Source: Phycisphaerae bacterium (lineage in GTDB: Bacteria > Planctomycetota > Phycisphaerae > Phycisphaerales > UBA1924). From it: a DNA stretch of 43,080 nucleotides. Positions 1 through 43,080 of the stretch are shown piece after piece. The position numbers and the translations under genes are program-made. Where the stretch lies: NCBI GenBank assembly GCA_030429485.1, contig JAUIFD010000008.1:1-43080 (forward strand), written 5' to 3'. How positions within the stretch are numbered: position 1 is the stretch's first letter; each line of letters starts with the position of its first letter. The notes under the pieces are model-generated. The model did no database searches, was not told where the DNA came from, and worked only from the letters and a program-made list of their open reading frames with translations.

Positions 1-1428
1 CACCTTGCCCGTCGGGCGCTGCTCCGAGCCTCGCATGTCGTGATCGCCGAGGCGCTGGCGCGCATCCTCAGCCATCGCCCGCAGTTCCTCGACCACGTCA
101 GGGTGCAGGTCGGCGACGTTCTTCCGCTCCTCGACGTCCGCTTCGAGGTCGTAGAGCTCCCACGCCGCACGCCCGCGCGCGTACGGGCCCGGCCACCCGC
201 CCATGCCAGGCTCCACGCGCCCGTACGACCGATACTCATGCGGCACGGTCAGCTTCCACTTGCCGCGACGCACGCCCTCGAGCCTGCGCCCGTACCAGAA
301 GATCATCTCGTCGCGCGGCGAATCCTCACGCTCACCCGTCCAATACGTGCGGACCGACATCCCGTCGATCTTCCGCACCGAGAGCGAAGCGCCGCAGATC
401 TCCGCGATCGTCGGCAAGAGGTCCATCGCCGTCACGATCCCGCCTCGCACCTCCCCCGCGGGCACGTGCCCGGGCCACCACACGATGCACGGCACGCGCA
501 CGCCGCCCTCCCAACTCGTGCCCTTGCCCTCGCGCAGCGGGAGCGCCGAGCCGGCGTGATCGCCGTAGTTCATCCACGGGCCGTTGTCCGACGTGTAGAC
601 GACGAGCGTGTTATCCGCGACGCCGAGATCACCCAGAAACTCCATGAGCTTCCCGGTGTACGCGTCGATCTCCTCGATCACCTCGGCGTAGCGCGTCGTC
701 GCGTCAGTCTCGAAGTGCTCCTGCACACCGAGCGGCACGTGCGGGAGTGAGTGCGGGAAATACAGAAAGAACGGGCGCTCGCGATCGCCCTGGCCCCACC
801 CGCGCAGAAACGCCATCGCGTGCTCGGTGTAGTCGCGCACCAGCTCGCCCTGCCCCTCGAGCGTGCTGATGCGGTGATCCACCTCTGTATCCGAGAGCAC
901 GGGCAGCGGCGGGTGCTTGCTCTTCCAGTGCGTGTCGGGCAGCGGCGTGCCGTCGTAGTCGACGGGCCACATGTCGTTCGAGTACGGGATGCCGTAGTAG
1001 TGATCGAAGCCCTGCCCCGTCGGCAGCATCGCGGGGTCGTTGTGCCCGAGGTGCCACTTGCCGACGGCGTACGTCGCGTACCCGGCGTCTTGCAGCAACT
1101 CCGCGAGCGTCTGTTCCGATGGGTCGAGCCCCTCCTTCGCCTCGGGCCCATACGCGCCAAACACGCCGACGCGATTCGGGTAGCACCCCGTCATCACCGC
1201 CGATCGCGACGCGCTGCACACGCCCTGAGCCGCGTAGTACGACGTGAAACGCATGCCCTCAGCCGCGAGGCGATCGATGTTGGGCGTCTCAAACCCCTGC
1301 GCCCCGTAACACCCAAGGTCGGCGTACCCCTGATCGTCGATCAGGATGAGGACGACATTGGGCCGATCCTGAGCAGCTGCGGTGCAGGAAAGGGCCCAGA
1401 TCAGACAGAGCGGGAGCAACGTGCGCAT
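1..1428 (-). CDS. Secreted type I sulfatase (arylsulfatase family), C-terminus beyond the window
   Basis: The product hydrolyses sulfate esters, probably on sulfated polysaccharides outside the cytoplasm. The ATG is at 1428 and the frame stays open for 476 codons to base 1, so the C-terminus is missing. Residues 1-20 form a signal peptide ending in TAAAQ. NVVLILIDDQGY gives the first metal-binding aspartates (D31, D32). VCSASRSAVMTG is the sulfatase signature with C71, the residue converted to formylglycine, in the C-x-A-S-R form. GKWHLG, a later SDNG, and LYDLEADVEE near the end of the visible part also fit the family. The gene is divergent from the HAF protein, and a CACACT hexamer sits 6 nt before the ATG. 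Family assignment is firm; the substrate cannot be read from sequence. Formylglycine maturation would need an activating enzyme that is not in this window. Confidence 0.95.
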   Translation of the reverse strand, partial: MRTLLPLCLIWALSCTAAAQDRPNVVLILIDDQGYADLGCYGAQGFETPNIDRLAAEGMRFTSYYAAQGVCSASRSAVMTGCYPNRVGVFGAYGPEAKEGLDPSEQTLAELLQDAGYATYAVGKWHLGHNDPAMLPTGQGFDHYYGIPYSNDMWPVDYDGTPLPDTHWKSKHPPLPVLSDTEVDHRISTLEGQGELVRDYTEHAMAFLRGWGQGDRERPFFLYFPHSLPHVPLGVQEHFETDATTRYAEVIEEIDAYTGKLMEFLGDLGVADNTLVVYTSDNGPWMNYGDHAGSALPLREGKGTSWEGGVRVPCIVWWPGHVPAGEVRGGIVTAMDLLPTIAEICGASLSVRKIDGMSVRTYWTGEREDSPRDEMIFWYGRRLEGVRRGKWKLTVPHEYRSYGRVEPGMGGWPGPYARGRAAWELYDLEADVEERKNVADLHPDVVEELRAMAEDARQRLGDHDMRGSEQRPTGKV

Positions 1429-1434
1429 GGCCCC

Positions 1435-1440
1435 AGTGTG
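1435..1440 (-). promoter_or_regulatory. Possible -10 hexamer (CACACT) of the sulfatase gene
   Basis: CACACT on the minus strand is followed by exactly 6 nt (GGGGCC) and then the ATG. It matches the TANNNT pattern seen before other genes here except at the first base. No Shine-Dalgarno sequence intervenes, so the transcript could start at the ATG. This is the weakest member of the set. Confidence 0.35.
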
Positions 1441-1588
1441 CCCGCATGCCAGCAAGAGCACAAACGGGCCCCTCGGTGGCCCGGACACGGGAGCGAGCAC
1501 GCCAAGGTCTTTGGCATTCGCCGATGGCCGATGGGATTCTCCAAGTGGCGTTCGGTCAGCAAGGAGACCCCGCGAAAGGAGACCACTG

Positions 1589-2797
1589 ATGCTCCACGCG
1601 CGCACACTCGCGACTACATCACTCCTGCTCGCCACGGCGGCCCCCGCCCAGGATTTCAGGGCGCTGGGCGGCCCCGACACCACCATCGTGGAAGGCGTGA
1701 GCGCTGACGGCGGGGCCGTCGTCGGCACGTTCATTGGCTTCTCAAAGACCGAGGCAATCCGATGGACAGACCCCGCCGGCACGCAAGGGCTCGGCGATCT
1801 CACGGGAGGCCTCTTCTGGAGCGAGGGCCTCGGGATCAACGCCGATGGAACGGTCCTTGTTGGGAAAGGCTGGTCAGCCGCCGGGAGCGAGCCGTTCCGG
1901 TGGACCGCGAGCCGGGGCATGGAAGGGCTCGGCTTCCTGCGCAACACAAACCAGGGGCTCGCGTACGGCGTGAGCGCTGACGGCAACACGGTCGTCGGCG
2001 CCTGCGTCGCGCCTACGTTCAATGCAGAGGCCTTCCGGTGGACACCCGGAACCGGCATGCAAGGACTCGGCGACCTGCGCGGCGGCGAAGACTACAGCCA
2101 GGCCATCGCCGTCAGCGCGAACGCGGACGTCATCGTCGGAGTGAGCGAATCGTCGGACGGCATCGAGGCGTTCCGATGGACAGAGACAGGAGGCATGGAA
2201 GGACTCGGCGACCTCGCCGGCGGCATCTTCTCCAGCACCGCAACCGCCACCAGCGCCGACGGAAGCGTCATCGTCGGCTACGGCGAGTCGACGCAGGGCT
2301 CCGAGGCGTTCCGGTGGACAGAGGCAGGAGGTATGGACGGACTCGGCGACCTCTTCGGGGGTGCGTTCTACTCCTCCGCCAAGGCGACGAACGCCGAAGG
2401 AAGCGTCGTTGTCGGGTTCAGCGAGTCCGGCGTCGGCTTCGAGGCGTTCATCTGGACCGAAGCGGGCGGGATGCGAAGCGTCGCGGACGTGCTTCAGGAC
2501 CTCGGTGTCAGCACCGCCGGGTGGCGTCTGTCCACCGCCGACGGCATCTCCGCCGACGGGCGCACGATCGTCGGTACGGGTCGGCGCCCGGACGGCCTAA
2601 CCGACGGGTGGGTCGCGCATCTCCCCCCGACGTGCGCCGCTGACCTGACCGGAGAAGGCAACCTCAACACCAACGACTTCTTCCTCTTCCTTGAGCTCTA
2701 CCAGGACGGGAGCCCACGCGCCGACTTCGCGCCGGGTGGCGGCATCAACACCAACGACTTCTTCGCGTTCCTGGCGGCGTATCAGGCGGGTTGCTGA
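1589..2797 (+). CDS. Secreted HAF-repeat protein with C-terminal Planctomycete-type dockerin
   Basis: This is a 402-residue exported protein of unknown function. The ATG at 1589 was chosen because GAAAGGAG lies at 1574-1581 and a signal peptide follows (residues 1-22, ending ATAAPAQ); an in-frame extension upstream to 1382 looks non-coding. The body holds about seven repeats of 45-50 residues built on VSADG..VVG, EAFRWT and GM.GLGDL, which is the 'HAF' extracellular repeat and probably folds as a beta-propeller. The last 50 residues, from CAADLTGEG, carry two NTNDFF.FL half-repeats with acidic calcium-loop residues and a terminal Cys. That is the GC-type dockerin-like module common in Planctomycetes. 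Such modules are thought to help anchor or assemble surface proteins, but its partner here is unknown. Confidence 0.85.
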   Translation: MLHARTLATTSLLLATAAPAQDFRALGGPDTTIVEGVSADGGAVVGTFIGFSKTEAIRWTDPAGTQGLGDLTGGLFWSEGLGINADGTVLVGKGWSAAGSEPFRWTASRGMEGLGFLRNTNQGLAYGVSADGNTVVGACVAPTFNAEAFRWTPGTGMQGLGDLRGGEDYSQAIAVSANADVIVGVSESSDGIEAFRWTETGGMEGLGDLAGGIFSSTATATSADGSVIVGYGESTQGSEAFRWTEAGGMDGLGDLFGGAFYSSAKATNAEGSVVVGFSESGVGFEAFIWTEAGGMRSVADVLQDLGVSTAGWRLSTADGISADGRTIVGTGRRPDGLTDGWVAHLPPTCAADLTGEGNLNTNDFFLFLELYQDGSPRADFAPGGGINTNDFFAFLAAYQAGC

Positions 2798-2820
2798 CCC
2801 GCCGCGCCGGCGACACCTTC

Positions 2821-2826
2821 TACACT
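2821..2826 (+). promoter_or_regulatory. -10-like hexamer TACACT of prmC (leaderless)
   Basis: TACACT ends 5 nt before the prmC ATG at 2832. No Shine-Dalgarno sequence and no TTGACA-like -35 box are visible. Transcription from this element would start at or within a base of the ATG. Confidence 0.55.
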
Positions 2827-2831
2827 CGCGG

Positions 2832-3785
2832 ATGCCCGCCGCCGAGCAGACCGCCTGGACCACACGCCGACTGCTCGACTGGATGAGCGGCGCCTTCAAG
2901 GACAAGGGTGTCGATTCACCCCGCCTGTGCGCCGAGATGCTCATCGCGCACGTCCTGGAGTGCGAGCGCCTGCGTCTCTACATGGAGACCGACCGCCCCG
3001 CGAGCCCGGATGAACTCGGCAAGCTCCGCAACCTCACCGCCCGCGCGCTCAAGCACGAACCCGTGCAATATCTCGTCGGCGAGGCGTGGTTCTTTGGCTC
3101 GCCCTTTCACGTCGATCGTCGCGCCCTCATCCCACGCCCGAGCACCGAGACCATCGTCGAGCACGTCCTTCAGCACGCGCGCAGAACCGCCCCCACCGAC
3201 ACGCCGCACCAGACCGACACGGACGCCACAGCATCGGCGCCACCCCCGCCGCCATCACCCCTGCGCATCGCCGACGTCTGCACAGGCTCCGGATGCATGG
3301 CGATCGCCCTCGCGATTCAACTCGAGCACGCGACCATTCTCGCGACCGACATCTCGCCCGACGCGCTCGCCCTCGCCGCGGCCAACGCGGATCGCCACAA
3401 CGTCGCGCCACGCATCGAGCTGGGCGAAGGCGATCTGCTCGAACCTGTCCTCGCGGCAGCCTCCGAGCACGGCGCGTTCGACTACCTCGTCACCAACCCG
3501 CCCTACATCTCCGACGCGGAGTGGGACGTTGTGCCGCCCAACGTCAAAGACCACGAGCCCGTGCTCGCCCTCCGCGCCGGCTCGGACGGGCTCGACATGA
3601 TCCGCCCGCTGATCGAGCGCGCGCACGAATGCGTCCGCCCGGGCGGGCTCGTCCTGATCGAGACCGCCGCTTCCCACGCGGAGCAGGCGGCCGAGATCGC
3701 GCGCACCAATGCGCACCTCACCGGCGTCCATGTGCTCAAGGACTTCGAGGGCCTACCCCGCGTCGTCTGCGCGACCCGCGCGTAA
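2832..3785 (+). CDS. prmC: Peptide chain release factor N5-glutamine methyltransferase (PrmC/HemK)
   Basis: It methylates the glutamine of the GGQ motif in release factors RF1 and RF2, using S-adenosylmethionine in the cytoplasm. The protein has 317 residues. Residues 1-75 form the helical N-terminal substrate domain, followed by QYLVGEAWFFG and RALIPRPSTE, both typical of PrmC. The SAM-binding motif DVCTGSGCMAIAL lies at about 148-160 and the catalytic NPPY at 222-225. A Pro/Thr-rich stretch (about 119-143) lengthens the linker before motif I. The ATG at 2832 was chosen because it begins the conserved region and sits just after the TACACT element. The gene ends 11 bp from the convergent Gld-like operon. 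prfA, a frequent neighbour elsewhere, is not in this window. Confidence 0.93.
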   Translation: MPAAEQTAWTTRRLLDWMSGAFKDKGVDSPRLCAEMLIAHVLECERLRLYMETDRPASPDELGKLRNLTARALKHEPVQYLVGEAWFFGSPFHVDRRALIPRPSTETIVEHVLQHARRTAPTDTPHQTDTDATASAPPPPPSPLRIADVCTGSGCMAIALAIQLEHATILATDISPDALALAAANADRHNVAPRIELGEGDLLEPVLAAASEHGAFDYLVTNPPYISDAEWDVVPPNVKDHEPVLALRAGSDGLDMIRPLIERAHECVRPGGLVLIETAASHAEQAAEIARTNAHLTGVHVLKDFEGLPRVVCATRA

Positions 3786-3796
3786 CTCGAGGACGT

Positions 3797-5890
3797 CTAC
3801 CCGGCGATCAACCGCCACAGCACGCCCAAAGCCAGCACGCCGCCCGGAAGCCCCGCGAGCAGGGCCCACCGCACCGCTCGCTCCTGCTCACCATCGAGCT
3901 GACGCATCCGCGGGAGGGCCCGCGCCGCGGTGCTGCGCGTGAGTTGGTCGTCCTTGCCCGCGAGCCAAAGCACCGACGACTCGAGGAGCTCGAGGTTGCC
4001 CGGATGCAGGCGAACCGGCCGCTGCTCGACCTCGCCGACCGCGAACACGATGGAATCGAGCCACCACCCGTTCGATCCCATCACCACCAACCGCTGCGGC
4101 CGCCCGACACCCGGCATGTTGCGCTCGACCGCTGCGCCGATCACCCACGACGCGGCTCGCTCATCGCGCCCCTCGTCGAAGCTCGGCGGGTTCGGGAGCC
4201 GCATCCGCTGCGGGCCGGGCGTCTGCCAAACGCCGAGCCAATCCGATTCCGCCCACGCGTTCTCGAGTTCGAAGATCGTCGTGATGCGCACGCCCGCGGG
4301 CGGCGTGTGGCTCGCTTGGAGCGCAATCGGCCATGGAAACCGTGTCGGAAGGCCCGCGAGCGCCCCGCCCAACGGGTGATCGGTGTCCTCGGCCAACACC
4401 GACGCCTCGTACGCCACGACCCGCCCCACCGCGGCGCTCTCCGCCGAGGTCAGAAGCGGAGACCCGGTCATCGGCGAGAGCCCGAACGCCTCGAGCCACG
4501 CGACCGCGTCGTCGGTCGACCCCGTGCCCGGCAAGACCGACGGGTTCATCGACACGAGGATCGACGCGCCCGAATCCGCGAGCGACGCGAGCGTGCGCCC
4601 GAACTTCACCGCGCGCTCCGCACCGCTCTGTCCCGCAGCCCCGCCCGATGACGAATCAGGCGCGAGCGCGACGTACACCACCGGGCGCACGCCCTCCGGA
4701 TCAAGCGCCACCAGACTCGGACGCGTCGGGTCTACCGCCGCGGCCCACTCCACCGACTCGATGCCGAGTTCACTCAAGCGACGCATCACCCGGGCGAGCA
4801 GCGGCACCTCCTCGAAGAACACCCGCGATTCGCCGTGCACAAACACCACGATCGGGCGGTGCGGATCGACCAACACCGTCACCAGCGTCGCGAGACGCTC
4901 CTCCGCGAGCTGGCGCATGTCCGCCCGCGCAGCGCCGAGGAACTGCGGAAGCAACGCCTCGAACGGCGTCGCGATCACGCCGCCCGGCCCAATCGCGATC
5001 ACCCCCGAGTTCTGGCGAAGCGACGCCGCGGCGCGCTGGCCATCGGTCGGACGAAGCTGCGCGATCTCGTCGGCCGCGATCGCGAGATGGTCGCGCTGCG
5101 TCGCGACCGCTTCGGAGATCGGCTCGGCCGCGCGGGCGACCGCCTCTCCCACTTGATCTTCCGCGCCCGCGATCTGCGTCAGAAGCACGCCCAACCCATC
5201 GAGTTCGGTCGCCCGGGCGGCGAGCGCCCCGCTGAGCGGCACCGAGATCTCTGCGATCGGGAGCGGAAGCTCGGCATCCGCCTGCTCAAGCAGCGCCTTC
5301 GCCTGGGCGAGCGCCGCAGCAAGCGCCTGCGCGCCCGTCTCGACCATCGCCGCCTGCTCGCGCACCCCGCGCCCGAACGTGTCCGCGCTCTCGGGCGGCG
5401 CCATCGACGCCAGCTGACGGAACGCCGGTGCGAGCCCCTCTCGCAGGTACCGCTCCGTTCGTTCGCCCGCCACGAGTGCCCGTTCGACCGCGTCGCGCTG
5501 CTCGCGCGCGCGCGGTCCGTCCGCTGCTGCGAGTTGCCCCAGCAGTTCGTCAAACGCGGCACGCCCCTCCGCGGTCTCGGGGTCGATCCGAGAGACGCCG
5601 ACCCCCGAGCCCTCGAACAGGTCGAGCACGTCGTTCAGCTCGCGCGCCGAGCGACTGTCGAGCGCCGACCAAGGCCCCGCGACCGCGATCCGATACGTCC
5701 CCCGCTCGCGCGCGGCGCTGAGCACCTGGCGCGTGCGCGGGCTGAGTTTCTGATCGCCCGCCGCCGTCAGGTCGATCCGGAAACTCCACCGCTCGGCCGC
5801 GGCGCCGATGCCCACCGCGAGCGCGAGCGTCGTCACCCCGAGCCCGACCGCAAAGGCGAAGCTCCCAAGCCTCCGACCAAACGCGCCCAT
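3797..5890 (-). CDS. GldG-like auxiliary subunit of a Gld-type ABC system
   Basis: This 697-residue membrane protein is the last gene of a three-gene ABC operon. It starts with MGAFGRRLG and one N-terminal membrane helix (about residues 10-32), followed by a large extracytoplasmic part and a final helix (ALLAGLPGGVLALGVLW) near the C-terminus. This is the plan of GldG and the 'ABC transporter auxiliary' family (ABC_transp_aux). About 150 residues in the middle are Ala/Gln/Glu-rich and predicted helical, which looks like an inserted coiled-coil. The ATG at 5890 overlaps the permease stop by one base (TGATG), so translation is probably coupled. Homologues serve gliding in Bacteroidetes but are widespread in non-gliding bacteria, so the substrate is unknown and motility should not be assumed. 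Confidence 0.75.
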   Translation of the reverse strand: MGAFGRRLGSFAFAVGLGVTTLALAVGIGAAAERWSFRIDLTAAGDQKLSPRTRQVLSAARERGTYRIAVAGPWSALDSRSARELNDVLDLFEGSGVGVSRIDPETAEGRAAFDELLGQLAAADGPRAREQRDAVERALVAGERTERYLREGLAPAFRQLASMAPPESADTFGRGVREQAAMVETGAQALAAALAQAKALLEQADAELPLPIAEISVPLSGALAARATELDGLGVLLTQIAGAEDQVGEAVARAAEPISEAVATQRDHLAIAADEIAQLRPTDGQRAAASLRQNSGVIAIGPGGVIATPFEALLPQFLGAARADMRQLAEERLATLVTVLVDPHRPIVVFVHGESRVFFEEVPLLARVMRRLSELGIESVEWAAAVDPTRPSLVALDPEGVRPVVYVALAPDSSSGGAAGQSGAERAVKFGRTLASLADSGASILVSMNPSVLPGTGSTDDAVAWLEAFGLSPMTGSPLLTSAESAAVGRVVAYEASVLAEDTDHPLGGALAGLPTRFPWPIALQASHTPPAGVRITTIFELENAWAESDWLGVWQTPGPQRMRLPNPPSFDEGRDERAASWVIGAAVERNMPGVGRPQRLVVMGSNGWWLDSIVFAVGEVEQRPVRLHPGNLELLESSVLWLAGKDDQLTRSTAARALPRMRQLDGEQERAVRWALLAGLPGGVLALGVLWRLIAG

Positions 5891-6612
5891 CAGCGCCACC
5901 TCCGGCTCGCGACCGCGAGGTACGCCAGCACCACAAACCAGCCCGCGGAGAGGAGGAGCACGATCACGTCGCCCGTCTCGACCGCGCCCTTGGCGAACTC
6001 GCGTGCCCGCCCCGAGATCGTGATCGCGGCGAGTCCTTGCGCCGCCCACTCGGGCATGCCGCCGATCCGCAGACGCGGGGCGAGGAGCCACAAGATCAGG
6101 ATGAAGAGCGTGCCGAGGAAGGCGAGCGTCTGATTGCTCGTAAGCGAGGAGACAAAGAGCCCCACCGAGAGATACACGAGCCCCAGGAGCGCCAAGCTCA
6201 GATACCCCGCGATGATCGGGCCGGCGTCGGGCTTCGGCTCACCCGCCCACCAGAGCACCCCCACATACGAGAGCGTCGGCAGCAACAGGCAGACGAAGAA
6301 CAGCGCCCCACCGAGGTACTTGCCCACCACGATCGCGGCGTCCGACACCGGGGCCGTCGCGAGCGGCTCGATCGAGCCCGTCCGTGTCTCCTCCGCCATG
6401 AGCCGCATCGAGACCGCCGGCACCACGGGAAGCAGCAGCCACTCCGCCACGTCGAAAAACGCACGCATGCTCGCCATCGTGCCCGCGTGGAAGGTCGTCA
6501 GGACAAACACCGCCGAGCCGAGGAAGGCGAACAGCGCGATCACCACCCACCCCACCGGCAGGCGGAACATCGACGCAAACTCACGACGCGCGATGGCGAG
6601 GGTGCCGCTCAA
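5890..6612 (-). CDS. ABC transporter permease, GldF/ABC-2 type
   Basis: A 240-residue integral membrane protein with about six hydrophobic segments, e.g. VVIALFAFLGSAVFVL, LLLPVVPAVSM and TLFILILWLLAP. It has the GldF/NosY-like pattern MRLMAEETRTGSIEPLATAPVSD, with the cytoplasmic loop that contacts the ATPase. The start proposed here is TTG at 6612, whose TTGA overlaps the TGA stop of the ATPase gene, because the extension further upstream lies in a different frame within the ATPase gene. An internal ATG 14 codons later is the alternative start. It probably forms the membrane channel with the ATPase (6609-7553) and the GldG-like subunit. Confidence 0.85.
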   Translation of the reverse strand: MSGTLAIARREFASMFRLPVGWVVIALFAFLGSAVFVLTTFHAGTMASMRAFFDVAEWLLLPVVPAVSMRLMAEETRTGSIEPLATAPVSDAAIVVGKYLGGALFFVCLLLPTLSYVGVLWWAGEPKPDAGPIIAGYLSLALLGLVYLSVGLFVSSLTSNQTLAFLGTLFILILWLLAPRLRIGGMPEWAAQGLAAITISGRAREFAKGAVETGDVIVLLLSAGWFVVLAYLAVASRRWR

Positions 6613-7553
6613 GCCTCGCCCTCCTGCTCGCGCTCGACGAGGTTCAGAAACACCGTTTCGAGCGTCGCGTGCTTCGCGCGGAGCTCCCGGACGCTGAGCC
6701 CCGCGAGGGCTGCCCCGATCGCCTCGCGCCGGTCGGGCGCGTCGCGCTTGGTGACGACATGGGCTCTCGCCCACCCATCCATGGCTTGCTCAACCTCGAC
6801 GCGTTCGACGCCCACCACGCCCGAGAGACGCCGGCGGAGTTCATCGGCTTCGACCTTCGCCTCGGCGGCGTACGCGGGAAGGCCGCCGTGCGCACGGATC
6901 AAGGCCTCGGGCGTGCCGTCGGCGGCAAGCCGCCCCCCGGCGAGCACCGCGACCCGCGTACACATCTGCTCGACCTCCGGCAGGATGTGGCTCGAGACCA
7001 GCATGGTCCGGTCGGCTCCCAACTCGCGCACGAGCGAGCGCGTCTGCTGCACCTGCCCCGGGTCGAGCCCGTCGGTCGGTTCGTCGAGCACGAGGATCGG
7101 GGGGTCGTGCAGCAAGGCCGCCGCGATCCCGACGCGCCTGCGATACCCCTTGCTGAGTTGTCCGATGCGCCGACGCCCGACATCCGTCAACCGGCAGCGA
7201 TCGAGCACCCGCTCGATCCCAGCCTTCCGCTCGCGCCGGTCCATCGCGTGGAGCCTTCCCCGATAATGCAGGTACCCACGAACCGACATTTCCGGGTAGA
7301 AAGGCGCCGACTCGGGTAGGTACCCGAGTCGAGTCCGAGCGGATCTGGCGTCGCGCAGCGCGTCGATCCCGTCGATCACGATTTCCCCGCGATCCGGAGG
7401 CATGAAGCCGGTCAGTATGCGGATCGATGTGGACTTCCCGGCCCCATTCGGCCCGAGAAGCCCGACCACCTCACCCCGGTCAATGGACAAATCCACGCCC
7501 CGGAGCGCACGAACTCGGCCAAAACGTTTGAAGATTCCTCGGAGCGCGAGCAT
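6609..7553 (-). CDS. ABC transporter ATP-binding protein, GldA/CcmA type
   Basis: A 314-residue ATPase that powers the Gld-like system. It has Walker A GPNGAGKST, a degenerate signature LSKGY in place of LSGGQ, Walker B ILVLDEPTDGLD, and the switch His in SSHILPEVE. The C-terminal ~90 residues after the ATPase core form an accessory domain common in this subfamily. It is the first gene of the operon (ATPase, permease, GldG-like), and each junction overlaps by one or two bases. It is divergent from the GAF/receiver gene. TAGGCT lies 10 nt before the ATG, so any leader would be only about 4 nt long. Confidence 0.93.
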   Translation of the reverse strand: MLALRGIFKRFGRVRALRGVDLSIDRGEVVGLLGPNGAGKSTSIRILTGFMPPDRGEIVIDGIDALRDARSARTRLGYLPESAPFYPEMSVRGYLHYRGRLHAMDRRERKAGIERVLDRCRLTDVGRRRIGQLSKGYRRRVGIAAALLHDPPILVLDEPTDGLDPGQVQQTRSLVRELGADRTMLVSSHILPEVEQMCTRVAVLAGGRLAADGTPEALIRAHGGLPAYAAEAKVEADELRRRLSGVVGVERVEVEQAMDGWARAHVVTKRDAPDRREAIGAALAGLSVRELRAKHATLETVFLNLVEREQEGEA

Positions 7554-7563
7554 CGTTTCGCCG

Positions 7564-7569
7564 AGCCTA
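7564..7569 (-). promoter_or_regulatory. Possible -10 hexamer TAGGCT of the ABC operon
   Basis: TAGGCT on the minus strand ends 10 nt before the ATG at 7553, which would leave a leader of about 4 nt and no room for a Shine-Dalgarno sequence. No -35 box is recognisable. Confidence 0.35.
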
Positions 7570-7630
7570 TCCGTATGGGTGGGCCGAAGGGTGTTCCCCA
7601 GGGGGCGTCAGTGGGAGCGGACGTGTCGTC

Positions 7631-7636
7631 TACACT
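7631..7636 (+). promoter_or_regulatory. -10-like hexamer TACACT of the GAF/receiver gene
   Basis: TACACT is the same hexamer that precedes prmC and tmk. The predicted start near 7643 gives a leader of about 22 nt containing GGAG at 7657-7660, so this gene probably has a short leader rather than none. Confidence 0.45.
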
Positions 7637-7664
7637 GCGACAACCTCGGACGTGTCGGAGCGGT

Positions 7665-9302
7665 ATGGCATCGGATCGCCCCAGGCTCCTGGTTCAAGGC
7701 GGACTGGACAGGCTTCCCGCACAGGCGGGCGATGCGCTCGCCGCAGCGTTCGAACTGGTGGACACCCCTGACCAGGCCGACCTGGTGCTCACCGCGAGCG
7801 GCGAACTCGCGCCGGCGACCGCGCTGCTGGACGCGATCGGGGAGGCGGTGTGCCTCGCCGATGCCTCCGGTAATCCGACCTGGCAGAATGAACGGTTCCG
7901 GACCCTAGAGCCTGAAGTCCTGGCCAAGGTCCGAGAAGTCACCGCCGAGGGCGCCGCGTTCTTCGTCGCCAACCCGCCGAAGCCCGGCGCCCGGGCCCAG
8001 TGCCGGTTCGACATCGAGCAGGGTGGCGGCTCGTCGTTCTTCGAGGTCTATGTCGCCCCCGCCGACCGCGCGACCCCGCCCGAAAGCCTGGCGGTCACCG
8101 TCCGAAACGTCACCAAGCGTGTGCTGGTCGAGCGCAAAATGAGCGCGATCGATCGCGCCGGCGCCGCCCTCGTCGGGCTCGAGGCCGACGCGGTCCGCAC
8201 GCGAAACGCAGCAGAGCGCCTCGAACTGCTCCAAGAGCGGATCGTGCATTTCACGCACGACCTACTCCACTTCGACCACTTCATCGTCCGCCTACTCGAC
8301 CGCCAGTCCGGCAAGCTCGAACCCGTGATCATGGCGGGGATGCCGCCCGAGGCGATGGACCTCGACCTCTTCGCCGAGGAGGATGGCAACGGAATCAGCG
8401 GCTGGGTCGCCGCGACGGGGCAGAGCTACCTGTGCTCCGACGCCGACGAGGACGAACGATTCCTCCCCGGACTGTCCGGCGCCCAGTCTTCCCTGAGCGT
8501 GCCGCTCCGCCTGCACGACGCAGTCATCGGTGTGATGAACGTCGAGAGCATCCGCCCGGCGGCCTTCACCGAGAGCGACCGCCAGTTCGCCGAGATCTTC
8601 GCCCGGTACATCGCGATCGCGCTGCACACGCTCGACCTGCTCGTGGTCGAGCGATCGCAGGTCAATCAGAGCGTGTCCGGGCGTGTGGAGGGCGAGTTGC
8701 GAGAGTGCCTGGAGGACATCGTCTCCGAAGCCGAGTGGCTCTCTGGCTTCGGCACCGACGACCCGGCGACCGGGCAGCACATCGCCCGCATCAAGAAGGA
8801 CGTCGAGGACATCCGCGACAGGCTGCGCAACGTCGCGACCGGCCCACAGACGCTGCTCGGCGTCGATCGTGCCCTCGCGGAGCGCACGGTCGATCCGGCG
8901 CTCGTCGGCAAGCGGATCCTCATCGCCGACGACGCCCCCAAGGTGCGGCGCATCATCCGCGACGTGCTCGCCAACCGCGGCGCAACCGTCACCGTCTGCT
9001 CGTGCGGTAGCGAGGCGATCGAGTCGCTCAACCGCTGCTCGGACGACGGCCCCTCCTACGACCTCGTGATCTCCGACATCATGATGCCCGACCGCAACGG
9101 GTACGAGGTCTTCCGCGTCGCGCGCGTGACGCTCCCTGAGGTGCCGGTCATCCTCATGACCGGGTTCGGGTACGACCCGCACCACTCGATCGTCCGCGCG
9201 AGCCAGGAGGGGCTCCAGTGTGTGCTCTTCAAGCCCTTCCAGATCGAGCGCCTCATGCAGGAGGTGCGGAAGGCGCTCACGAGCGACGCATCCCCGGAGT
9301 AG
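7665..9302 (+). CDS. PAS-like/GAF sensor with C-terminal response-regulator receiver domain
   Basis: A 545-residue cytoplasmic signalling protein. Residues about 50-155 resemble a PAS fold (AIGEAVCLADASGNPTWQNE). Residues about 165-325 form a GAF domain (GISGWVAATGQ, SLSVPL, GVMNVES). A helical stretch follows to about 400. The C-terminus is a complete receiver domain with acidic pair D422/D423, phospho-acceptor D471 (VISDIMMPD), T499 and K523. There is no histidine-kinase, DNA-binding, GGDEF or HD-GYP output, so it would act through protein contacts or as a phosphate sink. The ATG at 7665 has only weak GGAG upstream; the upstream extension in this frame looks non-coding. Its partner kinase is not in this window. 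Confidence 0.85.
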   Translation: MASDRPRLLVQGGLDRLPAQAGDALAAAFELVDTPDQADLVLTASGELAPATALLDAIGEAVCLADASGNPTWQNERFRTLEPEVLAKVREVTAEGAAFFVANPPKPGARAQCRFDIEQGGGSSFFEVYVAPADRATPPESLAVTVRNVTKRVLVERKMSAIDRAGAALVGLEADAVRTRNAAERLELLQERIVHFTHDLLHFDHFIVRLLDRQSGKLEPVIMAGMPPEAMDLDLFAEEDGNGISGWVAATGQSYLCSDADEDERFLPGLSGAQSSLSVPLRLHDAVIGVMNVESIRPAAFTESDRQFAEIFARYIAIALHTLDLLVVERSQVNQSVSGRVEGELRECLEDIVSEAEWLSGFGTDDPATGQHIARIKKDVEDIRDRLRNVATGPQTLLGVDRALAERTVDPALVGKRILIADDAPKVRRIIRDVLANRGATVTVCSCGSEAIESLNRCSDDGPSYDLVISDIMMPDRNGYEVFRVARVTLPEVPVILMTGFGYDPHHSIVRASQEGLQCVLFKPFQIERLMQEVRKALTSDASPE

Positions 9303-9310
9303 GCGCCCGG

Positions 9311-9341
9311 GCGGGAATATCCCGCGAGCCCGAAACCGGGC
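9311..9341 (+). terminator. Two small hairpins after the receiver gene
   Basis: GCGGGA/TCCCGC (9311-9316, 9320-9325) and GCCCG/CGGGC (9328-9332, 9337-9341) follow the stop at 9302. Neither is followed by a T-run, so intrinsic termination is uncertain. Confidence 0.35.
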
Positions 9342-9440
9342 CGCTCATTCACGAATAAACACAGAGTCGACCGCGCGTTCTGCGTGGCGCTATCAGAACC
9401 TCACGACCGGCGGGGGGAATCGCCGGAGAAGGAACGCGAG

Positions 9441-10856
9441 ATGCGGGGAGCGGCGTTGGCGTTGGGTGCTGGTGCGTTGGTCGTCGTCGCCGGGGCGGCG
9501 TGGTACATCTCCCGGAGCGGGTCAGGAGATGGCGAACACGCCGACGACGCCCAGGGGGGAACCGCCAACTCGGGTGACTCCGCCCACTCCGACGGCCTGC
9601 ACGACACCAACGCCGCCTCACCACAGACGCCGGACGAGAAGATCCTCGCCGAGCTTCGCCGCGAGTTGCTCCACGCCGAGCCGGTCACCGCTCGCTCGGA
9701 CGAAGAGCGCCTGGCCGAAGCCCGGGCCTGGGTCGCGGCCAACCGCGATCCTGACCGGCCCTACAACGAGATGGAAGCGCAGATTCTCGCCCTCATGGAT
9801 GTCATCCTCGACGGCGAGAAACGCTCGGCCGAGTGGATCATGAACGCCTCGCAGATCGAGATCGAGATGGTCCGCTCGATCGATGCCGACGGCGACGGGC
9901 AGGTGACCGAAGAAGAAGTGCAACGTTTCATGGACGAGGACATCGCGAGCCTGTTCGACCCGACCAACCACCCCTACCTCAAAGACCGCCTCGACACCGA
10001 CGGCGACGGCGAGGTCTCCCCCGAGGAGATGTCGGTCATCGCCTCGACGATGGCCGACGGCGCGCTCGCGGGGGCCATCGAGCGGGCGAGGATCGAAGCG
10101 TGGGACACCGACAACGACGGCGTCGTGACGCCGGACGAACGCGTCTTGGGCGAGAAGGCAGCCCTCGAACGCGCCAGGGAACTGATGGCCGGCCCGCTTG
10201 GCGAAAACGCGGACGCGCTCTTCGGAAACCCCGACCTGAGCGACGAGGAACTCGCCACCCAGCGCGCGGCGCTCGTCGAGCAGATCGGCGAAGAAGGGGT
10301 GCGCAGCATCGAAGCGCAGCGCGACGCCATGGTCTCACAGTTCGCGAGCCAGGACCTCCTCGAAGCGATGCGCCTCGACAATCTCCCCCAGCCCGACATG
10401 CAGGAGATCATGGATCAGATGCCGGTATCGCCTGACTGGGGCACATTCGACGCCGATGGCGACGGCGCGATGTCCGAAGAGGAGATCAGTGCACAACAGG
10501 ACGCGATCGCGGAGTATCAAGAGCAGATGCAGGAGTGGACCTCCGAGTTCACCGCACGCCGACTCAAGGCGCAGTTCGACAACTCGGTCGCCCAGAGCGA
10601 CTTGGACGGCGACCATCGCCTGAGCTTCGATGAATGGGAAGACCGCATCGGCAGCCTGCTCCAGGAGCGCGACCAGCGCTTGTTCCTCCACAGCTACGAC
10701 CTCGACGGCAGCGGGCACGTCGACGCGGGCGAAATGGCGACCTACCTGGATTGGTACCGGGAGGGAAGCCTGCGCGCCGACGTCACCTACGACGGACGCG
10801 TCGATGCCGCCGACCTCCAGCGGATGGGCGAGAAGTTCTCTGGTCAGGGCGGGTAA
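9441..10856 (+). CDS. Membrane-anchored EF-hand protein with terminal dockerin-like loop
   Basis: A 471-residue protein of unknown function. The ATG at 9441 was chosen for AGAAGGA just upstream and for the N-terminal membrane helix that follows (GAALALGAGALVVVAGAAWYI), which is probably an uncleaved anchor with the rest outside the cytoplasm. Six calcium loops of DxDxDG type are visible near residues 150, 186, 222, 337, 387 and 420 (e.g. DADGDGQVTEEE, DLDGSGHVDAGE). A seventh near 447 (YDGRVDAADLQRM) looks like half a dockerin repeat. Between loops 3 and 4 lies about 100 residues of predicted helix. It ends 12 bp from the convergent purC. A role in calcium binding is likely; anything further is unknown. 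Confidence 0.8.
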   Translation: MRGAALALGAGALVVVAGAAWYISRSGSGDGEHADDAQGGTANSGDSAHSDGLHDTNAASPQTPDEKILAELRRELLHAEPVTARSDEERLAEARAWVAANRDPDRPYNEMEAQILALMDVILDGEKRSAEWIMNASQIEIEMVRSIDADGDGQVTEEEVQRFMDEDIASLFDPTNHPYLKDRLDTDGDGEVSPEEMSVIASTMADGALAGAIERARIEAWDTDNDGVVTPDERVLGEKAALERARELMAGPLGENADALFGNPDLSDEELATQRAALVEQIGEEGVRSIEAQRDAMVSQFASQDLLEAMRLDNLPQPDMQEIMDQMPVSPDWGTFDADGDGAMSEEEISAQQDAIAEYQEQMQEWTSEFTARRLKAQFDNSVAQSDLDGDHRLSFDEWEDRIGSLLQERDQRLFLHSYDLDGSGHVDAGEMATYLDWYREGSLRADVTYDGRVDAADLQRMGEKFSGQGG

Positions 10857-10868
10857 GCGAGGCTCCTG

Positions 10869-11852
10869 CTACCGCGTCAGCCGATCCGCCGCTTCGCGAT
10901 AGCGCGCCATGGTGCCCTCGACCACCGCATCGGGGAGCTCGGGCCCGGGCGCGGTCTTGTTCCAATCGCCGCGGTCCACGAGCGTCTCCAGATACTCACG
11001 CACGAACTGCTTGTCGAAGCTCGCCTGCGCGTGCCCGGGCTCATACTCCGCCGCACTCCAGAAGCGTGACGAATCCGGCGTGAGCGCCTCGTCGATCAAG
11101 ATCGGCTCGGCCCCCGCCTCGCGCCGCCCGTCCGCACCGAGCGGGAAGCCAAACTCGAACTTCGTGTCCGCGAGGATCAGCCCGCGCTCGAGCGCATACT
11201 CCGCAGCAAACCCGTAGATCGCGAGGGAGGCCGCGCGCAACCGTTCCATGAGCTCGCCCCCGACCGCCGCGGCTGCGCGATCGAACGAGATGTTCTCGTC
11301 GTGCGCACCCTGCTCAGCCTTCGTCGCAGGCGTGAAGATCGGCTCGGGCAAGCGGTCGCACTGGCGGAGTCCGGTCGGGAGCGGCACGCCGCACACGCGC
11401 CCGCTCGACTGATAGTCACGCCATCCCGACCCTTCGAGATACCCCCGCACGACACACTCGACCGGGATCACCTCGCACGCGCGCCCGATCGTGAGCCTCC
11501 CCGCGATCTGCTCGCGCGGCGTCGCACCTCCCCCGAACGCGGACTCGGGCAGATCGTCCGCGTCGGTGCTGATCAGATGCGTGCGCACGATCCCACGCGA
11601 CTCCAGCAACCGGAGCCAGAACGCGGCGATCGCCGTGAGCATCCGCCCCTTGCCCGGGATCGGCGTGGGCATCACGACGTCGAATGCGGATAGACGATCC
11701 GACGCGACGATCGCCAGCGCCGGCGGGCCACCAGCGCTCGGGAGCACGTACACATCGCGGACCTTGCCCTCGCGCCGTCCCTCCAAATGGAGTCGGCTCG
11801 CGAAAAGCGAGGCTTCGGAACCCAACGACCCGGGTGATGCTGCGTCGCCCAC
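10869..11852 (-). CDS. purC: Phosphoribosylaminoimidazole-succinocarboxamide synthase (SAICAR synthetase)
   Basis: It joins CAIR and aspartate, with ATP, to make SAICAR in purine biosynthesis. The protein is 327 residues long, the longer form of the family. Conserved segments in order are GKVRDVYVL, SDRLSAFDVVMPTPIPGKG, PVECVVRGYLEGSGW, ILADTKFEFG and LIDEALTPDSSRFW. The GTG at 11852 is proposed as the start because TACGGT ends exactly 6 nt upstream, as before other genes here. A GTG at 11924 would add 24 residues without family similarity and has no visible ribosome-binding site. No other purine gene is present in the window. Confidence 0.93.
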   Translation of the reverse strand: MGDAASPGSLGSEASLFASRLHLEGRREGKVRDVYVLPSAGGPPALAIVASDRLSAFDVVMPTPIPGKGRMLTAIAAFWLRLLESRGIVRTHLISTDADDLPESAFGGGATPREQIAGRLTIGRACEVIPVECVVRGYLEGSGWRDYQSSGRVCGVPLPTGLRQCDRLPEPIFTPATKAEQGAHDENISFDRAAAAVGGELMERLRAASLAIYGFAAEYALERGLILADTKFEFGFPLGADGRREAGAEPILIDEALTPDSSRFWSAAEYEPGHAQASFDKQFVREYLETLVDRGDWNKTAPGPELPDAVVEGTMARYREAADRLTR

Positions 11853-11858
11853 GCCCAG

Positions 11859-11864
11859 ACCGTA
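11859..11864 (-). promoter_or_regulatory. -10-like hexamer TACGGT of purC (leaderless)
   Basis: TACGGT on the minus strand, then CTGGGC (6 nt), then GTG at 11852. There is no Shine-Dalgarno sequence. The element supports the shorter purC start. Confidence 0.45.
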
Positions 11865-11989
11865 CCATCGCCGGCTCGCCGCGTCGCGTCGGACCGACCG
11901 ACTCGGCTCCCCCCGAGGGCCCACGTCCGGTACAGTCGAGCGGTCCCCGGCGCGGGTGGCCGGGCATCACGCGGAGGTCTGCGCGCTCC

Positions 11990-13639
11990 ATGCTGCGGTT
12001 TGTCGCGTTTAGCCAGGAAGGCGCCCCCGACCCAAGCCTCGACGTGGCAGGGGCCTACATGTTCGGCCCGGGCGAGGTCCCCATGCAATCGGAGATCACC
12101 GCCGGGGGCGGCGTGGTCACCTGTGTCCCCCGCCTCGATGGCGCAGCGGGGCTTTCCCTACTCCTTTCCGTCGTTGGGCCTGACGGCGCGGAGCGGGAGA
12201 TCCAGCTCCAAACGTGCCTGCTCCCACCCCGAGAACGCCCGTATCTGCTCTGGCTCGAGATCGCCCGCCGGCAGGTCATGCGGGTGCTCAACCGTCTCGA
12301 AGACTGGGCGCTCTTCGACCTACCCCAGGACAACCCCGCGATGAAGATGTTCGCGGAAGGCCGGGAACTCTTCAGCCACGCACTGGTCGGCGCGGGCGGC
12401 GTCTCCGAACCCTCCGCCGATGACCCCCACGCGGGCGTGAGCGCGGAGTCCGACGCAATGGCGCGCACGGCCGTCGGCATGATCGTCGAGGCTGGCGAGC
12501 GACTCGCCCTCGAGCAGGTTCGGCGTGACGCGCCGCGCCGACTCTCCGGCGCGATGTACGAGGAAGCGAGCGAGCAGTACGCCCACGCTCACGGCGAGCC
12601 CCCCCCGGGCGGCGCAGCGGTCATCGTGCAGAATGCGGTCGGTGTCGTGGTGTCGGGTCGTCCGCTCTTGGGCGCGCGCGTCACACCCCGCGTGTTCGCC
12701 GAACCGCTCCAGCAGGCTGTCCAGAAATCGTGCGACTTCATCTCGCTCCCCATGCGGTGGAACGAGATGGAGCCGCAGGAAAGCCAGTATGAGTTCGGCC
12801 CGACCGATCGCTGGATCGAGTGGGCGGTGCGCACCGCGAAGCTCCCGGTGCACGCGGGCCCGGTGGTCGATTTCTCCCCCGAGTGCCTGCCCGAGTATCT
12901 CTACATCTGGGAAAACGACTACGAGGAGCTGCGCGAGGTGGTGCACGAGCACGTGCGCTCGATCGTGACCCGCTACCGGCGCACGGTCACGCGCTGGACG
13001 ATCGCGAGCGGACTGCACGTCAACACCAACTTCACGCTCTCGTACGACCAACTGCTCGACCTGACGCGCCTTTGTGTGCTGCTCGTGCGCCGCCTGCACC
13101 CGGGGTCCAAGGTCTTCCTCGGGCTCGATCAGCCATGGGGCGAGCACTACGCCGACAACCGCTACTCGCTCCCCGCCCTCGCCTACGCGCAGGCCGTCTC
13201 CGACGCCGGCGTGCACGTCGACGGGCTCGCCGTGCGCCTCATCTGCGGCTCACCCGGCCCGGGCACCGTGGCTCGCGACCTCATGTCGATCTCCGGCATG
13301 CTCGACCGGTGCGCCGAACTCGAGAAGCCCCTCGCGCTCTCTGTCGTCGGCGCGCCGAGCGCCCCCCCGCCGCCCGGCGCGCCCCGCGCCGGCAGGTGGC
13401 GAGGCGAGTGGTCGCCCGCGACACAGGCGGCCTGGCTTGAGCAGGTCTGTGCGATCGCCGCCTCGAAGCCCTACGTGCAGAGCCTCTGCTGGGCCGACCT
13501 CTTGGACGCCCCGCCTGGGTCGTCGGCCCCTTCGCTCGGGCTGCTCGCTCGCGACGGCAAGGCCAAGCCCTCGTTCGAGGCGTTGACCCGTCTGCGCACG
13601 ACCATCCGCGAAGCGGGCGATCTGCTGCCCGCCGAGTAG
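11990..13639 (+). CDS. Cytoplasmic GH10-fold protein lacking the catalytic glutamates
   Basis: A 549-residue protein with no signal peptide. Residues about 220-540 follow the glycoside hydrolase family 10 (xylanase) plan: RWNEMEPQES near the N-terminus of the barrel, a VTRYRRTVTRW strand, the GVHVDGLAVRL strand, and SLCWADLLDA near the end, in the place of the usual 'WGV.D' strand. The GH10 acid/base region WDVVNE reads W336-T-I-A-S-G341, and the nucleophile strand 'TELD' reads ALSVVG (449-454). Both catalytic glutamates are therefore absent, as are the His/Trp of the substrate-side HTLVWH strand. Residues 1-200 match nothing I recognise. GGAGG (11973-11977) precedes the ATG by about 12 nt. 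It is probably a non-hydrolytic barrel, possibly a glycan-binding or scaffold protein. An automatic 'endo-xylanase' label would mislead. Confidence 0.65.
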   Translation: MLRFVAFSQEGAPDPSLDVAGAYMFGPGEVPMQSEITAGGGVVTCVPRLDGAAGLSLLLSVVGPDGAEREIQLQTCLLPPRERPYLLWLEIARRQVMRVLNRLEDWALFDLPQDNPAMKMFAEGRELFSHALVGAGGVSEPSADDPHAGVSAESDAMARTAVGMIVEAGERLALEQVRRDAPRRLSGAMYEEASEQYAHAHGEPPPGGAAVIVQNAVGVVVSGRPLLGARVTPRVFAEPLQQAVQKSCDFISLPMRWNEMEPQESQYEFGPTDRWIEWAVRTAKLPVHAGPVVDFSPECLPEYLYIWENDYEELREVVHEHVRSIVTRYRRTVTRWTIASGLHVNTNFTLSYDQLLDLTRLCVLLVRRLHPGSKVFLGLDQPWGEHYADNRYSLPALAYAQAVSDAGVHVDGLAVRLICGSPGPGTVARDLMSISGMLDRCAELEKPLALSVVGAPSAPPPPGAPRAGRWRGEWSPATQAAWLEQVCAIAASKPYVQSLCWADLLDAPPGSSAPSLGLLARDGKAKPSFEALTRLRTTIREAGDLLPAE

Positions 13640-13642
13640 ACT
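13637..13642 (+). promoter_or_regulatory. -10-like hexamer TAGACT of the comEA-like gene (leaderless)
   Basis: TAGACT overlaps the stop codon of the preceding gene and ends exactly 6 nt (CGCTCC) before the GTG at 13649. There is no Shine-Dalgarno sequence. Confidence 0.5.
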
Positions 13643-13648
13643 CGCTCC

Positions 13649-14116
13649 GTGCCGGGGCGCGACACCCAACCCACGCTCGACGACTGGACCCGAGGCCCGG
13701 CGAAGTGGTTCGCCGCGGGTGTGCTGGGGATGGCGTCGATCGGGCTGGGCGTGTGGTCTGGCTTGACTCGCCTGCCCGCGCCGCACGCGGCGACCATCGC
13801 TCCAACCCAGTTGAGTCCAGCGTCCAACGCGCTCGGTCCGGCGTCTCACTCCGGCGAGCCGCGCCTCTCCGGGAGCGCGTCGGCTGCATCGCTCGCGCCC
13901 AGCATCGCCGGCATCGACGAAGGGCGCATCAACCTCAACGCCGCGACGCGCGCCGAGCTCGACATGCTCCCCGGCATCGGGCCCACGCTCGCCGACCGCA
14001 TCATCCACGACCGCGAAGCCCACGGCCCGTTCGCCTCGATCGAAGACCTCGAACGCGTGAGCGGCATCGGACCCCGCACGGTCGAACGGGTGCGCGCCCT
14101 CGCCCGCGTGGACTAA
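13649..14116 (+). CDS. ComEA-like helix-hairpin-helix DNA-binding protein
   Basis: A 155-residue protein with a short cytoplasmic tail, one membrane helix (about residues 20-40, WFAAGVLGMASIGLGVW) and an Ala/Ser/Pro-rich linker. The C-terminal double helix-hairpin-helix (residues about 95-153) reads INLNAATRAELDMLPGIG, GPFASIEDL and VSGIGPRTVERV. This is the ComEA plan, in which the membrane-tethered domain binds incoming double-stranded DNA during transformation. No comEC or pilus gene is nearby, so a competence role is only inferred, and many bacteria keep such proteins without known competence. The start is GTG, placed by the upstream TAGACT element. Confidence 0.8.
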   Translation: MPGRDTQPTLDDWTRGPAKWFAAGVLGMASIGLGVWSGLTRLPAPHAATIAPTQLSPASNALGPASHSGEPRLSGSASAASLAPSIAGIDEGRINLNAATRAELDMLPGIGPTLADRIIHDREAHGPFASIEDLERVSGIGPRTVERVRALARVD

Positions 14117-14137
14117 GACCCGCCAAGCCCACCCCCG

Positions 14138-14152
14138 GGATGCGCGGCATCC
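14138..14152 (+). terminator. Hairpin between comEA-like and NERD genes
   Basis: GGATGC/GCATCC with a GCG loop, followed at once by ACTAATAT. It may terminate comEA transcription or act as an operator, since it abuts the TAATAT element of the next gene. Confidence 0.35.
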
Positions 14153-14154
14153 AC

Positions 14155-14160
14155 TAATAT
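14155..14160 (+). promoter_or_regulatory. -10-like hexamer TAATAT of the NERD gene (leaderless)
   Basis: TAATAT ends 7 nt before the GTG at 14168. It is near the sigma-70 consensus and lies in a locally AT-richer patch. No Shine-Dalgarno sequence or -35 box is seen. Confidence 0.5.
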
Positions 14161-14167
14161 CGTCAGC

Positions 14168-15211
14168 GTGATTGCGTTACCTTACATCGCGCCGCCGCCA
14201 ACCTCGGACAAACGCCAGCGAGCCGGGAACGACGCTGAACATCGGATGTCGCACTACCTGCATCGCGCCTTCGCGACCAGCCCCGACGTGTACGTGCTCA
14301 ACGGCCTGCGCCTGGAAGACCCGGAGCAGCCCGAGCACACCGGCGCGCCCGGCGTCTGCCAAATCGATCACCTGCTCGTGCACCGCTTCGGGATGTTCAT
14401 CATCGAGAGCAAGTCGATCTCGGAGCGCGTGAAGGTCCGCGACGACGGCGCGGGCGGCGACGAGTGGACCCGCACTTATAACGGCCGCGAGAAGGGGTTC
14501 GCCTCGCCGATCCAACAAGCCCGCCGCCAGGGCGCATTGATGCGCGCGTTGCTCGAACGGCACAGGAAGGAGTTGCTCGGCCACCGCAAACGCGATCTGC
14601 GGACGGTCACAAGAATGCTCTCCGGGAACATACTCGGATTCCGCTGCTTTCCTATCCAGATCGTGGTGGCCATCTCGAACAATGGCATCATCGAACGAAT
14701 CAATGGTTGGACCGAACCCAACTCGCCCTTCCGCACCGCCGTATGCAAGGCCGATTTGGTTGCCGACCGCGTTCGGGCCGAACTCAAGCGACATCACGCC
14801 GGGTCACGGCTCTTGGCGCCGGAGCCGGACTATGGGCTCTTGCACCTGACGAAGGAGCAAACAGCGGCGGTCGCCGAGTTTCTTGCAGAGCGGCACAAAC
14901 CGCTCCATGCGGAGGCGCACCCCGAGCCCGCGCCAGATCCCGAGCCTCTCGCGCCGACGCCCGCGCCGCCTGCGTGCCGTCACTGCGGAAGCACGAGCCT
15001 GGTCGCCCACGTCGGCATCGCGGACCGCGGAGCCTACTGGAACTGCGCCAACTGCAAAGAGAACACCCGTATGCCAACGATCTGCACAGCCTGCGGCGCC
15101 GAAGGTCGCCGGGAGAAGACAGTCCGCATCCACAAACGCGGCCCCGAGTTCTTCCGCCACTGCGACGCCTGCGGCATCGAAGAGCGCGTGTGGCTCGAGC
15201 GGAGCGGATGA
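14168..15211 (+). CDS. NERD-domain nuclease-like protein with C-terminal zinc ribbons
   Basis: A 347-residue soluble protein. Residues about 18-210 form a NERD (nuclease-related) domain with the PD-(D/E)xK-type pattern: E24 in the N-terminal helix, D67 in QIDHLLV, and E80-S-K82 in FIIESKS. This suggests a metal-dependent nuclease. A Pro/Glu-rich linker follows, then four CxxC pairs (CRHC, CANC, CTAC, CDAC) from about residue 270, enough for two zinc ribbons that could bind nucleic acid. The segment 14600-14770 is less GC-rich than its surroundings and uses codons rare in the neighbours (ATA, AAT, CGA, GGA), which hints at acquisition. Its biological role is unknown. NERD proteins occur in plasmid, phage-defence and housekeeping contexts. 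Confidence 0.8.
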   Translation: MIALPYIAPPPTSDKRQRAGNDAEHRMSHYLHRAFATSPDVYVLNGLRLEDPEQPEHTGAPGVCQIDHLLVHRFGMFIIESKSISERVKVRDDGAGGDEWTRTYNGREKGFASPIQQARRQGALMRALLERHRKELLGHRKRDLRTVTRMLSGNILGFRCFPIQIVVAISNNGIIERINGWTEPNSPFRTAVCKADLVADRVRAELKRHHAGSRLLAPEPDYGLLHLTKEQTAAVAEFLAERHKPLHAEAHPEPAPDPEPLAPTPAPPACRHCGSTSLVAHVGIADRGAYWNCANCKENTRMPTICTACGAEGRREKTVRIHKRGPEFFRHCDACGIEERVWLERSG

Positions 15212-15218
15212 GACAGCG

Positions 15219-15911
15219 TCACGAACCGTCGGGCGCCGCCGTCCACGCCACCGCACGCGCCTGGATCGCCTCCACCACCCGCTCAAAGACCGCCTCGGGT
15301 TCGCCCGCCGCGCTCACCAGCACGCACCGCGCGCCATCCACCTGCTTGCGGTACCCCACGCGCACGCGCTCGCGGTACGCGTCGCCCTTGGTCTCCATGC
15401 GGTCGGCAAAGAGCGAGCCCGCGCCCACCGCTGCCTGCTTGCCGCCGCCGCCCAGGCGCTTGGCTGCCGTCTTGTCATCGATATCCAGAATCACCGTCAG
15501 GTCCGGCTCGATCCCGCCCGTTGCGATCCGCCCCACCGCCATGATGTCCGCATCCGCGAGCCCACCGCCCGCGCCCTGGTACGCCAGCGTCGAGCTCAGG
15601 AACCGATCCGCCAGCACCAGCTCGCCGCGCGCAAGCGCCGGCCCGATTACCCGCTCGCACAGCTGCGCCCGGCTCGCCATATACAGCAGCATCTCCGCGC
15701 GCACCGTCATGTCGTCCTGCTCGCGGTCGAGCAGCACCTGCCGGATCGCCTCGCCGACTTTCGTCCCCCCCGGCTCGCGCACACGGCAGACCCCGACCCC
15801 CGAACCCGATGCAAGCTCCACCAGACGCTCGAGCTGCGTGCTCTTGCCGCACCCATCGGCTCCATCGAAGACAATGAACCGACCGCCTAGATTCTGTACC
15901 CAATCGCTCAC
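15219..15911 (-). CDS. tmk: Thymidylate kinase
   Basis: It phosphorylates dTMP to dTDP with ATP. The protein has 230 residues. The P-loop is GADGCGKST (17-25), followed by the family motifs REPGGTKVGEAIR and LADRFLSSTLAYQGAG. The LID region (about 160-190) has a Gly-rich insertion, RLGGGGK. The GTG at 15911 is chosen because TACACT ends exactly 6 nt upstream and the extension beyond it antisenses the next gene's promoter. It is divergent from a GT2 gene. Its stop lies 8 bp past the stop of the NERD gene, to which it is convergent. Confidence 0.94.
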   Translation of the reverse strand: MSDWVQNLGGRFIVFDGADGCGKSTQLERLVELASGSGVGVCRVREPGGTKVGEAIRQVLLDREQDDMTVRAEMLLYMASRAQLCERVIGPALARGELVLADRFLSSTLAYQGAGGGLADADIMAVGRIATGGIEPDLTVILDIDDKTAAKRLGGGGKQAAVGAGSLFADRMETKGDAYRERVRVGYRKQVDGARCVLVSAAGEPEAVFERVVEAIQARAVAWTAAPDGS

Positions 15912-15917
15912 GCCGCG

Positions 15918-15923
15918 AGTGTA
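15918..15923 (-). promoter_or_regulatory. -10-like hexamer TACACT of tmk (leaderless)
   Basis: TACACT on the minus strand, then CGCGGC (6 nt), then GTG at 15911. The context CTACACTCGCGG is identical to that before prmC. No Shine-Dalgarno sequence. Confidence 0.55.
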
Positions 15924-15951
15924 GAGCCCGGCAGGGGCCGGCCCGGGGTGC

Positions 15952-15957
15952 GATACT
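15952..15957 (+). promoter_or_regulatory. -10-like hexamer GATACT of the GT2 gene (leaderless)
   Basis: GATACT, then CCCTGC (6 nt), then GTG at 15964. It faces away from the tmk element 28 bp away, so both promoters are packed into the 52-bp gap. Confidence 0.5.
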
Positions 15958-15963
15958 CCCTGC

Positions 15964-17154
15964 GTGGCCGCCCCCGACGCCAACCCCGCCGCCGACGCGC
16001 AGCCTTCGCCCCGCCCCAACGCCACCATCGTGATCCCGTGCTTCAACCACGGAAAGTTCGTCGCCGAGGCCGTCGCCTCGTGCCTCGCGCAGGAAGACGC
16101 CGACGTGCGCGTCATCGTCGTAGACGACGGGTCCGACGACGGCACGACCCCCGCCGCGTGCGACGCCGTCGCCTCAGAGCGCGTCCGCGTCGTCCATCAG
16201 CCCAACCGGGGCCTGCCCGCCGCCCGCAACCGGGGCGTCGCCGAAGCCGAGGGCGAATGGCGCACCGAGTACCTCGCCTTCCTCGACGCCGACGACTGGA
16301 TCGAGCCGACCTTCGTCTCCAAGCTCGCCGCCGCGATCGACCACGCCCGGCGCGAGGGCCCCACCGACGACGTCTTCCACGCCTATTGCCAGGAGAAGCT
16401 CGTCGAGCTCGGGCAGGGCTTCTGGCGCGTGCCGGAGTGGGACGCCGAGCTGATGCTCATCACCAACCTGCACCCGGTGACCGCCCTGATCCGGCGCGAC
16501 CGCTTCGACGAGCTCGGCGGGTACGACGAGAGCATGACCCTCGGCTACGAGGACTGGGAGCTGTGGGTGCGGGCGGTCGGGCGCGGGTGGCGGGGCGTGC
16601 GCGTGCCCGAGCCCCTGTTCATCTGGCGGCGGCACTCGCACGCGACGATGATCCACGACGCGGTCGCGCGCCACGCCGACCTCGTGCGCCACATCATCGA
16701 GCGCAACCGCGCGACGTACGAGCCGCGGTTTGAGGCGCTTTATGTGCGCGCGAACCGGATGCTCCGCGAGTTTGACTGCAACTGGATCGACGAATCGGGC
16801 GAGCCCATCCCGCTGCGCTACCTGCGCGAGGCCCACGCCGCCCTCGGGCCCGCCCAGGCCCGCGCCGCCGAGCTCGAAGCCCACCTCGCCCAGGCGGCCC
16901 AGGGCGCACAGGCGCTGCTCGCCCGCGCCGAGCAAGCCGAAGCCTCGCTCGCCGCCGCGAGCGCACAAGCCGCCCAAGCGCGCGCCCAAGCCCAGGCCGA
17001 GCACGCCGCTTACGAGCGCATGATCGCGGTGCGCCTGCACCACAAGCTCTACGCGATCGCCCGGCGGCTGCCCGCGCCGATAAGGGCCATGCTCCGCCTC
17101 CCGCGCGACGCCGCGCGCAAGGTCATGCACGCCGACGAAAGCCCGCCCGCGTGA
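15964..17154 (+). CDS. Family 2 glycosyltransferase with C-terminal coiled-coil
   Basis: A 396-residue cytoplasmic inverting glycosyltransferase. The GT-A domain (about 18-235) shows ATIVIPCFNHGKFV, the nucleotide-binding VVDDGSDDGT and the metal-binding D108-A-D110-D111, then ELGGYDESM and YEDWELWVR, which supply the usual catalytic acidic residues. Residues about 285-345 are an Ala/Gln/Glu-rich heptad-like coiled-coil, followed by a basic, Arg-rich tail. The GTG start is fixed by the GATACT element. The stop overlaps the next GT gene (GTGA), so the two are probably translated together. Donor and acceptor sugars are unknown. Confidence 0.88.
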   Translation: MAAPDANPAADAQPSPRPNATIVIPCFNHGKFVAEAVASCLAQEDADVRVIVVDDGSDDGTTPAACDAVASERVRVVHQPNRGLPAARNRGVAEAEGEWRTEYLAFLDADDWIEPTFVSKLAAAIDHARREGPTDDVFHAYCQEKLVELGQGFWRVPEWDAELMLITNLHPVTALIRRDRFDELGGYDESMTLGYEDWELWVRAVGRGWRGVRVPEPLFIWRRHSHATMIHDAVARHADLVRHIIERNRATYEPRFEALYVRANRMLREFDCNWIDESGEPIPLRYLREAHAALGPAQARAAELEAHLAQAAQGAQALLARAEQAEASLAAASAQAAQARAQAQAEHAAYERMIAVRLHHKLYAIARRLPAPIRAMLRLPRDAARKVMHADESPPA

Positions 17155-19172
17155 GCGCCCCAGGCGACGACGCCCGACGTGTGACCGCGATCGTCCCGGT
17201 CTTCAACCGCCCGGGTGATCTCGCGCTCGCCCTGCGCGACCTCGCTGCGTGCGCAAGCCTGCCCGGCATCGATCTCGACGCTGTCGTCGTTGACAACGCC
17301 TCGGTCCCGCCTGTGACGTGCGAGGGCACCGGCGACCTGCCGGTCACGCTCGTGCGCCTCGCGGTCAACACCGGTGGCTCGGGCGGGTTCAGCACCGGCA
17401 TCGCGGTCGCCGCCAGCGCCGAGCCCGCGCCGCACTTCCTCTGGCTCGTCGATTCCGACGCCCGGGTCGAACCGGAGACGCTCCGCCTGCTCCTCGAAGC
17501 CCTCGACGCGCGCCCGGACGCATCGATCGCCGGGCCCGCGATCGCGGACCCCGAGACCGGCGAGGTTCATGAGGTCGGCGGGCGCGTCTCAGGCCGGAGC
17601 GGGCGCATGCACCCCGCGCGCCTCGACCCCACCGGCGAGGCGTTCGAATGCGATTACGTTGCCGCATGCTGCGCCCTCGTGCGCACCGACGCAGCACGCC
17701 AGACCGGCGCGTTCCCCCCCATCTTCCTCAACGGCGACGACTCCGTGTGGTGTATGGCGATCGCTCGCCAGACTCGCACCAAAGTACTCGCCGTGCCCAA
17801 GGCGCGCGCGCAGCACCCCTCCTTCGGCGTCGCGTCGGCGCGCGCACGCTACTACGGCGCACGCAATGCCTTCGGCGTGGTGCGTGCGGCTGGGGGCGGC
17901 ATCGTCCCACGGGCCGCCCGCGCGTTCTACGAAGTCGCCCGTGCCGCCAAGCAAGACCTCCGGGGCACGCCGCACCTCGCACGCATGCACCTCGCCGGCG
18001 TGCGCGACGCGGCGGACGGGCGTGTAACCGGCCCGGGTGAACCGCCCCCCTCGCACGCACCCGATCGCACGCCACCCCTGCCCATGCATGCCGCCCGAGC
18101 GGCGCTGACCACCCTGCGCGGCTCCCTCCACGCCGCACGCATCGCGCTGATCGCCCCGCCCCGCGTCGGGCTCCCGCCCATCGACGCGACACTCCGGATC
18201 GCGCCGATCGAGTCGATCACCAACAGCGGCGGCGCATCCTCGCCAACCTCCGATCGCCGAGTCGCCACCTCACCAAGTCGTCAACTCTCCATCGTCGTCC
18301 TCTCCTACAACCGGCGCGAGGCGCTGCTCGAAACGCTGTGGCAGCTCGCCCAAGGGGAGGCGACCCGGAACGCGGAGGTCATCGTCGTCGACAACGCGTC
18401 GAGCGACGGATCAGTCAACGCTGTGCAACAGATGTTCCCTCGCGCACGCACGATCGCGCTCGACGACAATGTCGCGATCGCCGGGTTCAACCGCGGCGTC
18501 GAGTCGGCGAGCGGCGAGTTTGTGCTCATCCTCGACGACGACGCGCGCCCGGACCATCGCGATCTCGCCGAGGCGATCGAGGTGCTCCGCGAACGCCCGG
18601 AGTGCGGGGCGGCGACGTTCATGCCGATCCACCCGCGCACCGGCGCGCCCGAGTGGCCGTTCGTCGCGGGCATGCGCGAGGCGACGACCTCGTTTCCCGT
18701 CATGGGCTGCTGCAATCTGGTGCGCCGCGAGGTGTGGCTCACGCTCGGTGGGTACGACGAGCGGATGTTCCTCTACCGCAACGACGTCGACCTCGCGATG
18801 CGTCTTGCGGCCGCCGGCGTTGGCGTCGCGTTTGACCCCAAGTGGACGTGCGAGCACGACTCACCCGCTGCGGCACGCAAGAGCAATCGGTGGTTCCGCC
18901 TCGCGACGCGCAACTGGGTGTGGCTCGCGCGCCGGCACGGGCGAGGACTCTCGAAGATCGGGGGCGTGATCATGGGTTGGGCGTGGGCGCACAAGACCGC
19001 GGGCCTGCATCCGAGCGCGCACGTCGCGATCCTCCGAGGCGTGACCGAGGGTCTCTGCACGCCGCCCGCCCGGCAACCGGAATGGATCGTGCCGGACGGG
19101 CGCGCGTTCGCGGGTCTGCTCCGACTTCAACTCTCCGCGCGCACCAAAGGTGACAGCGCTTCGAGCAGCTGA
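17151..19172 (+). CDS. Tandem glycosyltransferase with two GT2 domains
   Basis: A 673-residue protein. Domain 1 (about 10-235) reads TAIVPVFNRP, VVVDNAS, then NTGGSGGFSTG and LWLVD101-S-D103, a pattern reminiscent of GlfT-type galactofuranosyltransferases. Domain 2 (about 376-600) reads SIVVLSYNRR, VIVVDNASSDGS, LILDDDARPD and LGGYDERMF, as in rhamnosyl-type GT2s. A helical, Pro/Ala-rich linker of about 120 residues joins them. Two GT2 domains in one chain often alternate linkages in a polymer, which is inferred here. The GTG overlaps the upstream stop by 4 bp. The 3' end overlaps the convergent YkgJ-like gene by 46 bp. Confidence 0.87.
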   Translation: MSAPGDDARRVTAIVPVFNRPGDLALALRDLAACASLPGIDLDAVVVDNASVPPVTCEGTGDLPVTLVRLAVNTGGSGGFSTGIAVAASAEPAPHFLWLVDSDARVEPETLRLLLEALDARPDASIAGPAIADPETGEVHEVGGRVSGRSGRMHPARLDPTGEAFECDYVAACCALVRTDAARQTGAFPPIFLNGDDSVWCMAIARQTRTKVLAVPKARAQHPSFGVASARARYYGARNAFGVVRAAGGGIVPRAARAFYEVARAAKQDLRGTPHLARMHLAGVRDAADGRVTGPGEPPPSHAPDRTPPLPMHAARAALTTLRGSLHAARIALIAPPRVGLPPIDATLRIAPIESITNSGGASSPTSDRRVATSPSRQLSIVVLSYNRREALLETLWQLAQGEATRNAEVIVVDNASSDGSVNAVQQMFPRARTIALDDNVAIAGFNRGVESASGEFVLILDDDARPDHRDLAEAIEVLRERPECGAATFMPIHPRTGAPEWPFVAGMREATTSFPVMGCCNLVRREVWLTLGGYDERMFLYRNDVDLAMRLAAAGVGVAFDPKWTCEHDSPAAARKSNRWFRLATRNWVWLARRHGRGLSKIGGVIMGWAWAHKTAGLHPSAHVAILRGVTEGLCTPPARQPEWIVPDGRAFAGLLRLQLSARTKGDSASSS

Positions 19173-19618
19173 CCCCACTCGGCGTAGACGTAGGGGATCG
19201 CGTGCGCGTCGTGCAGGTCGCGGATGGCGCCGAGCGTGCGCTCGCTCAGGTCACGCTGCCACTCCGTCGCGGACTTGTCGCAGAAATACACGCGACAGCC
19301 CATCGGGCGGATCGAGTGCGCGCCGCAGAGGTTGCGGACCTGGAGCGGACACCCACCGCGCTCACGCGCGCTCCGCAGATCACCTTCGCTCGGCGGCCGC
19401 TCGAGACGAACGACCGTATACGCCGCCTCGAGCCCGGTGCAGTAGAGACGGTGCCCGGTCTTGGCGAAGTTGCAGCATCGCCCCGACGCCCAGCATGCGG
19501 GGCCTCGGCGAGAGACCTCTTCGGCAAGCTGTGCGTAGATCGCGTCGAGGGCGCGCACGGTGGGCGCGGACGCGGAGGCCTCGATCCAGGTGCGGGCGTG
19601 TGCCGTGAGTACGTCCAT
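19127..19618 (-). CDS. YkgJ-family cysteine-rich (zinc- or iron-chelating) protein
   Basis: A small 163-residue cytoplasmic protein. Cysteines cluster as CWASGRCCNF, YCTG, CPLQVRNLC and MGCRVYFC, the arrangement of the YkgJ family, whose members are predicted to bind Zn or an Fe-S cluster. The molecular role of the family is not established. It starts at ATG 19618 and converges on the tandem GT gene with a 46-bp overlap. No Shine-Dalgarno sequence is obvious. Confidence 0.75.
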   Translation of the reverse strand: MDVLTAHARTWIEASASAPTVRALDAIYAQLAEEVSRRGPACWASGRCCNFAKTGHRLYCTGLEAAYTVVRLERPPSEGDLRSARERGGCPLQVRNLCGAHSIRPMGCRVYFCDKSATEWQRDLSERTLGAIRDLHDAHAIPYVYAEWGQLLEALSPLVRAES

Positions 19619-19703
19619 GGCGGATCATTCGCGGCCGGCGCGCGCAACGCCCCGGGTCAGCTGATCCCGGGGCGTCGCGGCAATGGAGCTTGGTTGTCGC
19701 CGC

Positions 19704-20762
19704 TTAGCGGCTGACGCGTTCGAGCAGGAAGATGATGTCCGCCTGATCGACCGTGCCATCGCGGTTGAAGTCGGCCGAGCGATCGCCGTCCGCCACGAGC
19801 TGCGTTGCCGCGGCGATCTCGGCGGCATCGAGCGAACCGTCGCGGTCCGTGTCGAGGCGACGGACGAGGTGCTCGCCCGCCATACGGTCGCGCATCGCAT
19901 CGCCCGCAGCCCGGCGCTCTTCGCCGGTCAGTCGGCCGTCGCCGTCGGCGTCAAACCGCTCGACCAGTTCCGCGCGGAGCTTCTCGGCCTGGGCGCGCAT
20001 CTGCTCATGGGCCGCCTTGCGCTCGTCCTGCGAAAGCTCGCCATCACCGTCGGCATCCCACTTCGCAGTGAACTCGGCGCGTCGTGCCTCCATCTCTGTC
20101 TTCATGTGATCGCGGAGCGCGGCGCGTTCGTCCTGCGAGAGCTGGCCATCGCCGTCGGCATCGAATCGCTCGATAGCCTCCGGCGGGAGGCGGTCATGCC
20201 CGCGGTCGAAGCCGGGGCCACCAAAGCCCGGCCCGCGGTCACCGCGACGCTGATCGAAACGCCCGCGGATGCGCTCCATGACGCCGCGAGCCTCGGCACG
20301 CTCCTCATCGGTGAGCTGACCGTCGCCGTCGGCATCGAATCGCTCGAGCATCGCCTCGTGGATGCGATCACGAATCGCGTCCGCGTGCGCCTTGAACGCG
20401 TCGTGCGCCGCGGCTCGCTCCGCTTCGGAGAGTTCGCCATCGCCGTCAACGTCGAATCGCTCGATGAGCTGCGCTCTGTCGGGGCCGTGCCGGCGCCCGT
20501 CGCGCGGTCCAAACTCACCTCGCCCACCGAAGGCGTCACCGGGGCCCCTGTCCGAACCGCCCCGCGCACCCCGGGCATCCCGCGGCCCGAACCCATCACG
20601 CGGGCCGCGATCAGCGCCGTCCCTCGGACCCCGATCGGGCCGACCGTCTCGAATCCGCTCTGGACGGTCGGAGGAACCACCGCGCTCAGCCTGGGCGAAT
20701 CCGGCCGAGTTCATCCCGAACAGAGCCCCACATACAGCAACCATGACGAGGGAACGCTTCAT
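19704..20762 (-). CDS. Secreted EF-hand repeat protein
   Basis: A 352-residue exported protein. The ATG at 20762 is preceded by AAGGGG at good distance and followed by a signal peptide (residues 1-25, ending GFAQA). Residues 28-95 are low-complexity, Gly/Arg/Asp-rich (DRGPRDG repeats). Seven calcium loops follow, starting near 104, 143, 201, 236, 271, 304 and 331; several read DADGDGxL(S/T)xxER. The last, FNRDGTVDQADIIFLLERV, is dockerin-like and lies at the very C-terminus. It probably binds several calcium ions outside the cytoplasm. Proteins of this type are common in Planctomycetes and their function is unknown. Confidence 0.82.
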   Translation of the reverse strand: MKRSLVMVAVCGALFGMNSAGFAQAERGGSSDRPERIRDGRPDRGPRDGADRGPRDGFGPRDARGARGGSDRGPGDAFGGRGEFGPRDGRRHGPDRAQLIERFDVDGDGELSEAERAAAHDAFKAHADAIRDRIHEAMLERFDADGDGQLTDEERAEARGVMERIRGRFDQRRGDRGPGFGGPGFDRGHDRLPPEAIERFDADGDGQLSQDERAALRDHMKTEMEARRAEFTAKWDADGDGELSQDERKAAHEQMRAQAEKLRAELVERFDADGDGRLTGEERRAAGDAMRDRMAGEHLVRRLDTDRDGSLDAAEIAAATQLVADGDRSADFNRDGTVDQADIIFLLERVSR

Positions 20763-20848
20763 CAGTAGCCCCTTGGCGAGCGACCCCATCGCCGCCCGAT
20801 CGAGACGCACAACGCACCATCCGCGGGCGGATTGCACAGGTGTTGAGC

Positions 20849-22216
20849 CTAGGCGGCGCGGATGGACGACCCGACGACCGCCGGAGTCAAGAACCGCTGC
20901 ACCTCCGCCGCGAGATCGAACTGTGCGGCAGACCAGCGGCGCGCGCCTTGGAAGCGGGCGACGAGTGACCCATCGCGTGCCGGCGTGATGATCGGGAGAC
21001 CATCATCGGGAAGGCGCGCAGACATGGGCGCACCTCCGGATACTTCGACCCCGCACTGGTCGTAGCGGTCGTCTCGGATCTGGACCGGGAGGTTGCGTGC
21101 GCGCGCCTCGTGTTCGAGGCGACGTCCGTTGCGCCCATGACCGATGATGACCACCGTGCAGCCCTGAGCGTCTCGGAGCAGATGTTCGACAATGGCGCCG
21201 GGTGCTACGCATTGGCACGCGAGGTGCTGCGCTGCTTGCGCGCGCGACTCGGGTGCGAGCGTGCCGCGCTCCTCGAGCACATCCCACCAGGCGGCGACGC
21301 GTGCGCGCCAGCGCGAGATGTTGTCAGCGGTTGGGCGCGCGCAGATGGCGTGCAGGGTGGCCTCGAACGTGCGCGAGGCGAGGCGCGCGGGGGCGGCGCG
21401 CAAACCGGGCGCGTGCTCGTCGAGCAGGAAGATCGCACGATCGCACGCGGCACCCGTGTCATCGCCCGTGAGTGCGGCGGCGGTTGCGAAGCGGAGCGTC
21501 TGCGATTCAACCGCTCGCGCGGTTTGAGCAGGGTCGGCGCTCGCGCGCAGGATGATCTCGCGGATGAACGCGAGCGCTTCCGCGTGCCGCTTGGAGTTGG
21601 TGCCGGGCGCGAGTCGGTAGCCCGCGACAAGATCCGGGGTCGTTCGGAACACCATGCCGTGGGCGCACAGGCGGAGCCAGAGGTCATAGTCGGCGGCGGC
21701 CGGAGCGGCGGGATCGAATCGCTCGCGGTCGAGCCAACGGCGGGCGACGAGCGTCGCGGACATCGCGATGGGGTTGTCATCGATGAGGCGGGCGAGGGCG
21801 ACCGAGTCGGCTGGCGGCGTCATCACCAGGTCGAGGTCGTCTCCCGACGGGCCATCGAGGGTCCACCCGCCGGCGGCGGCGCCGGTCTCCTGGGCTGCGG
21901 TGAGCAGCGCGCGGCTCGCTCCGGGCATCAGGCGATCATCGGCGTCGAGGAACTGGATCCAGGCGGCGCGGGTGACCGCGAGCGCTGCATTTCGCGCCCC
22001 TCCGGCGGAGCGCGATTGGCTCTGGACCACGCGCACGCGTGGGTCCTCGCGCGACAGGTCGGCGAGGATGCGCGGTGTCGCGTCGGTGGAGGCGTCTTCG
22101 GCGACAACCACCTCGATATCGCGCAGCTCTTGCGCGAGCGCGGAGCGCACGGTGCGTTCGATCGTCGCCTCGGCGTTGTGGGCGGGGATGACGACGGACA
22201 CGCGCGGCTCGGGCAT
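20849..22216 (-). CDS. GT2 glycosyltransferase with C-terminal Rossmann-like domain
   Basis: A 455-residue protein. The GT-A domain (about 1-220) has VSVVIPAHNAEATI, VVAEDASTDAT, IQFLDADDRLMPG and AAADYDLWLR. After a helical middle comes a small Rossmann-like domain (about 360-455) with VVIIGHGRNGRRLEHEA, a GxGxxG nucleotide-binding pattern, followed by the strand-like VQIRDDR. The combination suggests the enzyme may also bind a nucleotide or cofactor. The ATG at 22216 is chosen because the GT fold begins at once; the frame stays open upstream, but there it runs antisense to the next gene. It is divergent from the GT4-methyltransferase gene, 84 bp away. Confidence 0.82.
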   Translation of the reverse strand: MPEPRVSVVIPAHNAEATIERTVRSALAQELRDIEVVVAEDASTDATPRILADLSREDPRVRVVQSQSRSAGGARNAALAVTRAAWIQFLDADDRLMPGASRALLTAAQETGAAAGGWTLDGPSGDDLDLVMTPPADSVALARLIDDNPIAMSATLVARRWLDRERFDPAAPAAADYDLWLRLCAHGMVFRTTPDLVAGYRLAPGTNSKRHAEALAFIREIILRASADPAQTARAVESQTLRFATAAALTGDDTGAACDRAIFLLDEHAPGLRAAPARLASRTFEATLHAICARPTADNISRWRARVAAWWDVLEERGTLAPESRAQAAQHLACQCVAPGAIVEHLLRDAQGCTVVIIGHGRNGRRLEHEARARNLPVQIRDDRYDQCGVEVSGGAPMSARLPDDGLPIITPARDGSLVARFQGARRWSAAQFDLAAEVQRFLTPAVVGSSIRAA

Positions 22217-22300
22217 CGCGGGCGAATCGGCAAGTTGCGCCGCGATACGGGTGAAATGCTGCGGGCGCGTCGGCGACTCGTCGATACCTGCCGCCGGACC

Positions 22301-24304
22301 ATGACCAACCCACCCGAGACAACCGCGCCGCCGGGACCTTGCATGGGGCGGGTGGCCGACGCGCTCGTGCTCGTAAGCTCGCCCGGCGTGTCGCCGGCGG
22401 ACTGGGGCGTGCAGGGTGTGCTGGACCGCGAGTGGGCGATCTACTCGCGGCTCGGCGGCGCGTTTGAGCGGATGGTGGTGGTCACGGATCGTCCGGTCCC
22501 GAAGCGCGAGAAGATCGAGCAGTCGCTCACGATGCGGACCGGCTCGCTCGTGGAGATCATCGACAACCACGACGACGCCGAGCGGACGGCGTGGCTCGCT
22601 TGGCTCGGACCCGCGGCGGCACGCAGGCTGAGCGGCGCAGCGACGGCGGTCGTCAAGACCAACCAGCACACCGCGGGCGACGCGGCTCTGGTGGTAACCG
22701 ACGCACTCTCTGCGGGCGGGACGCGCGTGGGGCTGGTCGCGCGGGGCGGGTATCCATGGTCGCGGTTCGAAGCGGAGCTTCGCGGCCCGGGCTCGCGGGA
22801 AGCGGCGGAGGCCGGGGTGCGCGAGGGCGATCTCTGCCGTCGGGCATCGGTTGTGGTCGGCACCACCGACCGGATGGTGCAGGACCTCGCGTGGCGTCAC
22901 GGGATTGCTCGCGAGCATTGCCGCGTCGTCCCCAACTATGTGACGCCCGCTGACGACACTGATGAGACGATCGCGCGCGATCCGGACGAGATCCTTTACG
23001 TCGGCCAGTTGACCCCGCGCAAGCGGTTGGGCCTCGTGCTCGAAGCGGTGGCGTTGCTTGCGTCGGACTGGGGCGAGCACGTGCGCATGCGCGTCGTCGG
23101 CGACGGCGAGGAACGCGAGGCCCTGGAGCAACGAGCGAACGAACTCGGAGTCGACGCGGTCTTTGAGGGACGGCTCGCGCATCGCGACGTTCGGGCTCGC
23201 CTGTCCCGGTGCGGCCTCTACGTGCAGATGTCATCGCTTGAGGGACACCCGAAGACGGTGATCGAAGCGATGGCGCTGGGTGCCGCGGTAGTCGTGGCCG
23301 ATGCGCCGGGGCTCGCGGAGATCGTCTCGCACGGCGTGACGGGGATGTGCGTCTCGCCCGATGCACGCGAGCTCGCGCAGACCATCGCCGGACTTCGGGC
23401 GGATGAAGACTGGCGGCAGATGATCGGCCGTGCGGCGGCGGACTGGGCCCGGCGCTTCTCGCTCGACGAGATCGTGCGACTTGAGCTTGACGTCTACGGC
23501 GCCGCGATGGAGCGTGCGGGCGAGCACGCTGGCGAGCGCTCGCCACCGGTGCGATGGCAGCCCGCGCTACTGCGTGGCGCGGTTTCGAGCGCTGTCGAAG
23601 CGTGGCGCAACTCGCTGCACGGGTTCGCGAAGCGCCTGCCCGCCCGCGACCGGGCGTGCTTTCTCGCGAGCCTCGATACGTGGGTGTACTCGATGCAAGG
23701 GGAGGCGGCGGTCGAGGCGTGCGGCGGCGTACACCCGAAACACAGGCTCATGGGATATCACCAGTTCTTCGCGGCCCGCGTCGCGGAGGGGCAGCGGGTG
23801 CTCGATCTCGGGTGCGGGAAGGGCGAGTTGCTCACCGACCTGGCGCTCGCCGGCGCCGAGGTCGTGGGAATGGACGCGTCGGCTTCGTCGCTGGAGGCCG
23901 CGCGGGTGCATGCGGCGAAGGCGAAGGTGTCGGAGCGTGTGACGCTCGCTGCGGGTGACATCACGACTGTGCGAGCTGGCGGCCGGTTCGACACCATCAT
24001 CCTGTCGAATGTCCTTGAGCATCTGAAGGAGCGTCCGGCGCTGCTCGCCAAGTGGCTGGAGTGGTATCAACCCGCACGGGTCTTGATTCGCGTGCCGGCG
24101 TGGGATCGTGAGTGGCGCGTGCCGTGGAAGGACCAACTCGGCGTGGATTCTCGCCTCGATGAGACGCACGAGGTGGAATACACGCGGGAGGCTCTTGAGC
24201 GCGAGCTTGCGGAGGCGGGCCTGGTCGCGGTGTCGATCGAATCGCGTTGGGGTGAATACTGGGCGGAGGCTGCGCCGGCGCACGCGGCCGCCAAGGCGGC
24301 GTAG
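22301..24304 (+). CDS. GT4 glycosyltransferase fused to a class I SAM methyltransferase
   Basis: A 667-residue bifunctional protein. Residues about 15-405 form a GT4 enzyme: the donor-binding half shows ILYVGQLTPRKRLGLVLEA, VFEGRLAHRDV and the SLEGHPKTVIEAMALGAAVV segment with the conserved Glu pair. Residues about 440-650 form a methyltransferase with motif I VLDLGCGKG (about 499-507), VVGMDAS (acidic end of strand 2) and ILSNVLEHL. It probably adds a sugar and methylates the product or a neighbouring sugar, for example to cap a chain. The ATG at 22301 has no clear Shine-Dalgarno sequence; an ATG at 22343 is an alternative. The next GT4 gene follows after 2 bp. Confidence 0.87.
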   Translation: MTNPPETTAPPGPCMGRVADALVLVSSPGVSPADWGVQGVLDREWAIYSRLGGAFERMVVVTDRPVPKREKIEQSLTMRTGSLVEIIDNHDDAERTAWLAWLGPAAARRLSGAATAVVKTNQHTAGDAALVVTDALSAGGTRVGLVARGGYPWSRFEAELRGPGSREAAEAGVREGDLCRRASVVVGTTDRMVQDLAWRHGIAREHCRVVPNYVTPADDTDETIARDPDEILYVGQLTPRKRLGLVLEAVALLASDWGEHVRMRVVGDGEEREALEQRANELGVDAVFEGRLAHRDVRARLSRCGLYVQMSSLEGHPKTVIEAMALGAAVVVADAPGLAEIVSHGVTGMCVSPDARELAQTIAGLRADEDWRQMIGRAAADWARRFSLDEIVRLELDVYGAAMERAGEHAGERSPPVRWQPALLRGAVSSAVEAWRNSLHGFAKRLPARDRACFLASLDTWVYSMQGEAAVEACGGVHPKHRLMGYHQFFAARVAEGQRVLDLGCGKGELLTDLALAGAEVVGMDASASSLEAARVHAAKAKVSERVTLAAGDITTVRAGGRFDTIILSNVLEHLKERPALLAKWLEWYQPARVLIRVPAWDREWRVPWKDQLGVDSRLDETHEVEYTREALERELAEAGLVAVSIESRWGEYWAEAAPAHAAAKAA

Positions 24305-24306
24305 CG

Positions 24307-25452
24307 ATGCGGATCGCGGTGGTCTCTGACCTTGCGCCCGGAAGCCACAAGGCCTACGCGATCAACGTGGTGAAGACCGCGGGCGGGATGGCGCGCCTCG
24401 GCCACGAGGTGACGGTGTACTGCCGCAAGCCCGAGCCAGAATGGACGATCGATCTCGCGAGGCAGGCGTACGCCGAACCCGAGGTGCGGTTTGAGACCTA
24501 TCCGTCGCCGGACCAGGCAGACGAGCAACTCACAAGCGAGCGTTATCTGCGAGCGTTTGCGTTGTGGGCGAGCGAGACCATCGCACGGCGCGGCGCCGGG
24601 CTTGTCTTTGCCCGGCACACTCGGGGGGCGCTTGCGTGCCTCGAGCGCGGTCTGCCGACGATCCTCGAGACGCACATGGCGATCGAGGACGATTGGGCGG
24701 GGGGACACACGTGCCTCCGCGCCGCGTCGGCGACGGGGCCGCTGCTGGGTGTTGTGACGATCGGCGCTCCGCTCCGTGATCGATACGTGAGCCTCGGTGC
24801 GGCGACCGAGCGCGTCCGGATCGTACCGGATGCGGTCGACGCCGAGTTGTTTGGTAGGCCGAGGGAGCTCCCGCAGCCTCCCTATGGGGAAGGACGGAAG
24901 CCGCGCGTGCTCTATGCGGGGCACCTTTACGATTACAAGGGCGTGCCCACGTTGCTCGAGGCAGCGGCCCTGATGCCCGAAGTGGACGTGCACCTGCTTG
25001 GCGGTACGGACCAGGATGTGGCGTGCGTCCGGGAGCGAGCGCGCAAGCTCCCGAACGTGCGCGTGCATGGGCGCGTGGCGCACGCCGAAGTGCCGTATTG
25101 GCTTTGGTACGCGGACGTCCTCGTACTCCCGCCGAGCGCGACGCACCCCTCGGCAGCCTGGACAAGCCCGGTCAAGCTCGGCGAGTATGTCGCCAGCGAG
25201 ACGCCGATCGTGGCGTCACGGATTCCGGCGCTGCGGGCTTGGGTGGGCGAGCCGATCGTGCGCTGGTTTGAGCCCGACGACGCACGGAGCCTCGCGGAGG
25301 CTGTGCGGCGGACGCTGGATGCACGCGTCGCTGATGGCGAGCGCGAACGGGTGCGGGAGGCGCGGGCCTGGACGCGACGATTCAGCTATGTCGAACGTGC
25401 GCGAGCGATCTTGGAGCACGCGGAACACGGGCGGGTGCGCGCGGCGGCGTGA
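24307..25452 (+). CDS. GT4 glycosyltransferase
   Basis: A 381-residue retaining glycosyltransferase of GT-B fold. MRIAVVSDLAPGSHKAYAIN starts the N-terminal Rossmann half. RVLYAGHLYDYKGVPTLLEAA starts the donor-binding half, and SPVKLGEYVASETPIVAS carries the conserved Glu region that binds the nucleotide sugar. The acceptor half includes FARHTRG and TILETH. It follows the GT4-methyltransferase stop after only 2 bp, so the two are very likely co-translated and act in the same glycan pathway. The donor sugar is unknown. Confidence 0.88.
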   Translation: MRIAVVSDLAPGSHKAYAINVVKTAGGMARLGHEVTVYCRKPEPEWTIDLARQAYAEPEVRFETYPSPDQADEQLTSERYLRAFALWASETIARRGAGLVFARHTRGALACLERGLPTILETHMAIEDDWAGGHTCLRAASATGPLLGVVTIGAPLRDRYVSLGAATERVRIVPDAVDAELFGRPRELPQPPYGEGRKPRVLYAGHLYDYKGVPTLLEAAALMPEVDVHLLGGTDQDVACVRERARKLPNVRVHGRVAHAEVPYWLWYADVLVLPPSATHPSAAWTSPVKLGEYVASETPIVASRIPALRAWVGEPIVRWFEPDDARSLAEAVRRTLDARVADGERERVREARAWTRRFSYVERARAILEHAEHGRVRAAA

Positions 25453-25739
25453 CCGCGGTGCGGTGCGGCAACACGCCGAGCGTGAGTAGACGATTGCCTG
25501 TTACGCACGTCCGGTCGTGTCCGACTTGGTGGCCGACGAAGCGGGGCGTCGGCAGTCGGCGTGGGTCGGCGACACTCCGCGACCCTTCCCCAACCCAGAG
25601 TGTGCCACGTGTCCGCCGCGTTTGCAACTGCCAGAGCGGCAGGGCCGTGCCATCACGACGCCCACAAGCACCGTTTCTGATGGACTGGAGCCGAAATCGC
25701 GGCCGAATAAGGCGGCGCGCGGCTTGCATTTGATTGGGC
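25453..25739 (+). other. Non-coding gap before clpB
   Basis: This 287-bp stretch has no convincing gene. Its composition is less biased than its flanks. It holds a loose inverted repeat ACACTC (25572-25577) / GAGTGT (25598-25603). No CIRCE operator or sigma-32 promoter was recognised, although a promoter for clpB must lie here. Confidence 0.5.
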
Positions 25740-28445
25740 ATGAGACCCGATCGACTTACGAACGCTGCCCAACAAGCCATCGCCTCCGCCCAGACTCGGG
25801 CGATGGGTGATTCGCACGCCGAGGTGACGGGCGTGCACCTGCTCGCGTCGCTGCTCGAGGAGCGCGGCGGGACAGCGCACGCGGTGCTGACACAGATCGG
25901 CGCTGACCCTGCGCGCATCGCGGAGCTTGCGGAGAGCGAGATCAAGCGCCTGCCGACGGTGAGCTCGAACGCGGGTTCGACGGGGCGCGAGATCATGGAG
26001 ATCCTCGCGAAGGCGGACAAGGAGGCCCGAGACCTCAAGGACGCGTACGTCTCCACGGAGCATCTGATTCTCGGGTTGTGCGAGGCGCCGGGGGCGGCTC
26101 GCGAGCTGTTGCAGGTCAACGGCGTGCGCAAGGCCGATGCGCTCAAGGCGATCAAGGCCATCCGTGAACGCTCCGGGGTAGAATCCATCCAGGATCAGTC
26201 GGCGGAGTCGAGCTTTGAGGCGCTCAAGAAGTTTGCGATCGACCTGACGGAGAAGGCGCAGCAGGGCAAGCTCGATCCGGTGATCGGGCGGGATGAAGAA
26301 ATCCGGCGCACGATGCAGGTGCTGAGCCGGCGCACGAAGAACAACCCGGTGCTCATCGGTGAGCCGGGCGTGGGCAAGACGGCGATCGCGGAGGGGCTCG
26401 CGCTGCGGATCGTCAACGGCGACTGCCCCGAGAGCATGCGCGACAAGCGGGTGATGGCGCTGGATGTCGGCGCGTTGCTCGCGGGGTCGAAGTTTCGCGG
26501 CGAGTTTGAGGAGCGGCTCAAGGGCGTGCTGCGCGAGGTGCAGGCGAGCGAGGGGCAGATCATCCTGTTCATCGACGAGCTGCACACGATCATCGGCGCT
26601 GGGGCTGCGGAAGGTGCGGTATCAGCGGGCAACTTGCTCAAGCCGGCACTGGCGCGGGGTGAGCTGCGGTGCATCGGCGCAACGACGCTCGACGAGTATC
26701 GCAAGCACGTGGAGAAGGACCCGGCGTTTGAACGTCGGTTCCAGCCGATCTACGTGGATCAGCCGAGCGTTGAGGAGACGGTGGCGATCCTGCGCGGGCT
26801 GAAGGACCGGTACGAGGCGCACCACGGCGTGCGCATTCAGGATGGCGCGCTCCTCGCGGCGGCGCAGCTCTCGCACAGGTATATCGCAGACCGGTTCCTG
26901 CCGGACAAGGCGATTGACCTGGTGGACGAGGCGGCGAGCAGGCTGCGCATCGAGGCGGACTCGATGCCAACGGAGCTCGACGAGGTGCGCAGACGGATCA
27001 TGCAGCTCGAGATCGAGCGCGAGGCGTTGAAGATCGAAGCAGGCACGAAGGCAGAGAGGCACGAAGGCACGAAGGAGGTCGATCGCATCGAGCGCGAGCT
27101 GGCGGAGTTGCAGGAGCGGAACCGGTCGCTGACGGCGGTGTGGGAGGCGGAGAAGGGCGAGCTCGATGCGGTGCAGTCACTCAAGGAGCGGATCGATCAC
27201 AAGCGCACGGAGCTTGAGCAGGCGCAGCGGCGCGGCGATCTGGAGACCGCGGCGCGGATCCAATATGGCGAGATGCGTGAGCTCGAGAGCGAGCTCAAGG
27301 CAGCAGAAGCCAAACTCGACGATCGCCAGGAGCGCGGCGATGCGCTGGTGAAGGAAGAGGTGGACGCCGAGCAGATCGCGGAGATCGTCGCGAGGTGGAC
27401 GGGCATCCCCGTGTCGCGTCTGGTCGAGACGGAGCGCGACAAGTTGGCGCGCATGGAAGATCACCTGCGCGAGCGCGTCGTCGGGCAGGATGAGGCGCTG
27501 CGTGCGGTGTCGGACGCGGTGCGCCGCTCGCGTGCGGGGCTTGGCGATCCGGATCGTCCGATCGGGTCGTTCCTGTTCCTCGGGCCGACCGGCGTGGGCA
27601 AGACGGAGACGTGCAAGGCGCTGGCGCGGTTCCTCTTTGACACCGAAGAGGCGATGGTGCGCATCGACATGTCGGAGTTCATGGAGAAGCACTCCGTGTC
27701 GCGGCTTGTGGGCGCGCCTCCCGGGTATGTCGGGTATGAAGAGGGCGGGGCGCTCACGGAGGCGGTGCGCCGTCGGCCGTACGCGGTGGTGCTGCTCGAT
27801 GAGGTCGAGAAGGCGCACCCGGACGTGTTCAACGTGCTGTTGCAGTTGCTCGACGACGGTCGCCTGACCGACGGGCAGGGGCGGACGGTCGACTTCCGCA
27901 ACACGATCGTGGTGATGACGTCGAACCTGGGCTCGCAGAAGATCCAGGAGATGGCGGAGAGCGGGGCTGAGGATTGGGAGATCGAGGCGCAGGTGCGCGA
28001 TCTGATCCGGCGCGGGCCGGGCGCGGATATGGACGCTTCGCCCAACATCGATCCGGAGACGGGGCGCGTGCGCGCACGGATGGACGTGGACGTGCGCGGG
28101 GCGTTCTTCCGCCCGGAGCTGCTCAACCGCATCGACGAGGTCGTCGTCTTCCATCAGCTCAAGAAGGAGCAGATCGCGAGCATCGTCGAGATTCAGCTTG
28201 CACGCCTGCGCCAGCGCCTCGCGGAGCGCGAGATCACGCTCGAACTCACCGAGACAGCGGTCGAGAAGATCGCGAGCGAAGGGTGGGACCCGGCGTACGG
28301 GGCTCGCCCGCTCAAGCGAGCGATCCAGCAGCGGCTGGAGAACCCCCTCGCGACACGCATCCTCGCGGGCGACTTCGGCCCTGGGGACACGGTGCGCGTG
28401 GATGCGGCGGGTGGGGTGTTGAGTTATGAGAAGGTGGGCGGGTAG
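25740..28445 (+). CDS. clpB: ClpB disaggregase (AAA+ chaperone)
   Basis: An ATP-driven hexameric disaggregase that works with DnaK to rescue aggregated proteins. At 901 residues it is slightly longer than E. coli ClpB. It has a double Clp-N repeat (about 1-150), AAA-1 with Walker A GEPGVGKT (207-214) and Walker [11 protein letters not shown], and a coiled-coil middle domain (about 410-540) with ELAELQERN and VWEAEKG. AAA-2 follows with [12 protein letters not shown], Walker A GPTGVGKT (about 614-621) and [16 protein letters not shown], and the C-terminal domain includes [14 protein letters not shown]. The ATG at 25740 begins the conserved N-terminus; there is no Shine-Dalgarno sequence. Residues about 434-446 in the middle domain are encoded by a short DNA repeat (see 27042). 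Confidence 0.96.
27042..27075 (+). repeat. Three copies of GGCACGAAGG inside the clpB middle-domain region
   Basis: GGCACGAAGG occurs at 27042-27051, 27059-27068 and 27066-27075; the last two overlap. It encodes [12 protein letters not shown], where E. coli ClpB has a shorter linker (around KESDEASKKR). The reading frame is kept. Confidence 0.7.
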
Positions 28446-28449
28446 GGGC

Positions 28450-28473
28450 GGGTACCCCGCCCCTCCGGGGCGG
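28450..28473 (+). repeat. Left copy of a perfect 24-bp inverted repeat
   Basis: This 24-bp unit begins with the palindrome GGGTACCC and continues into a 7-bp stem CCGCCCC/GGGGCGG with loop TCC. Its exact reverse complement lies at 28905-28928. It sits 4 bp after the clpB stop and could act as a hairpin terminator, but no T-run follows. Confidence 0.85.
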
Positions 28474-28527
28474 CAGATCGACACCGCCGGCTTCAGGGAT
28501 CTGATCCTGGTTTCCGATGGACTATCC

Positions 28528-28815
28528 ATGGAGGATCTCGAGGCTCATTTGGCGCGCCTCGTCGACGAACTCGAGCCTTTGCTCTCCGCGGAGCCGATGA
28601 TCAGGCACTTCATCGAACACCGCGAGTATGGACTGTGCTTCGAGTTTCTGTGCGAGGCCCTCCAAGAGCAGCGTGTGAGCGTGTTGCCCGCACAGATGCG
28701 GGCAATCGCGCAGCTGGGCAGAGAAATGGAGTTCGAACCAGAGACTTGGGCTGATATCGCGGTGACGGAAGACCCCGCATACGGCAGCGGATCATCGCTC
28801 TCCGGTGAACTCTGA
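28528..28815 (+). CDS. Orphan MafI-like immunity protein
   Basis: A 95-residue cytoplasmic protein. The pattern FIEHREYGLCFEFLCEALQEQ, then VSVLPAQMRAIAQLGREMEFEPETW, resembles the MafI family, which are immunity proteins that neutralise cognate polymorphic toxins. No toxin gene is adjacent. The codon choice (AGG, AGA, CTA, TTG, GGA, TCA) and lower GC differ from clpB and the sulfotransferase gene, which suggests acquisition. The ATG at 28528 has no clear Shine-Dalgarno sequence. The gene lies between perfect 24-bp inverted repeats (28450-28473 and 28905-28928). The family call rests on recognising the motif by eye. Confidence 0.65.
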   Translation: MEDLEAHLARLVDELEPLLSAEPMIRHFIEHREYGLCFEFLCEALQEQRVSVLPAQMRAIAQLGREMEFEPETWADIAVTEDPAYGSGSSLSGEL

Positions 28816-28904
28816 CGGCCCGATGAGCCTACCTGTACGCCTGTTTGCGAACTTCCAATCGCCAGTGCCCGCCCCCCGAGTGGATGCGAGCCCGCAGAGC
28901 GGTT

Positions 28905-28928
28905 CCGCCCCGGAGGGGCGGGGTACCC
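28905..28928 (-). repeat. Right copy of the 24-bp inverted repeat
   Basis: Exact reverse complement of 28450-28473. It ends 13 bp before the TAGCCT hexamer of the sulfotransferase gene, so it covers the place where a -35 box would be. Identity stops abruptly at both ends of the 24 bp. Confidence 0.85.
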
Positions 28929-28941
28929 GGCGGCATGTGAC

Positions 28942-28947
28942 TAGCCT
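28942..28947 (+). promoter_or_regulatory. -10-like hexamer TAGCCT of the sulfotransferase gene (leaderless)
   Basis: TAGCCT, then 6 nt, then ATG at 28954. It supports ATG 28954 over the in-frame GTG at 28948. No Shine-Dalgarno sequence. Confidence 0.5.
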
Positions 28948-28953
28948 GTGTCG

Positions 28954-30396
28954 ATGGCGTCAGACTCTCCCGGTGCTCGTGCGATGCAGGCGTATAACGC
29001 GGGCGACTTTGCGCGGGCGGTCTCGCTCGCGGAGCGGGCGCTCAAGGATCGGAAGCGGGATCACAACCTGCTGCATCTGCAGGCGGCGTGCCTGATGAAG
29101 ATGGGCGATCCGGAGGCGGCGCTGGAGAAGCTGCTCGCGGCGTGCCGCGTCGAGCGGCGGGACCCGCAACTCCTGATCTCGCTCGCGCAGACGTACCGGG
29201 CTCTCCAGCGGTTTGAGGAGTTTGACGCGACGCTCGGGCGCGTGCTGGAGATCGCGCCGGGGCTCGCCGACGCGGTGTACCTGCACGCGCAGTCGTACCG
29301 CGAGCGGGGGATGCTCGACGACGCGCGACGGGTGATCGAGGAGGCGATGGGCGCGACCGACGCGGGGCACGTTGATCCGACGCTGCTCGCGGCGCACGCG
29401 GAGGTCTGCCTCGCCGCGAAGGACACCGAAGCGGGGATGGCTTCGGCGGAGGCTGTGGTGGCGCGGGGGGATGCGGTGCGCGTCGAGGTTCGCCGGCGGG
29501 CGACCTTCCTGCTCGGACGCCTGCTCGATGGCGCGGGGCGATACGACGAGGCGTTCGAGGCGTTTTCTCGCGGGAACGCGATGTACACGACGCCGATCCG
29601 CGTGATGCCCGCGGCGTACGTGCGCGAGCGGTGGAGCGCCGAACGCCTCGCTGACGTGCCGGTGGCGAGTGAGCGCACGGAACTCCCGGTGCTTGTGTGC
29701 GGGATGCCGCGGACGGGGACGACGCTTGTCGAGCAGATGCTCGCGGCCCATCCGGAGATCGGGACCGTGGGCGAATGCGCAGCCCTGCCGGCGATGGAGC
29801 TGCGGTGCGATCCGGCGCGGCTCGACCAGCGCGCGATCGATCAGATGCAGCGGCAGTATCTGGAGGCGCTCGCGCCGGGCGCGCGCGGCGGCGAGGCCCG
29901 CGTGGTCGACAAAATGACGATGAACTACGCCATGCTCGGGCTTGCGTCGCGGGTTGTGCCGGGACTGCGCGTGATCTACTGCGTGCGCGATCCGCGCGAC
30001 GTATGTCTGTCCTGCTTCCAGCAGGACTTCACGGCGGACGCGCACCCGTACTCACGCGACCTGACGCAGTGCGCGCTCCAGTACGCGGAGCACACGCGGA
30101 TCATGGAGCACTGGCGCGCGGTGCTGCCGGACGTGGCGCTCATGGAGGTCCGGTACGCCGAGTTGGTGGAAGATCCGGAACGGGTGGTGCGTGCGATGCT
30201 CGGGTTCGTCGGCGTCGGATTCGATCCGGCATGCCTGCGCCACCACGAGACCGCGGCCCCCGTGACGACGGCGTCGAGCGCGCAGGTGCGAGAGCCCGTG
30301 TACCGCACAAGTCTCGCTCGGTGGCGGCACTACGGGGCGAATCTGGACCCGCTGGCCCAAGCGCTCCGCAAGGCGGGGGTCCCGCTCGAGGGGTAG
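28954..30396 (+). CDS. TPR-containing sulfotransferase
   Basis: A 480-residue protein. Residues 1-210 are tetratricopeptide-like repeats (e.g. AMQAYNAGDFARAVSLAERAL, FLLGRLLDGAGRYDEAFEAF). Residues about 240-480 form a sulfotransferase domain: GMPRTGTTLVEQML (about 249-262) binds the 5'-phosphosulfate of PAPS, and VIYCVRDPRDVCLSCFQQ is the 3'-phosphate site with the conserved Arg and Ser region. It would move sulfate from PAPS to an acceptor, either a glycan or a protein tyrosine. The TPR part may bind that acceptor. This arrangement is frequent in Planctomycetes and Proteobacteria. Confidence 0.88.
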   Translation: MASDSPGARAMQAYNAGDFARAVSLAERALKDRKRDHNLLHLQAACLMKMGDPEAALEKLLAACRVERRDPQLLISLAQTYRALQRFEEFDATLGRVLEIAPGLADAVYLHAQSYRERGMLDDARRVIEEAMGATDAGHVDPTLLAAHAEVCLAAKDTEAGMASAEAVVARGDAVRVEVRRRATFLLGRLLDGAGRYDEAFEAFSRGNAMYTTPIRVMPAAYVRERWSAERLADVPVASERTELPVLVCGMPRTGTTLVEQMLAAHPEIGTVGECAALPAMELRCDPARLDQRAIDQMQRQYLEALAPGARGGEARVVDKMTMNYAMLGLASRVVPGLRVIYCVRDPRDVCLSCFQQDFTADAHPYSRDLTQCALQYAEHTRIMEHWRAVLPDVALMEVRYAELVEDPERVVRAMLGFVGVGFDPACLRHHETAAPVTTASSAQVREPVYRTSLARWRHYGANLDPLAQALRKAGVPLEG

Positions 30397-30409
30397 CCCG
30401 CGGTGGTGG

Positions 30410-30415
30410 TAGGAT
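30410..30415 (+). promoter_or_regulatory. Possible -10 hexamer TAGGAT before the metal-binding repeat gene
   Basis: TAGGAT predicts a start near 30421 and a leader of about 18 nt that contains the strong Shine-Dalgarno AAGGAGGTG (30425-30433). Confidence 0.35.
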
Positions 30416-30438
30416 TGGGGACCGAAGGAGGTGCATCG

Positions 30439-31137
30439 ATGAGGATCATGACGAGAATCGCGTGTTGCGTGGGGGCTCTGGCTGCTGCTGCTGTCGCGCT
30501 GGGCGCGCACGGTGCGACACACACCGGCGACGACGTGTGGACCGAGCCCTACGCCCTGACGACCTGCCCGATCTCCGGCAAGAAGCTCGGCTCGATGGGC
30601 GACGCGGTGGTGAAGAAGTACGACGGGCGCGAGGTGCGCTTCTGCTGCGGCGGATGCCCGGGGAGCTTCGAGAAGGACCTCGATGCATCGTGGGCGAAGG
30701 TGGACAAGGCGATCGCCAAAGACCAGATGCGGTTTTACCCGGTGAAGACGTGCGTGCTCTCGGGTGAGTCGCTCTTCGAGGGCGAGAAGGACCAGGCGAA
30801 GACCGTGGTCGTCGGCAACCGCCTGGTGCGCGTGTGCTGCGACCGGTGCGCCGCAAAGGTCGCGAAGAGCCCCGAGGAGATTGTGGCGGAACTGAACAAG
30901 CTCACGATCGAGGCGCAGCGCGCGGACTACCCGGTCGAGACGTGCGTCGTGGGTGGCGAGAAGCTGGCGTCCGTTGATGAGCCGGTGGAGACGGTGATCG
31001 CGGGTCGGCTCGTGCGCCTGTGCTGTGAGAAGTGCGAGGCGAAGGTGAAGGAGAACCCGACGAAGTACCTCGCGACGATCGACAAGGCGTGGCAGGCCAA
31101 GGGCAAGTACATGCCGCCGAAGGAAGAGAAGAACTAG
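30439..31137 (+). CDS. Secreted protein with three Cys-rich (TRASH/YHS-like) metal-binding repeats
   Basis: A 232-residue exported protein. The ATG at 30439 is set by AAGGAGGTG upstream and is followed by a signal sequence (about residues 1-28). Three repeats of about 60 residues follow. Each has a TCxxxG(K/E) start and a CCxxC end: TTCPISGKKL with CCGGCPGSF, KTCVLSGESL with CCDRCAAKV, and ETCVVGGEKL with CCEKCEAKV. This resembles YHS/TRASH domains, which bind metals such as copper, but the usual YHS order is altered, so the metal is unknown. A strong terminator follows at 31173. Periplasmic metal binding or sensing is a reasonable inference. Confidence 0.75.
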   Translation: MRIMTRIACCVGALAAAAVALGAHGATHTGDDVWTEPYALTTCPISGKKLGSMGDAVVKKYDGREVRFCCGGCPGSFEKDLDASWAKVDKAIAKDQMRFYPVKTCVLSGESLFEGEKDQAKTVVVGNRLVRVCCDRCAAKVAKSPEEIVAELNKLTIEAQRADYPVETCVVGGEKLASVDEPVETVIAGRLVRLCCEKCEAKVKENPTKYLATIDKAWQAKGKYMPPKEEKN

Positions 31138-31172
31138 GCGAGTCGCTGGTCGCTTCTGTGTAACAGCATGCG

Positions 31173-31203
31173 GGCCCGGGCGTTGCGCCCGGGCCTTTGC
31201 TTT
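31173..31203 (+). terminator. Intrinsic terminator
   Basis: A 10-bp GC stem, GGCCCGGGCG (31173-31182) / CGCCCGGGCC (31186-31195), with a TTG loop and followed by TTTGCTTT. This is a standard Rho-independent terminator for the metal-binding repeat gene. Confidence 0.9.
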
Positions 31204-31241
31204 GCGCCGACCAGGGCTGGAATTCGCGTGCGCGGAGGTGG

Positions 31242-31269
31242 TTGACGGTGTGGCGGGCGGTGCTATGCT
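31242..31269 (+). promoter_or_regulatory. Sigma-70-type promoter of the methionine operon
   Basis: TTGACG (31242-31247), a 16-bp spacer and TATGCT (31264-31269). The start predicted near 31276 coincides with the first base pairs of the SAM aptamer at 31277. It is the only promoter in the window with a clear -35 box. Confidence 0.75.
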
Positions 31270-31276
31270 CCCCGCA

Positions 31277-31379
31277 CTGCATCAAGAGTCCCGGGATGTC
31301 TCAAGGTCCCGGGCGGCAACCGAGCAGGATTAGGCCTGCCACGGTGCCGAGACCAGCCCCGGCGTGGGGAACGATGCGG
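31277..31379 (+). ncRNA. SAM riboswitch aptamer (S-box/SAM-clan)
   Basis: The RNA shows the S-box landmarks in order: AAGAG after P1, GGCAACC after P2, and GGTGCC after P3. P1 pairs 31277-31283 with 31373-31379. P2 is CCCGGG/CCCGGG (31290-31295, 31308-31313). P3 is GCAGG/CCTGC (31324-31328, 31335-31339). P4 is CCCC/GGGG (31357-31360, 31366-31369). The P2 loop GTCTC (31298-31302) is complementary to GAGAC (31349-31353) between P3 and P4, the pseudoknot of the SAM clan. P2 is short and lacks the classic kink-turn, so it may belong to the SAM-I/IV-like variants. It precedes metZ, as expected for a SAM sensor. Confidence 0.88.
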
Positions 31380-31470
31380 ACGAGGCTGCCTCGCAGGACT
31401 CGTCAAAACAGGGCCGTGGAGCCCGACCACGCCAGCACTGGATGCTCTCGATGCTGTGAGGAGCTCACAG
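31379..31470 (+). promoter_or_regulatory. Candidate riboswitch expression platform with Shine-Dalgarno-sequestering hairpin
   Basis: Hairpin A (31379-31404) follows the aptamer: GACGAG/CTCGTC and CTGC/GCAG with a CTC loop. Hairpin B is CTGTGAG (31454-31460) / CTCACAG (31464-31470), a perfect 7-bp stem whose loop GAG completes the ribosome-binding sequence GAGGAG. It ends 2 nt before the metZ ATG at 31473. CTCGCAG in hairpin A (31390-31396) could pair with CTGTGAG with one G-U pair, so the two hairpins may compete. No T-run is present, so translational control is more likely than termination. Confidence 0.65.
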
Positions 31471-31472
31471 CA

Positions 31473-32699
31473 ATGGGAGTCACGCTGCACACATCGGACG
31501 GTTGGCCTTCCGCGGACCTGCTCTGCCCCGGCGTCGGTCGCGGGCCTGATGACGGGCACGCCCTTGTTCCGCCGCTCGTGCAAACGACCACGTTCGTCCG
31601 CCGAGGGATTGAATCGAAGGCGACGCACCAGTACTCACGCGTCTCCAATCCCACGGTGAGCGCACTCGAAGAGGCGCTCGGCTCGCTCGAAGGCACCCTG
31701 CCCGCTGCCTGCTTCACCACCGGGCTCGCCGCGGAGACAGCGCTCTTCCTCGCCCTGCTCCGCTCGGGCGATCACGTCATCTGCGGACGATCGGTCTACG
31801 GCGGGACGACGCGGCTGCTCCGCGACATCCTTCAGCCGCTCGGCGTGCGGTGTTCGTTCGTTGACGCGACGCGACCGGAGCAGATCGCCGCGGCGATCAA
31901 CGAGCACACGAAGCTGGTGTTTGTCGAAACGCCCGCAAACCCGACGCTGGAGATCACGGACATCCGCGCGTGCCGGGAGGCGATCCGCGGCTCCAACGCG
32001 ATCCTGGCGGTGGACAACACGTTTCTGACCGGCGCCCTCCAGCGCCCGCTGGATCACGGGGCGGACGTCTCCGTGTATTCGACGACGAAGTTCATCGACG
32101 GTCACTCGGTGGCGTTGGGCGGGGCGCTCGTGACGCGGGACGCGACGCTGCTCGACAGATTCCGGTTTGTGCGCAAGTGCACGGGCGCGATCCAGACGCC
32201 GTTCAACGCGTGGCTGACGATCCAGGGGGTCAAGACGCTTCCTGTGCGCCTGCGTCATCAGTCGGAGACGGCTCGCCAGATCGCGGAGTGGCTCTCTGGG
32301 CGTGACGAGGTGTGTGCGCTGCACTATCCGGGCGTCGGCGACGAGCGCTCGGTGGCGCTGCTCGAAGAGCAGCAGTCGGGTGTGGGCGGCGCGGTGGTGT
32401 CGTTTGACATCCGCGGCGGGTATGAGGCGGCGGACCGGTTCGTCAGCGCGTTGACTCTCTGCACGCTCGCGGAGCACGTGGGGTCGGTCGAGACGCTGAT
32501 CACACACCCGGCGTCGATGACGCACGCGGACGTGCCCGCCGATGCCCGCGCGGTGGTGGGCATCACGCCCGGGCTGCTCCGGCTCTCGGTCGGGCTCGAG
32601 CCGGCGGAGGACATCATCCGCGACCTCGCGGCAGGGTTCGCGGCGAGCCAGCGCCGCACGTCGGAGGAAGGAGCGGCGCGATGTGCAGCGAGCGCGTGA
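31473..32699 (+). CDS. metZ: O-succinylhomoserine sulfhydrylase or cystathionine gamma-synthase (MetZ/MetB family)
   Basis: A PLP enzyme that makes homocysteine (or cystathionine) from acylated homoserine and a sulfur donor. The protein has 408 residues. Visible are QTTTFVRRGI, the AthQYSRVSNPTVSALE segment, VFVETPANPTLE, the PLP lysine K206 in STTKFIDGHS, and HPASMTH near the C-terminus. MetZ, MetB and MetY cannot be separated by eye; MetZ is favoured by the overall pattern. The ATG at 31473 directly follows the Shine-Dalgarno hairpin. It is the first gene of a SAM-controlled operon, and its 3' end overlaps the next gene by 19 bp. The homoserine acyltransferase (metA/metX) is not in the window. 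Confidence 0.88.
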   Translation: MGVTLHTSDGWPSADLLCPGVGRGPDDGHALVPPLVQTTTFVRRGIESKATHQYSRVSNPTVSALEEALGSLEGTLPAACFTTGLAAETALFLALLRSGDHVICGRSVYGGTTRLLRDILQPLGVRCSFVDATRPEQIAAAINEHTKLVFVETPANPTLEITDIRACREAIRGSNAILAVDNTFLTGALQRPLDHGADVSVYSTTKFIDGHSVALGGALVTRDATLLDRFRFVRKCTGAIQTPFNAWLTIQGVKTLPVRLRHQSETARQIAEWLSGRDEVCALHYPGVGDERSVALLEEQQSGVGGAVVSFDIRGGYEAADRFVSALTLCTLAEHVGSVETLITHPASMTHADVPADARAVVGITPGLLRLSVGLEPAEDIIRDLAAGFAASQRRTSEEGAARCAASA

Positions 32700-34339
32700 T
32701 CGTGCTGAAGTTTGGAGGCTCGGTGCTGCGCGACGCGACGAGCGTGCGCAAGGTCGGGCACGAGATCTACCGGTGGCGTCGCGAGGGATGGAAGGTCGTG
32801 GCGGTGGTCTCCGCGCTCGCGGGGCGGACCGACGCCCTGCTGGGGCAGGCGCGCGGTGACGCGGGCTCGGCGCACGATCTGGCGTTCGCTCTGGGGCAGG
32901 GCGAGCGCGACGCGAGCGCACTCCTGCTCACGCAACTCGAACGGATCGGGCTCCCCGCGTGCTGCGCGACGCCGGAGGAAGTCGGGCTGGTGGCGGAGGG
33001 CGACCCGCTCGACGCGACCCCGGTCTCGCTCGGAGATACGGAGCTGCGCGCGCGGCTTGATCGTGATGGCGTCGTGGTGTTTCCCGGGTTCGTCGCGATC
33101 GATCGCGAGGGGCGGCACGTGACGCTCGGGCGCGGCGGGTCGGACCTGACGGCGCTCTTCCTGGCGCACGCGCTCGGGGCGGAGAAGTGCCGACTTGTGA
33201 AGGACGTGGACGGGCTCTACACCGCCGACCCCAACGATCGAACGAACGCGCCCGCGCGGTTCACGACATGCTCGTACGACGACGCGCTCGCGACGGACGG
33301 TTCGATCGTGCAGCACAAGTCGGTGCGCTTCGCGCAGCGCGTAGGGCTCACGTTCGAGCTCGGCGGATTCAACGGCGTGCATCCGACGACCGTGGGCGAG
33401 CCGTCGCACGTGGACGTGCGCGCGCATCCCGCCCCACCGCTTGGGGTCGCGGTCGCCGGGGCGGGCACGGTCGGCGGGGGGGTGCTCTCGCTGATCCGCG
33501 AACTCCCGGAGCTGTTCGAGGTGAAGGGCGTTGCGTGCCGCGATCCGGGCAAGCACCCCGAACTGGGCGAGTTGGGCGTGCCGGTGGTGCAAGACGCGAT
33601 GTCGCTCGTCGATGGCGCGGATGTGGTCGTCGAGGTGATCGGGGGCACGGAGACGGCGCTCGAGCTTGCTCGCTCGGCGCTCGGGGCGGGGCGGGATGTC
33701 GTGACCGCAAACAAGGCGCTGCTCGCGGAGCACGGCGCGGCGTTACGGAAGTTGGCGGACGAACGGGGGTGCGACATCCTCGATGCGGCGAGCGTCGGAG
33801 GCGGGGTGGCGGTGGTCGAGCGCGCGACGGCGGCACCGGTGCGCCGCATCCGCGGCGTGCTCAACGGCACGGGCAACTTCGTGCTCGAGGAGGTCCGACT
33901 CGGAGCCTCGCAGCAGGACGCGGTGCGGCGCGCGCAGGAGCTCGGGCTCGCGGAGGCTGACCCCTCGCGGGACCTGGACGGGCGCGACGTGATCGACAAG
34001 CTGCGCGTGCTTGCGCAGCGGACCGGGCTTGGCGCAGGGCAAGGCGTGGAGCGCACGCCGATCCCCGAGGACGGGCTTGAGAACGCGGCGGCGTTTCGGT
34101 ACCGCTACGTCGGCACGCTTGATTCCGCTGGTGCGCGCGCATCGGTCGAGCGCGTCGAGCCCGGCGATCCGCTGTTCGACCTTCCCGGCGCGACCAACGC
34201 GGTGGTGATCGAGCGGGACGACGGGAGCGTTGAGACGCTGCGCGGACTCGGCGCGGGGCGCTGGCCGACCGCGGAATCGGTGGTTGCGGACTTGCTCTCG
34301 CTTGCGCGCACGCGTTCGGGGGCGCTCGCCCATGTCTGA
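32681..34339 (+). CDS. Fused aspartokinase-homoserine dehydrogenase without ACT domains
   Basis: A 552-residue bifunctional enzyme of the aspartate pathway. The aspartokinase core (about 1-238) has VLKFGGSVL, VTLGRGGSDLTA and VKDVDGLYTADP. Homoserine dehydrogenase starts at about 253 with VAVAGAGTVGGG, followed by VTANKALLAEHG, GVLNGTGNFVLEEV and EADPSRDLDGRDVIDKL. E. coli ThrA is about 820 residues because two ACT domains lie between the catalytic units. Here only about 15 residues separate them and no C-terminal ACT follows, so threonine or lysine feedback is unlikely. The ATG at 32681 has GGAGGAAGGAG upstream and overlaps metZ by 19 bp; the 3' end overlaps asd by 8 bp. Control by the upstream SAM riboswitch is inferred. 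Confidence 0.9.
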   Translation: MCSERVIVLKFGGSVLRDATSVRKVGHEIYRWRREGWKVVAVVSALAGRTDALLGQARGDAGSAHDLAFALGQGERDASALLLTQLERIGLPACCATPEEVGLVAEGDPLDATPVSLGDTELRARLDRDGVVVFPGFVAIDREGRHVTLGRGGSDLTALFLAHALGAEKCRLVKDVDGLYTADPNDRTNAPARFTTCSYDDALATDGSIVQHKSVRFAQRVGLTFELGGFNGVHPTTVGEPSHVDVRAHPAPPLGVAVAGAGTVGGGVLSLIRELPELFEVKGVACRDPGKHPELGELGVPVVQDAMSLVDGADVVVEVIGGTETALELARSALGAGRDVVTANKALLAEHGAALRKLADERGCDILDAASVGGGVAVVERATAAPVRRIRGVLNGTGNFVLEEVRLGASQQDAVRRAQELGLAEADPSRDLDGRDVIDKLRVLAQRTGLGAGQGVERTPIPEDGLENAAAFRYRYVGTLDSAGARASVERVEPGDPLFDLPGATNAVVIERDDGSVETLRGLGAGRWPTAESVVADLLSLARTRSGALAHV

Positions 34340-35453
34340 CACTCCATCCATCGCGATCGTCGGGGCATCGGGCGCGGTCGGGCAGGAGGCGATTCGCATC
34401 CTGCTGGAGCGCGGGTATGCGCCGGATCGGATTCGCCTGTTTGGCGCGCGCAGCGCGGGCGCCTCGCTCGCGATCGACGGGCACGCGTGGGTCGTGCGCG
34501 AGTCAGCGGTGGAGGTGATCGCCGAGTCGGCCTTTGTGATCCTGTGCACCGACGCGCAGGTGTCGGGGCGGCTCGGGCCTCAACTGGTGACGGCGGGAGC
34601 GACGGTGGTCGATTGCTCGTCGGAGTTTCGCCAGGATCCGGCGGTGCCGCTCGTGATTCCGGAGATCAACGGGCGCCTGCTGCACGAGCCGGGGCGGGCG
34701 CGCCTGATCGCGAGCCCCAACTGCTCGACGACGATGCTGCTGCTGGCGCTCGAGCCGATCCGGCGCACGTTTGGCGTGCGATCGATCATCGTCTCGACGT
34801 ATCAGGCGGTCTCGGGCGCGGGGCTCGCGGCGCTCGACGAGCTCCGACGCGAGAGCGAACGCGCCCTGCGTGACGAGGCGCCCGAGCCGCGGACGTTCCC
34901 CGTGACGTGCGGGTTCAACGTGTTTCCGCACGAGTCGGCGCTCGATCCGGAGTCAGGCTTCTGCGGCGAGGAGGTCAAGATGATCACCGAGTCGCGACGG
35001 ATCTGGGACGACCCCGCGCTCGGCGTGCTCCCGACGTGCGTGCGGGTGCCGGTGCGGCGCGTGCATGCGCAGGCGATCGTCGTTACGACGAACGAGGCGA
35101 CGAGCGTCGCGGGCCTGATCGCGGCCCTGGAGGGTGGGGCTGGGATCGCGCTCGCGCAGGAAGGTGAGGTGTTGCACCCGCGGCGCGTCGAGGGCGGCGA
35201 CTTGGTGCATCTCGCGCGCGTGCGCGAAGACCCCGGCAGCGGCGGGACGCGGTTTGCGCTCTGGGCGTGCTGCGATCAACTCCGCAAGGGGGCGGCACTC
35301 AATGCGGTGCAGATTATCGAGGGGCTGCGTCGGCCGACCCCGGACGCGAAGGAGGCGGCCGCTGGCGGCGCATCGCCGTTCGCCCGAGTGCGTGGCGCCT
35401 CGCCACACACTCCGGCCTTGACGGCGGCGCGAGTTTGCGCTGGCGACCTATGA
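34332..35453 (+). CDS. asd: Aspartate-semialdehyde dehydrogenase
   Basis: It reduces aspartyl phosphate to aspartate semialdehyde with NADPH. The protein has 373 residues. The nucleotide motif GASGAVGQEA (11-20), the catalytic cysteine C131 in SPNCSTTM, STYQAVSGAG, NVFPHE and VRVPVRRVHAQ with the catalytic His region are all present. The last 30-40 residues (from about RPTPDAK) extend beyond the usual end and are low in conserved features. The ATG overlaps the preceding stop by 8 bp, so it is probably translated by coupling. It is the last gene of the methionine operon and supplies the fused homoserine dehydrogenase with its substrate. Confidence 0.94.
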   Translation: MSDTPSIAIVGASGAVGQEAIRILLERGYAPDRIRLFGARSAGASLAIDGHAWVVRESAVEVIAESAFVILCTDAQVSGRLGPQLVTAGATVVDCSSEFRQDPAVPLVIPEINGRLLHEPGRARLIASPNCSTTMLLLALEPIRRTFGVRSIIVSTYQAVSGAGLAALDELRRESERALRDEAPEPRTFPVTCGFNVFPHESALDPESGFCGEEVKMITESRRIWDDPALGVLPTCVRVPVRRVHAQAIVVTTNEATSVAGLIAALEGGAGIALAQEGEVLHPRRVEGGDLVHLARVREDPGSGGTRFALWACCDQLRKGAALNAVQIIEGLRRPTPDAKEAAAGGASPFARVRGASPHTPALTAARVCAGDL

Positions 35454-35582
35454 CATCGCCGCTGCTGCACTTCATTAGCTTCGTTCTCGACCCTAACTCG
35501 CCGGCACGATGCTCACGGGACAGCGCGACGGATTGGACCTGAGGCCTGCACGGGCACGTGGAACACCCCGCCGTCAACATGC

Positions 35583-35611
35583 AAAAATGCCCCTCACGGC
35601 GTGTGAGGGGC
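35583..35611 (-). terminator. Intrinsic terminator of tRNA-Ser
   Basis: On the minus strand, a 9-bp stem GCCCCTCAC/GTGAGGGGC (35603-35611, 35589-35597) with a 5-nt loop is followed by ATTTTT (35588-35583). It lies 16 nt downstream of the tRNA 3' end. Confidence 0.9.
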
Positions 35612-35626
35612 GTCCCTTGCGGGAAG

Positions 35627-35713
35627 CGGAGAGGGGGGGATTCGAACCCCCGAGAGAGTTGCCCCTCTACACGAGTTCCAATCGTGTGCCTTCAACCGCT
35701 CGGCCACCTCTCC
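35627..35713 (-). tRNA. tRNA-Ser, anticodon GGA
   Basis: 87 nt with acceptor stem GGAGAGG/CCTCTCC and discriminator G. The D arm reads GCCGAGCGGTTGAAGGC, and the anticodon stem CACGA/TCGTG encloses loop TTGGAAC (anticodon GGA, reads UCC and UCU). The long class II variable arm is AGAGGGGCAACTCTC-like, as in serine tRNAs. The T arm is GGGGGTTCGAATCCCCC. CCA is not encoded. It has its own terminator and a possible TAGACT promoter, and stands alone between two plus-strand operons. Confidence 0.97.
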
Positions 35714-35740
35714 GAACGTGATCCAACGGCTGAGGGCGGG

Positions 35741-35746
35741 AGTCTA
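35741..35746 (-). promoter_or_regulatory. -10-like hexamer TAGACT of tRNA-Ser
   Basis: TAGACT on the minus strand lies 27 nt before the mature 5' end, giving a 5' precursor of about 21 nt. No -35 box is visible. Confidence 0.45.
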
Positions 35747-35750
35747 GCTC

Positions 35751-35803
35751 GTCCGCCGGGCGGCCGGGCGATCCCATGGGTCATCGGCCGCCGGCGGGCG
35801 GAC
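35751..35803 (+). repeat. Long imperfect inverted repeat (hairpin)
   Basis: GTCCGCC (35751-35757) pairs with GGCGGAC (35797-35803), and GGCGGCCG (35759-35766) pairs with CGGCCGCC (35785-35792): 15 bp around an internal loop of 1 and 4 nt. The 18-nt apical loop contains the palindrome CCCATGGG. It sits between the tRNA-Ser promoter and the next GT operon. No T-run follows on either strand. Confidence 0.7.
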
Positions 35804-35839
35804 CAGGACCGACAGATCACCGCCGCGAGGGGTGGCAGC

Positions 35840-35845
35840 TAACCT
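35840..35845 (+). promoter_or_regulatory. -10-like hexamer TAACCT of the second GT operon (leaderless)
   Basis: TAACCT, then GACTGC (6 nt), then GTG at 35852. No Shine-Dalgarno sequence and no -35 box. Confidence 0.5.
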
Positions 35846-35851
35846 GACTGC

Positions 35852-37510
35852 GTGCGAGTACTGATGGTCAACTGGGGCGCGATCTGGGACGGCGCAAGCC
35901 GAGGCGGCGGGGTCAATGGCTATGCCCAGCGCCTCGCTCTGGCCCTTCGTGACCTGGATCACGAGGTCTTTTGGCTCTCCAGCGGTTCCGCCTACGCCCC
36001 GGGCGGGCCAGAGGGCAAGATCGGCCCCATCCGGACGATCCGCCACCCAGACTGGCTCGGGATCCGGGCGTTCGAGATCGTCAACTCGCCGATCATCGCG
36101 CCCGCGGCCCTCCAAGCCGACCGGGCGGAAGAGGAGATCGCCAACACGGACCTCGAAGTCGAGTTCGTGCGCGTGCTCGGCGCGATCGGTCCGGACGTCC
36201 TGCACCTTCACAACATCGAGGGCCTGACGGCCGGCTGCCTGCTCGCCGCGAGCCGCCTCAACCCCCGGCCGAAGATTCTCTACAGCCTGCACAACTACCA
36301 CACGCTCACCCCGCAGGGCTACCTGCCGAAGCGAGCCGTGGAAATCGCCGAAGAACTCGCGCCGCCAAACCTACCTGCCGCCGAAGCGGAGAAGCGTCGG
36401 CGGGCGGACATCGCGGAGCGTCCGCCTGCCGAGCTATCCGCGATACCTGATGCAACGCAGATGCCTCACACCCCCGCCAAGCGATCCTCGTTGCTCTCCT
36501 GGCTCCGCACGGAGAGCATCGAGCCTCCCCCTCCGCCCGCGCCATCCGAGCCCGCGGCTCCCGAGGACCCGCTCGCCCGCTGCAACGAGCCTCTGTCTCC
36601 CGACGGACCCGACTCGCGCGGGCAGACCGCGTGGATTGGTCGCGAGCACGCCATCGCGTTCAGACCGACGCCGGAGCATCCGACGTGGCAGCCGATCGAT
36701 CAGACCGCGGAACAGATACCGGCCGATTCGGATGCTACTCGGCGGCTTGCGATGGTCGATGCGCTCAACGCGTGTGACACCGTGCTCGCGGTCTCCGAGT
36801 TTGTGCGCGAGAAGTACGCTGCGGAGGGCGTCGACGAGCATCGACTCCTCACGATGCCGATCGGCACGGCGACGGTCGAACTCGCCGCGACACACCGCGA
36901 ACTCGTGTTTGCCCCGCCGCCGATCGACCCCGTGCAACCGCGTCCGCTGCGGCTCGTCTACACGGGCTTTGACCACCCCTACAAGGGGCTCCACGTGCTC
37001 GCCGACGCGCTGGAGCTCATGTCGCCCGAACAACTCCGTCGGATCGCCCTCGGTGTGTTCGCCCACGCCGGTCACCGGACAGAATGGCGCTTCCGGCGAC
37101 TTGAGCCTCGCCTCGCTTCACTGCGGTACGGGCACGCGTACCTCCCGCACGACGTGCCTTGGATCATGGGCGGCGCCGACGCGGCGATCGTGCCGAGCAT
37201 CTGGTTTGACAACGCGCCGCAGACCGTGCTCGAAGCGTTCGCGTGCGGCGTGCCGGTGGTGGGCTCACGCCTCGGCGGCATCGCGGACATGGTGCAGGAC
37301 GGCGTGAACGGGCTGCTCTTTAGGGGGAATGACCGGGGCGACCTCGCGCGCGTGCTCGCGCGTCTCCTCGATGAGCATGATCTCGCGCCGCGCCTCCGCG
37401 CGGGTGTCCGGCCGCCGAAGTCCATGGGCGAGCACGCCCGCGAAATGGGCGATCTCTACGCCCGTGTGCTATCGTCGCCCTCTCTCGAGGAGGCGATCAC
37501 CGCCCGATGA
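35852..37510 (+). CDS. GT4 glycosyltransferase with a large Pro-rich insertion
   Basis: A 552-residue GT-B enzyme. The N-terminal half reads MRVLMVNWGAIWDGASRGGGVNGYA, VLHLHNIEG and SLHNYHTLTPQ. The donor-binding half reads RLVYTGFDHPYKGLHVLADA and FDNAPQTVLEAFACGVPVVGSRLGG, with the nucleotide-sugar Glu. About 130 residues (165-295), rich in Pro, Ala and Glu and including EPPPPPAPSEPAAPEDP, are inserted where related GT4s have a short Cys-containing loop. It is the first gene of a three-GT operon; its stop overlaps the next ATG (ATGA). The GTG start is set by TAACCT 6 nt upstream. Donor and acceptor are unknown. Confidence 0.86.
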   Translation: MRVLMVNWGAIWDGASRGGGVNGYAQRLALALRDLDHEVFWLSSGSAYAPGGPEGKIGPIRTIRHPDWLGIRAFEIVNSPIIAPAALQADRAEEEIANTDLEVEFVRVLGAIGPDVLHLHNIEGLTAGCLLAASRLNPRPKILYSLHNYHTLTPQGYLPKRAVEIAEELAPPNLPAAEAEKRRRADIAERPPAELSAIPDATQMPHTPAKRSSLLSWLRTESIEPPPPPAPSEPAAPEDPLARCNEPLSPDGPDSRGQTAWIGREHAIAFRPTPEHPTWQPIDQTAEQIPADSDATRRLAMVDALNACDTVLAVSEFVREKYAAEGVDEHRLLTMPIGTATVELAATHRELVFAPPPIDPVQPRPLRLVYTGFDHPYKGLHVLADALELMSPEQLRRIALGVFAHAGHRTEWRFRRLEPRLASLRYGHAYLPHDVPWIMGGADAAIVPSIWFDNAPQTVLEAFACGVPVVGSRLGGIADMVQDGVNGLLFRGNDRGDLARVLARLLDEHDLAPRLRAGVRPPKSMGEHAREMGDLYARVLSSPSLEEAITAR

Positions 37511-39165
37511 AGCCCGCCCCACCCGCTGCCCCAGTTGAGCCAGGTCCGGCGTCGGCGCACCGTGAACCGGTCGCGGTGGATGTGCCATCGCGCCTCGCCA
37601 ACGTGGCCATCATCATCGTGACCTGGAACCGCAAAGAGATGGTCTCGGCGGTGCTCGACGCGCTCTCGAAGCAGCGGTATCCGCTCGAGCAGATCGATGT
37701 CACCGTCGTTGATAACCACTCGACCGATGGCACCGCCGACCTGCTCATCGAGCGCTGGCGCCCCGAACGCGTCGTTGACAACCCGACCGATCAGGCGCAT
37801 CGGCCGGGGTTCAGCGTTCACGATCGCGATGCAACGAACGCGATCGGCGTCCGCTCGCTCAACATCGTCCGCAATGCGCACAACCACGGCGGGTGCGGCG
37901 GCTTTAACACCGGGTTCGCGTTTGTCGATCAGGTGCTCCGCAAGGCGCCCGAGGATGACCGACCAGAGTATGTATGGCTCGTCGACGACGACATCGATCT
38001 GCCCTCCGACGCGGCGCGCCGCCTCGTCGAGGCCGCGGAAGCGGACGACGCCATCGGGCTCGTCGGCTCGCGCACATGCGACATCAACGACCGAACGCGG
38101 ACAATCGAAACAACGGTGTATGTCGATCGCGAGACCGGCATGATGGGCGACGAACCAGCGCAGGGCCATCCGCTCCGCGCCGCACACGAGCAGTGGGCGA
38201 AGGAGGTCGGCGGCCCGAAGGGCGGGGAGGGTTACGCCGGACTGCGCGAGGTCGATGTGGTCTCCGCGTGCTCGCTGCTTGCTCGCTGGTCCGCGGTGGA
38301 GAAGGTCGGCTTCTGGGATTGGCGCTATTTCATCTATTGCGACGACGCCGACTGGTGCCTGCGATTCGCGCGCGAGGGGTACCGCGTCGTGCTCAACCTC
38401 GACGCGGTCGTCTACCACACCCCTTGGCATCACAAGCTCACCCCCGCCCGTCTCTACTACGCCCAACGCAACGCGATCTGGATGATGCAGAAAGTGCTCA
38501 CGGGTCGCGAGCTCAATCGCGTCACCTTCCGGCGTCTTGCGTCGCTCATGCGCGACAGCCTGCGCGCCATGTCCAACCGGCGCTTGTTCCACGCCGAGAT
38601 TATGCGTCGCACCGCGGACGACGTATGCACACAAGGCACGGGCAAACTCGACTACGCCTCCCCCGCTCAAGAACCAGTGGGCGAGGCGTTCGGCGATCGC
38701 GGCTTGGTCGCGAAAGACAAGACGGTTGCCGTGCTCATCAACCGCCCGGAGGCGTTCGCGTGGAGCCGAGGGCTGCAAGACACGCTGCGCAGTTCGCTGC
38801 CTGCCGGCGCGGGCATGCCGCGTTGGGTTGAGATCGTGCGAAACGACATGCCCGACGCGGATCGACCTGTGCCGGGCGAGCCCGAGCGCGTCGTGTATTC
38901 GCACCGGCGTCGCTCCAAGCTCCGCCGCCAGTTTGGGCTCAACGCCGACGCGCTCGTGATCTTCGATCAGGTCGCCGATTTCCCGATGCTCGGCCGAGCG
39001 TGGAATGTCCACATCGACACCAGGGACCCCGCGAAGGCCCAGTTCGAATGGGGCGGCCTGCGCGCTCGCGCCGCGTTCATGGCGAGGTGGTTCATCACGG
39101 GCGTGCGGTGTGTCCTCTACGCCGCCCGCGTCAAGCCCTACAAGCCCGCGGACCGGTACGGATGA
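37507..39165 (+). CDS. GT2 glycosyltransferase, GlfT-like
   Basis: A 552-residue protein. After a Pro-rich N-terminus the GT-A domain (about 30-330) shows AIIIVTWNRKEMV, VTVVDNHSTDGT, NHGGCGGFNTGF and VWLVD160-D-D. It continues with a long insertion and then WDWRYFIYCDDADWCLRF, which holds the catalytic base region. The N-x-GG-x-GGF pattern recalls galactofuranosyltransferases of the GlfT type, but the donor cannot be fixed by eye. About 170 residues at the C-terminus have no recognised fold and end with a hydrophobic, basic stretch (FMARWFITGVRCVLYAARV) that may touch the membrane. Its ATG overlaps the previous stop (ATGA) and its stop overlaps the next ATG. Confidence 0.86.
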   Translation: MKPAPPAAPVEPGPASAHREPVAVDVPSRLANVAIIIVTWNRKEMVSAVLDALSKQRYPLEQIDVTVVDNHSTDGTADLLIERWRPERVVDNPTDQAHRPGFSVHDRDATNAIGVRSLNIVRNAHNHGGCGGFNTGFAFVDQVLRKAPEDDRPEYVWLVDDDIDLPSDAARRLVEAAEADDAIGLVGSRTCDINDRTRTIETTVYVDRETGMMGDEPAQGHPLRAAHEQWAKEVGGPKGGEGYAGLREVDVVSACSLLARWSAVEKVGFWDWRYFIYCDDADWCLRFAREGYRVVLNLDAVVYHTPWHHKLTPARLYYAQRNAIWMMQKVLTGRELNRVTFRRLASLMRDSLRAMSNRRLFHAEIMRRTADDVCTQGTGKLDYASPAQEPVGEAFGDRGLVAKDKTVAVLINRPEAFAWSRGLQDTLRSSLPAGAGMPRWVEIVRNDMPDADRPVPGEPERVVYSHRRRSKLRRQFGLNADALVIFDQVADFPMLGRAWNVHIDTRDPAKAQFEWGGLRARAAFMARWFITGVRCVLYAARVKPYKPADRYG

Positions 39166-40961
39166 CGCTCATCGAGCCCAAGCCGAGCCCTTCTGACCAC
39201 GGCGGCGGCGCGTGGCTGAAGACCGATCGGCCGATGTCGATCGCGTTTCTCGGGTGGGCGTGGCTTGCGCTGCAGGCGCGAGAGGGCTCCGGATACAACC
39301 TCGCGGCCTCCGAACTCGCTGCCGGACTTGCGATGTCCGGACATCGCGTCTCGTATCTCCGCGCCGGCATGGACTACGACCAACGCCGTCGCCCGTGGGC
39401 CGAGCGCGTGGAGCGCTGGCGTGGGATCGAGTGCTACCGCCTCTACAACTCGGGCAATCTCTCGCCCGCGTCGACCAACTTCAACAACATGGAGCGCGAG
39501 CTCGCCGACCGGCGCACGAGCGTCGCGGTCGTCGAGTGGCTCGACAGGATGCAGGCGGAGGTCGTGCACATCCACTCGCTCGAGGGGTACGGACTCGATC
39601 TGATCGGCGCGATCCGCGCGAGTGGACGACCGGTGTTTGTCACGCCGCACAACTACTGGTTCGTCTGCCCGCAGGTTGACTTGCTGCACGAAGAACGACG
39701 CGTGTGCTTCGACTACGAAGGCGGCGCCAAGTGCCCGGGGTGCCTGGATGCGCCCTCGCCACGCGTCGCGACCGAGAAGCGCCGCGCCGAGCAGACCGCC
39801 CACCGCGTGCTTGGACACGCGACGGCCCACTCGCTCAAGGGCGCGTATGTCGCGGCGAAGGCGCTCAAAGAGAAGCTCTCACCGAAGGAAGCGGAGCAGT
39901 TTGACGACACCTCCGAGTCGCCCGACGCGATCAAGCCCGACCCGCAGGCGTGGCGCGGCTTTGAGACTCGCGACACCGACACCGGCGAGATCGACTACGG
40001 CCTCTCGCTGCGCCCGAAAGAACGCGCGCCGGAGCTGGGCACGGCGCCGTACGACGCCAACGAGCGGTTCCTCGCTGCGGACCACCACCTGCGCGTGCTC
40101 AACAACGATGCGCCAGGCTCGGTCTACGGACGGCGGCGTCTTGCGGGCATCGCGGCACTGAACCGCGCAACCCTCGTCACGCCGCCGAGCCGGTTCATGC
40201 TCCAGGTCCATGAGAAGATGGGGCTCAACACCGAGCTTGGGCATCACCTCCGCCTGGGACTGCCCCACTTCGACCAGATCCACCGACGGGCGAGGCGATC
40301 GCCTTATTACACACGGCGCCCTTGGTCCCCCGATGGTGCGTCGCGGCCGCTCCGCTTCGGGTTCTTCGGCACGACGCGCAACAACAAGGGGCTGCCGGTC
40401 CTGGCCGACGCGATCGAGCTCCTCGATCGTGACACCCGCCAGCGGTGCCAGTTCGTCATCCGGGCGGGCGGACACGACTGGCCCTTCCGGAAGCGTCTGA
40501 GCCGGTACCCCGAGGTGAGCTACACCGGGTGGTACGACCAGACCATGCTGGTTGCCGCGGGCGGGGACTATGACGTGGGCATCCTGTCGCACGTCTGGTT
40601 TGAGAACTCTCCGCTCGTGCTCCTCGAGCACCTGCACGCCGGCAAGTTCGTAATCTCGTCCCGCCTGGGTGGGCCACCCGAGTGGATCACCGAACCCCAG
40701 GAAAACCCCGAGTTTGAGCTCGGCAACGGGCTCAATGTTGCCGGCGGCGATCCGGAAGCCCTCGCCGAGGCCATCCGACGAATCGCCTGCGGCGAGGTGG
40801 TCCTCCCCTCTGCCGCGGAAGTCCACGCCGTCTCGCCCTTGGTCTCGTACCCGGACCATGTCCGGGAGGCCGAGTCCCTCTATCGGCAGGCGTTGCTCGG
40901 TGAGCCGCCCACCGGGGTACGAATCAAGGATGGAGCAACACAACCGGCCGAGATTGCGTAG
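39162..40961 (+). CDS. GT4 glycosyltransferase with inserted domain
   Basis: A 599-residue GT-B enzyme and the last gene of the operon. The N-terminal half reads MSIAFLGWAWLALQAREGSGYN, VVHIHSLEGYGLDL and TPHNYWFVCPQVDLLHE, with a Cys cluster (CFDYEGGAKCPGC) usual in this GT4 group. About 130 residues (200-335), Lys/Glu/Asp-rich, separate it from the donor half. The donor half starts near LRFGFFGTTRNNKGLPVLADA and has WFENSPLVLLEHLHAGKFVISSRLGGPP, with the conserved Glu. The ATG at 39162 overlaps the previous stop (ATGA). It ends at TAG 40961, which is also part of a possible promoter for the next gene. Confidence 0.86.
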   Translation: MTLIEPKPSPSDHGGGAWLKTDRPMSIAFLGWAWLALQAREGSGYNLAASELAAGLAMSGHRVSYLRAGMDYDQRRRPWAERVERWRGIECYRLYNSGNLSPASTNFNNMERELADRRTSVAVVEWLDRMQAEVVHIHSLEGYGLDLIGAIRASGRPVFVTPHNYWFVCPQVDLLHEERRVCFDYEGGAKCPGCLDAPSPRVATEKRRAEQTAHRVLGHATAHSLKGAYVAAKALKEKLSPKEAEQFDDTSESPDAIKPDPQAWRGFETRDTDTGEIDYGLSLRPKERAPELGTAPYDANERFLAADHHLRVLNNDAPGSVYGRRRLAGIAALNRATLVTPPSRFMLQVHEKMGLNTELGHHLRLGLPHFDQIHRRARRSPYYTRRPWSPDGASRPLRFGFFGTTRNNKGLPVLADAIELLDRDTRQRCQFVIRAGGHDWPFRKRLSRYPEVSYTGWYDQTMLVAAGGDYDVGILSHVWFENSPLVLLEHLHAGKFVISSRLGGPPEWITEPQENPEFELGNGLNVAGGDPEALAEAIRRIACGEVVLPSAAEVHAVSPLVSYPDHVREAESLYRQALLGEPPTGVRIKDGATQPAEIA

Positions 40962-41085
40962 ACTGATGGGGCGCGGTCGGCACGGCTGACCGCACGCGGC
41001 GGAGCCACCTACCCCCTGGGTGAGCCCGCCCCGGAGCCGGGGGCGATGCTCCCACCCCGAAGCACCACCTCACGGAGGCGATCCG
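40959..41085 (+). promoter_or_regulatory. Promoter and structured leader of the FG-GAP protein gene
   Basis: TAGACT (40959-40964) overlaps the stop of the GT4 gene and predicts a start near 40971, giving an unusually long leader of about 115 nt. GCGGTC/GACCGC (40973-40978, 40988-40993) forms a hairpin at its 5' end. A second GC-rich hairpin lies near 41029-41045. GGAGG (41074-41078) is the ribosome-binding site. No known riboswitch class was recognised. Confidence 0.4.
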
Positions 41086-43080
41086 ATGGGCACCCGTTCC
41101 CGCAGCCAGACCCGTTGTGCCAACCGACGTCCCGAGTTCGAGACGTTTGAACCCCGTCAGCTGCTCTCCGTGAGCTTCGGCACGCCGAGGGAAGTCACCA
41201 CCGTTGATCGCGCCCAAGCGATCGTCGTGTCAGACTTCGATCGCGACGGGTATGCCGACATCGCGATGGCCCACTCCGACCGCAGCGCGGTCACCGTGCT
41301 CTTCGGAGATTCCGCCGCTCGGTACCAGCGGCGGACCTCGATCCTCACCTACGGCTTGCCGCTCGACATCACCGCTCGCGACTACACGGGTGATGGTTTC
41401 GTCGACCTCGCGGTGGTGTCGCTCGGGGCCGCCGACGCCACGGACTTCCGCCTCGAGGTCTTCGAGTCTCTCGAGCGGACCGGCCGGTTCACCCGGTCGT
41501 TCATCCCCGTCGAGCTTCCGCTCGGTGGCGCCTCCACCACCTTCTTCGGCATGGCGTCCGACGACTTGGGACCCGATGGCGACTACGACATCGTCACCCT
41601 CTACAACGACGCGCTCGGCATCCAGGTCAACGACGGCGAGGGTGGCTTCCTCCAGGAAGAGGACGACGACGACGACACCGAGCCGGTGCTCCCTCAGCCG
41701 ACCGAAGGCGACGTCGTCTACGACTTCGACCCCACCGCCGACCCCACGCTGGGGATCAACGTCGAAGGGCGTGACGTGCTCGCGTTCTTCCAGACGCGCT
41801 TTGATGAGACGCAGATCGTGATCGTGGGCGAGCAGGCCACCGACCGCGATCGCGGCGTGTTCCTCCTGCTGCGCCCGTTCCCGATCGTGATCCAGCCCGG
41901 CGAAGTCGATCCGGACGCCGGCAGCGAGTTCTATCGCGAGTACGAGGTCGGCGCGTTTGTCGATCTGCCCTGGTCACCCCAGGCAGTTGACTTTGGCGAC
42001 GTCAACCGCGACGGGTTCTACGACTTCGCCATCGTCTCCGAGACCGAGGACGCCATCGCGGTCGTCGTGGACAACGGCGCCGGGCTCTTCGACGTGCAGT
42101 ACGTCACCCTCGGCGACCGCACCGGCGGCAACGACATCAAGATGGTCGACTTCGACAACGACGGCGACTCCGACATCGTCGTCGCCACCGACGACGCCCT
42201 GCTCGTGTACACCAACTTCGGCGGCGGCGTCTTCGGTCCCCCCGATGAACTCGAACTCGAACACCCGATTGATCGCATCGCAGCGGTCGATCTCGACTTC
42301 GACGGCTCGCTCGACGTCGCCGGCATTTCCGACGCCGACGACTCGCTCACGCTCATCACGGTCAAGATCGATGAGAACGACATCATTCGCGGCGTCACGC
42401 CGGGCTCGGGTGTCAGTTCGGCGCTTCGTCCGGGAAACACCGCCCAGGCCTCAGCCCGTAACACCGACGGTGACCCGCTGGTGTTCTACGGTTCGGTCCG
42501 CTCGGGCTTCTCGGTCGCCAACGCGAGCAACGAGTCCGCGTCGGGCACGGTCGCGACCGACCCCGCGTCGTTCGTTGATCCCAAGGACGGCTACGGATAC
42601 GCGACGGCGGCCTCCACCACCGGGGTCCTCCTCTTCCGCGACGACGGGTCAATCGATGCGCGCGATCTCGCCGCCGAGGCGGGCATCTCCGAGACGTTCA
42701 CGCAGGTCGTGCCGATCGTCGGCGCTGACAAGCTCGTCCGCATCGCGGCCCTGACGCAGGGTGGCGACGTCTACCTCTTTGAGCAGACCGGTGGCGCATT
42801 CCAGCTCGGTTGGATCTGGGCGGTCCGCAACCTCTCTCAGACCGACCTCGTGATCTCCGACACCCCGACCCCTGAGTTCGTCGGCCGCATCATCGGCTAC
42901 GGCACGAGTTGGAACGGGCTGAATATCGCCGGGCTCGACGCCGAGGGCGCGATCCAGGCGATCTGGTGGGCGCCTGGGCTCGACAACTGGCGCGCCGACA
43001 ACCTCTCCGCCATCACTGGGGCCGACCCGTTCGTCGGCGGCCTGACGGCCTACCTCACGCCGTGGGACGGGATCAACCTC
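41086..43080 (+). CDS. Large FG-GAP/VCBS-like surface protein with EPRQLLS motif, 3' end beyond the window
   Basis: The frame is open for 665 codons to the last base, so the C-terminus is missing. The ATG at 41086 has GGAGG 7 nt upstream. There is no classical signal peptide; instead residues 11-28 carry an Arg-rich stretch and FEPRQLLS (21-28), the '(L/F)EPRxLLS' motif at the N-terminus of many large planctomycete surface proteins. FG-GAP-like repeats with calcium loops follow: VVSDFDRDGYADIAMA, DYTGDGFVDLAVVS, GDVNRDGFYDFAIVS, DFDNDGDSDIVVATDD and DLDFDGSLDVAGIS. These usually form a beta-propeller. An acidic spacer EEDDDDDTEP occurs near residue 190. Adhesion or a cell-envelope role is inferred; the rest of the gene is needed to tell. 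Confidence 0.88.
   Translation, partial: MGTRSRSQTRCANRRPEFETFEPRQLLSVSFGTPREVTTVDRAQAIVVSDFDRDGYADIAMAHSDRSAVTVLFGDSAARYQRRTSILTYGLPLDITARDYTGDGFVDLAVVSLGAADATDFRLEVFESLERTGRFTRSFIPVELPLGGASTTFFGMASDDLGPDGDYDIVTLYNDALGIQVNDGEGGFLQEEDDDDDTEPVLPQPTEGDVVYDFDPTADPTLGINVEGRDVLAFFQTRFDETQIVIVGEQATDRDRGVFLLLRPFPIVIQPGEVDPDAGSEFYREYEVGAFVDLPWSPQAVDFGDVNRDGFYDFAIVSETEDAIAVVVDNGAGLFDVQYVTLGDRTGGNDIKMVDFDNDGDSDIVVATDDALLVYTNFGGGVFGPPDELELEHPIDRIAAVDLDFDGSLDVAGISDADDSLTLITVKIDENDIIRGVTPGSGVSSALRPGNTAQASARNTDGDPLVFYGSVRSGFSVANASNESASGTVATDPASFVDPKDGYGYATAASTTGVLLFRDDGSIDARDLAAEAGISETFTQVVPIVGADKLVRIAALTQGGDVYLFEQTGGAFQLGWIWAVRNLSQTDLVISDTPTPEFVGRIIGYGTSWNGLNIAGLDAEGAIQAIWWAPGLDNWRADNLSAITGADPFVGGLTAYLTPWDGINL

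Follow-up and report, generated by a model that had tools for sequence, protein, structure and literature searches.

The segment at positions 28449–28929 of the window, the 43,080-nt stretch of DNA analyzed here, is probably an outward-facing REP doublet (REPIN/BIME-like) of a RAYT–REP system, carrying a foreign MafI-like gene as a passenger. The only other doublet of the same exact repeats in the source genome bounds a RAYT transposase gene that is located in frame within leuS.

Characterization of the Repeat Pair and Its Gene

A repeat search of the window identified two inverted repeat arms of 25 nt with 100% complementarity, one at 28449–28473 (forward strand) and one at 28905–28929 (reverse strand). 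The exact inverted repeats reported in the earlier note as 24 bp are real, with one extra outer base in each arm. The left copy consists of a C followed by the 24-mer GGGTACCCCGCCCCTCCGGGGCGG and lies 3 bp past the clpB stop codon; the right copy is its exact reverse complement, and the heads of both point outward. Each copy is composed of a 7-nt head, GGGTACC, and a 7-bp stem with a TCC loop, folding at −8.7 kcal/mol as single-stranded DNA. The hairpins occupy 28457–28473 on the forward strand and, from folding of the REP sequence, 28905–28921 on the reverse strand. The abrupt end of the repeat described previously was also recovered: similarity among the copies in the genome stops sharply at the 24-mer. 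In dinucleotide-preserving shuffles of the window, no chance match to the 24-mer with up to three mismatches was obtained. By inspection, no direct repeat that could represent a target-site duplication flanks this unit or the unit in leuS described below.

The space between the arms is 431 bp long and contains one convincing gene (28528–28815, forward strand). It encodes a 95-aa protein from ATG 28528, and its frame is open upstream, where CTG 28507 is a possible start. The gene matched almost the whole length of the MafI model NF033691 (E value, 9.9e-10; 38.1 bits; cut-off, 31), and no convincing Pfam family was found for it. The left neighbor is clpB (25734–28445, forward strand; gene calls and profile matches) and the right neighbor is a TPR-sulfotransferase gene (28954–30396, forward strand; start at GTG 28948 or ATG 28954), both outside the unit, which confirms the location given in the earlier note. 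The segment holds no toxin gene, in agreement with the proposal of an immunity gene without its toxin. MafI proteins are the immunity proteins of the Maf polymorphic toxin systems (PMC4287609), whose profile the present gene shares above the curated cut-off, but no MafB-type toxin, other polymorphic toxin, or maf island adjoins it, the flanks being clpB and the sulfotransferase gene. Therefore, the gene is called MafI-like by its profile, and membership in a Maf system is not claimed.

The codon score of the gene was 0.035, compared to 0.448 ± 0.092 in 96-codon pieces of the neighboring genes, which places it approximately 4.5 standard deviations below them and bears out the atypical codon use claimed for this single gene. 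Its GC3 was 0.73, compared to 0.87 in the neighboring genes. A protein search of the other 162 family genomes gave no credible relative; protein matches in two of them (G122 and G123) were rejected as unrelated reading frames that look like chance, and one weak profile match was present in G144. Across the class, MafI profile matches above the cut-off were found in three of 397 genomes (other matches of the class are L278, L279, and L281). No relative was found on viral contigs, and the search against plasmids gave one weak match, from Rhizobium. Judged by its codon use and distribution, the gene is foreign to this genome. Its product is predicted to neutralize a toxin, and more probably guards the cell against that of a competitor than serves the movement of the unit.

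A RAYT in Frame Within leuS

The source genome, a draft of Phycisphaerales type from a planctomycete (3.69 Mb in 290 contigs), contains nine copies of the 24-mer at seven loci. All nine are exact; a search tolerating as many as three mismatches recovered no degenerate copy. Five stand alone, several of these at a distance of a few to some 25 bp from a stop codon, and the others form two outward-facing doublets, namely the MafI-gene unit and a unit on contig C77 (G000:C77:5297–5937). The C77 doublet is formed by the same two REPs and encloses a RAYT of the cognate type, identified by profile and frame reading. The RAYT scored 87.2 bits against NF047646 (cut-off, 80), possesses the NHVH motif and the Tyr, and matched PDB 4er8 by sequence with an E value of 5.5e-6.

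The Y1_Tnp domain of this RAYT is in frame in the leuS ORF (L010:4350–8117). The leuS frame runs without a stop through REP 1 (GTPPLRGG), the transposase, and REP 2 (APEGRGTQ) and then continues as leuS, for a total of 1255 aa; by inspection, the REP sequence is stop-free in all six frames. A single match to this LeuS region was found in the source genome, the assembly of which is approximately 90% complete. It appears from the reading frame that LeuRS is made as one chain fused to the RAYT. In relatives that lack the insert, GAEIDF and LRVFTTRPDTLFG are joined here by a linker that is short and variable, indicating that the site tolerates length change. A structure model of the leuS–RAYT segment had low overall confidence (pTM, 0.41). 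The LeuRS editing domain was recognized in it and the score of the RAYT part (approximately residues 120–250) was close to 90, but the placement of the two relative to each other is uninformative. Two more in-frame RAYTs were observed in the source genome, in valS and rdgB (L157, G000:C273; L166, G000:C105), and each of the three RAYTs lies within a different inverted repeat.

Distribution of the REP Family

The search of the genome and its relatives for the 24-mer that the earlier note had proposed yielded, in addition to the nine exact copies, matches in 30 of 163 family genomes; this search tolerated few mismatches, and its match list is biased to close variants. The highest count, obtained with a relaxed pattern, was 248 in one genome. 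The exact 24-mer was absent from viral contigs. Among relatives, the stem shows compensatory changes at positions 11/21, 12/20, and 13/19, whereas the TCC loop is invariant. Among the matches listed for three REP-rich genomes (G049, G041, and G157), neighbors in opposite orientation within 1.5 kb faced outward in 28 cases and inward in three, and the outward doublets measured 51–216 bp.

The repeats are thus palindromic hairpins in the range of 20–40 nt that are dispersed through the genome and mainly intergenic, as is typical of REPs and REPtrons. They are also inverted, with heads outward and non-random pairing, as in REPINs and head-outward dimers, but the interior of the present pair is neither short nor gene-free. 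Because its 431 bp contain the MafI-like gene, the pair is termed REPIN-like and is not filed as a REPIN.

Comparison With Known REP Systems

The system shares with REPtrons, head-outward REP dimers (PMC3733652), and REPINs (PMC3116915) the palindromic hairpin with an unpaired 5′ tag, the intergenic and often post-gene location, the pairing in opposite orientation, and a RAYT flanked by the repeats. It differs from them in three respects: the tag is GTAC in all nine source-genome copies (GTAG or GTGG occurs in some relatives, which share the hairpin), one doublet encloses a MafI-like gene, and the RAYT is in frame within leuS instead of free-standing. The Stenotrophomonas maltophilia REPtron (TnpA-REP group 3) has a REP of 23 nt with a perfect 8-bp stem, a 3-nt loop, and a tetranucleotide tag, compared to 24 nt, a 7-bp stem, a 3-nt loop, and the GTAC tag here; moreover, no consistent CT dinucleotide precedes the present copies, only a pyrimidine before the head (9/9) (PMC8266576). 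Rickettsia palindromic elements and intragenic REPs are likewise in-frame palindromic repeats in housekeeping genes, including tRNA synthetase genes (PMC3733652), but in the present case a whole transposase gene together with two REPs is in frame in the host gene.

Origin of the MafI-Gene Unit

The same exact repeat pair bounds a RAYT in the same genome, and the C77 RAYT is therefore the candidate cognate transposase. By analogy with characterized enzymes, it is taken to be active and to recognize these REPs. The LeuRS-embedded RAYT would act in trans on single-stranded REP ends and cut near the tag, as other TnpA-REP enzymes do; for those enzymes, it is established that REPs are cut as single-stranded DNA (PMC8266576). 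Its action may have spread the REPs through the genome, and the MafI-gene unit may have moved or been captured as one piece, with the immunity-like gene carried along.

Several observations stand against this reading. Neither an empty site nor a second location of the passenger was seen, and the unit shows no target-site duplication. The other doublets without a RAYT, among the matches listed, are all short (51–262 bp) and too small for such a gene, so that passengers can be carried only rarely, if at all. Instead of the canonical GTAG, the tag of the GTAG super-family of REPs, the copies have GTAC, and a GTAC tag abolished cleavage in S. maltophilia and redirected it in Marinomonas (PMC8266576). 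The proposal in the earlier note of a small cassette or non-autonomous element was supported by the outward doublets, the RAYT in the sole other doublet, and the foreign passenger, but the paired repeats with variable cargo that it predicted were not seen: among approximately 34 doublets in the matches listed, no other gene-bearing doublet without a RAYT was present. The alternative offered there, a dispersed hairpin family that happens to flank the gene, was correct in that the repeats belong to a dispersed REP-type family with five of nine exact copies single, but this family also forms doublets and has a RAYT.

The clpB–sulfotransferase gene order was absent from all 29 of the nearest relatives examined, and the genes that follow clpB differ among relatives. 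One candidate syntenic site (L066) was discarded, as it is not linked to clpB. As a separate observation, matches to the C-terminal part of clpB that contain a single internal TAG were noted in three genomes of two genera (G004:C179:23888–24544, G025:C138:38170–38823, and G027:C33:311764–312417).

The two REPs could also have been inserted independently beside a horizontally acquired immunity gene that never belonged to a mobile unit, an explanation we regard as clearly less likely but worth serious consideration. Five of the seven REP loci in the source genome are single, and the lack of a second gene-bearing, non-RAYT doublet among the matches listed fits this explanation. REPs also prefer intergenic sites, so that adjacent gaps can both be struck; the chance that any two of eight REP loci fall within 600 bp is approximately 1%, and that they fall in neighboring intergenic gaps approximately 2%. 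However, independent insertion requires this 1–2% coincidence and the outward orientation as well, in a REP family where outward doublets are the rule, and with the unit removed, only 23–29 bp would separate clpB from the gene that follows. The outward-doublet geometry, the RAYT in the only other doublet, the small gap, the foreign passenger, and the low probability of coincidence together favor a single mobile unit over two independent insertions.

It is improbable that the hairpins are instead maintained as RNA elements, either terminators or mRNA stabilizers, that insulate the immunity gene from both of its neighboring genes. The stable 7-bp hairpin, the position of the left REP directly past a stop codon, and the compensatory stem changes are compatible with such a role, but a terminator would be harmful inside the reading frame of leuS, where the identical sequence also occurs; in addition, no T-run follows the hairpin, and the conserved unpaired head is left unexplained. 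A dedicated integron-like gene-cassette system using the repeats as recombination sites has hardly any credibility: a single small gene between two repeats recalls such a cassette, but the repeats are inverted, lack attC-type core boxes by inspection, and are single at five of their loci; the enzyme that accompanies them is a RAYT and not an integrase.

In-Frame RAYTs Across the Family

RAYT relatives were found in 65 of 163 family genomes, and 67 of the 70 RAYT loci read were in frame inside housekeeping genes. The host genes, assigned by visual inspection of conserved motifs and backed by Pfam for leuS only, were valS (31), rdgB (17), leuS (16, at two sites), and one case each of miaA, kbl, and a dnaK-like gene (L105, L110, and L121). 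Of the remaining three RAYTs, one was free-standing and two adjoined a contig end or masked sequence. The HUH motif was kept in 69 of the 70 RAYTs and the catalytic Tyr in 68 of 69. Host-gene changes on the RAYT tree numbered 12, compared to 34 in shuffles, indicating that the inserts mostly keep one host gene, with several switches.

Between two species of one genus, the valS insert and approximately 130 bp downstream differed by one base over 750 bp (L118:1444–2193 and L119), whereas the valS DNA farther out was 81–87% alike; the identity begins exactly at the left REP. A near-identical insert in divergent valS genes points to recent lateral transfer of the RAYT insert into the same valS site.

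Named relatives were mostly Phycisphaerales MAGs. Apparent in-frame RAYTs were also observed in carB-, dnaE-, alaS-, and clpB-like genes (L232, L237, L239, L244, L256, L261, and L268); these were from Verrucomicrobia and planctomycete MAGs, and many free-standing RAYTs were present besides. No account of a RAYT residing in a tRNA synthetase or another essential gene was found in the open-access papers searched, and one survey set aside unexpectedly long RAYT-family proteins as gene fusions or annotation errors (PMC6006769). In-frame RAYTs thus seem to be common in this bacterial family and apparently have not been described before.

Inteins and homing elements are known to be located in frame at recurrent sites of essential genes, with patchy occupancy and lateral transfer to the same site. 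The in-frame RAYTs share these recurrent essential-gene sites, the patchy occupancy, and the same-site lateral transfer, but unlike an intein, the insert is an HUH transposase bounded by REPs, and no splicing domain was found in it. With the balance about even, we propose that the RAYT–REP modules of Phycisphaerales, and apparently also those of Verrucomicrobia and others, are translated in-frame domains of essential enzymes at recurrent sites, intein-like without splicing and laterally mobile into the same sites, with REP ends able to carry passengers such as the MafI-like gene.

Significance

In the usual description, RAYTs are free-standing, domesticated transposases; the cause of their persistence in genomes is debated. 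If RAYTs ride in frame in essential genes, their persistence would be simply explained, because an essential enzyme would be lost to any frameshift or partial deletion, and their expression would be supplied by the host gene. In-frame residence also makes it possible to test the activity of the fused transposase and whether the enzyme tolerates or needs the insert. A REP doublet with a passenger gene, if true, would mean that RAYT–REP systems can carry adaptive cargo.
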